NCBI RefSeq assembly: GCF_000203815.1
Contig: NW_004457711.1
Location: forward strand, 484,610-548,609
From: Cavenderia fasciculata
Lineage: Eukaryota; Evosea; Eumycetozoa; Acytosteliales; Cavenderiaceae
Direction: 5' to 3'
DNA: 64,000 nt
In this document: one piece after another, positions 1 through 64,000 of the stretch
Position numbering within the stretch: the first letter of the stretch is position 1
How the letters are laid out: the number at the start of each line of letters is the position of its first letter
Position numbers and translations under genes: made by a program
Notes under the pieces: model-generated
Database searches by the model: none
The model's input: the letters and a program-made list of their open reading frames with translations, nothing else
Told to the model about the DNA's origin: nothing

Positions 1-150
1 ATTAAATATATTTATTATTACTATTATTTATTTAAAAGTATTTCTAGACAAAAATCATTAATCCTGTTTTTTTCTTTTTTTTTTTAATACTAAATTATAA
101 TTAATATTTTTATATATTTATTCTATATATTTAATTATTTAATTTATTAG

Positions 151-1996
151 GTTGTTTCCCAGAATGCTGACAATTATTTCTTGGAGAACATGTTACACTA
201 TTCTGATCCAAACAATGAAATTTTGGAATTATTTGGTCTCACCAAGCCAAAACTCAACCAGAAACGTTTAGATATTTGTGATGAGCCAAAGGTTACTCTC
301 TGGTATTCCTACTATTCATTCTACTATCTACCATTGATCGTTGCCAATGGAAACTATTCAGTCTCTAAAAAGATTGATAACAAATTTTGTCAAGAAAAGC
401 TTCATAATCTTGAAACTAATCCAACTTTTGATGTATGTAAAAAAAAATATAATATATTTAATATATTTAATATATTTAATATATTTAATATATTTAATAT
501 ATTTAATATTTAATGATATTTATTATTCATCAAATAATTATATAAATATTAAATTTAAAATATTCTCTATTCTATTTTATTAATTTATTATTATTATTAT
601 TATTATTTTATTTATTTCTCATACAATATAGAATACCTATGCTCATCAACGTATGTTATTATTCAAATTTGCATTCTGTGAAAAGAACCAGTGGATGCAG
701 AAATTCCAAAAGAATGCTGTGCGTTGGTTACCACTCTACATGGCTGCTCTAAAGGACCGTACAAATTTGCCCAAGACGATTTATGATTTGAACAACAAAA
801 GATCTCAAGAACAATTCCAAGCCTATATTGTCAATGCCAAGGCAGTACTAGATATCTTTGATCCGACCGGAGAGACTTCAAAGAATACCATCAACACGAT
901 CATCGGTGCTTCAATCTTTATCAACCTCGATAAGCAAAACTCAATTAAAGATACCAAGCTCAACAGAGATATTATCAAAGATACCATCGAGCGTATCATT
1001 GAAAAGGCAAAGAGCGGCGTTGATGAGCCTGATGTGGACCAAGATACACTGACCATCTACAAGGACATCCTAGCCGTAACAGGTTCTACGGTGGGAAGCG
1101 TCAGGGAGATTCAGAAAGCTATTCTGGCCACACAGTTCGAGTCAATCGATGGTCCAAACCTAGACAAAGGCTACGAGCAATACTTCAAGGACAGAGGAGC
1201 AAGAATAATGAACAAGATGCAAGTGACTGCCTCAAATACTAATCAAATCGCCAAAGCATTTGGTTATATTTTCAAGGTTTGCCAGATATCAGTCATTATC
1301 TATTCAATTGTTAATTGGGACAAGTTGGATACCTACAACAAAACTTTCTTTGCTCTGGATGTGATTAATATTGGATTGGATTTAGCATCTAGCTCAACAG
1401 AGGTAGTTCCCAATGCCTTTAGATCTCTTGGTTCAGTGATTGGTGTTGGATTGAACAAGCTTCCAGCTGCTGACAAGATTCTCACTGTCATGGAGAATGT
1501 CTTTACAACTGACCTAGCTTCATTTGTCGCAACTCGCTTTAGCCCTGGTCTTATGGCTATTAGTGCCATAAAAAGTGTATACGACTGTGTACAAGATGCA
1601 AAGGTATTTATTAAATTCTTTCAAAATATATATATATATCCATATTAATAATATTAATATTATCTTTATCTCTCTATCTATCTATTTAGGTTGGTAATAT
1701 TGGTGCAATGGTGTTGGATGGTGTATCAGCTGGTATTGGTCTTGGAGTTGCCATGGCTATCTTTGGAGGTTGTGCTTGTGCAGGTATAGTATAATAATGA
1801 AAATAATAATGAAAATAATAATATCACGGTTTATTTATAGTTATTTCTTTCTTTCTTTCTATCGATCTTAGGACCCCTAGCATTGCTCGCAGGTGGTGTT
1901 TTATTGGCCTTGGCAGGTATAAAATACATATTCTTTAGTCCCTCTAATGACCAAATATTCTATGACAAACTCTATAAAGATTTTAAACTTAATTAA
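151..1996 (+). CDS. Unknown protein, 3' part of gene (4 exons visible)
   Basis: The first visible exon opens at an acceptor at about 150, so the true start lies outside the window. Exons 151-432, 632-1603, 1690-1783 and 1872-1996 splice in phase with GTATGT-, GTATTT- and GTATAG-type donors and give about 490 residues ending in TAA. I do not recognise the family. The middle is a mixed helical region. From about residue 340 it becomes hydrophobic, and the last 60 residues are a glycine/alanine-rich membrane-like stretch (AGIGLGVAMAIFGG, then LLAGGVLLALAG), which suggests one or two membrane segments near the C-terminus. No catalytic motif was found. The gene could belong to a dictyostelid-specific family. 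Confidence is high that it is a real gene and low on function. Confidence 0.75.
451..508. repeat. 9-bp tandem repeat in intron
   Basis: About six copies of AATATATTT lie inside the first visible intron (433-631) of the unknown gene. The unit length is a multiple of three, so the frame reads through as repeated NIF, but the flanking donor and acceptor show it is intronic. Confidence 0.8.
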
Positions 1997-2143
1997 ATAA
2001 ATTAATTTATACAATGCAGGAGTGAACTAGTTAACTTTTTTCATTGACCACTTTTTTAATTTACTCGTATGAATTATGAATAATAATAATAGTTGTACAG
2101 ATAAAGTAGATAATAACTTGAATAAATTGTTGTAAATTCAAAT

Positions 2144-3475
2144 ATGTCTGAAGATGATGATGAACAGGGTAAATTATAGCAGATATCAAGATCTATAATA
2201 GTATGATTTGAATTTATCACTCACCCTTTTCTCTTCTATTTATCTTTTAGGATTTAGAATATACTCAGAAGATGAATTGAATAGTAAACTAAAGAAAGAA
2301 TTACTTTTGATTTGTCAATCATTGAATGTACATGCTCAAATGAGCCATTTAAAAAATGAAATGATTATAAAGACCCAAATCGATTAGAGTTCAAACGTAA
2401 AATGATAGACAATAATCCTCTATGTGATTACAACAAAGGATCATTAGATTATTCATTACCATGGTCAATCATCAGTAGAATACTCGATCTAGTTTGGAGT
2501 GAATCATCTATTTGTACATGCTACTTTAGTGATCAATTCATTTACTGTTAAATCGCAATACGCAAACCACCGCAATGCCTTTGATTACTATCAAATGTGG
2601 TCAATCTATCAACCATTGTTGGAACAACACAAAGAATCAAGAATGAAATGTCCAATGCACGCATACCACTATTTGAATGGTTTGGAGCCATCAATCAACA
2701 TTTCTAAACCATTCACATTTGACTCAAACAATGACACTAACAAATGAAGGTATCAATTACTTGGGTTATCCAAACGAATCAACCACTATTTATCTTCTAC
2801 GCACTTGATCAAGTCTAAAAATTTTACAGAATTTATAAAACAATCTAAAGTATTCACAAAAGCCAAATCAAGGTGTCCGATACACAAAGATTGTACTCCA
2901 AGTCTCAATAGTACAAATAATGACAATATTTTTATACAAATTAATCAACTCCGATTTGGATTGTCAAGTTCATGCAAGTGACTATTTGAATATGTTTCAA
3001 AATATCTGATAAAGCAAGCTTTGTTGGTCTTTGAAGATATGGAAAAACAACATCATCACTTTTCAAATCAATATTGTCTGTTGGGTAAATCAATCATATC
3101 TCTCACAATTGAAGCACCACCCTGCTAAACAAATGCAATCGGTTATTCTTCCGTCTAGTGTCACCAAACTATCATTCATCGATATCAATATAGCTTTAAT
3201 CAGCAAAAATAATCCACAAGTGAATGAATTGCTCTTATTGCCCACCACCTCTATCAACAACAGTGATCAATTGATTTTAACCTTTGACAATGTTCAAAAG
3301 ATTACCATCAGAAATTTCTCGCTTCATGACGTACCGTCGCCCATTTCACATCAAAGCAACTTTCAATTACTTGGTACATTTTATACAAACACTCTGTCAA
3401 CAAATAATACAGTTCTTTACAAATGGGTTTATTTAAAAAGACTAATAATCACGCATCTCTTCAACAAACTAGAAT
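2144..3475 (+). pseudogene. Decayed two-module repeat-family gene
   Basis: ATG at 2144 begins an acidic tip (MSEDDDEQ), followed by an intron with a GTAAAT donor and an acceptor at about 2250. The next stretch encodes SEDELNSKLKKELLLICQSL and then CDYNKGSLDYSLPW, CTCYF and, near the end, TFDNVQKITIRNF. These are landmarks of the intact gene at 49606-52494 (minus). A stop interrupts the frame at about 2385 and the reading frame changes several more times, so no single protein can be made. The opening element resembles a SAP-like helix pair, but that is only my reading. The decay is spread over the whole length, which argues for a true pseudogene rather than one sequencing error. Confidence 0.7.
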
Positions 3476-3761
3476 GATGACAATACAATAGTGAATTAAA
3501 ATAAAAGTTCTAGAGTTTAAATGAACATATTTATTTTTTGTTGTCGAAGCAGTATTCGTTGAATCTTTGATGTTGAATTGATGCACCTTCTTAAATAAAG
3601 AACTCATTTATTTAAGCCAAGCCACAGGGCAAACATTTTTTGCATAGAGGTTCAAATTTTCGAGACCTTAAGGTTAAACCACCATTTTTTTCAATAAAAA
3701 GTTCCAACTCACCTTCAAAAAATCATATCAACTTTTTTTTAAACTATTTAATATCTTATTA

Positions 3762-4325
3762 ATGTATCTCTGTCGAAATTCAACATCAAAATTCTCTTTA
3801 TTAGTATTTTGTGTTGCACTATTACATGTCTTTTTCTTCGACCCTATTCTAGGCCAAGCTGTCCAACTACAACAGCACCGTGGAATCTCTGACGGCTCCA
3901 GCTCCATTGTTCCTGCTGGCCAACAATCATACTCAACGGTAGAGGTTTTGCTTTTACATCTCAACGACAAACTCGAAGAGTTGCTTCGCAACCAACAGGT
4001 CTGTAACCAGGATATCAAAGATCTAAAAGACCAAGTTTTAGAGCATACCAACACTCGAAAACAACTCGAGCAAGAGAATCAAAATAAAATCGATCAGCTT
4101 CTACAACAACAGAAAGAAATGGAAAGACAACAACAAATACAGCTAGAGGAGGAGATCAAACAAAAACAACTTGCAAACGAACAACTTCAACAATCTTTGC
4201 AAAATTTTGAGCAACTCCAACAACAACAGCAGCAACTCCAACAACAACAGCAGCAGCAGCAACAACCACCACCACAACAAAAGGAAAATAAAAAGGAAAA
4301 ATGGTACAAAAAATTAAAATTCTAA
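3762..4325 (+). CDS. Secreted or lumenal coiled-coil protein, paralog of next gene
   Basis: An intronless 187-residue protein. Residues 1-32 form a signal peptide or signal anchor (hydrophobic LLVFCVALLHVFFF, then GQA). A short conserved block follows (IVPAGQQSYSTVEVLLLHL, about 49-67), then a heptad-like region rich in K, E and Q from about 68, a glutamine run near 150-165, and a basic-aromatic end (KEKWYKKLKF). The neighbour at 4614 shares the block after the signal, the coiled coil and the C-terminal end, so the two are tandem duplicates. Function is unknown. The context suggests an oligomeric coiled-coil protein displayed at or beyond a membrane. The AT-rich upstream region is typical for a dictyostelid promoter. 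Confidence 0.75.
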   Translation: MYLCRNSTSKFSLLVFCVALLHVFFFDPILGQAVQLQQHRGISDGSSSIVPAGQQSYSTVEVLLLHLNDKLEELLRNQQVCNQDIKDLKDQVLEHTNTRKQLEQENQNKIDQLLQQQKEMERQQQIQLEEEIKQKQLANEQLQQSLQNFEQLQQQQQQLQQQQQQQQQPPPQQKENKKEKWYKKLKF

Positions 4326-4613
4326 TAAACAGGAATCATAAAATTAAATTAAAAAAGAAAGTGTTCCTCTTTCTTTTTTTTTGTATACTCTTGAATATCA
4401 TCCAATCGATTTTTTGAAGGTACCATACAGGTGTCTCCATATGTCGGCCTTTAAAAAATAAATCAACGACATTTTGTACTAGTCTCAAAAATTTAGCATT
4501 TATGAAGTTTTTTAAAAATTAATTTTTTCTCTCCTTTTTTTTGCTCATGGTTTGCACCATTCCTTTATCTCAACTAGTATTATAGATAGATTATATTTTA
4601 TTTATTTATCAAA

Positions 4614-5405
4614 ATGCCAGATAATGCACCAGATTGCCATGTGTATGCACCACATCAACTCAAAAAAGACAACAACAAAACACCCAAATGGTCGACAAGA
4701 GGAGTAAGTGCATTGCTAGTATTATTATTTGCAATGAGTGTTGGTGTATTTCAATCAATCCAGTATAGTGGACCGATTGATCATCCAGCACCATATCTTT
4801 CTCACTCTCAATCACCTTCACATGTAGATCATATGGCTGTCAATAAAACAATGGATGAGATAAAGATCATCGAGAAGAAAATAGAAAGTTTAAAAAATCA
4901 ACCTCCACCACCACCTAAACGACAAAACTATGGAAATGGACTTGTAGTGACAAAAAAACAATCAACAGGGTCTCCGTATTCTGTGGTTCCTAGAGGAAAT
5001 CAATATTCAAATATTGAATTATATCTGATGTCAATGGGAGGAAAATTGGATTCTATTAATAGCCAACTAAAAGATACCAAGAATGGAATCAATGATTTGA
5101 AGAATGAAATCAGAGATCAAAATAAAAGACAAACCCAACGAGATAAAGATACTCAAGAAAGTCTTATACGACACGAAGAATTACTCAAAGACCAAAATGC
5201 ACAACGTCTGGTACAACAAGAAAAAGAAAAACAGCAACACCAAGAATATTTGAAAGCTCAACAAAAACACCAACAAGATATCGAAAATTTGGTGGCAATA
5301 CAAAATCATCTCTCAGAAAAACTATTAGAACAACAACAAGAAAAAGAAAAGGAGCAACAAAAACCAAAGAAAAAGAATTGGTTCAAAAGATTATTTAATT
5401 TATAA
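4614..5405 (+). CDS. Single-pass membrane coiled-coil protein
   Basis: An intronless 263-residue protein with the start in the usual A-rich context (CAAAATG). A hydrophilic N-terminus of about 30 residues precedes one membrane segment (about 32-50), giving a type II-like anchor with no cleaved signal. After a proline patch (QPPPPPPK) comes the block shared with the preceding gene (SVVPRGNQYSNIELYLMSMG), then a coiled coil of about 100 residues rich in Q, K and E, and the end KKKNWFKRLFNL. The shared C-terminal pattern of basic residues around W/F-K-(K/R)-L in both paralogs suggests a functional tail. I do not recognise a named family. Confidence 0.78.
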   Translation: MPDNAPDCHVYAPHQLKKDNNKTPKWSTRGVSALLVLLFAMSVGVFQSIQYSGPIDHPAPYLSHSQSPSHVDHMAVNKTMDEIKIIEKKIESLKNQPPPPPKRQNYGNGLVVTKKQSTGSPYSVVPRGNQYSNIELYLMSMGGKLDSINSQLKDTKNGINDLKNEIRDQNKRQTQRDKDTQESLIRHEELLKDQNAQRLVQQEKEKQQHQEYLKAQQKHQQDIENLVAIQNHLSEKLLEQQQEKEKEQQKPKKKNWFKRLFNL

Positions 5406-5522
5406 TAAAGCATAAATTTCTCCATTCAAGACCATTGCAGGTATAAAAAAATAAATAAAAATCTTACGTATAGTTTTACAAATTCAATAATAATAATAAT
5501 ACTATTGATTTATTTAAATAAA

Positions 5523-6032
5523 TTAATTGGTTGTTGGTTTGAAAGTTTTCATCTTTGATGTAAATTGGTCGCGACTCTTAAATGACAACACCAAAAATGC
5601 AAGAACTCTAAATGCTATAACAAACAATAGTACAATCCATACATTTCTCCAATAATTGTCATACCCATAATTCATACGATCAATGACCTGTTCTCCAGTC
5701 GATGTTGGGCATTGTCCTCCAATTCTTTCACTATCGCTACAACTAAAAACAATTCCTTGGAATGAATTGACAACAATTGCTTCAATTAAATATTTAAAAT
5801 AACTAATCTATTAAATTTAAAAAAACAAAAAAAAAAGAGGTTAGAAATGATTTGATTGACCAATAAATAAATAAATAAATATTTCAAATTTTGTACATAC
5901 ATAAGGCATCCAAACCCAACCGCTTGGAAGATCTTTTAAATTTACAAAGAAACCTGAAAAGAGGAAGAAAAGAATAACAAGCAAAGGACCAATTGCAGTT
6001 CCAACAGCAACAGATGGCACACCCTTCACAAT
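5523..6032 (-). pseudogene. Detached C-terminal exons of an ABCG transporter
   Basis: Two minus-strand exons (6032-5901 and 5807-5523) are joined by a GTATGT donor and a TAG acceptor. They encode the end of an ABCG half-transporter: VPSVAVGTAIGPLLVILFFLFSGFF, then PSGWVWMPY, the post-helix loop with CSDSERIGGQCP, and a last membrane helix (WIVLLFVIAFRVLAFLVL). There is no ATPase domain and no start; a TGA closes the frame just upstream of 6032. The matching front half lies at 17219-19153 on the same strand, so these exons look like the tail of that gene, separated by an 11 kb insertion or rearrangement. About 20 residues expected between the halves are missing. Confidence 0.85.
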
Positions 6033-6092
6033 CTGTCAAGTACTGAATCAACACCAATACCTCCCTAACAAGAGTCTATTGCTGTTATACAT

Positions 6093-7887
6093 TCACGAGC
6101 TACTTGTACTTATTTGCTCCTCCAATCTACCTCTCTTGATGCTGAGAGATTTTGTTGTTGTTGTTGGCGTAGTAGTTGGTGTTGCCATTATTAGTGTCGC
6201 GAGAAGTACTTTGTTTTCTGGGAGGTGTGCTATAAGATAACATTCATCGTGAAAGTTCACTTTACATTGGCAACAAACCTTGGTTGTTCTTGTTCTAGCT
6301 TTTATCTTGAGGACTTTGCAATATTGACAAGGTTTGTGACCACTAGTGGAGTCTCGAACCAATGCGTGGACTACAGTTTGGGCGGCAGCAGTGGGACCAT
6401 AATATTGGCTTCCATTTCCAGACTGTGCAGCATCCAATTCTTCTTCTAGTTGTTTAATCTTATCTTTTAGACTCTGGTCTATTTTAATTCCAATATTTTG
6501 TTGTTGGTGGGTTCTGATTGGTGGTGTCGGCAAGCGAAGCATTTCCTGTACCACGCTTTTCACAAAATCACAAAATCGGTACGAACCACGACCTTGAAGC
6601 TTTTTGAAGATGCAATATGCGTTCACCATTGCACGATCAAACTGAGTCATGAGGTTTACATGTGTGTATTTGGTTTTTCGATGGGGATAGGACCGACAAT
6701 TTGATGATAGTTGTCCTGACAGATCGACTCCATGAGTAGTTGCATTGTATTGAGTCTGCACATCGAGCTTTGTGAGCTTTCCATCTTTTAGTGATGGACT
6801 ACAGGCATTTGATAAAAAGTAGGTTACTTTGCTGTCATTTATGGCAGTGGCACAAATGTCCTGGGGAATACCTGAGTTTTCTTTTGGAAAAGCTATAGCA
6901 GCCAACTTTTTCTTACTGTCCTTTTGTACCATATGTCCTAAACCATCTTTGAAAAGGTAAGAGGGTCTAATGGCCCTTACAGTCATTACATAATGAATCT
7001 TGTTGTTATTGTTATTGATATTGTTGTTGTTGGTATTGTTGCTATTACTGTCGGTGATACCATTGTTGTTTTGACCAAAGTTTGATAATACAGTGGCAAC
7101 CTGTAATGACGTATAATAGTTGTCCATAGCAAACAAATAGTGGCCCCCTATCATTTGTAGCAACTTTTTGTTTGACCCACTCTGCAAATTCGATTGGTAT
7201 TTTAAGAGGACTATTTTGTGGAAAGGAACTAACCACTGATGGATCTAAATAAGATGATAATATTAAATAAAGTGATTTGTTAGACATATGATGATGATGA
7301 TGATGATGGTAACATACCTATTGTAACAGATTTTGTTGCAGATTCATCACTACCCCTGTAAAGCCATTGTGTCAATATAAATCCATTTGAGTCAGATAAA
7401 ACGAAATACTTTAATCCAAATTTGTGGGGTTTATCTGGTTCATACTGCTTGAACCTAACCAAGCCTTTATATGGGGCCATATATTCATCGATTGATAACC
7501 GTAATGATGGGACATAGTAGCGGTTTGAATTGTCTTCAATCATTTGAATGACAGCATCTTCGTCGTAGTGAATGAATTTGAGGATGGACTTGAATCTTTT
7601 TCTTGTCATTATTGGGCGAATAACAGATGGAGGGTGGAAAGGACTCCTTTTACCCCAATGGTCTTCCGCCCGTGGGAGTTTGACCAAACCCATAAAAAAG
7701 GCAATATAAATGAAATCCTCCAATTCTTATATTTGAACAAGTTATCCGAGTTGTCCTTGGTTTTGCTAACCAACACTATCTCTTTATCTTTCACCTGGTT
7801 TTCAATAAAAACATGCCTATTTTGTGGAGATAATTCTTGTGGCATTGTTGATAGAAACCCACGCTTCCAAGTCTCAAAATCAACCAT
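6093..7887 (-). pseudogene. piggyBac-like transposase core (frameshifted)
   Basis: Reading 7887 down to 6093, the frame carries the DDE_Tnp_1_7 (piggyBac) landmarks in order: MGLVKLPRAEDHW, LSIDEYMAPYKG (first acidic residue), LFAMDNYYTS (second), THGVDLSGQL (third), and a C-terminal zinc-binding end with CQYCK and CCQCKVNFHDEC. One intron fits (GTATGT donor at 7317, acceptor near 7245). The frame must change near 7725 and again in a T5 run (A5 on the coding strand) at 7165-7169, so no intact protein is encoded as written. Both breaks are single-base and the second sits in a homopolymer, so sequence error is possible. No flanking TTAA duplication or terminal inverted repeat was found. Confidence 0.85.
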
Positions 7888-9095
7888 TCTTCCAGCAATT
7901 GGATTGTATTCAGACTCTATGCTGTTGTTTGGGGCAGGAGAAGAAGAAGAAGAAGAAGAAGAAGATGATGATGATGATGATGATGTGGTAGAAGTGGTTG
8001 AAGTGGTTGAAGTGGTCGATGTTTGTGAATGGGAAGGCGTTATTAAACGAGAAAGAAGATTGGAGACGAAGCTTGAAGAGGATGGGTTGGGGTTTGCTGA
8101 TGAAGATGAATTATCATTAGATACAAGGATAGGAGGTTGGAATTGTCCAAGATCAAGCCTATTACTTCACCAGGAGTTAGTTGTTGGCTGTCAATGTTTT
8201 TGGTGGAGAAGATTCATTATTTCTATCCATCTTATAGGTTATCCGACTCGATAATTCCTCTGAATTTGTATCATTTAGAATCGTCCAATACTCTTTCAAT
8301 AGATCTCCTATATAAACAAATGAGATAATTGTTAGCAAAGCTGTTGTCGAGAATCATCTATATCTATATATCTATATATACATACGACATGGGCATTTAC
8401 ATTTAGAAATACAACCATTATTATATATCTTGCATTTGCAATTATTACAATTACCCCTGCTCTTGCATTTGCATTCAAAAAGGGTTGTGTCTTGAATAAA
8501 ATGGTAAGACTTGGATGCACGTTTGTCCAAGTCTGTCAGGTCATTGAATTTTGGTATAGGACCGACTGGTTGTCTTTTCTTCTTCAAATTCATCTTGTGG
8601 ACATAAATCATTCTTGTTTGAAGAAATGTATTGAACCTCTGGTGGATTTCCAACTCTTCAGGTGATTCAATGGCCTCAATAGATTCTTTTGTTTCAAACT
8701 TCTTGAATAACTCCATGTGGGCATCAAAAGTCTCTTTGAACCATTCACATTCCTGTATTCTTTTTCTTTGTAGTTGGTACGTGGTTTCAGTATTTGATGT
8801 TGTGGTTGTTGCTGTTGTGGCTGTTGCTGTTGTGAATTCTCTTCCTCTTCCTCTTCCTCCTCCTCCTCTTCTTCTTCCTCCTCTTCTGCTGTTGCTGCTG
8901 TGTCCTCCTCCACATATCTGATACTGGTAAACCATTCTTCTCGAGATCTGATGCTCTTTGATATTCTGGTTCAACAAATGCATCATCCTTTAGATCTTCA
9001 TCATCAAGTATAGCATTATCATCATGCTCTGCTTCTATCCCTCCTTTGTATATGCTTCTAAACAATGCTATACCTTTCTTCAAGCTATCTAACAT
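7888..9095 (-). mobile_element. N-terminal region of the piggyBac-like element, cysteine-rich
   Basis: Same strand and order as the transposase core. An ATG at 9095 opens an acidic region (MLDSLKKGIALFRSI), followed by low-complexity Glu/Gln/Arg runs in which the frame changes. Then comes a clean stretch ending in a cysteine cluster: CKCKSRGNCNNCKC followed by CISKCKCPC (8386-8500). This spacing resembles the CXC/CRC-type zinc-binding modules seen in some transposase N-termini. A GTATGT donor follows at 8385 and an acceptor near 8309 leads into a Ser/Thr-rich linker with further frame changes up to the core. I infer that all of this is one old transposase gene; it could be two genes. Confidence 0.55.
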
Positions 9096-9370
9096 GTTGT
9101 TTTAGTTGTTGCTGTTGTTTTATCTGTAAACACTCGTATTTTTGCAATAAAGATACATATAATAGATAAATAAAGTTGAGAGTACACATATTATATGAAG
9201 ATATGTTAAAAAATAAATAGATAAAAAAAATTAAATTATTATGTTATTTCTATCAGCTACTACTACAGATCGCGAGGGTTGCCAAATGCGGAAGTGGTTT
9301 TTATTTTTTTTTGACTCGATCTTGTCATGATTGGAACACCAAAGTGTTAAATTATTTGTATGAATTAATG

Positions 9371-9800
9371 AAGCACATCACAAGCCATTGTCAAGACCAT
9401 CCGTTCATTTGGAACCCCTCCATCCTCGGTCGCGTTCACACTCGAGGGTAAACTAGTCAATGGTTGCAAAGACGGAGAGGTTGTAGTCTTTGCCAAGGAC
9501 CTGCTCACCTCGCAGGTATTCAAGGTGCACGATGAAGGTGTCTGCTGTAGCACCCTTCCAACAATTCGACCTTTGTCAATGGTTCATGGGACACCAAAGT
9601 GCATCTGGTGGGAAAATCTACCAATCAATTGTATCATCCAAGATTGGGTTGAATGTCTTGCCTTTTCAAATGACGGCGAGTGTATTCCTCGTTCCAACCT
9701 GTTCACATTGACCACTCCAAATCTCTCGTCTCTTTGTTGGTGTGGAGGAGGAAGAGGAGAGGAGGATGTACCAGCAGGTTACCACAATTTAAAGGGTTCA
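9371..9800 (+). pseudogene. WD40-repeat gene fragment
   Basis: On the plus strand, three frames in succession give WD40-like blades: SVAFTLEGKLVNGCKDGEVV, then STFVNGSWDTKVHLV, then WVECLAFSNDGE. Each has the usual beta-strand and Gly-His/Trp-Asp spacing of the family, but stops and frame changes separate them. The G+C content is higher than in the surrounding sequence. There is no start or end, so this looks like a relic of a larger WD40 gene carried into the disrupted block. Which WD40 protein it came from cannot be said. Confidence 0.55.
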
Positions 9801-10272
9801 AACATTCCTTTCTGAAAAATGGTTGGCCACTACTGTTGCTGTTGCTGCATGTGTAGTAGGTGGTACTAGTTGGCTGGCAAATGCAAGGCAGAGTTGTGGG
9901 TATAACCATAGCTTTATGACCCTCGGTGCTGCATTATTGGTTGACTACTCGTTTTAAATGCCTCCCTATCTCCATCTAAGTCTATTGCTGTCACTGGATT
10001 GTGTTGGCTACCTCCACCTCTATATTCCGTCATCTATGATCTACACCATTTATCACCTGTGATCCATCTATATTATCTGTCACCATAACTATCACCTATG
10101 ATCCTATGGCAGCCACTATATCCTCAACTCAGTCTGTTAATTTCCATTCGCCAAATAAAGATCCAAGAGTACACATTTTTTTAATAATTTTACATAAATA
10201 GTTATTTGGTATAATTTATTGGAACCCAAGGGAAATCAAAGTATTGGGAAGACCATCGTGAGGGATATATAA
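9801..10272. other. Gene-free stretch beside WD40 relic
   Basis: No supported gene. It holds a segment at 9961-9991 that resembles 6060-6085 on the other side of the piggyBac relic (shared CCTCCCTA and AGTCTATTGCTGT). Confidence 0.5.
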
Positions 10273-11486
10273 TTAGTTTTTAGGTTTAGATGATCTCTTT
10301 GTCTTCTTGTTTGATCTATTGATATCAAGAGGCTCTTGTTCTTCTTCGTCGTCGATGATTCTCTTTGAATTTGTAGAGGTAGATGAGGTAGAGGTAGAGG
10401 TGGTTGAAGTAGAAGTAGTTGAAGTGGACATTTCTATATCTTCATCAAATTCTAGACCTTGAGCTTGGATACCAAGTACTGTGGAGTGGATGTAAATAAA
10501 ATAACTTCGAATGACATCGAATTGGGTGGAACATCCCTTTTCCAAGAGGTTTTTTAGATTGGTGGCAAAGATTGTAGAGGCTGTGGTGTTGTACCCGAAT
10601 TCAAATCTATGTGTAATGAGTGGATAGTTGGTAGATAGCGATTCGGCCAATTCGATAATGCGGGACAAAGCATTAAATGGTTTGAATGGAGAGGAGCCAA
10701 TTAAATAAACAGAATCATTGTTCTTGTAGACAATATTTGAGCAAATAATTCCATCTGAATCCTGAATTTCGATAAATTGGAGTGGTAGATTTCTTTTGTA
10801 TTTTCCAACAGATAGCTTTTTGAAACCTACTATAGGATTAACCTCTATTGTTTCTATAAATAGAAAAGATTGTTAGGAAGATAAACTATTTAATTTTAAT
10901 AATATATATAATTTTATAATGAGGTACCTTTTGGATGAAGATTGAGATTGATACCTATATATCTCATTAAATCTTCCACCTGGTGTGGTGAATCTGATAA
11001 GAATTTGAAATCTTTCTTATCTTGAAATTGATCATAAAATTCATGATCAGATACATAAATATAATCGATTGTATGTGTTTTTTGAGAGATAACTTCCAAA
11101 ATGACCATGACGACGAGGTTTAAGATTGAATTATTATCGCTCTTTTCAATAAAACCATTTGATATTCTTAAGAGAAAAACTTGTTTTTGTTTTATGATAT
11201 GTACATGCACCTTTTTGTCTCTTTTGATTCTTTTAGGTTCGTTAGTGTGTTCCATACCATCTATTTCAATAAAAATTTCTCCAGCCATTCCCTCTGGGGA
11301 GGTAATATCCAAGATTTTGTTCTTTCTATGTTTGAACTGAAGAAGAAAATCAGATTTCAGTTTGGAGTCTGAGTAATAAGCTTGACCCATGTATCTAAAA
11401 AAGATAGGAAGCTTGTTGATGAGAGGTTTTAAACTCTCATCAAATTTCTTTTCACATTGTTTTCCATAAGTTATTTCAATTTCCAT
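10273..11486 (-). CDS. Putative PD-(D/E)XK-type nuclease protein A
   Basis: Two exons (11486-10928, 10853-10273; GTACCT donor) give 379 residues in phase. The N-terminal half has the arrangement of Vsr/DUF559-like nuclease folds: an acidic residue in KSDFLLQF (D46), then GEIFIEIDGMEH (E74, D76, H80), a basic RIKRDKK stretch (D90), and a hydrophobic strand ending VFLLRIS. The C-terminal half is helical, and the end is a Ser/Thr run and a basic tail (NKKTKRSSKPKN) that could be a nuclear signal. Protein B at 14122-15217 shares the D, IEIDG..H and LLRIS pattern and the helical C-terminus, so the two are paralogs. Activity is inferred from motifs only. Confidence 0.7.
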
Positions 11487-11982
11487 TCTTTAAGAAATAA
11501 AAATGATCTTGATATTAATCCGTTATGTCTGTATGGTTGAGAGATAATAAAAAGATAAAAGTATAGAATAGACTCATTAGTGGCTCAAATTGATCAAAAA
11601 TAAGTTGGTCACTCAAATGCCATGGTGGTACTTGTTGACGGGTTTTCTAAGCAATCCAGCCTTGTAGCACCAATTATGCAATGAAATGCTTCAAAACAAA
11701 ATGGAAATAATAAATTTGTGATGGTAATAAATGGAGCATAATAAAAATATTGGTTTATATTAACACAAACAATGGTGAGGGCATAATGAGAGATAGATGT
11801 GAGAAAAATAAAAAAAGTTTAGAATCTAAGTACATATACTCGAGTATAACAATGAATGACTAGTATCGTAATTGATAAAAAAGGTAGTGCTGTTTATTAT
11901 ATAGGATAGATATACGAGAGGTAGGTCTAAGAGATGTGGGTCTAGAGGCTATTAAATAAAAATAACATATCACCTTCTCTCT

Positions 11983-12091
11983 CCCTCTCTCTCTCTCTCA
12001 CTTTCATTCTTTCTCTTTCTTTTGCTTTGGATTGGAGAGTGTATTGAGAGAATAAATAAAATGGTTCGTATATAGAGAAATATTATCTCTC

Positions 12092-12122
<31 letters not shown>

Positions 12123-12163
12123 CTCTCTCTCTCTTTCTCTTTCTCTATCTCTCTCTCTCTCTA
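11983..12163. repeat. CT-rich microsatellite
   Basis: Interrupted CTCTCT runs with occasional TTT over about 180 bases. Confidence 0.85.
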
Positions 12164-12437
12164 TTAAATATTGCTTGTTACAATATTCTAATATGTACAC
12201 CACCGAATCTGTAAAAGGATATAAATAATACTTTTAACCAAATAAATAAACAATGTCTAGTGCGCAGGGTTGTTGTGGGCAAAAAAATCAACTTATTGTT
12301 CATAATTGATTATGCCATCATTGTTGCGTAAGGGGAAACAAATTGTTTTAAAATGTAATGGGATTGCGGCCAGGATATTTGAAATAAGCATTCAAGTCTC
12401 TAAAATAGCAATTGATGAGGTTAGGGTATCTGATATA

Positions 12438-12442
<5 letters not shown>

Positions 12443-12478
<36 letters not shown>
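12443..12478. repeat. CT dinucleotide repeat
   Basis: About 17 CT units with almost no interruption. Confidence 0.9.
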
Positions 12479-12480
<2 letters not shown>

Positions 12481-13474
12481 TTAGCACTGACATACAACAT
12501 ACAACAATAAATCACTATTGACCTTGATGTGTGAATACCATCGCTACTCGCTAAAGTTGTATGATCATTTTTTGTCGGCTTCACCTTGATGTAATCTACA
12601 CTTTGGTTCTTCTGCCTCCCAATAGGGTCCACCAAATTTTGGAAATTTTACTTTTTGTTCAAATGAACTTCCGATTTGCCACTGTGATAATAATTATCTA
12701 TTTCAAGTACTTAATATCGCTAATATTCATTGCATCATTATTGTGATTATGATGATTATAGTTATTCATTTTTGTATCATTAATACTATTACACACAAAT
12801 TGTTGTTGTTGCTGTACTGTGGCGATCAACTGATTTGTTGCTGATTAATCGTACTACCTGTATGGCACATTATTGAATAGCTCGACAGTATGTGAATTTA
12901 AATTACAGATAGTATTTAAGAGTACCTGTTAATATATATTATACGCATCATGTGAACATACATACATCACAAAACTAAGCCACAGATGCCATTACTGAGC
13001 TATTGTGTTATTGGTTTCTGCTTTAAAGAGTCTAAAGACATATATATATATGTAATGACAAGTATCTGCTAGTGCTGCTATCTGTTCATGTGACTTTGCG
13101 ATTTAAAAGTGACACGGTGAAAAGTGAGAGCAATTTTAAAGATGAAAAATTGCTAGTGCGCAAAAAAAAGGTACATTGTTTAATTTTTTTTATTTATTCT
13201 TGAGGAGGACCTGTTTGTTTGAAAAAGAATCTCGTGTACACATATTATATGTTTCTATCTCTAACCGAAACCACCATCTATTCTGCAGTAGACGATAATA
13301 TCATTCAAATCATAACTTTTCATAGTAATAATAATACAGAGACACTATCTAGAGATCTCAATAGAAATAGTCTAAAGTATACTACGTTATTGTCATGCAC
13401 TAAAAAGTATGATATTCAATTTAGCATCGTTTTATTATTTGAAGCAATAGTTTTTTTTTTTAAATAAGTAGACA

Positions 13475-13750
13475 ATGATTCTTTTTGGTGCAGATCTCTT
13501 ATCAAATGCGACACCATATAATCAATTGTTTGACGATGATATTTGGAGTAATTTAGGTATGTAATGAATATAGTATGAATATTAATCATTGTTTATGAAC
13601 AAAACTAACAATTTTAATTTTTTCTATCGAATAGTTTTAATGATCACTTGGGCACTCTTATTGCATCATCGTACTGTCATTGGTGTTACCCATGGTGTTG
13701 CCTATTACTGGTCCTTGGCGGCTGATGTCCTCTATGGCTGGTACCTCTGA
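13475..13750 (+). CDS. Small hydrophobic two-exon protein (65 aa)
   Basis: Exons 13475-13556 and 13635-13750 join in phase across a 78-base intron with a GTATGT donor and a TAG acceptor. The product begins MILFGADLLSNATPYNQLF and ends in a hydrophobic, Trp/Tyr-rich half (VLMITWALLLHHRTVIGV, then AYYWSLAADVLYGWYL). The clean intron and stop make it more than a chance frame, but nothing identifies it. It lies between the nuclease-like genes on the opposite strand. It may be a small membrane protein or a remnant of a larger gene. Confidence 0.4.
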
Positions 13751-14121
13751 GATCGGGCACCGATCAATTTAATTAATATTAACATTTAAATAATATATTT
13801 TAATTATCAAAAAACAAAACCTCTTTTATTATTTAAGGATTTAAATTACATTATACATTGATTTTACACCACCCGATCAAATAATCAACTAACTTTTTTT
13901 GGAATAATCAAATCACGTGTAACAAAATAATAAAATATAATAAATAATAGTAATATTATTTACACACTATATATAATAAGTAGCATTGCCCGCTGCGTTG
14001 TTTAATTATTTTTTGTAAATAATTGTTGTGAATTTATTTTTTAGTATAATTATTGTTTTTTTATATATTTGTAGAATAAAACTAGATGCATTAGCATAAT
14101 ATTAACAAGTTATAAGATTGT
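13751..14121. other. AT-rich spacer
   Basis: Convergent 3' regions of the small gene and the nuclease-like gene B; no gene seen. Confidence 0.6.
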
Positions 14122-15217
14122 TTAGGATAAAGTTTCGAATAATGTTGTGAGTTCCAATACTGGATCATTTGACAGACTATCACGATAACCACAAATTATG
14201 TTTGCAATACTTTCATAGGTTGACTGGTATGTGTGGAGAAATACTTTTTTGTCAACAATAATTGATTCAAGAAAACTGTTGAAACAATCCGACGAGTTCA
14301 TCAGAAATACTTGTAAAGATGTGGGATCCACTTTAACTAAAACCATCACAATTTCTTTTTCTAAGCCTGTTATCACTTGAAAATTGATTTGATCAGTCAA
14401 TAAGTCAAAGAATTCAGAGTCAACATGTTCAAAAGGAGTACTTTGAACATTTGTTTTAGTATTGGATTCTAAATTGTAATAAAAAATATTAGAAAAGTCT
14501 AAACTAATTTTCTTTTTTTAGTTTTTATATTGATTGGAACATACCTTGAGAAGAGATATAATTATCAATTTTGTCTTTAAAGGAGACATTTTTTTCTACC
14601 AAAGAAAATGAACTTTTTAATTGATCGTTGCCATTGAAAATGTGAAAAACATCCTTTGTTTCCATAAAGATAGGCATCTCTCTGTATAAATTGTCCGATA
14701 GGTAAATTACAATTCGTGACGATACCACCTCTTCAATGACTTTTGATACTAGTTTTGGCAGATCTCCACAATGTAGGTCAATGAACTGAAACGAAATTCG
14801 TAACAAGATTTGATTTTGATTAACCTTTAACCAATCCAACAGAAAACGATCTTTTTTGAGATATTCATAAGGTGACCAATGCTTTTTTCCATCGATTTCA
14901 ATATTAATTTTGTATATCTCTCCATGATTTGATCCAAGGGGTACCAAATATTTACCATCGTGTTGGAATTCCATTAAAAAGTCATTTCTATAACAGGAAC
15001 CTTTGTGATTGACCTGATCGGTGATTTTGAGGTATGATTGACCATCTTTAATACCCAACAGAGCTGGTATACCTTGTAATGCGTTTCTAAAAGTGGCTTC
15101 ATCTATTCCGGATGGGAGACTACAAGATCCACAACCATACTTGTCCCTGTGGACAAATGTGAAAAGTTTTCTCAAAACCATGATTGAAATAACATTGAGT
15201 ACTTGAACGGTGTCCAT
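14122..15217 (-). CDS. Putative PD-(D/E)XK-type nuclease protein B
   Basis: Exons 15217-14545 and 14468-14122 (GTATGT donor) splice to 339 residues. Key positions match protein A: YRNDFLMEF (D79), KINIEIDGKKHW (E107, D109, H113), KKDR (D123) and ILLRISFQF. Before them lies a Cys patch (CGSCS, about 29-33) absent from A. The C-terminal exon is helical. The start is taken as the first ATG, but an acceptor-like TTTTAG lies 24 bases upstream and the frame is open from it, so an upstream exon may exist. The gene at 15306-16737 is immediately upstream on the same strand. Known Vsr/DUF559-type folds cut DNA; that this protein does so is inference. Confidence 0.68.
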
Positions 15218-15305
15218 CTTTAACTTTGTGGTCAGTTTGCCTAAAAGGAATGAAACAAGAAATTAATATTAAAATAAAATAAATTTATAAATATTAACTA
15301 ATTAC

Positions 15306-16737
15306 TTAATGATTATTGGCAAATGTTTTGCCATAAATAGTTCTACCGTCTATAAGGATTAATTCCTCAAAAGGGTGATTTGATTTGACAATTCTTTCAA
15401 TTGCCTGTATTTCATTGGTTGAAATTCCTTTCTTTGTTCGAATATAGTTTTGGAATCCATTAAGCACTAGATCGCTGGGTGAACATTCATCGCACACAAG
15501 TTTTAAAATAACTTCGTTGATGGGTTGTTTTCCAAGGACCATTGTGATTTCGCGGAGACAAGCATCCAATATGAGGGTAATCTTTTTTTTAGAAGAATCA
15601 TTAATGACTTGATTAAGACATGAAGAAGATACAACTCCCATTTCGATTAATTCCTTTGTTTTTCTAATCGTTTGATTGTCTTTTCCTTTTTCCATGCAGT
15701 CTAACCATTGGTGTAAACCATTCAAAAATTTGGTGAATCGTTTCTCAGTATATAGCTCTGAATTTCCAATGTAATTAGATATATTCTTGTACTTGATATT
15801 GATGCTTGGTTCAAGTGAATTGAATTCAAATTGAGACTTACTTTTCTTCAATCTATTTTCAATTTCAACTACATTTGATTCGACTCCAATCGATTGGAGG
15901 AATTTGATGTTGTCAAGAAAGGTGTTTCTCCATGAAGGTGAAGATGTGGTATCCTGGCGACATTTGCATCCATCGAATAATTTTTTTAGCTTTTCAAAAA
16001 TTCTAAAATTGCAATAATAAAGGGTGAATGATTCTCCACATGAACATTTGACTTGGATTTCCCAATTTGCTGCTATTTCATCCAACTTTAAACCTCTCAA
16101 TGAGTCTACACCTTGTTGGAATTGTTGGTCATCCATGATGATTATTTTTGAGCTAATAAGTCCTTTGAGACCATTTGAGATTGCATCCTTTGCTGTTGGG
16201 CTATGGAAAATTGCACATATGCAATTTGTTGTACCATTATTGAGCTTGTGAATTTCAGAACATGTCATTGAGTGGGTGCAAGGTTGATTTTTTTCATTTT
16301 TCAAGATGATATCAACTTCTGGTGGGCGTGTGTCGATAATAGCTATAGTGGTTGATTTGATTGTTGATTCTTTGATTCGAGGGACGATGATATTATCGAT
16401 GTTAGGTTGTGAGTTGAGGATAACTCCACTTTTTTTTAAAGATTGAACTATTTCGATTACTTCCTTTCTTCTTGGCTCTTGGATACATTCTTCACACTTG
16501 CTGGTATTGGAAGGACTTATCTTTTCAAAGGCACCAAGTGATTTTCTCATTGTATGGTTTGAGCAAATTTTGTGATCCACTTGAAAGTCTCTTCTTTCTT
16601 TTTTTTTTGGGCTTTCCCTCCAAAAATACATTATATCGTTTCTTGTTAGTTTCAATTAATCCTTTGTTGATTTCTTTAAGCTCAGGAGTTTCAACTACTT
16701 TTAAATACTTTTTAAAATATACATCTTGCTCTGCCAT
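15306..16737 (-). CDS. Cys/His-rich protein upstream of nuclease B (one frame break)
   Basis: Two overlapping frames form one gene. From ATG 16737 a basic N-terminus runs into a ten-A run (16603-16612, written as T on the plus strand), where the frame shifts into a 449-codon frame ending at 15306. Seen in order are a C-x2-H followed by C-x2-C cluster (CSNHTMRK then CEEC), a CTHSMTC...CICAIFH cluster, and KCSCG...CKCR. These look like three zinc-binding units followed by a helical region of about 200 residues. I do not recognise the family. Only 88 bases separate it from nuclease B, so the two may be co-transcribed or one split gene. The break could be a homopolymer error. Confidence 0.55.
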
Positions 16738-17218
16738 ACTTTTAATTTGTAGAAAAGAAATAGTTTAATATGTATTCCAAATTAAAAAAACGCTATTTAT
16801 AACAAGAATAAATTTGGTTGATTCCCTTTACTTACTTTATTTGAAAAAGTGATAACCAAAGGAATCACCTTCAGTAAATTCTATCTTCAATAATAAAGTA
16901 TCTCTCTCTCTCTCTCTCTCTCTTTGTAGTATAAAGTATGTGTATTTAAATATGAGATCTTTGTGAGTTGTTGATTCTTCACTAATAATTGATTCAAAAA
17001 CTTAACACCCTGAATGCCCAAATATTTTCTCATTAGATTTTTTTCCACCTCACAAATAAGGTGTCCACCAGCATGTCATTGCTCCTTTGGATTGAATATA
17101 TTTCATTGCTTATTTAACAACATTGACAAGGACATAGAAGGACAACAATAGAACAAGAAGAACAAAATAAATAACTATCTCTAACTTATTGTGAGGTATT
17201 ATTTATTTGTATATTTAC
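16738..17218. other. Right edge of the inserted block
   Basis: Gene-free. It holds the upstream region of the Cys/His-rich gene, a CT run (16901-16923) and, near 17200-17218, the point where recognisable ABCG coding sequence stops. Confidence 0.6.
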
Positions 17219-19153
17219 AAGAATTAATATAAATCTAAAATATGGTCCTGCTGCATAAAATGGTTCAATCTAATCAAATAAATAAAAAAAGAAAAATATA
17301 GTTTTTAAATATTATTTTTTTTTGTTTCTGTTTCTTTGTTTTTACAACATACTCGTTGATTCGTCATCCAATATACAATGGTACCCATAATAACAGGTGT
17401 AAGAACTGCTAAAAGTACATCGGCTGTACTTTTAGCTAAAAAGAATGGTAATGTACCATAAACACCACTGGCTCTATCCTTTAAAAACAAGTTGACAACA
17501 AGTGGGAACACTTGAATGGTCATCATGACCGCTGGGAAAGATAAACCCATGATAAGGAAGGCCAAAACTCCGGTTCGTGATTGAATCGATGTTTGACCAA
17601 CACCTAATTGATAATAAACCAACCCACACAATAATCCTAAATGAAAGAATGTGATAAATAATATGTCTAGATAATTTTGAAAAAATAAATTTATATAATT
17701 ACCTTGAAAGATTGAATTGGTAACTTGGATTCTAGAAGCCATTGGATTTCTACGCATATTAAGTGTTTCTCTATGGAATAATAATCGATATTGTGTCATC
17801 CAAGAAGCACCTTGTCTAGATTCATATGACAATTCCTTTTTTTCAGATTGTATTTCGATATTGTCCAACTTTTCCTTGAGTTGAATGTTTGTTGGACCTT
17901 CTTTAAATTCTTTTTTGAGACGTATCATTTCATCGGGAGTTAATTTCTTTGTTATTTTTTCATTATTCTCCATTGTTACACTTAAATCTTCCATATCATC
18001 TTCAACTTGTGTATTAATTAAATCCACTAATCAAAAAAAAATAAATGAAATATATATATTTCATGTTAGAATCTAAAATGAAATGATTAATGAATATTAT
18101 TATTATTTTTTTTTCTACATACAAAAGAAATCAGCAGGATTAGTACTTGGATCACAATAGAAACCAAGGTTTTTAAAATAATCCAAAGCCAATTGAGTTT
18201 CACCATAATAGATTGTACTGCCATCACCCAACAATAACAATTTATCAAATAGGTTGTAAATATTGGAACGAGGTTGATGGATGGTACAGATGATGGTTCT
18301 TCCTGAATTGGCTAGTTTTCTGATAGCTCTCATCACACTTAGACTTGTATTGGAATCCAGCCCGGAAGTTGGTTCATCGACGAAGAGGATAGATGGACCT
18401 GTCAATAGCTCGATGGCAATGGTCACACGTCTACGTTCTCCACCAGAGATACCTCTAATCTTATCATCACCTACCAATGTATCTTTACATCTTTTTAATC
18501 CCATTTCTGCAAGTACTTCATTAACCTTTTTTATTTTATCATCGTATGCTAAAGAAAGAGAAAGAAAGAAAAGAAGAAAGTTAATAAATAATGATTCTAT
18601 ATAATATTTATCTTAATTTTTTTTTTCTAACTTACACATTTCTCTTGGCATTTTCAATTGAGCATAGAAAGATAACGTTTCAAATACGGTCATGGCAGGT
18701 GACAATGTATCAGATTGAGTGACATAACCACTCAACTTTTTAAATACATTGTATGGTGTTGAAGTACCATTCAAAAGAAGTTTACCAGAACCATTGATTG
18801 GAAGTCGATGTGCAACGATATCCAAAAGTGTTGTTTTACCAGCACCGCTTGGACCCAATATGCCAATCATCTCACCAGCCTGAATATGAGCATTGATATC
18901 AAACAATATTTGTTTTTGAACCTTTACCTTTTCCATCTCGTTTCTCTTTGGTCGATACATAATGATTCAATCCTTTGATTGTAAAATCAACTCTATTTTT
19001 AAATTGTTGACCATCTAATCTCTTTAATAAAAGAATAGAACAGAGTGTTAAACCAATAATGATGATTAAAGTTAATTGATTGATACATACAGATTTTAAA
19101 TCAGATATTTGATGATTAGATGTTTCTTCAAGTTCAATTGGTATAGTCGTCAT
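17219..19153 (-). pseudogene. ABCG-type ABC transporter, front half, 3'-truncated
   Basis: Minus-strand exons 19153-18636, 18548-18123, 18026-17703, 17636-17353 and 17269-17219 follow the plan of dictyostelid ABCG half-transporters. They show Walker A GPSGAGKTT, the Q-loop region YVTQSD, the signature ISGGERRR, Walker B ILFVDEPTSGLDS, the H-loop TIHQPRS, PADFFLDLIN, then the first membrane helices. Coding stops after FRFILIL at 17219. The last helices are absent here but present at 5523-6032. A one-base frame change near 18905 separates the N-terminal stretch from the ATPase domain. If intact it would be a membrane exporter driven by ATP, but as written it cannot give a full transporter. Confidence 0.85.
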
Positions 19154-21008
19154 CTGATTGATTGTACTTGATCGATAAATTAATTTAAATTGATTGTTGA
19201 CTATAGTGAATATTACATTGTATTATATTATATTATAATACATCATCACATTTTACAATGAAAAATAGAGAGATATAAGTACAGATACATATATTTTGAC
19301 AACACACACAAACAAATTCAATAATATTTACGTGTTTATTTTTAAAAAAAGATAATCCCGTCGTGGAAATAGAAAAGTTATAAATAAATAATATTATATT
19401 TGTATTGTTAAAAATAGAATAGTTGATGTAGACTCTATATATATATTTATTTATATAAAAAATAAAAATAGATAGAATTCTAATAATAAATATAAATATC
19501 TAAATTTTGCGTGTTGGGGCATCCATACCTCACAACTCTGAGTTGTGGTCAGACAGAACAAAGGGTCGCAACACCATAATGATGTTTTACTAAAACGGTA
19601 ACATCATAATTTGTTGTCTTCAACCCCTCAACAAATAAAGTCTCATCATCTCAACAATTCCATTTCATCAATGCCATTGTATAATGAATGTGTGTGTTGA
19701 CGATCGCGAAAAGACAAATGGCGGTGTGTGCGTGTGTAATCAACAACACCTGCATCTACTTTTCTTGTTGAAATTTTCACCCATACATCTACCGAGAGAG
19801 AGAGAGAAATATATAGGGTTACATTCAACCAATCATCATCATCATCATTACTACAACCAATCATTTTAAAATGATGATGCAAACAAAAACTAAACTAAAA
19901 GATAAATCTGTAATGATGATGTAATGAAGTAGAGAGAGAGACAGACAGAGCGGAAGATAACAAGTTCAATACACAACTTCAACTTTACAAGTACACATAA
20001 AACTCTTTTACACATGATTGTTGTGTTTTGGAGGATCGGAAATGCCCAATATCATCATACTCCAATGCACACGATCATTTACCGACAATTCATTCATTCA
20101 TTGATTCCCAATGAATGTCTAGGTGTTGTTTGTTGAAAGTTCTCTGACACTTTTCTGTGACAGGTACTTTGAATACTTTGAAGACCTTCCCTGCCTACTG
20201 CCTATAAACAGAACTCGAGATGGGATTGCCGATGAAACTGACCGCTCAAAGTCGTCGATCATGCAAAGAAAACCTCCGATCTCTTTGTTCGCTTGAAAAA
20301 ACTGCTAAAAACTAACCTCCTCCAACGAGAGGGGTAGGGCTAGTTGGGCGGGTCGTGTGCGAAGAGACAACACTGCAACAAAAATATCTATCATCTCACT
20401 GCACGCTCAAAAGGAATGAATGGATGAAAGATGTTCTTAGAGGAATGAGGCCGCCGGTACTGAGCCAGCTGCAACGCTCTGGTCAGACCTCGAATAAATC
20501 AAACCTAAACAATTAATTATAATTTTATAATTTTAATTTAATCTTCTCACAAACCAACACCTTCCAACCAAACGCAACACATCCAAACTATTCCTCATCA
20601 ACAACAACGACTAAAATACCTTTTCAGTTCATTGAAAATCCATACACTCATCCTCATCCTCCCACACAATAACGCAAACAAATAATAATCCTATCATCGG
20701 ATAATAATCATAATAATAATCTGTTGATCAATATCAACAATAACAACAAATCAGAATCAAAAAAACGAATACATTCAGATAACGAGTCCTTTACTTTCAA
20801 TCAACAAAAAGATCTATCTTCACACTGTTTGTCGGCGGCACATCTCTATTTTTAAAATTTTATTTTCTCGTTGCAACCGTCGTACTGATTTATCCACCCC
20901 CAAGCGCAAAAATCATATCACGAGACAAAAGAATAATATTCTATATTAGAATAGAGTAATAACATAATATCAATAGTAATAGGATAAATATATACAATTT
21001 TTAAAAAA
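19154..21008. other. 1.85 kb divergent intergenic region with unusual GC patches
   Basis: It separates the minus-strand ABCG gene from the plus-strand seven-helix gene. Most is AT-rich with CA-rich parts, but two patches stand out: a palindrome-centred segment at 19508-19580 and a G+C-richer, pairing-prone segment at 20205-20500. No convincing protein frame was seen. The last 400 bases, rich in CAA and AAT, look like a promoter and 5' leader. Confidence 0.6.
20205..20500 (+). ncRNA. Possible structured RNA (weak candidate)
   Basis: A non-coding stretch clearly richer in G+C than its surroundings. GAGAT (20217-20221) can pair with ATCTC (20279-20283). Inside, CGATG (20230-20234) pairs with CGTCG (20253-20257) using one G-U, extended by ACT with AGT. 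I could not match it to 5S, U1-U6, U3, RNase P or SRP RNA. Strand is a guess from the direction of the next gene. Confidence 0.2.
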
Positions 21009-22482
21009 ATGGCAATGACACCTGAATCATTTACAGGTGATCACACATTTGATATGCTTGTTGGTGCATACCTTATAGTTCGTATTATAGTGTCTGCATC
21101 AATGAGTTTAATGTGTGCACCACAAGTATACTATGAATATCTATATTTATTTGCAAAAAAACGATTTAAATTCAAAAGATTAAATCCAAGAATATTAGTA
21201 TTAATTGGTTTAACAATGTATCCAATCTGTATGTAAATTCAATAATTAATACATATATACATTTCCATAGATAAATAATAATTAATTTATACATTTCTTT
21301 TATAATTTCCATTTTTGTAGTTAGAATTTTATACTCTGCCATTTTATTTAAAACACATGATTTTGATTATGGATCGGTTGTTGTTTATTTGGGAATGTGG
21401 ACAACTGTAAGTACCTACTAAAAATGTATCCATTTATTATACTCTTACTTACTAGTTTGATTTAGTTTTTTATTTTCCAAGCATGGATATTTATTTGTTG
21501 TTTTTGGTTTCAACTGTTATATACATTTTTCATTTCAAAACAAATTAAATTAAAAAATAAGAATAGAATGTGGATATTCTCATGGTCATTGTGGGGATTG
21601 GTGTTGGCGTATACTGTTGGATACTCGATCATCTCGGCCTTGGATAAAAAGGCAACTCCTATGTTTTATACTGCCGGGTTCCTAGTGCTACTCGTTTTCT
21701 TTGGTATCTTTGCCGTCGTCAACTATTTTATTCTGTATCGTCAGATTAAAAAGTATGAAACCAAGATGAGATCGGATAATATGTCACTACGTGTGAGAAA
21801 GCTCAAGATCCTGTCTGCGGCACTCGTCGTCACCATTGTTTGCGTACTCATTCGTGATCTCGTCTACTATGTCATCATCAAGGTGCCAATGGATCACAAT
21901 CTACGTCACCTCTCTTCATTTATCACCTTTTTCTTTGAAGCTCTACAAGGCGTCATTATCATGATTGCCGTCTCTGAGCGTCCATCCTACTATTTCCTTT
22001 TCCGTAATGTCAATCCACACCGTGGTGACAGTACAGCTTCATCACACGTATCAAGTGAGTCCAACTCTCAATCAGTCGCCTCTAAAAATATGGCCACCAC
22101 AATCACCATCGATGACGGTGCATCATCTGTCACTGTTCAACATCCAAATATTAATAATAATGATAAATCACATGTCGTACACCAACAACAACAAGAGAAA
22201 AGTTCACATATTGCATTGACTGCTTCAAATCTTGTTGAATGGTCTGATGATGAAGATGAAGATGAAGATGATGAGGACAAACAAGATGGAAATGGTGCAG
22301 AACTTAGTACAATAGTTATTGTAGACAATAATAATATTAATAATAATAATAATAATACAAGTACCAATTCAGTGGAATCAACTAATAATATTCATGACGA
22401 CCAAGTAGAATTAACAGCTACAACAACCGAGGCAATAATAATAACAACAAACACGGACAATGACCATCCCACCGATGTATAA
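21009..22482 (+). CDS. Seven-helix membrane protein with acidic tail
   Basis: Exons 21009-21228, 21321-21406 and 21466-22482 splice in phase to 440 residues. About seven hydrophobic helices are visible from residue 15 to about 275, with short basic loops (KKRFKFKRLN, YRQIKKYETKMRSDN) on what is probably the cytosolic side. The remaining 165 residues are hydrophilic: a serine-rich part, a run of Asp/Glu (EDEDEDDEDKQDG) and Asn-rich stretches typical of dictyostelid tails. The layout fits a receptor-like 7TM family, possibly THH1/TOM1/TOM3-like, but no diagnostic motif settles it. The start is in the AAAAAAATGG context. Confidence 0.75.
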
Positions 22483-22820
22483 TATCCATAAATCAAACCA
22501 AAACAAAACAATTAATAATTATAATATTAGTCAAAATGAAGATGAATGTTTAAATAATAATCGTCATCTTACATACCACCACAACCTCATATGTTTATAA
22601 TACATAATCTAAACAACACACTAATAAATACTCTTGATATCTGTATAAATACATATTATGATTAAAACTATGTGTTTTGACACAAAACCTTACATACTTT
22701 GTCGATAAATATAAAGTGAGGCGCCAAAAATTCGACGAAAAAAGAAATGAAAAGATTCATTTGAAGAGCTTGCAGACAAAGATAGATTAATTATTAGATA
22801 GATAGATATAAAGAGGAAAG

Positions 22821-24140
22821 ATGAGTGAAATATTCGAATCAGATGTTATAGTATTCCTTGGGACACCTGTAAATCAAGATGAACATGATAAATTGGTAGA
22901 AAAGATTGAAGAGGCTGGTGGAACCATTGCTAGAGCAATCAATAAAAAGGTAGGTACAAACTAATAGTAATGTGCAATAGAGATCAAACATTTTGTATTA
23001 TGCTGTTGACTAATTCATCATCATTTGTAGACTACAATAGTTATATGTGATGATATATCAGTTGATGTATCAAAGGCAACTACACTAAGTGTACCTGTTG
23101 CAAAGAGTGAATATATCAGTGAATCATTCAAAGCAGACAAGAGACTTGAACCAAAAGATTACTTGCTCGCTGCAACTGACAAGAAGAGAAAGTCAAGAGA
23201 TGACACTGCTGATAATACTAATAATGACGATAACATGGATGTTGATGGTAATGGTACGACTACTACAGTGTCAACTGCTGGATCTACACCTGATACTACA
23301 ACCTCTCAAGATGACCAAGCAATTAAAAAGAAAAAGGTTGTAGTTGATATCAATAGTTTCCTCATTAAAGACAACAAATGGTGTGGTACATGTTCTGCAG
23401 GCGATGAAATATACCCATTCTTTTGGACACTTAGTGATCGTGTTGGAGACGATATTTCAGGTGAGATTGAATGGCCAACACTGGAAGGTGCTAAATCCAA
23501 GTTCCGTGGAACAGTAGATTCAGTTGCTGAAACTGTTGAATGGGAAGAATACGAAGCAATCTGTGAAGAGGATCAATTGGAACTGCCTCAAAAGTATAGT
23601 GCCAAGTTTGTCTATAATCCAGCATCTAGCAAACCACCTTCTCTTGAAGGCAAGACTACTACAGACCCAGCCGAACCATCTACATTCAAGATTACACTCA
23701 ACAAAAAGTCATTGTCTATGATTACATCTGCTGTACCCGCTGCTACTGCCTCTGCTGCTGCCGCTGTAACAACACCTCCACCTCCTTCTATCCCCCTTTC
23801 ATTCTTGGTTGCTGGTGCCAGTTTTGAAGGTAACCTCATCCAACAATTCCCATTGGTTCTAAAGATCACCTCTAGAAAGAGTCCAAAAACAGTAGAAGGT
23901 ACTATTGAATGGACGCAACTCTCTACCAAAACAAAGATCAAGGGTACTGTCGACGGTGACCAAATTCAATTCACAGAATACGAAGTGTTTGCTGGTGATG
24001 GTGTAGAGTTGCCAGTTGAATACAAAGGAAAAATAGCTTCAAAAGATACTACCAAAAAAGATATCCTTGGTGATGATATTTTAATTGGTGATTATAAATT
24101 GGATTCTGGTCCAAAAGGAAAATTCGAATTAATCAAATAA
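22821..24140 (+). CDS. BRCT-domain protein with internal C-terminal repeat
   Basis: Exons 22821-22949 and 23031-24140 give 412 residues. Residues 1-95 read as a BRCT-like fold: a first strand (DVIVFLGT), a helix with EAGGTIA (the usual GG turn), TTIVICDD, and a Ser-Glu-Tyr-Ile helix where the conserved tryptophan would lie. A spacer rich in T, N and D carries a KKKK basic patch that could be a nuclear signal. The C-terminal half holds two copies of one module (IEWPTLEGAKSKFRGTVD and IEWTQLSTKTKIKGTVD, each followed by an acidic (E/Y)-E-L-P-(Q/V)-(K/E)-Y motif), about residues 200-260 and 320-385. BRCT domains bind phosphopeptides in DNA repair; the role here is unknown. Confidence 0.75.
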
Positions 24141-24479
24141 TCACCATAATTAAATAATAATTAATAATAAACAATCAAAAAACTAACCAACTTGTTATAC
24201 TAGTAAAATATAAATGTAAAAAAAAAAGATATAGTTGGATTTATTCAAATTGTTGGTTGATACAAAAAAGATAATGTTGTTTGTTGATTATTATTATTTA
24301 TATAAATCAAAGCTTGTTGTTATTATTGTTGTTGTTGTAAAGGTATACTTTTTTTTAATGTTATTAATACGAAATGGAATGAAAAAAAAAATAGGTATGT
24401 AGGTAATATTGTTTTTGTTTTGTTTTGTTTTGTTGTTTTAAAAAATATGGAATTGTGATATTTAATTAATTATTTAAAT
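24141..24479. other. Convergent 3' spacer
   Basis: AT-rich, with T and A runs expected at polyadenylation regions. No gene seen. Confidence 0.6.
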
Positions 24480-25900
24480 TTACTTTTTGATTGGTTTCTT
24501 CTTGCTTTGTGCAGTTCTACGTGAAAATACTTCTTCAATAGCCTTTTTGAAACAAATAAAGTTATAATCAATTAAACCTATAAAAAAAAAAAGAATTAAT
24601 AAATTGTACAATATATTTATATATATTTTATATTTTATATTTTTCATACCATGCTTATCAAAATTAGATTCACGAAGGAGACAAACTAAAGCCAAATACT
24701 TGTTAACTTCCCTCAAGTACAAAACCATTCCATTGTTGAGTTTAATTACAGAGTGTGATTGTTGGTCATAACCCAAACCCTCCTCTTCTTCTCTGAGACC
24801 ATAGATACATGAAACATCAATGACAACATCTATCATATCACTGCACAATTCGTAGGTTTGCATATCGACTGGTGAATTATCAGTAGCAACATAAATCTTG
24901 CTAACAACATCTACAAGGAATGCCTTTTCAATTCTTGATCTCTAATATAAATACAAATGAATTAATTAATGACGTTCCCTTTTTTTGTTTGTTTTGTTTT
25001 GTTTTGTTTGAACATACAGAAATAAAGACATCCAAAAGGTTTTCCAAAGTTGGGAGTTGTGGAATAAGTTTTTGAATGACCTTTGAGAAAGCTTCAAATA
25101 TAGAGTGATCATAGATGGATGTAACGTAGAAACTTGGGTGAATATGAATGTTGGCATCTGCTAATTCATCAGTTGCCTTTTGTTGAATATCACGTTGACG
25201 ATCAATCTTGTGATCATCAGACAAACCATCAGCCTTGTGAATAAATACTTCAAAGTGAATGTTTTGATTAATCTAAACGAATAAGTAAAAAATGTTAAAT
25301 AAGTATATATGAAACAGAGAGTCATTGTTGAGCTGCTATGACATACTTGATGAACTTTAACAATAGTTTGATGTAATTTAACCAAAGCTTCTGTGATATC
25401 ATCTTGAGCATCAATGACAAATACGATGGCACCACAGTTGTTGAGAATGTATTCATAGTCGAATGCTGGATCAAAGAAATCCAATTGACCTGGGAAATCC
25501 CAGATTTGGAATTGAACAAACGAGCTATTTGATATGTCATTCTTTACAACCTTGCTAGTACTTTCTAAAAACAAAGTTTCATTTGGTAACATCTTGTGGA
25601 ATACAACCTTTTGAATTGATGATTTACCTGATCTAAAAAATGATTATATAATAACATGATTAGATACTTTTTGTTTTATTGTATCTTCTTCTTCTTCTCT
25701 ACTATTTATGTTGTTGTCCTGCTACTCTTATAACAGCTGTTGTACTGATATATATCATACCTCTTTAAACCCATAAGGAAGATCTTTGGCTTATTTTCAA
25801 TTTGAGAGGAAGCTTGACCTTCATTTTGATTCTCGCCACCGTATCCCAAGTTACCAAGGAAGGATGATTCGTATTCTTCTCCGTAGTTTTCGTCGCTCAT
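24480..25900 (-). CDS. ragC: RagC/RagD GTPase
   Basis: Five exons (25900-25761, 25632-25347, 25272-25018, 24941-24650, 24577-24480) splice in phase to 356 residues. The G domain has [20 protein letters not shown] (P-loop), [12 protein letters not shown] (G3) and [13 protein letters not shown] (G4). The C-terminal roadblock-like half includes [14 protein letters not shown] and [15 protein letters not shown]. The match to RagC/D rather than RagA/B is clear over the full length. The protein works as a heterodimer with RagA/B on lysosomes or endosomes to recruit TORC1 when amino acids are plentiful. G4 reads HKAD instead of the usual HKVD, a mild change. The start is the first ATG after the CT-rich leader. 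Confidence 0.95.
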
Positions 25901-26880
25901 CTCTCTCTCTCTCTGTGATAACAATTACTCTCTCTTTGATGATAACAAGTAATATATACTACTAGTAGGTAGAGATTGTTCAAAGTGATGAAAAGAGATG
26001 CAAGACCTCTCTTTGAAAAATTCCAAAAAAATAAAAAAATTCTCTCTCTCTCTAATTTTTGTCCAAAGTGTGAGACAAACTGGTTCGAAGATTCTTGTAG
26101 CGAATCAATCATCATTCGAAAAGAAGAATAGATCAAACAGGTAGATAGATAGTATCCATGATGAACTGGATCCAGTGTTGATAAATCGGTTGATGATGTG
26201 ATGATTGATTCAAGTTTAATAGACTAGTCTAAAGTCTTGCGACGACGAACATAACGAGTAATAATAATATAATCATTCAGCTGAATGAGATCTGGTCATA
26301 TAATAAACGTGTTTATTAAACCGATTGTTGTAATGTGAGATAGATAGATATACAAGACCAGTAACTCTTTTTAGTCAATGCATCATCAAAAGCGTCATTG
26401 CATGTGTTGTACAGTACATCATTATTTCCCTCCTCTCATTATAACCCTCATGAGATTGATGTTTTGTTTGTTTTTTTTTTTTAGGACAATCATGCACCCA
26501 ACAAACCACCACCCGAGAGTGCAAAAAGGGGTTTTTGGTCTCTCATTATTTTTTTCATCATTATTAAACACCACGCATCGCTGCTCAACAGACAGAGAGA
26601 AGAGAGAAAGATAATTAGAGATAACTTATTATCCTAGTTTACTATTTATATATATATATATTTATTTAACATTATTAACGTCACAACAAAGAGGGTGATA
26701 TATAATAGAAATTAATCAACCGACAACAACAACAACTACCATTTCGATCTATTTTTAAAAAGCATCAACAAATACACACAACATCAAGAGAGATAGTAAT
26801 ACTACAATCAAGTAATAACAACAAATATTCAAGTAGTACAACTACTATATTAAATAGCACACAATATAGATATATATATA
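25901..26880. other. Divergent promoter region, about 1 kb
   Basis: It lies between ragC (minus) and the TMEM184-like gene (plus). It has short CT, GATA and TA runs and a CAA-rich leader next to the plus-strand gene. No gene seen. Confidence 0.6.
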
Positions 26881-27020
26881 TATATAAATGGAAGATAGTT
26901 AGTTTTAGTTCTACGACGCCAATTGAACCAACACATAATTCTGAAGCACCAACAGAACCACCAAATGACTATACTATAAGACTACCATTTCTATCGAAAA
27001 ATGTACCAGCGCTATGGGCA

Positions 27021-28633
27021 ATGTTTGCCCTGGCCGGCTTGTTTGTAATACTAGCCACTGTCATGTCTGCACATCTTATTTATAAACATCTCAAATACTA
27101 CACGCAACCCGATCATCAAAGATACATAGTCCGTATCGTTTTCATGATCCCAATTTACGCTATTTATTCCCTACTATCCCTTATTTTACATTCTTATCAA
27201 ACTTATTTTGCTTTATTTAGAGATTGGTATGTAAAACAAAGAAAGAGAAAAGAATAGAAAGAAACCAAAGTTATTAATCTTAATTTAATTTAATTTATTT
27301 TATTTTAGTTATGAAGCCTATGTATTATATATGTTTTTTGCTCTAAGTGTTAGTTATGGTGGAGGTGATAAGAATCTTATTACTCATTTTATATCATTAC
27401 CACCTATGAAATTACCAATGCCATTAAATTGTATAAAAGTTAAACCAAACGAGTATGTACAATGAATTGAATTGAATTGGTTTGAATCAATAATATTTAT
27501 TTATTTCTATTTCTATTTCTATTTTAGAACATTTCTTCAAGTTTGTAGAATGGGAATGATGCAATATGTAATTTTAAGACCAGCAGTAACGTTGGCTAGT
27601 GCTATTTTTGAGATATTTGGATACTTTGATGAAGGTAGTTTTGCTGTGAATCGTTTCTATCTCTACAATTCACTACTCATCAATTTGTCAGTCACTGTCG
27701 CACTCTATATTATCGTCGTCTTTTATCAAGCAACCATCGAAGAGTTGTCACCTTACAAGCCACTATTAAAATTCACATCGATTAAAATTGTCGTATTCTT
27801 TTGTTTCTGGCAATCAATTGTAATCTCTGGTTTTGAAAACTTTGGTTGGATTCCAACTCTTGATGGTTGGGATGTTGGTGAAGTTTCTGTTGGTTTAAAT
27901 GTAAGTGAAACAAAAAAGTAGAAGAAGAAGAAAGAAGAAGATCATAAATATATTAATTGATTTTATTTATTTATTTCTAGAACTTTTTAATTTGTTTTGA
28001 AATGTTTGGAGTTGCAATCTTACATATATACGCATTCCCATATGAATTGTATAGAGTTCGTGCTTTTAGTTCAGCACCACTTATTCATCGTGTTGAAATG
28101 GGTACGGTATTCAAAAGTGTCATCAACTCGGTCAGTCAGCGTGATATGGTCAAGGAAACAGTACATGCATTCAAGGGTACAAAGATTACAGATGGTCAAA
28201 AAGAATATAAAGGTTTGGAGAATGATGAATATGCTCCTTTTCAAGTCGATGAAATTGAAATGGTAAGTAATAATAATATGTAATAATAATAATCAATTTC
28301 AAATGATTAATCATATTATTCTTCTTTTTATCTTATATTTTTTAGGGAGATTTCACTTCTTATCAAGATGGGGGAGATTTGGTTTTGGAAATGGGAGATA
28401 AAGAGCATAATGGTGCCTCTAGGGATTATATTAAAGATCCTGTTTCGACAATTATCAAAGGTGGTGGTGCTATTCTCAATGGTGCCGCTCCAATGATTAG
28501 CGATGAAGATTTCTTCTCACTTATGAATAACGATTATTCAAATATAGATTTTACTGGTATCGACCAAGACGCTTTAGAAGGTTTAGATTTTGACGACGAT
28601 GATGAGGATATGACATTTACTGCAAGAAGATAA
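27021..28633 (+). CDS. TMEM184/OSTalpha-family membrane protein
   Basis: Exons 27021-27226, 27309-27452, 27528-27900, 27981-28262 and 28346-28633 are in phase (430 residues). The family signature is plain: YTQPDHQRYIVRIVFMIPIY, then RDCYEAYVLYMFFAL, PLNCIKVKPNETFLQVCRMG, and later FCFWQS. Six to seven helices are followed by an acidic cytosolic tail. OSTalpha/TMEM184/LAZ1 proteins sit in endosomal or plasma membranes and are linked to solute transport or trafficking. The start is uncertain: the frame is open and protein-like (EPTHNSEAPTEPPNDY) for about 130 bases upstream, but no in-frame ATG is present. An ATG at 26888 is in another frame and hits a stop after four codons. Confidence 0.88.
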
Positions 28634-28641
28634 ATCAAAAC

Positions 28642-28680
<39 letters not shown>

Positions 28681-29432
28681 TAGTAATATTACTACTAATA
28701 ATAATATAATCAATAACCTACCAACAAGGAAAGACCCTTTTCAACCCTTATCGCTACATGTAAATCAAACAGACAAAATTGGTTGGGGTCTTTTTCTTTT
28801 TTTTAAATTATTTATTTACAAATCAACATCAAAACTTACTACTATAGTTTGAGTTTGACAACAAATAAACAATAACCCAAATAATAATAATAATAATAAC
28901 AACAAGAAATAATAACTAAAACAGCCAACCATAACTTGAAAGAATACTTTTAATATAATTCTATTATTCTTGACAATAAAGAATCAATCTCAATAATACA
29001 ATTTGTATTATATATACTATTATCTTTTAGATAAATCATTCCAGTTGTTTCCAGCAACAAATAATTAATTTGCTCTCATCCTACAATTAATTGTGTGACT
29101 CACCAAACGTTTTCTCTATATTTTTCGAGATGAACATTCATGAACTTTTCGGATTTACAAATTAATTTATTTATTTTTAGGTCAAAGTTTTAACTGACTT
29201 TCTAACTTGGTTTGGATAGGCGACCACCCAATATCGTGGTGCACTATATATGTATATACAATTAGGTTTATAACATTACTCTATTAGTTTAGTGATTCTT
29301 AAGAGACATCATTCATCATTATTTAGAACGATAGTAATAACAGTAGTAAAAGAGGAGCAACAGTTTACTCGAGACTCTTCTCTTTGTATTAGCCATATAC
29401 CTTAGTTAAAATTTATATACGAGCTAGTATCG
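28634..29432. other. Intergenic region, 0.8 kb
   Basis: An AAT repeat (about 28645-28680) and AT-rich DNA. No gene or clear RNA was seen. Shared 3' region of the TMEM184-like gene and promoter of the next gene. Confidence 0.6.
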
Positions 29433-30698
29433 ATGTTACCTATAATTGCAACATCTGCAATTTCATTTGCATTCCTTGTATTTGCATCATGGTGTGTAGG
29501 TGAAGGAGGTGAAATATTGGGAAAGAAATATGATGCATCGATTATTGGAGGTTTAGTTATAGCTTGGTTAAATACAGGTAAGCAATGATTATATAAATAT
29601 TGATCAATGATATATAAATATATTTACTTACCTTTTCTTCTTCTTTTCTTCTTCTTTTCTTTAGCACCAGAGGCAATATTTTTTATAACAGCATTATCAA
29701 GTGGTAATGTTAGATTTGCAGTTGGAGCAGTGAGCGGTAGTTCTATAGTAGTTTGTACTATAGCTTTGGGAGCATGTTTGTGGATAGGAGGAAGGAATAG
29801 AAAGAGTGGAACCATTCAGTTGCAACCACAAGTAAAGAAGCAATGTTTAATATTGCTCATGTCATTGGTCATTCCATTTTCACTATTGGTTACTGGATTT
29901 CACTATGTCTTTGGTTTGATTGGTGTAGCATACTATTTGGCATTTATCGCATACAGTTTGATGCATCGTCTACCAGAAGACGAAAAGAAGGAAGAAGATT
30001 TAGAGTTGGCAGAGGGCGATGGTGCCGACGATGTTGAAGAAGATGAACACGACGAACCACTCGCCAAGGGTGTATTATTATTGTTTATTGGTGGTACCAT
30101 TATTTGTTTCTTTTCCAAACCTTTTATCGACAGTATCGTATCTCTTGCCACAACTCTTAGTATAAACCCAATCATGCTTGCCTTTTTCCTTGCACCAATT
30201 GCAAGTGAAATGCCAGAGATTTTGGAAAGTGTTTCTCTCTCACGTAAAGGCAATACTCAAAATATTAATATTGCTTATTCAAATCTAATTGGTGGTACTA
30301 TAACTAAAACTTCTGTTCTTATGGGTGTATGTAAAATTAGACACTATATATATATATAAATTATTTCTCTAACAGTACTTTCTTTTTACTTTTTTTTTTT
30401 AGTATATTTTGTCTTTTACGGATCATCAAAAGGATTTGAATGGGAATCACCAACTTATTCATTATGTATAACTTTAATTATTATTTGTTCGGCGGCAGCT
30501 GGAGGAATGGGATATTTCCTTCCCAAACTTAATCAAAATCATGGACTCGCTCTATTTGCTCTTTTCACAATAACTGGTATCATTCAGTACTATTACAACG
30601 TTAATATCACAGATGATGTGATAACTTCGACCTCGATAGAGGCATTATCAGTAGCCTCTTCTTTAATTCAAGATACAACAAATTCTATTCTATCATAA
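29433..30698 (+). CDS. CaCA-superfamily cation exchanger
   Basis: Exons 29433-29577, 29665-30324 and 30403-30698 give 366 residues. The first alpha repeat reads CVGEGGEILGKKYDAS...NTAPEAIFFITALSSGN...AVGAVSGSS, and the second APIASEMPEILESVSLSRKG...NIAYSNLIGG, with the conserved acidic residue in each PE pair. They are separated by helices and an acidic cytosolic loop (about 185-210). This matches Na+/Ca2+ or H+/Ca2+ exchangers, which move cations against an ion gradient. It is shorter than animal NCX and has no Calx-beta domain. To stay in frame the second intron must use a GTGTAT donor at 30325; the more typical GTATGT two bases later leads to an early stop. Confidence 0.82.
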
Positions 30699-30824
30699 TA
30701 AAACGAAACAGTAAAGTAATATATATATTTTTAAAAACATATAAATTTAATTGTTCATGTCATTTATTATTTAATATATTTTTGTTGTTGTTGTTGTTCT
30801 GTTTGTTTTAGAGATTTGATTTGT

Positions 30825-33800
30825 TTACTTTTTCTTTCCTTTTGGAGCATTTTTAACATTTGGAGTTTTACCTTTTGGAACAGTAATAAATGGTGAAGAT
30901 GATTCATAGGCTAGGGTTGGTTCATCACTTCTTGCCATGAGATAGTCATTGATAAAGTTATTGACTTCAGTTGTGAAACCAAGACATTCACGAGCACATT
31001 CACGGATTTCACTTTCCTTTTTGAGACTGCACAAGAGTTCAGTGACAGTGGCAACATCCATGTTGGTGAGTGGCTTTAATTGTTGGTGACACCATTTGAT
31101 AAAGTCTGACTTTTGTTGTTGCTTTTCTTGTTGTTGTTTTTCTTGTTGTTGCTTGGTACGGATGCTCAATTGTGATCCCTTGACAGCAGACGATTGCTTG
31201 GATGGGAGGATGTTGAGCATGGTCGACTTGCCAACAGTCGATGGAGTGTCCCAGAAAGAGTCGTCATTGACGTTGGTGACTGATGGAGACACTGGTTGTG
31301 GGTGAGCGGGGGTGCTGGTGGGGGCAGAGGAGGTGCTGGTTCTAATCGACAATTGTGGATTACCACCATTGCTGGATGGCTTGGCTGCGACGGTTGGGTT
31401 TGGAATAGGTTGAGAGACATGGTTCAATGACTTTTTGTTGTTGTTGTCGATGGTTTGGTGGAGAAGAGAAGTGTCAACTGGCAATGGAGGTGGAACACCG
31501 CCCCATGGTGACGATGGGTTAAACTTGATTTGTTGTTGAGCGGCATTTTGTTGTTGTAGTTGTTGTTGTAGTTGTTGTTGCTCTTGTTGTTGTTGACGAA
31601 GACGTTTTTCTTCACGAGCTTGTTCCTTCATAATGTCTTGGATAGATGGTACAGACTTGGAGGCAACTTGTTGAGTGCGTTGTTCGCTGCTGTCCTTGGC
31701 GGCACGTTGTTGTTGTTCGGCTTGGATGTCCTTGAGTGATGGTTGCTTCTTTTGGGCAGGGGTGGTGGCAGTGACAACTGGTACAACTGGGGCGACTGGT
31801 GCAACTGGCTCGACGACAGCGACAGCGGCAGTAGTAGGGGCAGTGTTACCCCAGGTTTGTCCGGCATGAGCCCACTTTAACAAGACGTTTTGTTCGTGTT
31901 GGTGTTCGAGAGCTTCCTTTTCCTCTCTGATACGTCTCTCTTCGTTTTCTTTTTCTCTCTTTTTCGAGTCCTTCTTTTCTTGTGCTTGGATCTCGACAAG
32001 TGAACGCTTGTCAGTCTTTGGAGTGTCGACTGGTTGAACAGAGGCCCATGGATTGGCAGTGTTCAAGGCGACAGCCTCAATGCTGGCAGAGATGGACTCG
32101 ATGGTTGGTGACAATGTCTTTTCTGGGAGCTCGTGTGATACGACTACACTGCTGGCTGCTTCAAACTCTACATTATTAACACCCAACTTGGAGTTTTCCT
32201 TCTTTGGTACTGGAACATTCAAACCACTGGATGATGGTGCTGATACTCCCCAGAAATTAGATGAATCATCAACAACTTTGTTGTTAATAACTGGTTTAAC
32301 CTCTTCTTGTTGTTTCAATTCAACAGCTTGTTGTTGTGGAGATGATGGTGTTTGAATTTCTTCTTGTTGTTGTTGTTGTTGAGCAGCTTGAGCGGCAGCT
32401 TGTTGAGCAGCAGCCTGTAGAGCAGCTTGTTGTTGAGCAGCGGCTTGTTGTTGTTGTTGCATCATCATTCTTTGCATCATCATTTGTTGTTGTGCTTGTT
32501 GAGCTTGTTGTTGTTGTTGCATGTAGAATTGTTGTTGATATTGCATGACGTCGTTCATTTGTGGCTGTTGTTGTGGTTGTTGTTGTTGGGGTTGTGGGAA
32601 TTGCATAAACTTGATAGCATTGTATTGTTGTAATAATTGACGTTGAGATTGTTGGTTGATGAGATAGTAGGTTTGGAATTGTTGTAATTGGAGTGGGACC
32701 GGTTGACCTTGTTGTGGTGGCGATCTTTCGTAGATCTGCTTGAGTTGTGCTTCCATGAGTTGTGCTTGGTCGATCAACTGCTTCATCTGCATCTCAATCT
32801 TTTGCATCTCTTGTTTTTGTTGTTGTTGGAATAACATATACTTTTGGTATACTTCCATTGCCTCTTGTTGGTTCAATCCTCCGGCTTGTACGGGGGAAGG
32901 TGATGCATTGTTTTGTTGTTGTTGTTGCGCTAGTTGCTGTTGTTGTTGTTGTTGTTGTGCAAGTTGTTGAGCTTGAGCTTGTTGGAAAAACGATTGAATG
33001 GGTGGCATGGACTGTTGCGAATCGTTGAAATGGTTGGTGGGCTGTTGGACAACGACGGGGGCGGGCAAGTCGTCGCCGAGGATCTTCTTCTCCACCTCGC
33101 CGACCACACCGTGCAAGATCTTCTCATCCTCGTCGTCGTCATCATTGGCTTCCTCGAGCAGCTCGCCGTGGTGGCCAAACTCGTCTCCCTCCTTGTCGAC
33201 AGACACCTCGTCTTCGGTGGTGGGCTCCTCGTCGAGCAACTCGTGGGGTTCAAGCATCTCCGAGTCATTCACGTTAAAGGACATCGTGAATGGCGAGTCG
33301 TTGCCAACATAGGACAACAACTTTTTCAACTCAAAGAATCGTCCAGTCTCGCCACGCTTCACCTTGAGGTTGGCCGTAAAGTAGCCAGCCTTGTGCCACT
33401 CGTCCATACCCTTTGCTGGGAATGGACCTTGCGTCACGTTTTGTGGATCGAGGTAATACCACTGTGGGTGGTTTTGCTGATGTCCACCATACGAACCCGA
33501 TCTGTTTCCTCCATCAGATCCCCCCTCCTTTCTCCATGAAGCCGAATTGGATCCGGTTCCAGTATTACCATTCCATTTATTTTGTTGTTTCAATCCATTT
33601 GGTGAATCTCTAGAGATTCTATTACCGTCCACTAGAAAAATTAAAAGTAAAAGTAATTAGTATAAGGTAAAAAGTATCAAAGATGTTTAACATCTTTTCA
33701 TTTTTGTCGACATACAATCTTTTCTACCACCCAAACCTCTATTTTGAATGCCTATTGAACCACCACTTGAATTCATCATATTTCTACGTTTGTTCAGGTT

Positions 33801-34683
33801 GTTGGCAGGATCATAGACAAAGTTCATATTGACTGGGGATTGGTTCTCTTCCGAGAGGATGTGCGAATGACCGGTCAAGCTGTCTGGCACTCTGGCACTG
33901 GGATTGAATAGGTTTAGCAACTCTTCCTTGCTATATTGCTTCTTGTTTCCAATGACCAATGGAGAGGATGAAGTCGACGACGACAACGATGATTTGTGTT
34001 GGTGGTTGGGTGTGCCTCCACCAAAGTATTTCATTCCATTTTGGCTGTTGTTGAGCGACGATGAGTTGGCTGCTGCGGGTGTTGATGGAGTACTAGTGTT
34101 GCTATTGATACTGCCAAATTCGCCAGAGTGACGACTAGGCATACCAGACATGTCCCCACTTCTTCTCATAAATGATTGGTGTTGGTTGTAACCTCCCTGT
34201 CCCATAACGGACGGTCCATTGGGTGTCTTGGTGAATAGTTGTTGTTGTTGCTGTTGTTGTTGCAGTTGCTGTTGTTGTTGTGGTGGTGGATTGTAGTGAG
34301 GCATGTTGGCAGTCTGTTGACTCAACTGGCTCAATGAAAGTGATGCAAATTTTGCTGCTCCACTTTGTGGGGATGTAATCCCCCCTGGATTAGTTTGACC
34401 CATTGGTCCAATTCCTATCAGATAAAAGATAGATAGATAGAAAAAGAAAATAAGTAAGGTAAGGGAAAGGGAAAGGGAGAGGGAAAGTAAAGATATTATG
34501 TGTATGGATGAAAAACTAGGTTAGAAATGTAAAGAGAACTTTTCTTTTTTTTTTTTTTTGAGTTTCAAGTTCATTCAGTTTTTGATTTAGAAAGACTATT
34601 GTCTCTCTCTATTCTCTTTCTTTCAATCACTATATATTATATTAGTTGTTTGATAATTTACCTATACCTGATTGCATGTTCAT
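30825..34683 (-). CDS. GIGYF homologue (GYF domain, 4E-binding motif)
   Basis: Exons 34683-34662, 34414-33716 and 33631-30825 splice in phase to 1175 residues. Near residue 158 is YSKEELLNLF, the Y-x4-L-hydrophobic motif by which GIGYF proteins bind eIF4E2/4EHP. At about 298-345 is a GYF domain (WYYLDPQNVTQGPF...MDEWHKAGYF), which binds proline-rich peptides. A long glutamine-rich middle, a charged coiled-coil stretch (KKREKENEERRIREEKEALEH) and a helical C-terminal block (VATVTELLCSLKKE) follow. GIGYF-4EHP complexes repress translation and promote mRNA decay; the same role here is an inference from the shared pair of motifs. The first exon is only 22 bases. Confidence 0.9.
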
Positions 34684-35657
34684 TTTTTTAGTATTCATTG
34701 ATGCTTTGCTTGAATAATTCTTCTTCTTGTTGTTTTGCTTTATCCTATCTGACTGAAACGATAACTGATATATCTACTCTGTGATTACGACTATAATAAA
34801 GAAAGAAAAGGAAAGGTAATGAAAAGGGTAATAGGAAGGAAAAAAGTTAATTTTTTTGTTTTCTATGACTTTCTAGAAATTAGAAGAAATATGAATGACG
34901 AGTACAACTACGACTTCAACAACAACTACTACTACAACAATAACTATATACAAAAAGAAGTAGATAAACATCAATATCTAATATTTCAGATTCCTCAAAC
35001 CCTACGAGTTGTCTTATCTGAGTGCAGCCGTCTCCCTGTTCCTCACATAGAGACACCCTCCTCTTCTTACCCAGCACACATATTAATACAAATTGATCGT
35101 AGTACTATAGTCGATTTGTGATGAGTGATAGTGAAGAGGTCTTGTATTTTTAGGTTGTATCGTCTATCTGCTACTACTACTGTAATTTGTTGTTATGTTC
35201 TCTCATCCTTTGTTATGTATATTATCTCTGTCTGCCTTTCTGTCTGTCTGTTTGTTTGTTTGCTGTGAATGATTGATGATGATGATGAAATAGAGTGAGA
35301 GTTACGACGATGATGACGTGGTGGTGATAATTACAGTTTCTATATCTCTTTGTGTATTTGTGCATTAAAAAGTGAAGTTGATATCAATTTCTGGAGGGAC
35401 TGGCTCGAGCCACCCAAAAATTGAAAAATTAAAAAAAATAAAAATAAATATTTAACCGTATGCCGTTTGGTTGTATGTGTGTATAATATGGTTTTTCAGG
35501 ATTGAAAGATGTTAAGTGAGTTTTTTTTTTTAATATTATTTTGGTTTAAGTGTCAAGAAGACAATAGGTAGGATAGGATAGGATCTTTTTAATCACATAA
35601 ACTATTTCAATAATTAATATTTTTTATGTTTATTATTATTAATTATTGGTGGTCGAT
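34684..35657. other. Intergenic region, about 1 kb
   Basis: Upstream region of the GIGYF gene and 3' region of the CDC5L gene. Short GATA, GTCT and GATGAT runs. A 100-codon frame at 34819-35121 is Asn/Tyr-rich and unsupported. Confidence 0.55.
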
Positions 35658-38544
<2,887 letters not shown>

Positions 38545-39813
38545 TTATTGTTGTAACTTTTGAATAAATTTAATATACAGTTGGACGGCAGTTGGGAGAA
38601 TGGATTCATCAAAGTCAAAGTTTGATTGATGATGACCACCTTTGAGATTACTACCAATGACAAAGTAGATGGACTTGCCGCCATTCTTTTGGACACGTTT
38701 GGCGAGGATGGTAGAATCTTCACTACCGACAAACGAACGTTTGGGGATGGCTGTGAGGACGGGCATCTCAGAGACGACCGTTCCGAGTATGTCGACGAGT
38801 TCGAGGTCGTTGGTGAGATCGACTGCTTCACCCATTACTTCGGTCTCCAACTCTAGGCCATAGCTGAGTGCAGCACCTTGAGCCATACGTTCGACTTGTT
38901 GGCACATATAAGTGTTGATTTCTTCATTCTCGCCACGCACTTCGATTTGTAACTCTCCGGTTGCCGGCACAACATTTCGTCCCTCGCCGGCACGTATAAC
39001 ACCGACATTGATACGACTCATACCACTACCGTGTCTCGAGATGGACATCATCTGCGTGGCAGCCGTACAAGCACCCATCAGAGCATTCTTGCCAATATGT
39101 GGTTGTGCACCTGCGTGTGCAGGCACACCTTTGAATCTAAAGTCGTATTTAGTGGTACATAGAAAGTTGTATGGGTTGAGTACCACCTCATTCGACTCTG
39201 CAATGAAGCCGATATGCGACGACAGGTAGTAATGTGCATCGTCTACAATCCCACTCTCGGCAACTGGACGTGCACCTCTTACACCTTCTTCAGCTGGTTG
39301 AAACACCAATTTCACAATTCCATTGACTCCATTCGTCTCTCTATTACTCGTTAGGTATTTAGCAATACCCAAGCCTATTGTCATGTGACCATCATGTCCA
39401 CAAGCATGCATACGACCTGCATACGTTGAATTAAAACCTTGTTGAACGGGTGGATGGTTTGGGTCACTAGACTCTGACACTCCGACACAGTCAATGTCAA
39501 ACCTCAACGCGACCGTCTTGCCTGGACGTCCACTATCATAGATTGCCACACATCCCGTCAGTCCGTCCATCTCGTCCCACAGTGTCTGCTCGATTGCCAC
39601 CGACTCGTCCATCTTGAGTGTCTCTATTGCCTGCTTGACCGCAGCTGCATTACGCCCACGCACAAACGCTCTATTGATCACCTTGTCGCCGCACAACACC
39701 TTCAACCCCATCGCCCGCAGCTCCTTGATCAATATACTCGTCGTTCTAAACTCTAACCATCCCAATTCAGGATGTTTATGGAATCTTCTTCTCCACTCTA
39801 TTAATTCTGACAT
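38545..39813 (-). CDS. AbgA-like M20D amidohydrolase, bacterial type
   Basis: An intronless 422-residue enzyme. It carries FRFDIDCVGVSE-type and MHACGHDGHMTIGLG zinc motifs (C138, H140, H143 region), PAEEGVRGARPV (catalytic Glu pair), SSHIGF, AHAGAQPHIGKNAL in the lid domain, and the final GHHQSNFDFDE. Over its length it follows bacterial AbgA, which cleaves p-aminobenzoyl-glutamate, including the insertion between the two first strands that other M20D enzymes lack. The substrate in an amoeba is not known; folate breakdown products are plausible because folate is a dictyostelid chemoattractant, but this is a guess. The absence of introns among intron-bearing neighbours, and the bacterial look, suggest old transfer. 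Confidence 0.88.
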   Translation of the reverse strand: MSELIEWRRRFHKHPELGWLEFRTTSILIKELRAMGLKVLCGDKVINRAFVRGRNAAAVKQAIETLKMDESVAIEQTLWDEMDGLTGCVAIYDSGRPGKTVALRFDIDCVGVSESSDPNHPPVQQGFNSTYAGRMHACGHDGHMTIGLGIAKYLTSNRETNGVNGIVKLVFQPAEEGVRGARPVAESGIVDDAHYYLSSHIGFIAESNEVVLNPYNFLCTTKYDFRFKGVPAHAGAQPHIGKNALMGACTAATQMMSISRHGSGMSRINVGVIRAGEGRNVVPATGELQIEVRGENEEINTYMCQQVERMAQGAALSYGLELETEVMGEAVDLTNDLELVDILGTVVSEMPVLTAIPKRSFVGSEDSTILAKRVQKNGGKSIYFVIGSNLKGGHHQSNFDFDESILPTAVQLYIKFIQKLQQ

Positions 39814-40073
39814 GTTGAGTTACAAACAGATTCATTGCTATTCCTTGACCTTTAAAAGATCTGTGACACCAATTCAATTTCAACATGTACATTTTAAATA
39901 AATTTAATTTTTTTTTTTTTTAGTGTCAGGTGGTGAAGACGACAATGAGGGAAGATCGCACATTGCTGAGATCATAGCAAGTAATCGAGTTACATATATA
40001 CTATATACTATATACATATCTTTAGACGAATCTACTCATTCATACGCGTATCAAGAGGAGTTAAAGTCTAAAT

Positions 40074-43000
40074 ATGTATCATATATTCTCATCGAAAATA
40101 ACAAAGTCGATTGGGGATCATAGTCATAGTCATAGTAGTCATCATCACCATAGCAGTCATCATCATAGTAGTCATGGACAAGATGAAAAGAAAAGATTCA
40201 ATGGAAAGATATTATTCATTGTTGTTTTAGGTTTAATCTTTCATTCAGTATTTGCCATTTCAATCTTTGATATTTATTTTAGAAGTCCACTTGTACATGG
40301 TATGACTCCTCACAAGGTTGATCTACCTGCTCCTGCTCAAAGACTTGTATTGTTTGTTGGTATGTAACTTTGAAATATAGTTCTAATTAATTTACGAATT
40401 GTACTAATAATATATATACAATGATTATTCTCTCATTTAGCTGATGGTCTAAGAGCAGATAAATTTTATGAAATGGTTGACCAACCAACAGATCTTGGGA
40501 AAAAGGTATCAAGAGCACCATATATGAGAGATATTGTCGAGAATGTTGGTAGTTGGGGTGTGTCACATACAAGAGTGCCAACTGAAACGCGTCCAGGACA
40601 CGTTGCACTCATTGCTGGCTTCTACGAAGACGTCAGTGCCGTCACCAAGGGTTGGAAGTCTAACCCAGTCGAGTTTGACCATGTGTTTAACCAATCTACC
40701 TTTTCATTTGGCTATGGCAGTCCAGACATTCTCCCCATGTTTTCAGATCACGTTCCACATATGACATCAGAATCTTATCCTCCTGAAGCTGAAGATTTTG
40801 GTCATTCAGGTAAATATATTAATGAAATATGAATCAAATAATAATATTAATATTTATTCTCTTTATATTTTTTTAGATGCATCATTTTTAGATACATGGG
40901 TATTCCAAAAAATAGAAGAATTATTTAGTAATAGTACAAAAGATGTAGAATTGAAAAAGAAATTACAAAATGATAAATTGATTATCTTTTTACATTTATT
41001 GGGATTAGATACCAATGGACATGCATATCGTCCCTATTCGCAAGAGTATTATAACAATATTGGTATTGTCGATCGTGGTATTAAAAAGACGGTTCAATTG
41101 ATCAATGACTATTATGGCGATGACAAGACTGCCTATGTGTTTACTGCCGATCATGGTATGAGCAATAGGGGTAGTCATGGTGACGGAGAACGAGCCAACA
41201 CAGAGACCCCACTCGTCGCTTGGGGTGCTGGTGTCAGAGGTCCACTCTCATCGTCTTTGCAAATGGACAGAGTCACCAAACTCAGAGGAAAGGCACGTGA
41301 AGTTCTCAATGTCAACAATGAGACACCCGAAAATTGGAAACTCCACAATCTATTGAGATCCGATGTCTCACAAGCCGACATTGCTCCTCTCATGTCTACT
41401 TTGATCGGTGTCCCATGTCCATTGAATTCAGTCGGTGTTTTACCAACCGATTATCTCTCTACCGATGGCAAATATACTACACATGCACTTTACGCAAACA
41501 CAATGCAAATTTGGGAAATGTTTAAATTAAAATCAAGTATGTAAAACCAGAAGAGATAAAAAAAAAAAATGGTTATTAATTATTATTATTATTATTTTTT
41601 AGCACAAAAAAAAGAAAATAGTTATTTCTATAGACAATATTCAGGATTGGTTGGTGCAGATAAAATCATTGGACAAATTAATACTTATATGGAGAATGCA
41701 TTGTATGATGATGCACAAGTACTATGTCTTGAATTTATCGATCTTTGTTTAGCAGGTTTAAATTATTTCCAAACCTATGACAGACCATTCTTAATGACCA
41801 TCATTACTTTGGGTTATATTGGTTGGATCATTACTCTTTGTTTATACGTTGTCAATAATTATACTACCGTTGGTTTTAAATGTGACAAGGATAAAGTTGA
41901 AAATTTAATTCCTTCCATTGTATGTACAAACAAAAATTAAAATATTAATAATATTGAATAATAATTAATAATTATCTTTTATTTAGGATAAATTATCAAA
42001 TTATTTAATAATAACAATGACAGTATTATTATTTGGATTTTTACTTTCAAATGATTCTCCAGTACTTTACTATTTGTATTGTTCATTTGTTATTTTCTTT
42101 TGGGGTAAAACCATTCCAGCCAATGTTTTACCATTCTATCTCTATTTGCAATCTTACATGTCAGGCAATGGTAGTAGCATCAGCAACAGAGGAACAACAG
42201 TTGGACAATCGTCATCGTCATCATTTATTGATTATTTAAAGATTGCAGTATTTGTAGTTATTTTTATGGAACTTTTAGTTGTAGCCTATTTTGACAGACG
42301 TGTACTCAGTGTATTGTACGTTGTAGTTGGATTGATGTGGTCTGTTGGATCGAGCTCTAAACACATTGCAGCCCCTGTCAAGCTTTGTTGGCTCCTTTCT
42401 TGCCTTTCGATGGCCATCTTCCCCAATATCGGTCTCGACTATGGTAATGACACACGTTTGGTTTGTCTTGGTGGTATTTTAATCTTTGCCATTGGTTCAT
42501 TCACCATTTACTATGTCAACAACCGTACCAACTGGGCTACCACCGTACCATCATCGACAAGCGGTAAATCAAAGTACATCCAAGGTGCACTCTTGGTTTC
42601 CATCTTGTTTGCCACCTGGTTGGTATTCAGTACCGACAGTGCATTGGAGAAAAAGATTGGTCTTCCCTACTTTAACCAATTGGCCTCTTGGGTCATGCTC
42701 GTAGCCAGTGCCTTTTTATTGTCACCATTAAAAGGAAAGCATCACTACCAACACTGGGTATACATGTCACTTGCCTTGTCCATCCCCTTTATCCTACTCA
42801 GTATCAACTATGAACCACTCTTTTTCGGATGCTTTATATTTAATCTTTCACTTTGGATGTTTATCGAAGTTGGTACCGAAGAAAAAGAAAGTAATACACA
42901 ACAACAACAAAATCAAGACAATGTAACAAGTTTTATTACTCAAAATGATATTACTAGATCAATTATTTATGTATGTCTAAAAAGAAAAGTAACAAATCAA

Positions 43001-43445
43001 AAATTAATAATTTTTTTTAACATTTTTTTATTAGATATTCTTTTGTTATGTTGGATTCTTTGGAGTTGGAAATATTGCAAGTATTAGTTCATTTGAAATT
43101 TCGTCAACTTATAGATTCACTACTATATTTGATCCATTCCTCATGGCTGCATTGTTGTTGTGGAAGATTTTCATTCCTCTCTTGCTCGTGTCGATTAGTT
43201 ATTCACTCTTGAACAACCGTCTCCATATTCCACGTCCAGCCAGTTTCCTCATTGTCATTGCCATCTCTGACATTATGAGTATCAACTTTTTCTTCCTTGT
43301 CAAGGATACTGGTAGTTGGTTGGATATTGGTATGTCAATCAGTCACTTTGCCATTTCAAATGCCATCATTATCCTCCAACTTTTATTATCTGGTGTTTCA
43401 AGTGCTATCGTTCCAACTTCTTTCAAATTAAAAATGAAACAATAA
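40074..43445 (+). CDS. pigN: GPI ethanolamine phosphate transferase 1 (PIG-N/Mcd4)
   Basis: Six exons (40074-40359, 40441-40809, 40877-41536, 41603-41919, 41987-42970, 43035-43445) splice in phase to 1008 residues. After a His/Ser-rich cytosolic tip and one membrane anchor come the alkaline-phosphatase-like motifs: [36 protein letters not shown] and [15 protein letters not shown] with zinc ligands. A hydrophobic C-terminal half with many helices follows. PIG-N adds ethanolamine phosphate to the first mannose of GPI anchors in the ER. The length is close to the family norm, slightly long because of the N-terminus. The first ATG in this frame was used; the frame between 39923 and 40073 on this strand is different and unsupported. 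Confidence 0.93.
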
Positions 43446-43536
43446 AAATAAAAAGAATAATAGAAAGTAAAAAAGGTTAATATTATTAAATTAATTCATA
43501 TACAATTCTGATTTATTATTATAATTATTATTATTA

Positions 43537-44719
43537 TTATTGAATATAACCAAATTTAAAACAAGTTTCAGCATTTTGAATGGATGAACCTGCAGCACCT
43601 AAAACAGTATTATGTACTAGAAGAGTGAGACGAATGTCAAATGATCCACCTCCTTGATATGATCCACCTCTGATACGACCAACTGTTACAGTTAATCCTC
43701 TACCTCTTTCCAAGTCGAGTTTGGGTTGTGGTCGATTAGGTGTTTGTGGGTAATCAATCACATGCAGTGGAGGTTCTGAAATTAATAGTTTACAATTCTC
43801 TGGTGGTGTCAATTTGTGATATCCTTTTAATACGTTGCTAACCTCTTCAACTGTAGCTTCCCTTCCCAATTTAATTGATAAACATATTGTATGTCCTTCT
43901 GATACTGGAACTCTATTTGTATGTGCACTTACAAACATTGGATGATCATTGAATTTTAATGATGATGATGGTTGTTCTCCATCACTCGATGATAATTCTC
44001 CCAATATTTTCTTTGTTTCAATTTCAATCTTTTCTTCTTCTTCTCCTATATATGGTATTACATTTCCCACTTTAAAAGAAAAGAAAAGATTAAATATTTA
44101 TAATTATTAATTATTTAATTTAATTTTACATACAAATATCTAATGATGGAACACCAGGATATCCAGCTCCAGAAACAGATTGCATTGTAAATACAATTAC
44201 TTCTTTGATACCAAAAGTAGCAACAATTGGTTTGAGAGCTACTACCACACCAGTAGTTGAACAGTTTGGATTGGTTACAATGAAACCACCTTGATACATT
44301 TTCTTTTGGTCTTGAACACATCGGATGTGATCCGAGTTGACAGATGAAACGACAATGGGAACATCAGAGTCATAACGATGACTCTTTGCATTACTAAAGA
44401 CAGCCTTTCCTTTGATTCTAAATGTCTTTTCGAGGTTGGTGGCAACTGATGCATCCAATGCAGAAAAAATGATCAAGCAATCGTTGAATGCCTCTATATC
44501 GTCACATGCATGTACTTTCATATTAGCAATATCACTTGGTATGGGTGTAGCAAGTAACCAATGCACGGCATCTTTGTATATCTTATCTTTAGAGTTTGCT
44601 GATGCACCCAATACTGCCACCTTAAAGTGTTGATGATTCTCTAACAGTTGAATGAATCTTTGACCAACTGTACCAGTTGCTCCCAATACTCCAACTTTTA
44701 TCTTTGTACAATTATTCAT
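43537..44719 (-). CDS. asd: Aspartate-semialdehyde dehydrogenase
   Basis: Exons 44719-44134 and 44069-43537 give 372 residues. The NADP-binding loop VGVLGATGTVGQRF, the catalytic cysteine in TNPNCSTTG (C153), SVSGAGYPG, AHTNRVPVSEGHT (the family histidine) and GLTVTVGRIRGG are all present. The enzyme reduces aspartyl phosphate to the semialdehyde that feeds threonine and methionine (and in some lineages lysine) synthesis. The sequence is of the archaeal/fungal subtype, judged by the NPNCSTTG and VPVSEGHT blocks. One short intron with a GTATGT donor. A TATC repeat lies in its upstream region. Confidence 0.95.
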
Positions 44720-44753
44720 ATTAATAATAATACTATTCTCTCTCTTTATCTCC

Positions 44754-44803
<50 letters not shown>

Positions 44804-45062
44804 GCTAACCTTAAATAACATTCATTGTGTGGTGGTTGGAATTGGATGAGGTCTTCCCATTTTAAATTAAAATTTTAATTAATCATTATTATTAATTATT
44901 AATATCTGTCTATTTATAAAGGTCTAGATTTAGATAATCATACGATGGGATGTATAGAATAATAAGTGTGTTATATAGTACAACATGAATAAATAAGTTT
45001 ATTTGTAATCTTTCATTTCCTTTTTTTGAGTGACTACCAAGGTGATTTAGAAGAGATCTCCC
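44720..45062. other. Promoter and spacer with tetranucleotide repeat
   Basis: It contains a TATC repeat of about 12 units at 44755-44806 and AT-rich DNA. It lies between two minus-strand genes. Confidence 0.7.
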
Positions 45063-45279
45063 TTACTTCTTTGCAACTCTGTTTAACTTCATTGAAGAAT
45101 TGGTTTCGACTTTAATGTCTCTGTCCTTACTTTGAGAGAGTGATTCCCACTATAGTAGTAGTTGATAGAAGAGGGAATGTTAGTAACTAATTATCTGATA
45201 ATAATGTATAGTTCATCAAGTTTCGACTTACGGCTCCAGATTGTGATCCTGTAGTTTGTGGCTTTTGTGGTTGGCTCAT
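45063..45279 (-). CDS. Tiny two-exon protein (44 aa)
   Basis: ATG at 45279 opens exon 1 (45279-45232), which ends at a GTAAGT donor. Exon 2 (45149-45063) follows a clean CTATAG acceptor and ends with TAA. The product starts MSQPQKPQTTGSQSGAW and continues with a charged helix (ESLSQSKDRDIKVETNSSMK) ending LNRVAKK. Phase is kept exactly, and the donor and acceptor are strong, so I take it as a real short gene. I cannot name it. The size and pattern suit a small subunit of a larger complex. If exon 1 is read without splicing it gives a different short tail. Confidence 0.55.
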
Positions 45280-45471
45280 TTTATTTGTGTTTGTGTATTT
45301 GTTTTTGTTATAGTTATATTTATCTAAAACTAAAAAAGAAGAGAGGATTGTTGTGTTGTGTTTTTGTGATTTTTTTTTTTTTCTGTTTTCACTGAAAATA
45401 ACCAAATGGGAGTATATTGGATGAATCGATCAGTTGAGTTAAATCACTATCCATCCAGGTACAAATAGTGT

Positions 45472-45583
45472 AAGAATGGTAACACCACTGGCTCTATCCT
45501 TTAAAAACAAGTTGACAACAAGTGGAATACTTGAATGGTCGTCATAACAGCTGGGAAAGATAAACCCATGATAAGGAAGGCAA
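45472..45583 (-). pseudogene. Duplicated ABCG fragment (about 110 bp)
   Basis: This stretch repeats 17443-17566 of the ABCG gene in the same orientation, with only a few base changes over about 105 bases, a one-base loss (GGG to GG) and a 12-base gap at one edge. In the parent it encodes part of a membrane helix and the loop before it. Here there is no flanking ABCG sequence, so it is a small dispersed shard between the tiny gene and the ankyrin gene. Confidence 0.9.
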
Positions 45584-45606
45584 ATAATTTATTAATAAAT
45601 AATTAA

Positions 45607-47661
45607 TTAATCATCACCACCATAAAAAATAACTTTGTCATCATCGTCATCATTATCTTGGTCGTCATCATCTTGGTCGTCTTCATCATCATCATCTTGA
45701 TAATCTTGATTATATTCATCTTGATCATCTGGGTAATCTAAATCATCTATATTATTATTATTGTTACTATTATTAATATTATTAATATTATTATTATTTT
45801 GTGAAAAAAGTAATTTAGAAATATAAAAGTTATCATTTTTAATTGCCTCTCTATAGATATAGTCATTGTATTGAAGTCGAGGTAATAACATTTCAATGAC
45901 TTCAATGTGATCTCTTTTGACTGCAGTTTGTAATGCCGATCTTCTAAAATAAGTGGTTTCATCACAACGATCCAATGAACGCAACAATACTTCCAATACC
46001 TGTAAATGACTATTTTCAATGGCGCCGTCAATAGCATCACCTGAAAATGGAATGGTATAATATTTGAGTAGGTGTTCGACAATGGAAGCGTGTCCATTTG
46101 AAGAGGCTTGATCAATTGATCGAGGTGATACGAGTCCCCTTGTAAAATTGGTTGTTAGGTATTGTAGCAGTACGAGTCTGCCTACTCTTGCAACAGTATC
46201 GATTAAACTAGACAACATTGGTGCTGATTCCAAATCCACTAATCGTCTATTAATTATTTGAAGTAATGTTGAATCTTTTATATTTTGGTTTTCCAACATT
46301 GTTAAATAATGTTCTGGCCAAACTATGATTTCATGTGTCATAAACAATTTAATAAATGCTTCAGACGTGTCACCAGTAGGCAAATTATAAATAGCCGAGT
46401 TTTGGTGTACCTCTGGTACAAGATTATTCTCGAGTATGTACCGAACGACGTTCAAGTGACCGTTGGTAGTTGCATCTTGAATGGCATCCAAACTAAATGC
46501 AAATTTTAATTTCTCCAATCTCATTAGCACTTCCATCGATCCGTGGGCAGCAGCACTCACCACATAGTGTTTGTGTGCTGGTAATATGCTCCACTCTTTA
46601 AACCTAGACACTGATATATCAACCAATGGGAGATAATCTGTTTTAATGGCCCATTCAAAAGATGAACGGTAGGGTTTGGCCATCAGGTCACGTGTAAAGC
46701 TTGAGAATGCTATACGCACCTCTTTGTCCTTGAGACTAGGTATCAACGACAATAATGCCCTTGCATCAGCCTCTACTTTGATCGATGACGACGAGAGATT
46801 CTTTAGAATGGACAAATGGACATTGTCAAAGTCGATCTTGCTATAGTCAAACTTGTCCATCAGACTAAAGGCGGCTGATATGGCTAGTGTCCCATTCTTG
46901 ATGGCTGTGGGCAATAGTTCGTTGTGGTCATTAATGTCTTTGATCTCTGACACTTTGAGGTAATGGAAAAACATGGCATCGTTGCCCGACTCTATGGCAG
47001 CTTGAAGACACTCCTTGAGAAAGCTGTTGGGGTTGGTGGTGCTAGTCTTGTCAGTGGATTCACGGAGCAATTCATAGAGATAGTCAAAGATTGACATGAA
47101 ACCAGCTCGAATCGACTCGACCAACACTTGTTCCCATTGGTGAGGATACATGTACAAGTCTTGAATGATTTGTAGTAGTGTTGCGTGTGCTAGTGTTTCA
47201 GAACGGGCGTGCATCAGTTGAGGAAGTGCATTAAAGATGATGGTCTGGGACAATGTGTGTTTGATCATATTGTACGTATCGACGTTACCATACTTGAATA
47301 CGGCAGTGAGAAGCTTGTAATCGTCCATCAACACCTTTTGGGGGTCGAATAGCAACGCAAACACCTCGTCATAGGCAGTACCGTATTGAAGTGCAAGTAA
47401 AAGGTATCGTTGTATATCCACCGTCACTGCCCCAGTCCCAACAATCCTACTATTGTATATCTCTTTGAATATGTGTATTGCACCATATCTCAAAGAGGTC
47501 TCTAACGATCTCTTTCTTAACTGTTTTCCTTTGAGTGTCTTTCTACCAGGACAACACACTGTATTAATCTCTGACACCTTTTCAAATATCCTTAAACATA
47601 ATACTTTATTTGAAAATACATTCTTTATAATCAACTCTTTTATATTAATATTACATGACAT
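45607..47661 (-). CDS. Ankyrin-repeat protein, dictyostelid type
   Basis: An intronless 684-residue protein. The start (FSNKVLCLRIFEKVSEI) matches the N-terminal cap common to large dictyostelid ankyrin families. Ankyrin units become clear from about residue 370, for example SAAAHGSMEVLMRLEK, ATTNGHLNVVRYILENN, ASSNGHASIVEHLLKYY, AIENSHLQVLEVLLRS and AVKRDHIEVIEMLLPR. The end is a run of Asn and then about 45 residues of mostly Asp. Such proteins bind other proteins, and no enzyme domain is present. These families expand rapidly in dictyostelids; the partner and pathway are unknown. Confidence 0.88.
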   Translation of the reverse strand: MSCNINIKELIIKNVFSNKVLCLRIFEKVSEINTVCCPGRKTLKGKQLRKRSLETSLRYGAIHIFKEIYNSRIVGTGAVTVDIQRYLLLALQYGTAYDEVFALLFDPQKVLMDDYKLLTAVFKYGNVDTYNMIKHTLSQTIIFNALPQLMHARSETLAHATLLQIIQDLYMYPHQWEQVLVESIRAGFMSIFDYLYELLRESTDKTSTTNPNSFLKECLQAAIESGNDAMFFHYLKVSEIKDINDHNELLPTAIKNGTLAISAAFSLMDKFDYSKIDFDNVHLSILKNLSSSSIKVEADARALLSLIPSLKDKEVRIAFSSFTRDLMAKPYRSSFEWAIKTDYLPLVDISVSRFKEWSILPAHKHYVVSAAAHGSMEVLMRLEKLKFAFSLDAIQDATTNGHLNVVRYILENNLVPEVHQNSAIYNLPTGDTSEAFIKLFMTHEIIVWPEHYLTMLENQNIKDSTLLQIINRRLVDLESAPMLSSLIDTVARVGRLVLLQYLTTNFTRGLVSPRSIDQASSNGHASIVEHLLKYYTIPFSGDAIDGAIENSHLQVLEVLLRSLDRCDETTYFRRSALQTAVKRDHIEVIEMLLPRLQYNDYIYREAIKNDNFYISKLLFSQNNNNINNINNSNNNNNIDDLDYPDDQDEYNQDYQDDDDEDDQDDDDQDNDDDDDKVIFYGGDD

Positions 47662-48059
47662 CTTAGAGATTTAAATATATATTCTTATCTAAAATATAAA
47701 TAATTTTACAAAAAAATGAAACAAGTGTACAAAATAAATGGTGAGTGAACTGTGAGGAGGAGAAAAGTATTTTTTTTTTACTTTGTTATTATAATTTTAA
47801 GTTTAAATTTTAATTTAATAAAATTATTTGTATAGGTTCTCTGATGAACATTAAAAATAGAAATAAATATTTTTAAATTCTCTTGTTTTACTTTTTTTCC
47901 TTTTTTGAATTTTAATTATTTTTTAACTTTTCGAAATTTACTCTCTGTCACACGAACAGTTGCGTGAATATCTATCAATATTGTTTGTAACAGAGCAAAG
48001 ATATATTTATATATATATAAATAAACAAATATTTGTAAAATAGATTAAGAATAATAATA
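47662..48059. other. Divergent promoter region
   Basis: AT-rich spacer between the ankyrin gene (minus) and the ACMSD-type gene (plus). No gene seen. Confidence 0.65.
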
Positions 48060-49176
48060 ATGACAGAACCAAAGATATTAAAGATAGACTTACATACTCA
48101 TATCTTACCAAAGAATTGGCCTGATTTGAAAGAAAAGTATGGGTATGGAGGATGGGTATCTCTAGATCATCACTGTCCGTGTAAAGCACGTATGGAGATT
48201 GATGGAAAGTTCTTTAGAGAGATAGACTCTAATTGTTGGGACCCAGAACAGAGAATTAAAGAAGCTGATCGTGACCAATGCGACATTCAGGTGCTCTCGA
48301 CTGTACCCGTTATGTTTAGTTACTGGGCAAAGCCAGCTGATGCATTGGACTTGTCACAGTACTTGAACGATCATATTGCACAGGTTGTAAGCGAGAACCC
48401 AAAGAGATTCGTTGGTTTGGGTACACTACCTCTACAAGACCCAGAGGCTAGTGTCTTGGAGCTACGTAGATGTGTGCAAGAGTTGGGATTGGCAGGCGTA
48501 CAAATCGGTTCCAACGTCAATGGAAAGAATCTCGACGATGCATCGTTGTTCCCCGTATTTGAAGAGGCAGCTCGTATCGGAGCTGCCGTATTCATTCATC
48601 CATGGGAGATGGCAGGTCGTGACCGTATGGGCAAGTATTGGATGCCTTGGCTCGTCGGTATGCCCGCCGAGACCTGTCTAGCCATGTGCTCGATGATATT
48701 TGGTGGTGTCTTTGAGAAGCTGCCCACTCTCAAGGTCTGCTTTGCACACGGTGGTGGGTCGTTCCCCTTCACCATCGGACGTATCGAACACGGGTTCAAC
48801 GCACGTCCCGATTTGTGCGCCGTCGATAATCCCGTCAACCCCAGAGACTATATCGGTCGTTTCTGGGTAGACTCACTCGTACATGACCCCGAAGCACTCA
48901 AATTCCTTGTAAAGTTGATGGGTGAATCTAAAGTTGCCCTTGGTACTGATTATCCTTTTCCTCGTATGTACAAAACAAATTATTATTATTTATTATTTAA
49001 TTATTTATTAAATTATTTATTTTCTAACCACATTATTCTATTCAATTCTAGTTGGAGAGTTGGTTCCAGGAGAACTTATTGAATCGATAAAAGAGTTTAG
49101 TCAAGACACCAAGAGAAGGTTGTTGGGAGAGAATGCATTGGAATTTTTGGGTTTGACAAAGGATAGATTCCTTTAA
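48060..49176 (+). CDS. acmsd: ACMSD-type amidohydrolase/decarboxylase
   Basis: Exons 48060-48963 and 49052-49176 give 342 residues. The zinc motif KIDLHTHILP opens the barrel. Further ligands and catalytic residues are in AVFIHPWEM, VCFAHGGGSFPF and ALGTDYPFP. Family-specific stretches (WDPEQRIKEADRDQCDIQVLSTVP, FVGLGTLPLQDP) match 2-amino-3-carboxymuconate-6-semialdehyde decarboxylase over the whole length. That enzyme diverts the tryptophan-kynurenine pathway away from quinolinate and NAD towards full oxidation. No other kynurenine gene is in the window. The last exon is short, after a GTATGT intron. Confidence 0.9.
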
Positions 49177-49605
49177 ATTTAATTATTAATAATCAAATAC
49201 TTATATATATATTTAACATAACAATCATAAATCATCATTGGACAAAAGTACTACTAACTCCTCCTCAACAATACAACCACCTATAATATAATATTACAAA
49301 CAAGGCAGAATCCACAAAACCCCAACAACCAAACCATGAAAAGGAGAAATAGAAATAATTAATATTTTATTCTTTTTCTCTTTTTTTTTTTTCCTCCTCA
49401 CCCAAAACATTAAATAAATATAATTATTATGTTATATATGTTCTTATATTAATAATAATCACATCAATGTAATTATACCTTTGATTATAAGATGATTTAC
49501 TTTATGATGACAGTTCCTCGAACTTAATAACTACAAGTAAATAAATACAAAGTAATAATTGTTTGTTTTAATATTTATTTATTTTATTTGATATTTCAAT
49601 CTAGT
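49177..49605. other. Convergent 3' spacer
   Basis: AT-rich, with a T run near 49380. No gene seen. Confidence 0.6.
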
Positions 49606-50877
49606 CTACATAATGTTACAGTGATCATTATGATGATTCGATTTTTTATCTGGATTATTCATTCTTGATAGTTTTATATATTGAGTTGAGTTGTCATCCA
49701 AACTAGTCTGACTATAATCGATTCGATACTTTGAATATTTGTAAAAATCATAGTGAATGCTGAAAGGTTTATATATGTTGCAACAATAGATAAGAGTTTG
49801 GAGATGAGAATAATCAGATGATGAAATCTTTTTTAGAAATCCGTCAAATTGTTTGCGATAGTCACCGAATGGATAGCCTTGGAGTTTAAGTTTTCTGACA
49901 GATTTGTTGTGAGCTAGAAAGCCAGTTTGATAGCGATACGATGTAACTTTTGTAACGGTATTTGGTAATTTATAGTCTAGTCTATCATCACCCATATAGT
50001 TTATGACAACATGATTTAGGTTTGGAAATTGATCCAGACCAGAGGTATAGGTAATCTTTGTAATAGATTGTTTTAATCCGAGTGGGAGTTGATCAACACG
50101 AGGCATAATATCAAACCCAATACATAGTTTTTTGAGAGACATATCTTTGATTTCATCCAACAATAATTGCTTCACTATTTGATGATGAGATATATCCAAT
50201 TTAGTGAGGTGTTTGAGTTGGTGAAGATTTCTTATGTCCACTATATCATTTCCATCGTTTTTTTTGGAGATATCAATACTAGTGAGGTTGGGTAGTAGCT
50301 TAATAATGCTTTGTAGATAGATCCCACTAAATAAAACTACTTTGGTAATGTATGGTAGATGGTCTTTGATAGTTTGGAGGACCATGTGAGTATCCCTGTG
50401 TCTGGTAATAGTGTCATCACATTGTATAGTTGTAAAGTGTTTGAATGCAACACAATAAGGGTTATGTCTAGAGTAAGCTTTTCCACTTTCACAAAAGTCA
50501 AGCATGACTGTTGAGAAACAATTCTTGGTGACATACTCGAATACATCTTTGCTGATAAGTGTCAATTGTAGTTTAGATCGATTACTACTTTTCAAATCAT
50601 ATGTCAATGGTTTATACAGGTGTTGGGTAGGTTGTGAGAAATGAGTTGGACAATTTTTCTTCATTTGATTGAATCTATCTAGTTCTTGATCATCTCTAAG
50701 AATATCATATCCAATTTCAATCCATTTTTGAATCGTTTCCTTTTCATAAACACATGTACACCGTTCTCTTAATTTCCATGTCATTCCAACGATTTTGTTG
50801 ATAATATTATTTGGTAGAATAATATTATTGTTGATTGGGGATGATAATGATGATGATACTGTTGTGATAGACTTTTG

Positions 50878-50922
<45 letters not shown>

Positions 50923-52494
50923 TGTTTCATAATCATTTTTAATAAATGTTAATTTCTTTGTTTTTGATTGGACTTGGAATGATGAACCAATATAATTAAA
51001 TCCCATTGCATGAAAATGATTGATTTCTGTTTGGCAAACATCACCGTAGATGATATTTGTTGCGACTAGTACGATCTTTTTGAGAGATGTAATCTTGTTT
51101 AACTGTAAAATCTGTTCCAAACCAAACGGCATGACTCGTAGTGTTGAAATATTCAAATTGGAAAGAGTATTTATCACATCCAATGAAAGGGTATCAAGAT
51201 ATGTGATTGTATCAACTCTTTTTGGAATGTTATTTTTCTGAATGTGATTATCCAGTTTGGTGTGTATGTGTCTGAGGGCTGGGAAAGAATCGATTGGGTT
51301 GATTGGGTATTGATCCAATGAAATGACTTGAAGATTTTGTTTGACTCCAACGTCTACACTATTCCAATCAAATGGATAGGGAAGAATAATCTTTGTAAAA
51401 CATGATAATGGTTGAACAATCGTAGAGGGTATCTGAATACCACCATCCAAAAAAATGACATTCATTTTGATTGATGGAATTGATTTCAATGATCCTTTAA
51501 AGAGTTTAATAGACACTATCCGGTCAAGATCACAATTGATAGTGAGTGATCGAAGTGATGGCGACAAGTTGATCAACGATTCAACAGTTGATACATTTTC
51601 AACAATATGTGGATTATTGATGTATATCTTTTCGACATTCTTTAGAAACTCTTTAGCCGCTGATGAAGAAGAGGGATGTGTAAAGAAGAAGAGTTGATTG
51701 TCAACAGATGATGATGATGGAGTTACAAGTGTCAGTATCTTTGGTTGTTTGATGATACAGTGGTTGTTGGTGATATGACTCCATGTGTCTGCTGTCGGAT
51801 CCATCACAATATCAGTAAAGAGTGTTGTTGATATAAACGAGAATACCCTCTTGCATAATAATGCCATACTACACAACCATCTGCAATCATAACGTGGTGG
51901 TGCTTGTTGAGACCATGATGGATTCTCGAGAACAGAGTGTGGTTGATAAGCAATACCGAGATCGCAACCTTGATCGAGACTAAATTGATGAAGAGGACAT
52001 AATTGATCTTGAACAGAGTACTGTTGTTTCACCTCGCTTTGAGACATCATGTTGGTGTGCAGTAAGAATCGGAGTTGATGATCTTGACGTCGTTCGGTGG
52101 AGTTTACCCTGGTTTGATGCGTTTTCAGAGTTCTCTTTAACTCATCCGTATAGACACATGTACATATAAAATGGTATTGAGAAGCAAGTTTCAATATTGT
52201 TTGTACGATATGCCAAGGCAGAGCATACTCTAATGCACCTCGATTGTAATCATTCATCGAGTTATGTTTTATTTTCTTTGTTGTTGTAAACTGTTTCTCC
52301 TTTTTCTTCTTTTCCTTGTTCTTGCGCAGTATGTCTTGGATTGCAAATGCATTCGATTCATATGTTAAACGCAATTGCCTGCATCTATGTCTAAGCTCTG
52401 CTGAAGTCCGCTGATGTAATTCTCTTAGAGTGTCAAATCGAGGTTCTGTGATGACATGAGTACCTGGAGCTGGTACATCACATCTAAGTACCAT
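49606..52494 (-). CDS. Two-module repeat-family protein, intact copy
   Basis: An intronless 962-residue protein and the only complete member of its family here. It has two similar halves. Each begins with a short helix (ALPWHIVQTILKLAS; LPNNIINKIVGMTWK), then CTC(V)Y and a Cys-x-x-His further on (LCPLHQF; NCPTHF), then a hydrophobic FSFISTTLF/FEYVTKNCF-like block, and then leucine-rich strands. The opening (RTSAELRHRCRQLRLTYESN) may be a SAP-like helix pair. An Asn run (about 520-535) separates the halves. The helix plus leucine-rich layout recalls F-box/LRR proteins, but I cannot confirm an F-box. Three decayed copies lie in the same window. Confidence 0.8.
50879..50922. repeat. ATT triplet repeat (Asn run)
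   Basis: About 14 triplets that encode asparagine on the minus strand inside the two-module gene. Confidence 0.9.
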
Positions 52495-52499
52495 CTTGA

Positions 52500-52546
52500 T
52501 ATATATATATATATTTATATATAGATAGATAGATAGATAGATAGAT
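52500..52546. repeat. TA and GATA microsatellite
   Basis: A TA run followed by about six GATA units just upstream of the two-module gene. Confidence 0.85.
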
Positions 52547-52746
52547 AATTAAAGAGTAAATTAATTGAACCCTCTTCTGAGTTAGCATGGTCGACCAGGG
52601 GATATTATAAAAAAAAAAAAAAATAAATAGTTTTTCTAGATATTATTATTATTAATGAAATGTCATTGAGATATCATTGATTTGGTTTATTAATTATTCT
52701 TTGTGATCCAATTAATTATTTTGTTGGTGGTATAGGGTATTCTTTC

Positions 52747-54083
52747 TTAAATAAACCCATTTTTGATTATTTGTTGTAGAACTCTTGTAAAAGGTTCCAA
52801 TAAATTGAAAGTTGCTTTGATGTGAAATAAATAATGCCAGTGATGAATGTACGATTTGAAGGTGATCTTTTCGACATTGTCATAAGGCAAATAAAATTGA
52901 AGGTCGAAATTGTGTTGATTGTTGGATATCAACACCAATTCATTCACTTGTGGATTGTTTTTGCTGATTTTGGCAATACCATGATCGATGAATGATAGTT
53001 TGGTAATGCCAGATGGAAGAATAAACAATTGAAGTTGCTGTTGGTCTGCCAATCCCTGATTCTCGATAATGATTCTAAGATGTCTGAGTTTTGGTAATCT
53101 ATCCAATATTGGAATGACATCAAATGAGATGATTGATACTGCTTCCAATGATTGTAAGAGTGGCCAACTATTTGGATCATCATTATCACCATCTTGTTGT
53201 TGTTGGAATAGAAATTGGTTGTCGTTGTAATTATAGTATAATTTTCTAAGTCGTATATTCTTTAATTGACTGATAGCTCCACCACTCTCCGTATCTAGTT
53301 TTGTTTGTGATATATCCAATACAGTAAGAGATTTCAAACGAGAAATCAATGGAAATAGTTTGTCACCACCAGGCAAATAAGTTTTGTTTGATGTGTGCTC
53401 TAATTGTAAACTTTGTAATTTAGAATAGTTATTAGACAATATTGATTTTCAAATTGTCGATGTTTAAATGGTAAATATTCTTCTGAAGTGAATACCATTT
53501 GCTTGACAAGATGTTTTGAAATATATTCAAATAATCTCTTGCCTGCGATTGATAATCCATATCGAAGATGATTGATTTGTTTGGGTATAACTTCACGATA
53601 TGTATCGATATTTGGTACTCTATCCTTGTGTATTGGACACTTTGATCTGGCGACGATGAATTCTTTAGACTTCTTGATATAATCATGATAGTCTGTAGGC
53701 AAATTTTCAATTTCACAAGTACAATAATAACTGTTCCATGAGTATCTGACAATCTTCTCGATTAAATAAAATGGAAGTGTTGGGTTGTTGGTGGTCAATG
53801 CTATTATTGATACTACAAGTGGTGTTGGAGTTTTTATAATGTCTGGTGTAGTTGGTTTTGTTGATTTAATAAGACAGAATTGTCTTTTTGTTGCTTTAAA
53901 AGTAGCTCCGTGATATTCATATCCAATTCTTTTAAAATTGTTTATCATTTTGTCTGATATTTCATGAAGATAGTTTACAATGAGTTGATTGACATTTAAT
54001 GTAAGATTCTCAAATTTAGGTACCCAATCCATTGTAAATTTAGAATATGTTAGATTCAGATTGTAAATTAAAGTACAGTTCAA
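52747..54083 (-). pseudogene. Two-module family copy, 5'-truncated and frameshifted
   Basis: Two overlapping frames (54083-53400 and 53439-52747) together cover only the second module and the leucine-rich end: LPFYLIEKIVRYSWNSYYCTCEIE, KCPIHKDR, GKRLFEYISKH, NQYCL, then the frame change, then LPSGITKLSFIDHGIAKISKNNPQVNELVLIS and DNVEKITF. The same landmarks occur in the relics at 2144-3475 and 54802-56475. The change lies at 53440, just after NQYCL, and is not in a homopolymer. With no first module and a break, this is most likely a dead or partial copy, though a ribosome could still make the first 227 residues. Confidence 0.7.
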
Positions 54084-54801
54084 TGATTAGTCAATGATAT
54101 TTCATCTAATTATCAACATACTTAATCCTGGTGCCAAATATAGAAAGTATGCTGGATAAAAATACTAACGACTAAACTATTGTCGGTTAGTCGTCTCGAA
54201 CAAACTATAAAAGACCAATGGAAATCAATAAACATTAATTCATCTTTTATTACTATAATTAATAATCATTACAATCTAATCTAAAGTCATTATTACTATC
54301 TATATATTCATATATCTATATATTATTATTATTATATACCTCTCAACTAATTATATATTTACCAAGTATCTATATAGTTATTACAGAATAGCTTGGTATC
54401 GAGAGCGATTTGATATTCTTAAACAGGCATTGTAAACTCTTGACATATCTTGGAAGGATACGGATATATTGAGCGACTGAGAGTTTAGATCGATGATAAC
54501 ATCGATGTATTGTAATTGGTAAGGATATCACAATTATTATTCTTTCTTTGTTTCATTATTTGAACCAAACACACCTATTTCAACAAGCATAATAAATGAG
54601 CTTTATGCCAAGCAAAAGAATAAATTAAAGATACCAAACTTCACACAAACAAATATTAAAAATTTAATAATTATATTCTTTTTTTTTTTTTTTTTTTTCC
54701 CAACCCAACAAAAATTTATTGAAATCATTTCAATCACAACTCACATTACACCCACTTGTTATACATAATAAATTTTATTATATTATCTAGTTACAGTAGA
54801 A
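54084..54801. other. Spacer between two family relics
   Basis: AT-rich, with a T run of about 20 at 54679-54699. No gene seen. Confidence 0.6.
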
Positions 54802-56475
54802 ATGCAAAATGATGATAATGATTATAATAACAACAGGAATAATGATAGTTTAAAAGAAGATGAAAACAAACAAATAAAGTCATAATGACTTTTTAGATGG
54901 TGATATTGATTATAGTATGTATGAATGCAATCCTATTATTATCTTATCTTTTATTAACTCATTGTTTTGTTAAAGATAAAAGTAAAATATACACAGAGAA
55001 TGAATTAAAGAGTAAACTTAAAAAAGATTTACTTTTAATTTGTCAATCATTAGAGATAAGATCAATGACAAGCCAAACCAAAGATACAATCATCAATCGA
55101 ATTATAAAGACACAAAATGATCGATTCAAACCTAATCCTCTATGTGATTATAACAAAGGATCACTCGAATATTCATTACCGTGGCCAATCATCAGTAGAA
55201 TACTCGATGTACTTGTTACTATAGTCACCAAGCAGTCAACACTTTAGATTCTGGTCGCTCAATCTATCACTCATTTTTGGACAAATACAAATAATCAAGA
55301 ATGGAATGTCCGATGCACCCATATCGCTTTTTGAATGGTTTGAATTCATTAATCGACGATGAGGGTCGCTATAGGTTCGATGGAAATGGGTTTAATGATA
55401 AAAAAATGGAGATATAAACTGCTCAGCATATCAAAGCGAATCAACCAATTCATATCATCAAATTATTTTAACAAATTGTTTCAAATTGTCACTCAACCAA
55501 GACACATTGGATCATGTCAACAACCAATATTGTCTAATCAAAACACAAAGGTCATTATATTGGCAAAAGATGGATATATTAAAGACAAATATACTACTGT
55601 TTTTAATTCAGTTGAAAAGCTCCAACTCCAAACAGGCACTCTTCTACCATCCAACCACAAGATCTTTCAGAATATCAAATCAATACTCCCCTACATTCCC
55701 AAAGAATGATTTTTTGACTGTCTCAATCAACAAATCAACAACATGAATAAAAGTAAAACTATTATTTCCACTAAAGTGGCTTCAAGAATCAATTGTTCTT
55801 GACACTAGATTGGCCAGCAACATTATCAACAGCAACATTGTACCACCTCAACAAATGCCTAACCTTCAAAAACTCCATGTCAACAATGAACATAGATACA
55901 ACTTGGACGGTACAAAGCTTACCAAACTGGTCTACCAACACCGATGTAATCCATCTATCACCAACGTTCCACCAACCATCACAACACTAACACTCAAACA
56001 GTCAATCGGTATCCTCGACAAACTCGCCATTGTTGATCGCACATTTGGTGCATAGGATATCAACAAGCTAATAATTGGTGAATACCGTGAAGAAATGACC
56101 GATATTATTTTAAATAGTTTTGAGAGATCTGGATATGAATATCAAGGCACAACATTTAAAATTGGATCAAAGATCTACAACAACCCAAAACTTCCCTTTT
56201 ATTTAATTGAAAAGATAGTCAGATACTCTTGGAATAGTTATTATTGTACTTGTGAAATTGAAACTGACAAAAAACCTTTCATTTGCTATGAATTGTCAAC
56301 AACTTTCCCAAGCCAATTCAATATGTCCAATACACAAGGATCGTGATTCGCATACTGGCACATATAAAGAGCAACATCCTGTTCAAATTATCAATCTTCT
56401 CCGATTTGGATTGTCAGTCACATGCAAGAGACTGTTTGAATATGTTCAAAACATATTGTCAATTAGGAATTATTG
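54802..56475 (+). pseudogene. Two-module family relic, both modules present
   Basis: An ATG at 54802 gives an Asp/Asn-rich tip and soon stops. Further on, other frames give TENELKSKLKKDLLLICQSL, CDYNKGSLEYSLPWPIISR, NQYCL, and the second module LPFYLIEKIVRYSWNSYYCTCEIE with SICPIHKDR. The order matches the intact gene at 49606-52494, but at least six frame changes or stops intervene and the end is cut at about 56475. This copy and the one at 52747-54083 face each other head to head. Confidence 0.75.
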
Positions 56476-56617
56476 AATACACGAAAAGTTTTTATTTAGT
56501 CTGTTTTTTTTGATGACATGTGTTTGGCATTTAACCAATCAAAAATATTAGTTTGAATGGAATTGGGATTGAAATAATTTTGGGTTGTACTGAGACATTG
56601 AGTTCCATTGATTGAAA

Positions 56618-59432
56618 TCAAGCCCAATTAAATATAAGTTTTTCCATTTTAAAGTTGAATAAGCTATTTACAAATCTAGTTTTGTTTGTATCCCAATTCT
56701 CAACCCAATCCTTGTCAGTGGCAGGAGAGATTCTGAATTGACTGGTTGTGGAAACGTCAGCTGCAATAGGACGATATCCAGAATTGGTGTGTCGATAACT
56801 TTCCGAAAAGATTGTCATGGTATATGTACCAGGTCGAATAGGGGTAAGAGTGTACCTTCCTTTTGCATTAGTCGTGGCAGAGATGGTAGGGTAGCCAACA
56901 TTGACTGGGGTGAGCGTGACCTTGATATTGGGAATGGGGTTTCCATTGGTGTCGTTGATAAGGCCAGTGATACGACTCGATGAATCAAACAGTCGGACAT
57001 CATATCCTCCGACTACATTATTGGTACACTGAGATGAGGGGTTGGCGGGTGGATTAGGTCCATATTGTGTAAGAAAACTCGGTGTTGACATTGGTTCTTT
57101 GAGCCCGACAATTCCTAAAATCTCAAAGAACTCTGGTCTGCCTGTAATGTTGACATGATACTTTCCTGGTACATGGTTGATTAGTTGGTATTTTCTATCG
57201 TCCGTTCCACCGCTTGGTAGATGGCTGTATAGGTTTCCATTGCTATCTCTTGCTTCTTTACCATTACTTTCAGATATTAGAGTAAAGGTCATGTTTGTTA
57301 AAGAGTGATTGGTCAAGAGCATACTCTCTGTAGGTTGCATTATTTTATCATTGTTGTTGTCAATGAAAGCAGTGAGAACAAGTGTTTCATTGATTTGGGA
57401 TGGACATCTCAGTCCTCCATAAATTGGTTGGATTGCTCTCTTGTAACTTTTACATCCAGCGAGTTCTTGGAATGGTCCGGTTAGTTGGAAGTTTGGAGAA
57501 GTTCCATTCGCGTCTAGGATACTCTGTTGGGTGTTGACTGCTCCTTTTGGCGACCACACTAAAACTCCTGGTCGATTAGGTACTTTAACATAGTATGTAT
57601 GACCTTCAAGTAATCCAGTCCACATAATACCCCCAGTAGAGTTGGTTGTTCGAGTTTGAAGAATGGCCGTCGAGTTGGTGTCGTATAAATTGGCGACAAC
57701 ATTAGATGGTCCACCATTTGAAGAATTGTATTCTCCATTTCCATTAGGATCGTAGAATATGATAGTAGAGAGTTCGACGGTATCTGGAATTAATTGACAT
57801 TGCATTGGATACCCCTTGGTATCAACAACTCGTCCACTAATTTGATTAGTCGGGTTTTTTGGGGGATTTGTGCCAGTGGTCGACGTTGTCGTCATGGCTC
57901 CAGTCGTGGTTGTTATAGTAATACCTTTTGATGATGCAGTTCCAGTGATTCCTGTTGCTCTTCCTGTAATACCAGTTGCAATTCCAGTGATACCTGTTGC
58001 CGTTCCAGTGATCCTGTTGCGATCTGATGCTGTTAAGTGAATCTGTTGCGATGCAGTGATTCTGTCGCAATTCCAGTGATACCAGTTACCGTTCCAGTAA
58101 TACCAGTGGCTGAGGCCGTTCCAGTGACACCTGGTGTTGCGTTCAGGACCAGTTGCAACACTTGGTGAGAGGACCTGTGTAAACGTGTGTGAGAGGAAGA
58201 TTCCGATTCTAGCTTGTTGTTGCTGTGGTGGCATGAATGATAAAAACATGTTATTAGAGTTGTTGGCAGAATTGTTGGCCGAGTTGTTGGCTGAGCTGTT
58301 GTTGCTATTGTTGGACAACTCATTCAAAAGATTATTCTGCTTGTTTTGAAGTGTAGAGTTGGCACCACCAAACTGTTGTTGTTGTTGTTGTTGCTGTTGT
58401 TGCTGTTGTTGTTGCTGTTGTGGTGAAGCAGGTTGTTGTTGTTGTTGGTTGATGATGGTTTGACCCAAGATTGCTTTGGTCAACTTTAAGACACGATCCA
58501 ACAAGTTTTGATGCGACGATTGGAGGTTTTGGAAGGCGTATTGAAGTTGGGTGTGTGACTCTTGCAACACTTGGTTGGTCGACTTGAGGTCATTGTATTC
58601 AGTTTGTTGCTTGGAGAATTGGAATATGAGTTGTTGGACCGCATCAAACTGCTCTTGCTTGGTGTCGGGTAGTGGCGACTGCATGGGGGTGGAGCCAGTG
58701 CTATTGGGGTCGACGTAGGGTGGAGTTGGCTTGCTGCTGCTGGGTTGGCCGCTACTCGACACGGTCGATGGTGTCTGTGGTGTGGAGGAAGAGGTGGGGA
58801 TGTTGACGACGGGGTAGTATGGGGCCGAGTGCTCGTCGTCCTCATCCTCTGCATAGTAGTTGGGTTGGCCAGAGCCTGGTGCAGGCGCACCGACAGTTCT
58901 GTATTGGTTTGGGTTGTTGTTGTTGACCGTGATGGAACGACGCACGCTCTTACGACGCTTGATATTAATCATAATCTCGGGGTTATGCTTTTTAAAGTAT
59001 TCATTGGCAAACTCAAACAATCTAGCTTGTGGCTCAGAATCGCTATTAATCTCTTCAGACTGTGCCGATTTTTCATCATCCACCTTGTGGAATCCATAAA
59101 TATTTAATTGTCTAAGGATAGGAAAAAAAATAATTAAACGTATTAGCCAATGGTATCTAAAAGAGAATCTCTAATAAAAAAAAAAAAAAAGAAAAAAAAA
59201 AGATATAGAGAGAACACTATAGTGGACAAACATACCTAATAAAACTACAAAACTTTCCAGTCTTGAAATACTTTGGTAGGAGCTTTGTTTCAAATTCAGC
59301 ACAGTTGGTAATGACAATACTCTCACCTAGACGACCCCATCTAATCAAATGGTTGTTTTCAGGGGTGTCGAGCATAGTTATTAAACTCTTGATAAATGGA
59401 GCTACTCCATCTCTAGTCATCAGATTTGTCAT
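56618..59432 (-). CDS. HSF DNA-binding domain joined to a secreted-type beta-sandwich protein
   Basis: Exons 59432-59236 and 59111-56618 splice to 896 residues in one frame. Residues 1-110 are a heat-shock-factor DNA-binding domain (LIRWGRLGESIVI, LPKYFKTGKFCSFIRQLNIYGFHKV). A basic patch (KRRKSVRR), a Ser/Pro-rich stretch, a coiled coil (about 230-290) and a Gln run follow. After about residue 370 the protein changes character: a Trp/His/Thr stretch with TGITG repeats, then several CarboxypepD_reg or SdrD-B-like beta domains (ISGRVVDTKGYPMQC; ITGLINDTNGNPIPNIKVTLTP) with many N-glycosylation sequons, as in colossin-like cell-surface proteins. A nuclear factor fused to an extracellular protein is not expected. 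Either two genes were fused here or the join is an assembly fault. Confidence 0.8.
57940..58130 (-). repeat. Imperfect tandem repeat at the chimera junction
   Basis: Units of about 18-21 bases, rich in CCAGTGATACCTGTTGC-like sequence, encode GITGTAT-type repeats. The pattern is readable in two different frames on either side of about 58040, which suggests a frame change inside the array. Confidence 0.7.
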
Positions 59433-60809
59433 TTTTCTATAGTTCTGTTATGTTTGTCTGTCTACAATTGTAAAGAAGAACTATATATCTTTATGTATGT
59501 ATATTTATATATATGTATCTCTGTAAACTCTTCTTTGTTGTTGTTATTGTTGTTGCTTAATAATAAAAAAAGGTGAGCTTTTAACGTTCTTCTTGCGTAA
59601 TGATAAAAAAAAAAATATTTAAAAATTGAAAAAAGATTTTTTAATTTAGAGTGCTGGTTTTTGAGAAGAAGAGGGAGGCTACACCTTTTGAGAGGAGGAT
59701 ATGTGAAGTAATGTTGTGCTGTATTTATATTTAAAATAAATAAATTGTGTAATATAAATAAAGTATTATTGTTATCTCTATGTACAAAGCTTGGTTTGGT
59801 TGGATGAAGGAGAACAAACACACAATTGCAATTAATTTGATTTAAATAATAAGGTGTGAGGAGGACAAAGCAGGCGGGGGTTATATAAATTAAAAAAAAA
59901 AAACAAAAGTGAGACCAACGTATATTATCTCAACGTTGAACAAACTACTATAATAATAATAATAATAATAATATTGTGATAAACAACAAATAAAAAGTAA
60001 TTATAATTATTGCTATTGCTTTTGCTATGAATGATGGATGGATGGATGGTCCTGCCTGCTAAACTCGTTTTATATTTGAGAAGTACACGAGAAAAAGTAA
60101 GTTCTATCCGACTGGTGAGTCGAGTCGATTTGGATTATATAAATTTAAAGTTTAATAATAAATATAATATAATCGATGACTATCTTTATCTTGGTGATGA
60201 TGAAATTTGTTTAATGAACTTTCAGTGATATCACTTTTCTTCTTTGTTCGAATACTCCTTCTTCTTTTTTTTTTTTTAATAATAAATATTTTTATTTTTC
60301 CAACCAAAAGCTTCTCGAACACTCAATACCCCTTCAATGGAAATACCAATAATGGGTGATGATATTCTTTGCTCATAAGCAGTCGGTGGCTTGTTCCACA
60401 CCTCATCATCTTTGTGGGGTGGGCTATCATCACTCTAGAGAGATATTTATGAACAATTTTCTTTATTCGTTCGTATACATGATCATCGTTGAACGTCAAT
60501 ATATAACTATACCGACATTGGTATGGTATGCAGGACTACGACAGACCGACCGTTATGCCAGTTTTATGAGGAAAACGAACGTGGGGGGTCGGAAGTTGAA
60601 AATCTCACTTCATCTCTGAGCTGAACAAAGTAATTATTACGCGACTTTCAAGAAAGACAAGTTAGTTAAGGTAATTTATACAATCTCTGAGTCTTTCGTC
60701 TCTCCTCTCCTCTTCAGTCATTTGTAGACCCGATTATACTATACATATATTCATAGTAATAACATTAATTATTAGTAGTACAAATAACAATAACAATAAC
60801 AATTAAATA
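59433..60809. other. Divergent intergenic region, 1.4 kb
   Basis: Promoter DNA for the HSF-type gene (minus) and the Deg protease (plus). It includes AAT and GATG runs and an A run. Frames at 60031 and 60356 look random. No gene was supported. Confidence 0.6.
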
Positions 60810-62935
60810 ATGTTTAGAAATGTATCAAAGTGTCTAAAGAACAATACAACGATCTTATTGAATTGTCAGAAACATAGAAATGGAGGTGTCATTGTGAACA
60901 GCTATAACAGTAACAGCAGTAATAGTAGTAGTAGTAATCAATGGGGGTTTGGATACTCTTCTACACAAAGTCAGAGATACTTTGCATCGAGTAATACTAC
61001 TCCATCCCCATCTTCATCTTCTTCATCCTCTTCTTCTTCTTCTTCTTCTTCAGATAAACAAAAGAAATTAAAGAAAGTAACAGTCATCGATGATAAACTA
61101 AGAAATACAACGTCGACCAAGGAATTGGTTATCAGCGACTTGGAACACAAAGAAGAATTGACACCTCTATCGGTACCAGTCGAATCGTTTATTAAACCAC
61201 AACCACTAGCACAACAACCAATACAACCAATACAACCATTTCCACCAGCACCACCCGTATCTGAACAACCTGCAGGAGGTGCTAGTTCAACTCCAGGTTA
61301 TATGGTATCACCAAATGAATCTGGTATTGTATCAAACATATAATATATATCATATATTATCTATCATGAAAAAACACTAACATTCAACAAATTATGTTCT
61401 CCCCACTCATTTAATCTAGACCCATTATTGGATCCTATTATTAAAGTATTTTCTGTATTGGCATCACCTAACCATTTTACACCTGTATGTTCTATTATTT
61501 ATACATTAATGAATGAATATTAATTCAAATCTTTATGTTTGGTTTCTATTTTAGTGGCAAATGAGAACACAAAAAGAAGTAACTGGAAGTGGATTTGTAA
61601 TCAAGGGTAAGAGAATTTTAACCAATGCACATGTTGTAGCGGATCAAACATCGATCATGTTGACAAAGTTTGGTAATCCAAACAAGTTTAATGCGAGATT
61701 GTTGGCAATTGCACACGAGTATGATTTGGCCATGTTGACAGTAGACGACGATGCATTTTGGGAGGGTATTGTACCACTCGAGTTGGGTGATATTCCAGAG
61801 TTGCAAGACACGATTACAGTGGTTGGATTTCCGACGGGAGGTTCAAACATTTGCGTCACTCAAGGTGTAGTGTCGCGTATCGATCTACAACAATACGCAC
61901 ATAGCGAGAGTCGTCTGTTGTCGATTCAAATCGATGCAGCCATCAATCCGGGTAATTCGGGTGGTCCCGCACTCATGAATGGCAAGGTGATTGGTATTGC
62001 TTTCCAAAATCTGGCTGGCGCCTCTTCCATTGGATTTATCATTCCTACACCGGTAGTCAACCGTTTCCTACAAGACATTGAGAAGAATGGAAAGTTTACG
62101 GGTGAACCAATGATGGGTATCATGACACAATCACTTGATTCGGTGCCCAAGAAATACTATAAAATTCCAGATGGTATGACGGGTATTCTCGTAAATGAAA
62201 TACATCCATTGTCACGTGCACGTAATGTATTGGCGCTGCAAGATGTGATTACGCATATTCGCGGTGTGCCAATTGCCAACGATGGCTCGATAGCATTCCG
62301 TCGTCGTGAGAGAATCTCTTACGAATACCTCCTCTCCTCACGATTCATTGGTGACACGATCGACGTCACGGTCTTTAGAAAAGGAGAGTCGCTTCAACTG
62401 ACCATCCCACTGGTTCCCCAGATTCGTGTCGTTCCCTACCAACTATACGATCGTCGTCCCAGCTACTTTTTCCACGCAGGCTTTGTTTTTCTCCCCGTTA
62501 CCTATCCGCTCCTCACCGAAATCTCAGAGGATCTCGCACCCACCTATCGTCGCGTCTATGAAAAGGTGGACAATATCACTTCACCAGACTATCAAATAGT
62601 CGTCATTGCACAGGTTCTCATCGACAAGATCAATTACGGCTACTCTTCATTTGGTCTTTGCGAAGTCAAAAAGGTCAACAATATCCCAATCAAAAATCTT
62701 AAACATCTTGTAGAATTAATTGAATCAAATACAAATCAATATCTTGTAATAACTTTAGAACATGGTAAGTAAAATATACGTATATGGATCGTAATAGATT
62801 ATGTATAACTAACAAATATTTATTTTAGATTATTTAATCATTTTGGATAGAGATGAAGTTATGGAAGCAAATAAGAGAATTATGGCTCAACATGCCATTC
62901 CATCAGCAAAATCAGATGACCTTAAAAATATATAA
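60810..62935 (+). CDS. Deg/HtrA-type serine protease, probably mitochondrial
   Basis: Exons 60810-61323, 61420-61484, 61555-62764 and 62829-62935 splice in phase to 631 residues. A basic, Ser/Asn-rich N-terminus of about 100 residues resembles a mitochondrial targeting sequence, followed by a poly-Ser and Pro-rich spacer. The trypsin-like triad is in LTNAHVVA (H219), HEYDLAML (D250) and NPGNSGGPA (S328). One PDZ-like region (MTGILVNEIHPLSRA) and a C-terminal module (VVIAQVLIDKINYGY) match the plant DEG9/DEG10 type rather than bacterial DegP. The first donor is GTATTG. Such proteases remove damaged or specific regulatory proteins in organelles. Confidence 0.9.
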
Positions 62936-63100
62936 TATAATAATAATATAATACATTAATTAATACACTATTGAATATCGATAGATAGATAGATAGATAA
63001 TGAACATTCAATCCTTTTCTTTCCTTTTTGGTTGTTTGGGTTGATTTAGGTTTTGTACAATGATAAATAGATATAATTTATTAAATATTTTTAATCGAAT

Positions 63101-63340
63101 TTAAACTCTGAGCATGTAACGGAGGGTAGATTCTTCACCGAGTTGGATGGAAGAGACTGGAGTGGCAAGATCGATCTTGACCCAAGCAGAGGTTGGGAGT
63201 GAACAATCGAATTGAGAGACTTGGTAGGTAGAGTTCAAGGCAGCGTTGAGCTTGACGATAACTTGTTCGAGGGTCTCGGTTTCGAGGGCTTCGATAACGG
63301 TGTTGACTCCGGTCATTGATTTGAAAGTAATAGAAACCAT
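63101..63340 (-). CDS. Small protein of unknown function (79 aa)
   Basis: Intronless; the first ATG in an A-rich context (AAAATGG) starts MVSITFKSMTGVNTVIEALE and the frame ends LRYMLRV. The alternation of strands and helices, with a hydrophobic core and no low-complexity sequence, looks like a compact folded domain. Codon use is G/C-ended, like well-expressed genes (GTC, AAG, ACC). An in-frame extension upstream lacks the usual start context. I do not recognise it. Confidence 0.6.
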   Translation of the reverse strand: MVSITFKSMTGVNTVIEALETETLEQVIVKLNAALNSTYQVSQFDCSLPTSAWVKIDLATPVSSIQLGEESTLRYMLRV

Positions 63341-63403
63341 TTTAAAATTATTTATTTGATTGTTTGTTGTGAAGTTGAATAGAACTGTGAAGTTGAATCT
63401 CAC

Positions 63404-64000
63404 TCAACTTCACACTTTTATATTCATTGGTACCTCGTCTAATCACTCATTTTTATTGTTTAGGTCGGAAAAAGAAAGAAACCAAACGACAAAACGCCGA
63501 AAACTTCGTAGGTCCCACGAAAATACCTTGGGACCAAAGAAATATCACAATAATTTTTGGTGAGACAAAGAATCAATAGAAATTTACTTTATTCCTTTCC
63601 AATTTCAATTTCAAAACCCGACCATCCTCGGGAAGGTAAGGCTGGTTCCAAAGATCAAAGATAGGTCAAAGTTAAAGAATAAAAAGAATCACCAAACTAA
63701 AAATTGATTAAAAAATATAAAATAACATCGCATTGGTCACTATTGCAATTTCTAACCATTTGAACTTTTATTTTGAATTGAGGAAAGAAAAAAAAACAGA
63801 CAAAGTAAAAAAAAAGACAAAGTACAGAAAAAAAGGGGAAAATCAGTAAATTGAGATCAACATTATATTTTCTATCTAATAACTTACAGCTGGGGGGGGA
63901 CTTTCATATTTATGCAGGAAGGCCCTGTTAAGGTTAACTAGGTCGTGTCTACCCTCCCAATATGCACGATATCGGCAGGTAAAGGACAATAAATCCATGG
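63404..64000. other. Unassigned end of window
   Basis: Upstream region of the small gene. It has a hairpin-forming segment at 63619-63634 (CCCGA...TCGGG), A-rich tracts, a G9 run near 63890 and a G+C-richer last 110 bases. No gene is supported. Confidence 0.5.

Follow-up and report, generated by a model that had tools for sequence, protein, structure and literature searches.

A single open frame on the minus strand of contig C11 leads from a heat shock factor (HSF) into a colossin-like protein, which raises the question of whether it represents a chimeric gene or a product of the assembly. The window analyzed is the last 64 kb of C11 (548,609 bases), in a 31.0-Mb genome of 21 contigs, and positions given without a contig name are window positions. 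The list of open reading frames and their translations gave 850 codons without a stop at 56618-59170 (-), so the one uninterrupted frame that the initial annotation described for the HSF and an extracellular part is indeed present. Read from an ATG at 59432 and with a 124-nt GT..AG intron removed, the spliced HSF/SdrD_B frame comprises 896 residues. We consider it about 80% probable that this frame is an assembly join and not a gene, with the end of C11 misattached and the gene that runs off contig C7 as the likely 5' half of the colossin-like gene.

The first exon of the HSF (59236..59432, -), delimited by the ATG, the open frame, the splice signals GTATGT/TTAG and the Pfam match of the spliced protein to PF00447, encodes the first portion of the DNA-binding domain, and is followed by the intron (59112..59235, -). 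The HSF-derived extent of exon 2 (58200..59111, -), defined by the frame, by Pfam and by a break at ~58199 in an array alignment, contains the remainder of this domain (to ~58952), then a heptad-like stretch and a Gln/Asn-rich part. As had been claimed, the HSF DNA-binding domain is complete within the first 365 residues (PF00447, residues 13-119, E 5.8e-29, 101 bits with a cut-off of 22), and 17 of the 18 PDB sequences that this part matched at E <= 1e-3 are named heat shock factors (best chains E 2e-18). The heptad-like stretch behind the domain was recognized by eye, with a weak, sub-cut-off match to the coiled-coil-type ZapB (19 bits), and the glutamine run reported earlier is likewise visible by eye in the HSF part. 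In its DNA-binding domain, and as far as can be judged by eye in the stretches behind it, the protein resembles the HSF family; unlike its members, it lacks a visible usual C-terminus, and the sequence enters a strip of repeats at ~58199. No continuation of the HSF was found by eye in those contig ends that were inspected. This is the sole HSF detected in the genome, a count that is a lower bound.

The colossin-like part (56618..57895, -) runs to the stop at 56618. Beta-sandwich domains had been attributed to it, and the last 425 residues of the frame matched SdrD_B (~57766-57509, E 5.7e-16, 59.1 bits) and CarboxypepD_reg (~56971-56750, E 6.8e-14, 52.4 bits) in Pfam, both above the cut-off. 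Its likeness to colossins, the surface proteins of dictyostelids with Cna_B/SdrD_B repeats, lies in these two domains and in a relative at C8:642910-648468, a multi-unit gene with pieces of which it shares 52-60% identity; colossin A is described in a passage of the literature as a slug structural protein made of Cna_B repeats (PMC3188802). In contrast to colossins, it consists of a single unit and is leaderless in this frame, where a hydrophobic leader is absent beyond residue 300 (mean hydropathy over 15 residues 1.1 at best), and it differs from its C8 relative in its upstream array, which it has in common with C7 and not with the C8 gene. The abundance of N-glycosylation sequons noted in the initial annotation does not exceed composition: 10 sequons in the 438 residues of the colossin-like part compare with a shuffle mean of 8.3 (297/1000 shuffles reach 10), and 8 in the 365 residues of the HSF part with a mean of 6.2 (261/1000 reach 8). 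Sequons were consequently dropped as a marker of an extracellular part. On C8, the SdrD_B part has its closest relative from ~1917 onwards in locus L031 (C8:641000-650500), a multi-unit colossin-like gene spread over several frames, where the similarity starts mid-domain after unrelated sequence, as would be produced by a truncated start, an intron or a wrong join. The same contig also holds a single open frame of 8080 codons that is dense in SdrD_B matches (C8:586082-609196), a colossin-A-like giant gene.

The two parts are linked by a strip of TGITG/ATGITG repeats (57904..58199, -), identified by repeat matches, motif phase and alignment to an array at the end of C7. At the DNA level the strip matched itself and 18 other places, all of them in C7:1905314-1908399 at 67-75% identity, on a contig of 1,908,399 bases. 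A search with the unit pattern at up to two mismatches returned 116 matches, versus 4 for the pattern read backwards. Among the matches listed, units with 0-1 mismatch occurred only at C7:1904644-1908383, the last ~4 kb of that contig, or at C11:542548-542719, and the five matches outside C7 and C11 all had 2 mismatches. The frame of the C7 gene, 1709 codons long, is still open where it leaves the contig inside the array, and the last ~25 bases of C7 also depart from the repeat unit, as judged by eye. The locus (L032, C7:1902500-1908399) comprises a leader (by eye), Dicty_spore_N, Thr/Ser/Ala-rich tracts and a ~3 kb ATGVTG/TGITG array. Two words of the array were found at no other contig end in a scan of the starts of C1-C20 (6 kb each) and C21 (300 bases) and of the final 300 bases of 18 contigs (C1-C6, C8-C10, C12-C20); N-masking took up 6000, 673 and 1701 of the 6000 bases scanned at the starts of C4, C5 and C6, and C21's end or the masked starts could conceal another partner. 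Separately, runs of TTAGGG were observed at the end of contigs C2 and C18 and at the start of C8; according to a passage of PMC6759168, D. fasciculatum has TTAGGG and P. pallidum has TAAGGG.

The C7 gene and the SdrD_B part on C11 read in matching directions. Since C7 has a 5' part and an array but no 3' end, and C11 an array and a 3' end but no 5' part, the two can be paired as halves, with the SdrD_B part most likely forming the end of the C7 gene. The N-terminus of that gene carries the domain of dictyostelid spore-coat-type proteins (Dicty_spore_N, PF04562, E 4.9e-16), and it would be unusual for a spore-coat N-terminus to be combined with a colossin-like C-terminus. Two observations speak against the pairing. 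The identity of the C11 repeat units to the C7 array is no higher than 67-75%, and the frames of L036-L041, six loci paralogous to the N-terminus of the C7 gene, showed no SdrD_B domains when read by eye within flanks of ~1.5 kb, so the C7 gene need not end in them. Both would also suit the main alternative, in which the HSF and the SdrD_B gene are true neighbors and the closing of a gap through the repeat removed the end of the HSF, a spacer and, from the second gene, its leader and most of its array, the C7 gene being a separate gene with a related, paralogous array. This too is an assembly error; it can draw on the fact that the HSF and the SdrD_B gene already lie on one strand in the required order, and on the damage in the strip described below. 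It demands a further, unseen partner for the open end of C7, while no other array at 0-1 mismatch appeared among the matches listed, and we regard it as unlikely.

An uninterrupted frame through such an array comes cheaply, because the array is free of stops in all three forward frames: this held for 276 of 277 windows of 300 bases in the C7 array, whereas among 798 windows taken at the starts of seven contigs none had more than one open frame. In the damaged strip on C11 both of the remaining frames contain stops, at 58145 and 58035. We estimate that a link from HSF to SdrD_B through an array of this kind would be in frame about one time in three. The base composition gave no sign of a gene boundary. 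The G+C content is 38-61% over ~56700-59000, against 19-32% in noncoding sequence around 54-55 kb and 59.4-60.3 kb; its profile reveals no AT-rich spacer between the HSF and SdrD_B parts, and the HSF sequence directly abuts array-like sequence. The possibility that a correct assembly contains two ordinary neighboring genes, merged by nothing except read-through of the frame, is in keeping with the match of the two parts to different known families. This explanation was rejected as scarcely conceivable, since neither a stop nor an AT-rich spacer nor a hydrophobic leader lies between the parts, and array-like sequence adjoins the HSF.

The strip itself is damaged. At the end of C7, all 220 AC[TA]GG motifs stand in one phase, whereas in the strip and its immediate surroundings the phase of the 16 motifs shifts three times (0 at 57904-58009, 1 at 58017-58125, 0 at 58153 and 2 at 58178), in accordance with the earlier remark that the short repeats read in two frames. 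The region from 58230 to 57891 was compared with the C7 array in 15 overlapping alignment windows of 60 bases. The outermost, which is partly HSF (58230-58171), had 8 mismatches besides 9 gaps and 4 extra bases. The next (58210-58151) aligned 46 bases with 43 matches and 3 mismatches, and had 13 gaps amounting to 15 missing bases and no extra base. Gaps then numbered 12 at 58190-58131, 7 at 58170-58111, 5 at 58150-58091, 2 at both 58130-58071 and 58110-58051, and 4 at 58090-58031, so that all seven windows from 58210 to 58031 showed losses without gains. Further inwards we counted 7 gaps and 4 extra bases (58070-58011), 5 gaps and 1 extra base (58050-57991), 1 gap (58030-57971), 1 gap and 1 extra base (58010-57951), 2 gaps and 9 extra bases (57990-57931), no gaps (57970-57911), and no gaps with 3 extra bases (57950-57891). 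Extra bases thus occurred in 6 of the 15 overlapping windows. As a control, 49 windows of the C7 array aligned to the rest of that array produced 5 gaps in total, one of them not a multiple of 3. The losses are densest adjoining the HSF (58210-58111), with a second patch at 58090-57991. Their unevenness counts against a misjoin, as there are just 2 gaps at 58130-58071, and a single gradient of base loss climbing towards the HSF was rejected on account of this cleaner stretch.

How array-like the bases nearest the HSF look depends on the scoring. With losses made cheap and gains dear, a scoring picked after the pattern had been seen, the alignment of 58150-58200 beat all 1000 shuffles, all 1000 GC-matched genome stretches and all 418 stretches from its own open reading frame. 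With these costs swapped it was ordinary, being reached by 260/1000 genome controls, 187/1000 shuffles and 158/418 own stretches. Under ordinary gap costs, 6 of 300 controls and none of 300 shuffles reached the score of 58150-58200; for the outermost 38 bases (58162-58200) the figures were 27/300 and 4/300, which is not convincing, and clear array-likeness of these bases was obtained only with losses cheap and gains dear. The losses look like bases dropped in poor reads and would not readily be explained by evolutionary decay, as they occur without gains beside intact units, and decay should also have added substitutions and insertions.

These observations bear on the proposal that the join is real, namely that an array-mediated rearrangement placed the HSF upstream of the array and that one transcript yields an HSF, the only one detected, bearing a colossin-type beta-sandwich tail of the surface-protein kind. 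The single stop-free frame, the absence of N runs at the HSF/array join and the intactness of both parts by Pfam would all be in its favor. A genuine fusion would, however, be expected to retain the repeat's own phase through the linking strip, and the strip, with its three shifts, does not keep to the frame of its own repeat; the losses beside the HSF are unaccompanied by gains, and the open frame is, as shown above, cheap. It would also require that the genome's sole HSF found, again as a lower bound, is chimeric. Dictyostelid transcription factors are described, in a passage of PMC6873476, as mostly simple in architecture. A literature search for a fusion of an HSF and an extracellular protein in Dictyostelium found nothing, and the colossin literature, in its titles and some passages, does not have HSF fusions among its subjects. 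We judge a real chimera to be very improbable.

Between the chimeric gene and the misassembly that the initial annotation had put forward, it is the misassembly that is favored, because among the matches listed the repeat at the join recurs at 0-1 mismatch only at the open end of C7, and because the base losses in the strip are densest next to the HSF; its headline of a fused protein is unsupported. The locus resembles assembly chimeras at repeats in that the join falls within a repeat, another contig (C7) has its open end in the same repeat, and the stop-free array preserves the frame. Passages of PMC5282741 state that the genomes of P. pallidum, D. lacteum and D. fasciculatum were obtained by dideoxy and Roche 454 sequencing together with primer walking and a fosmid map, that 33 to 54 gaps remained in each, with D. 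fasciculatum in 25 supercontigs, and that inappropriately fused or split gene models exist in these genomes. In contrast to such wrongly fused models in dictyostelid annotation, here the assembly itself, besides the gene model, appears to be wrong.

Under a misjoin, the contact at ~58199 would have arisen in a poorly read stretch of the Thr/Gly array of an unrelated gene for a secreted protein, to whose 3' end the terminal 5.8 kb of C11 became attached. Most likely, the open end of C7 would supply the 5' part of that gene, with its leader, Dicty_spore_N and some 3 kb of array. The HSF would then be a nuclear heat-shock regulator of the ordinary kind, and its true C-terminus would probably lie outside the C11 sequence in the window. 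This terminal segment holds the HSF, an HtrA-like protease gene, a small open reading frame and a dispersed repeat (63757..64000) in which C11 ends, 5.8 kb past the join, and which is present in at least 14 other genomic places, mostly at 97-98% identity. The HtrA/DegP-like serine protease gene is at 60807-62935 (+), where the frame 61555-62769 matched Trypsin_2 (E 4.7e-24), PDZ_3 (E 2.2e-29) and PDZ_2 in Pfam and upstream and downstream exons were recognized by eye. On the other side of the join, 53400-56460 contains fragments of a repeated gene family, which lie on both strands with their frames broken, with similar 'LPFYLIEKIVRYSWNSYYCTCEIE' stretches at ~53.7 and 56.2 kb; a Pfam search with the frame 53403-54086 gave no match.

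To a specialist, this finding would be a correction and not a discovery. If it is true, the end of C7 should be joined to C11 (from ~542.6 kb downward), and the last 5.8 kb of C11 have to be placed elsewhere. More generally, arrays that are free of stops in every forward frame can disguise wrong joins as in-frame gene fusions. A gene model built on the present frame would hand the genome's sole detected HSF a false half, and would mask the 3' end of the gene for a large secreted, repeat-rich protein.
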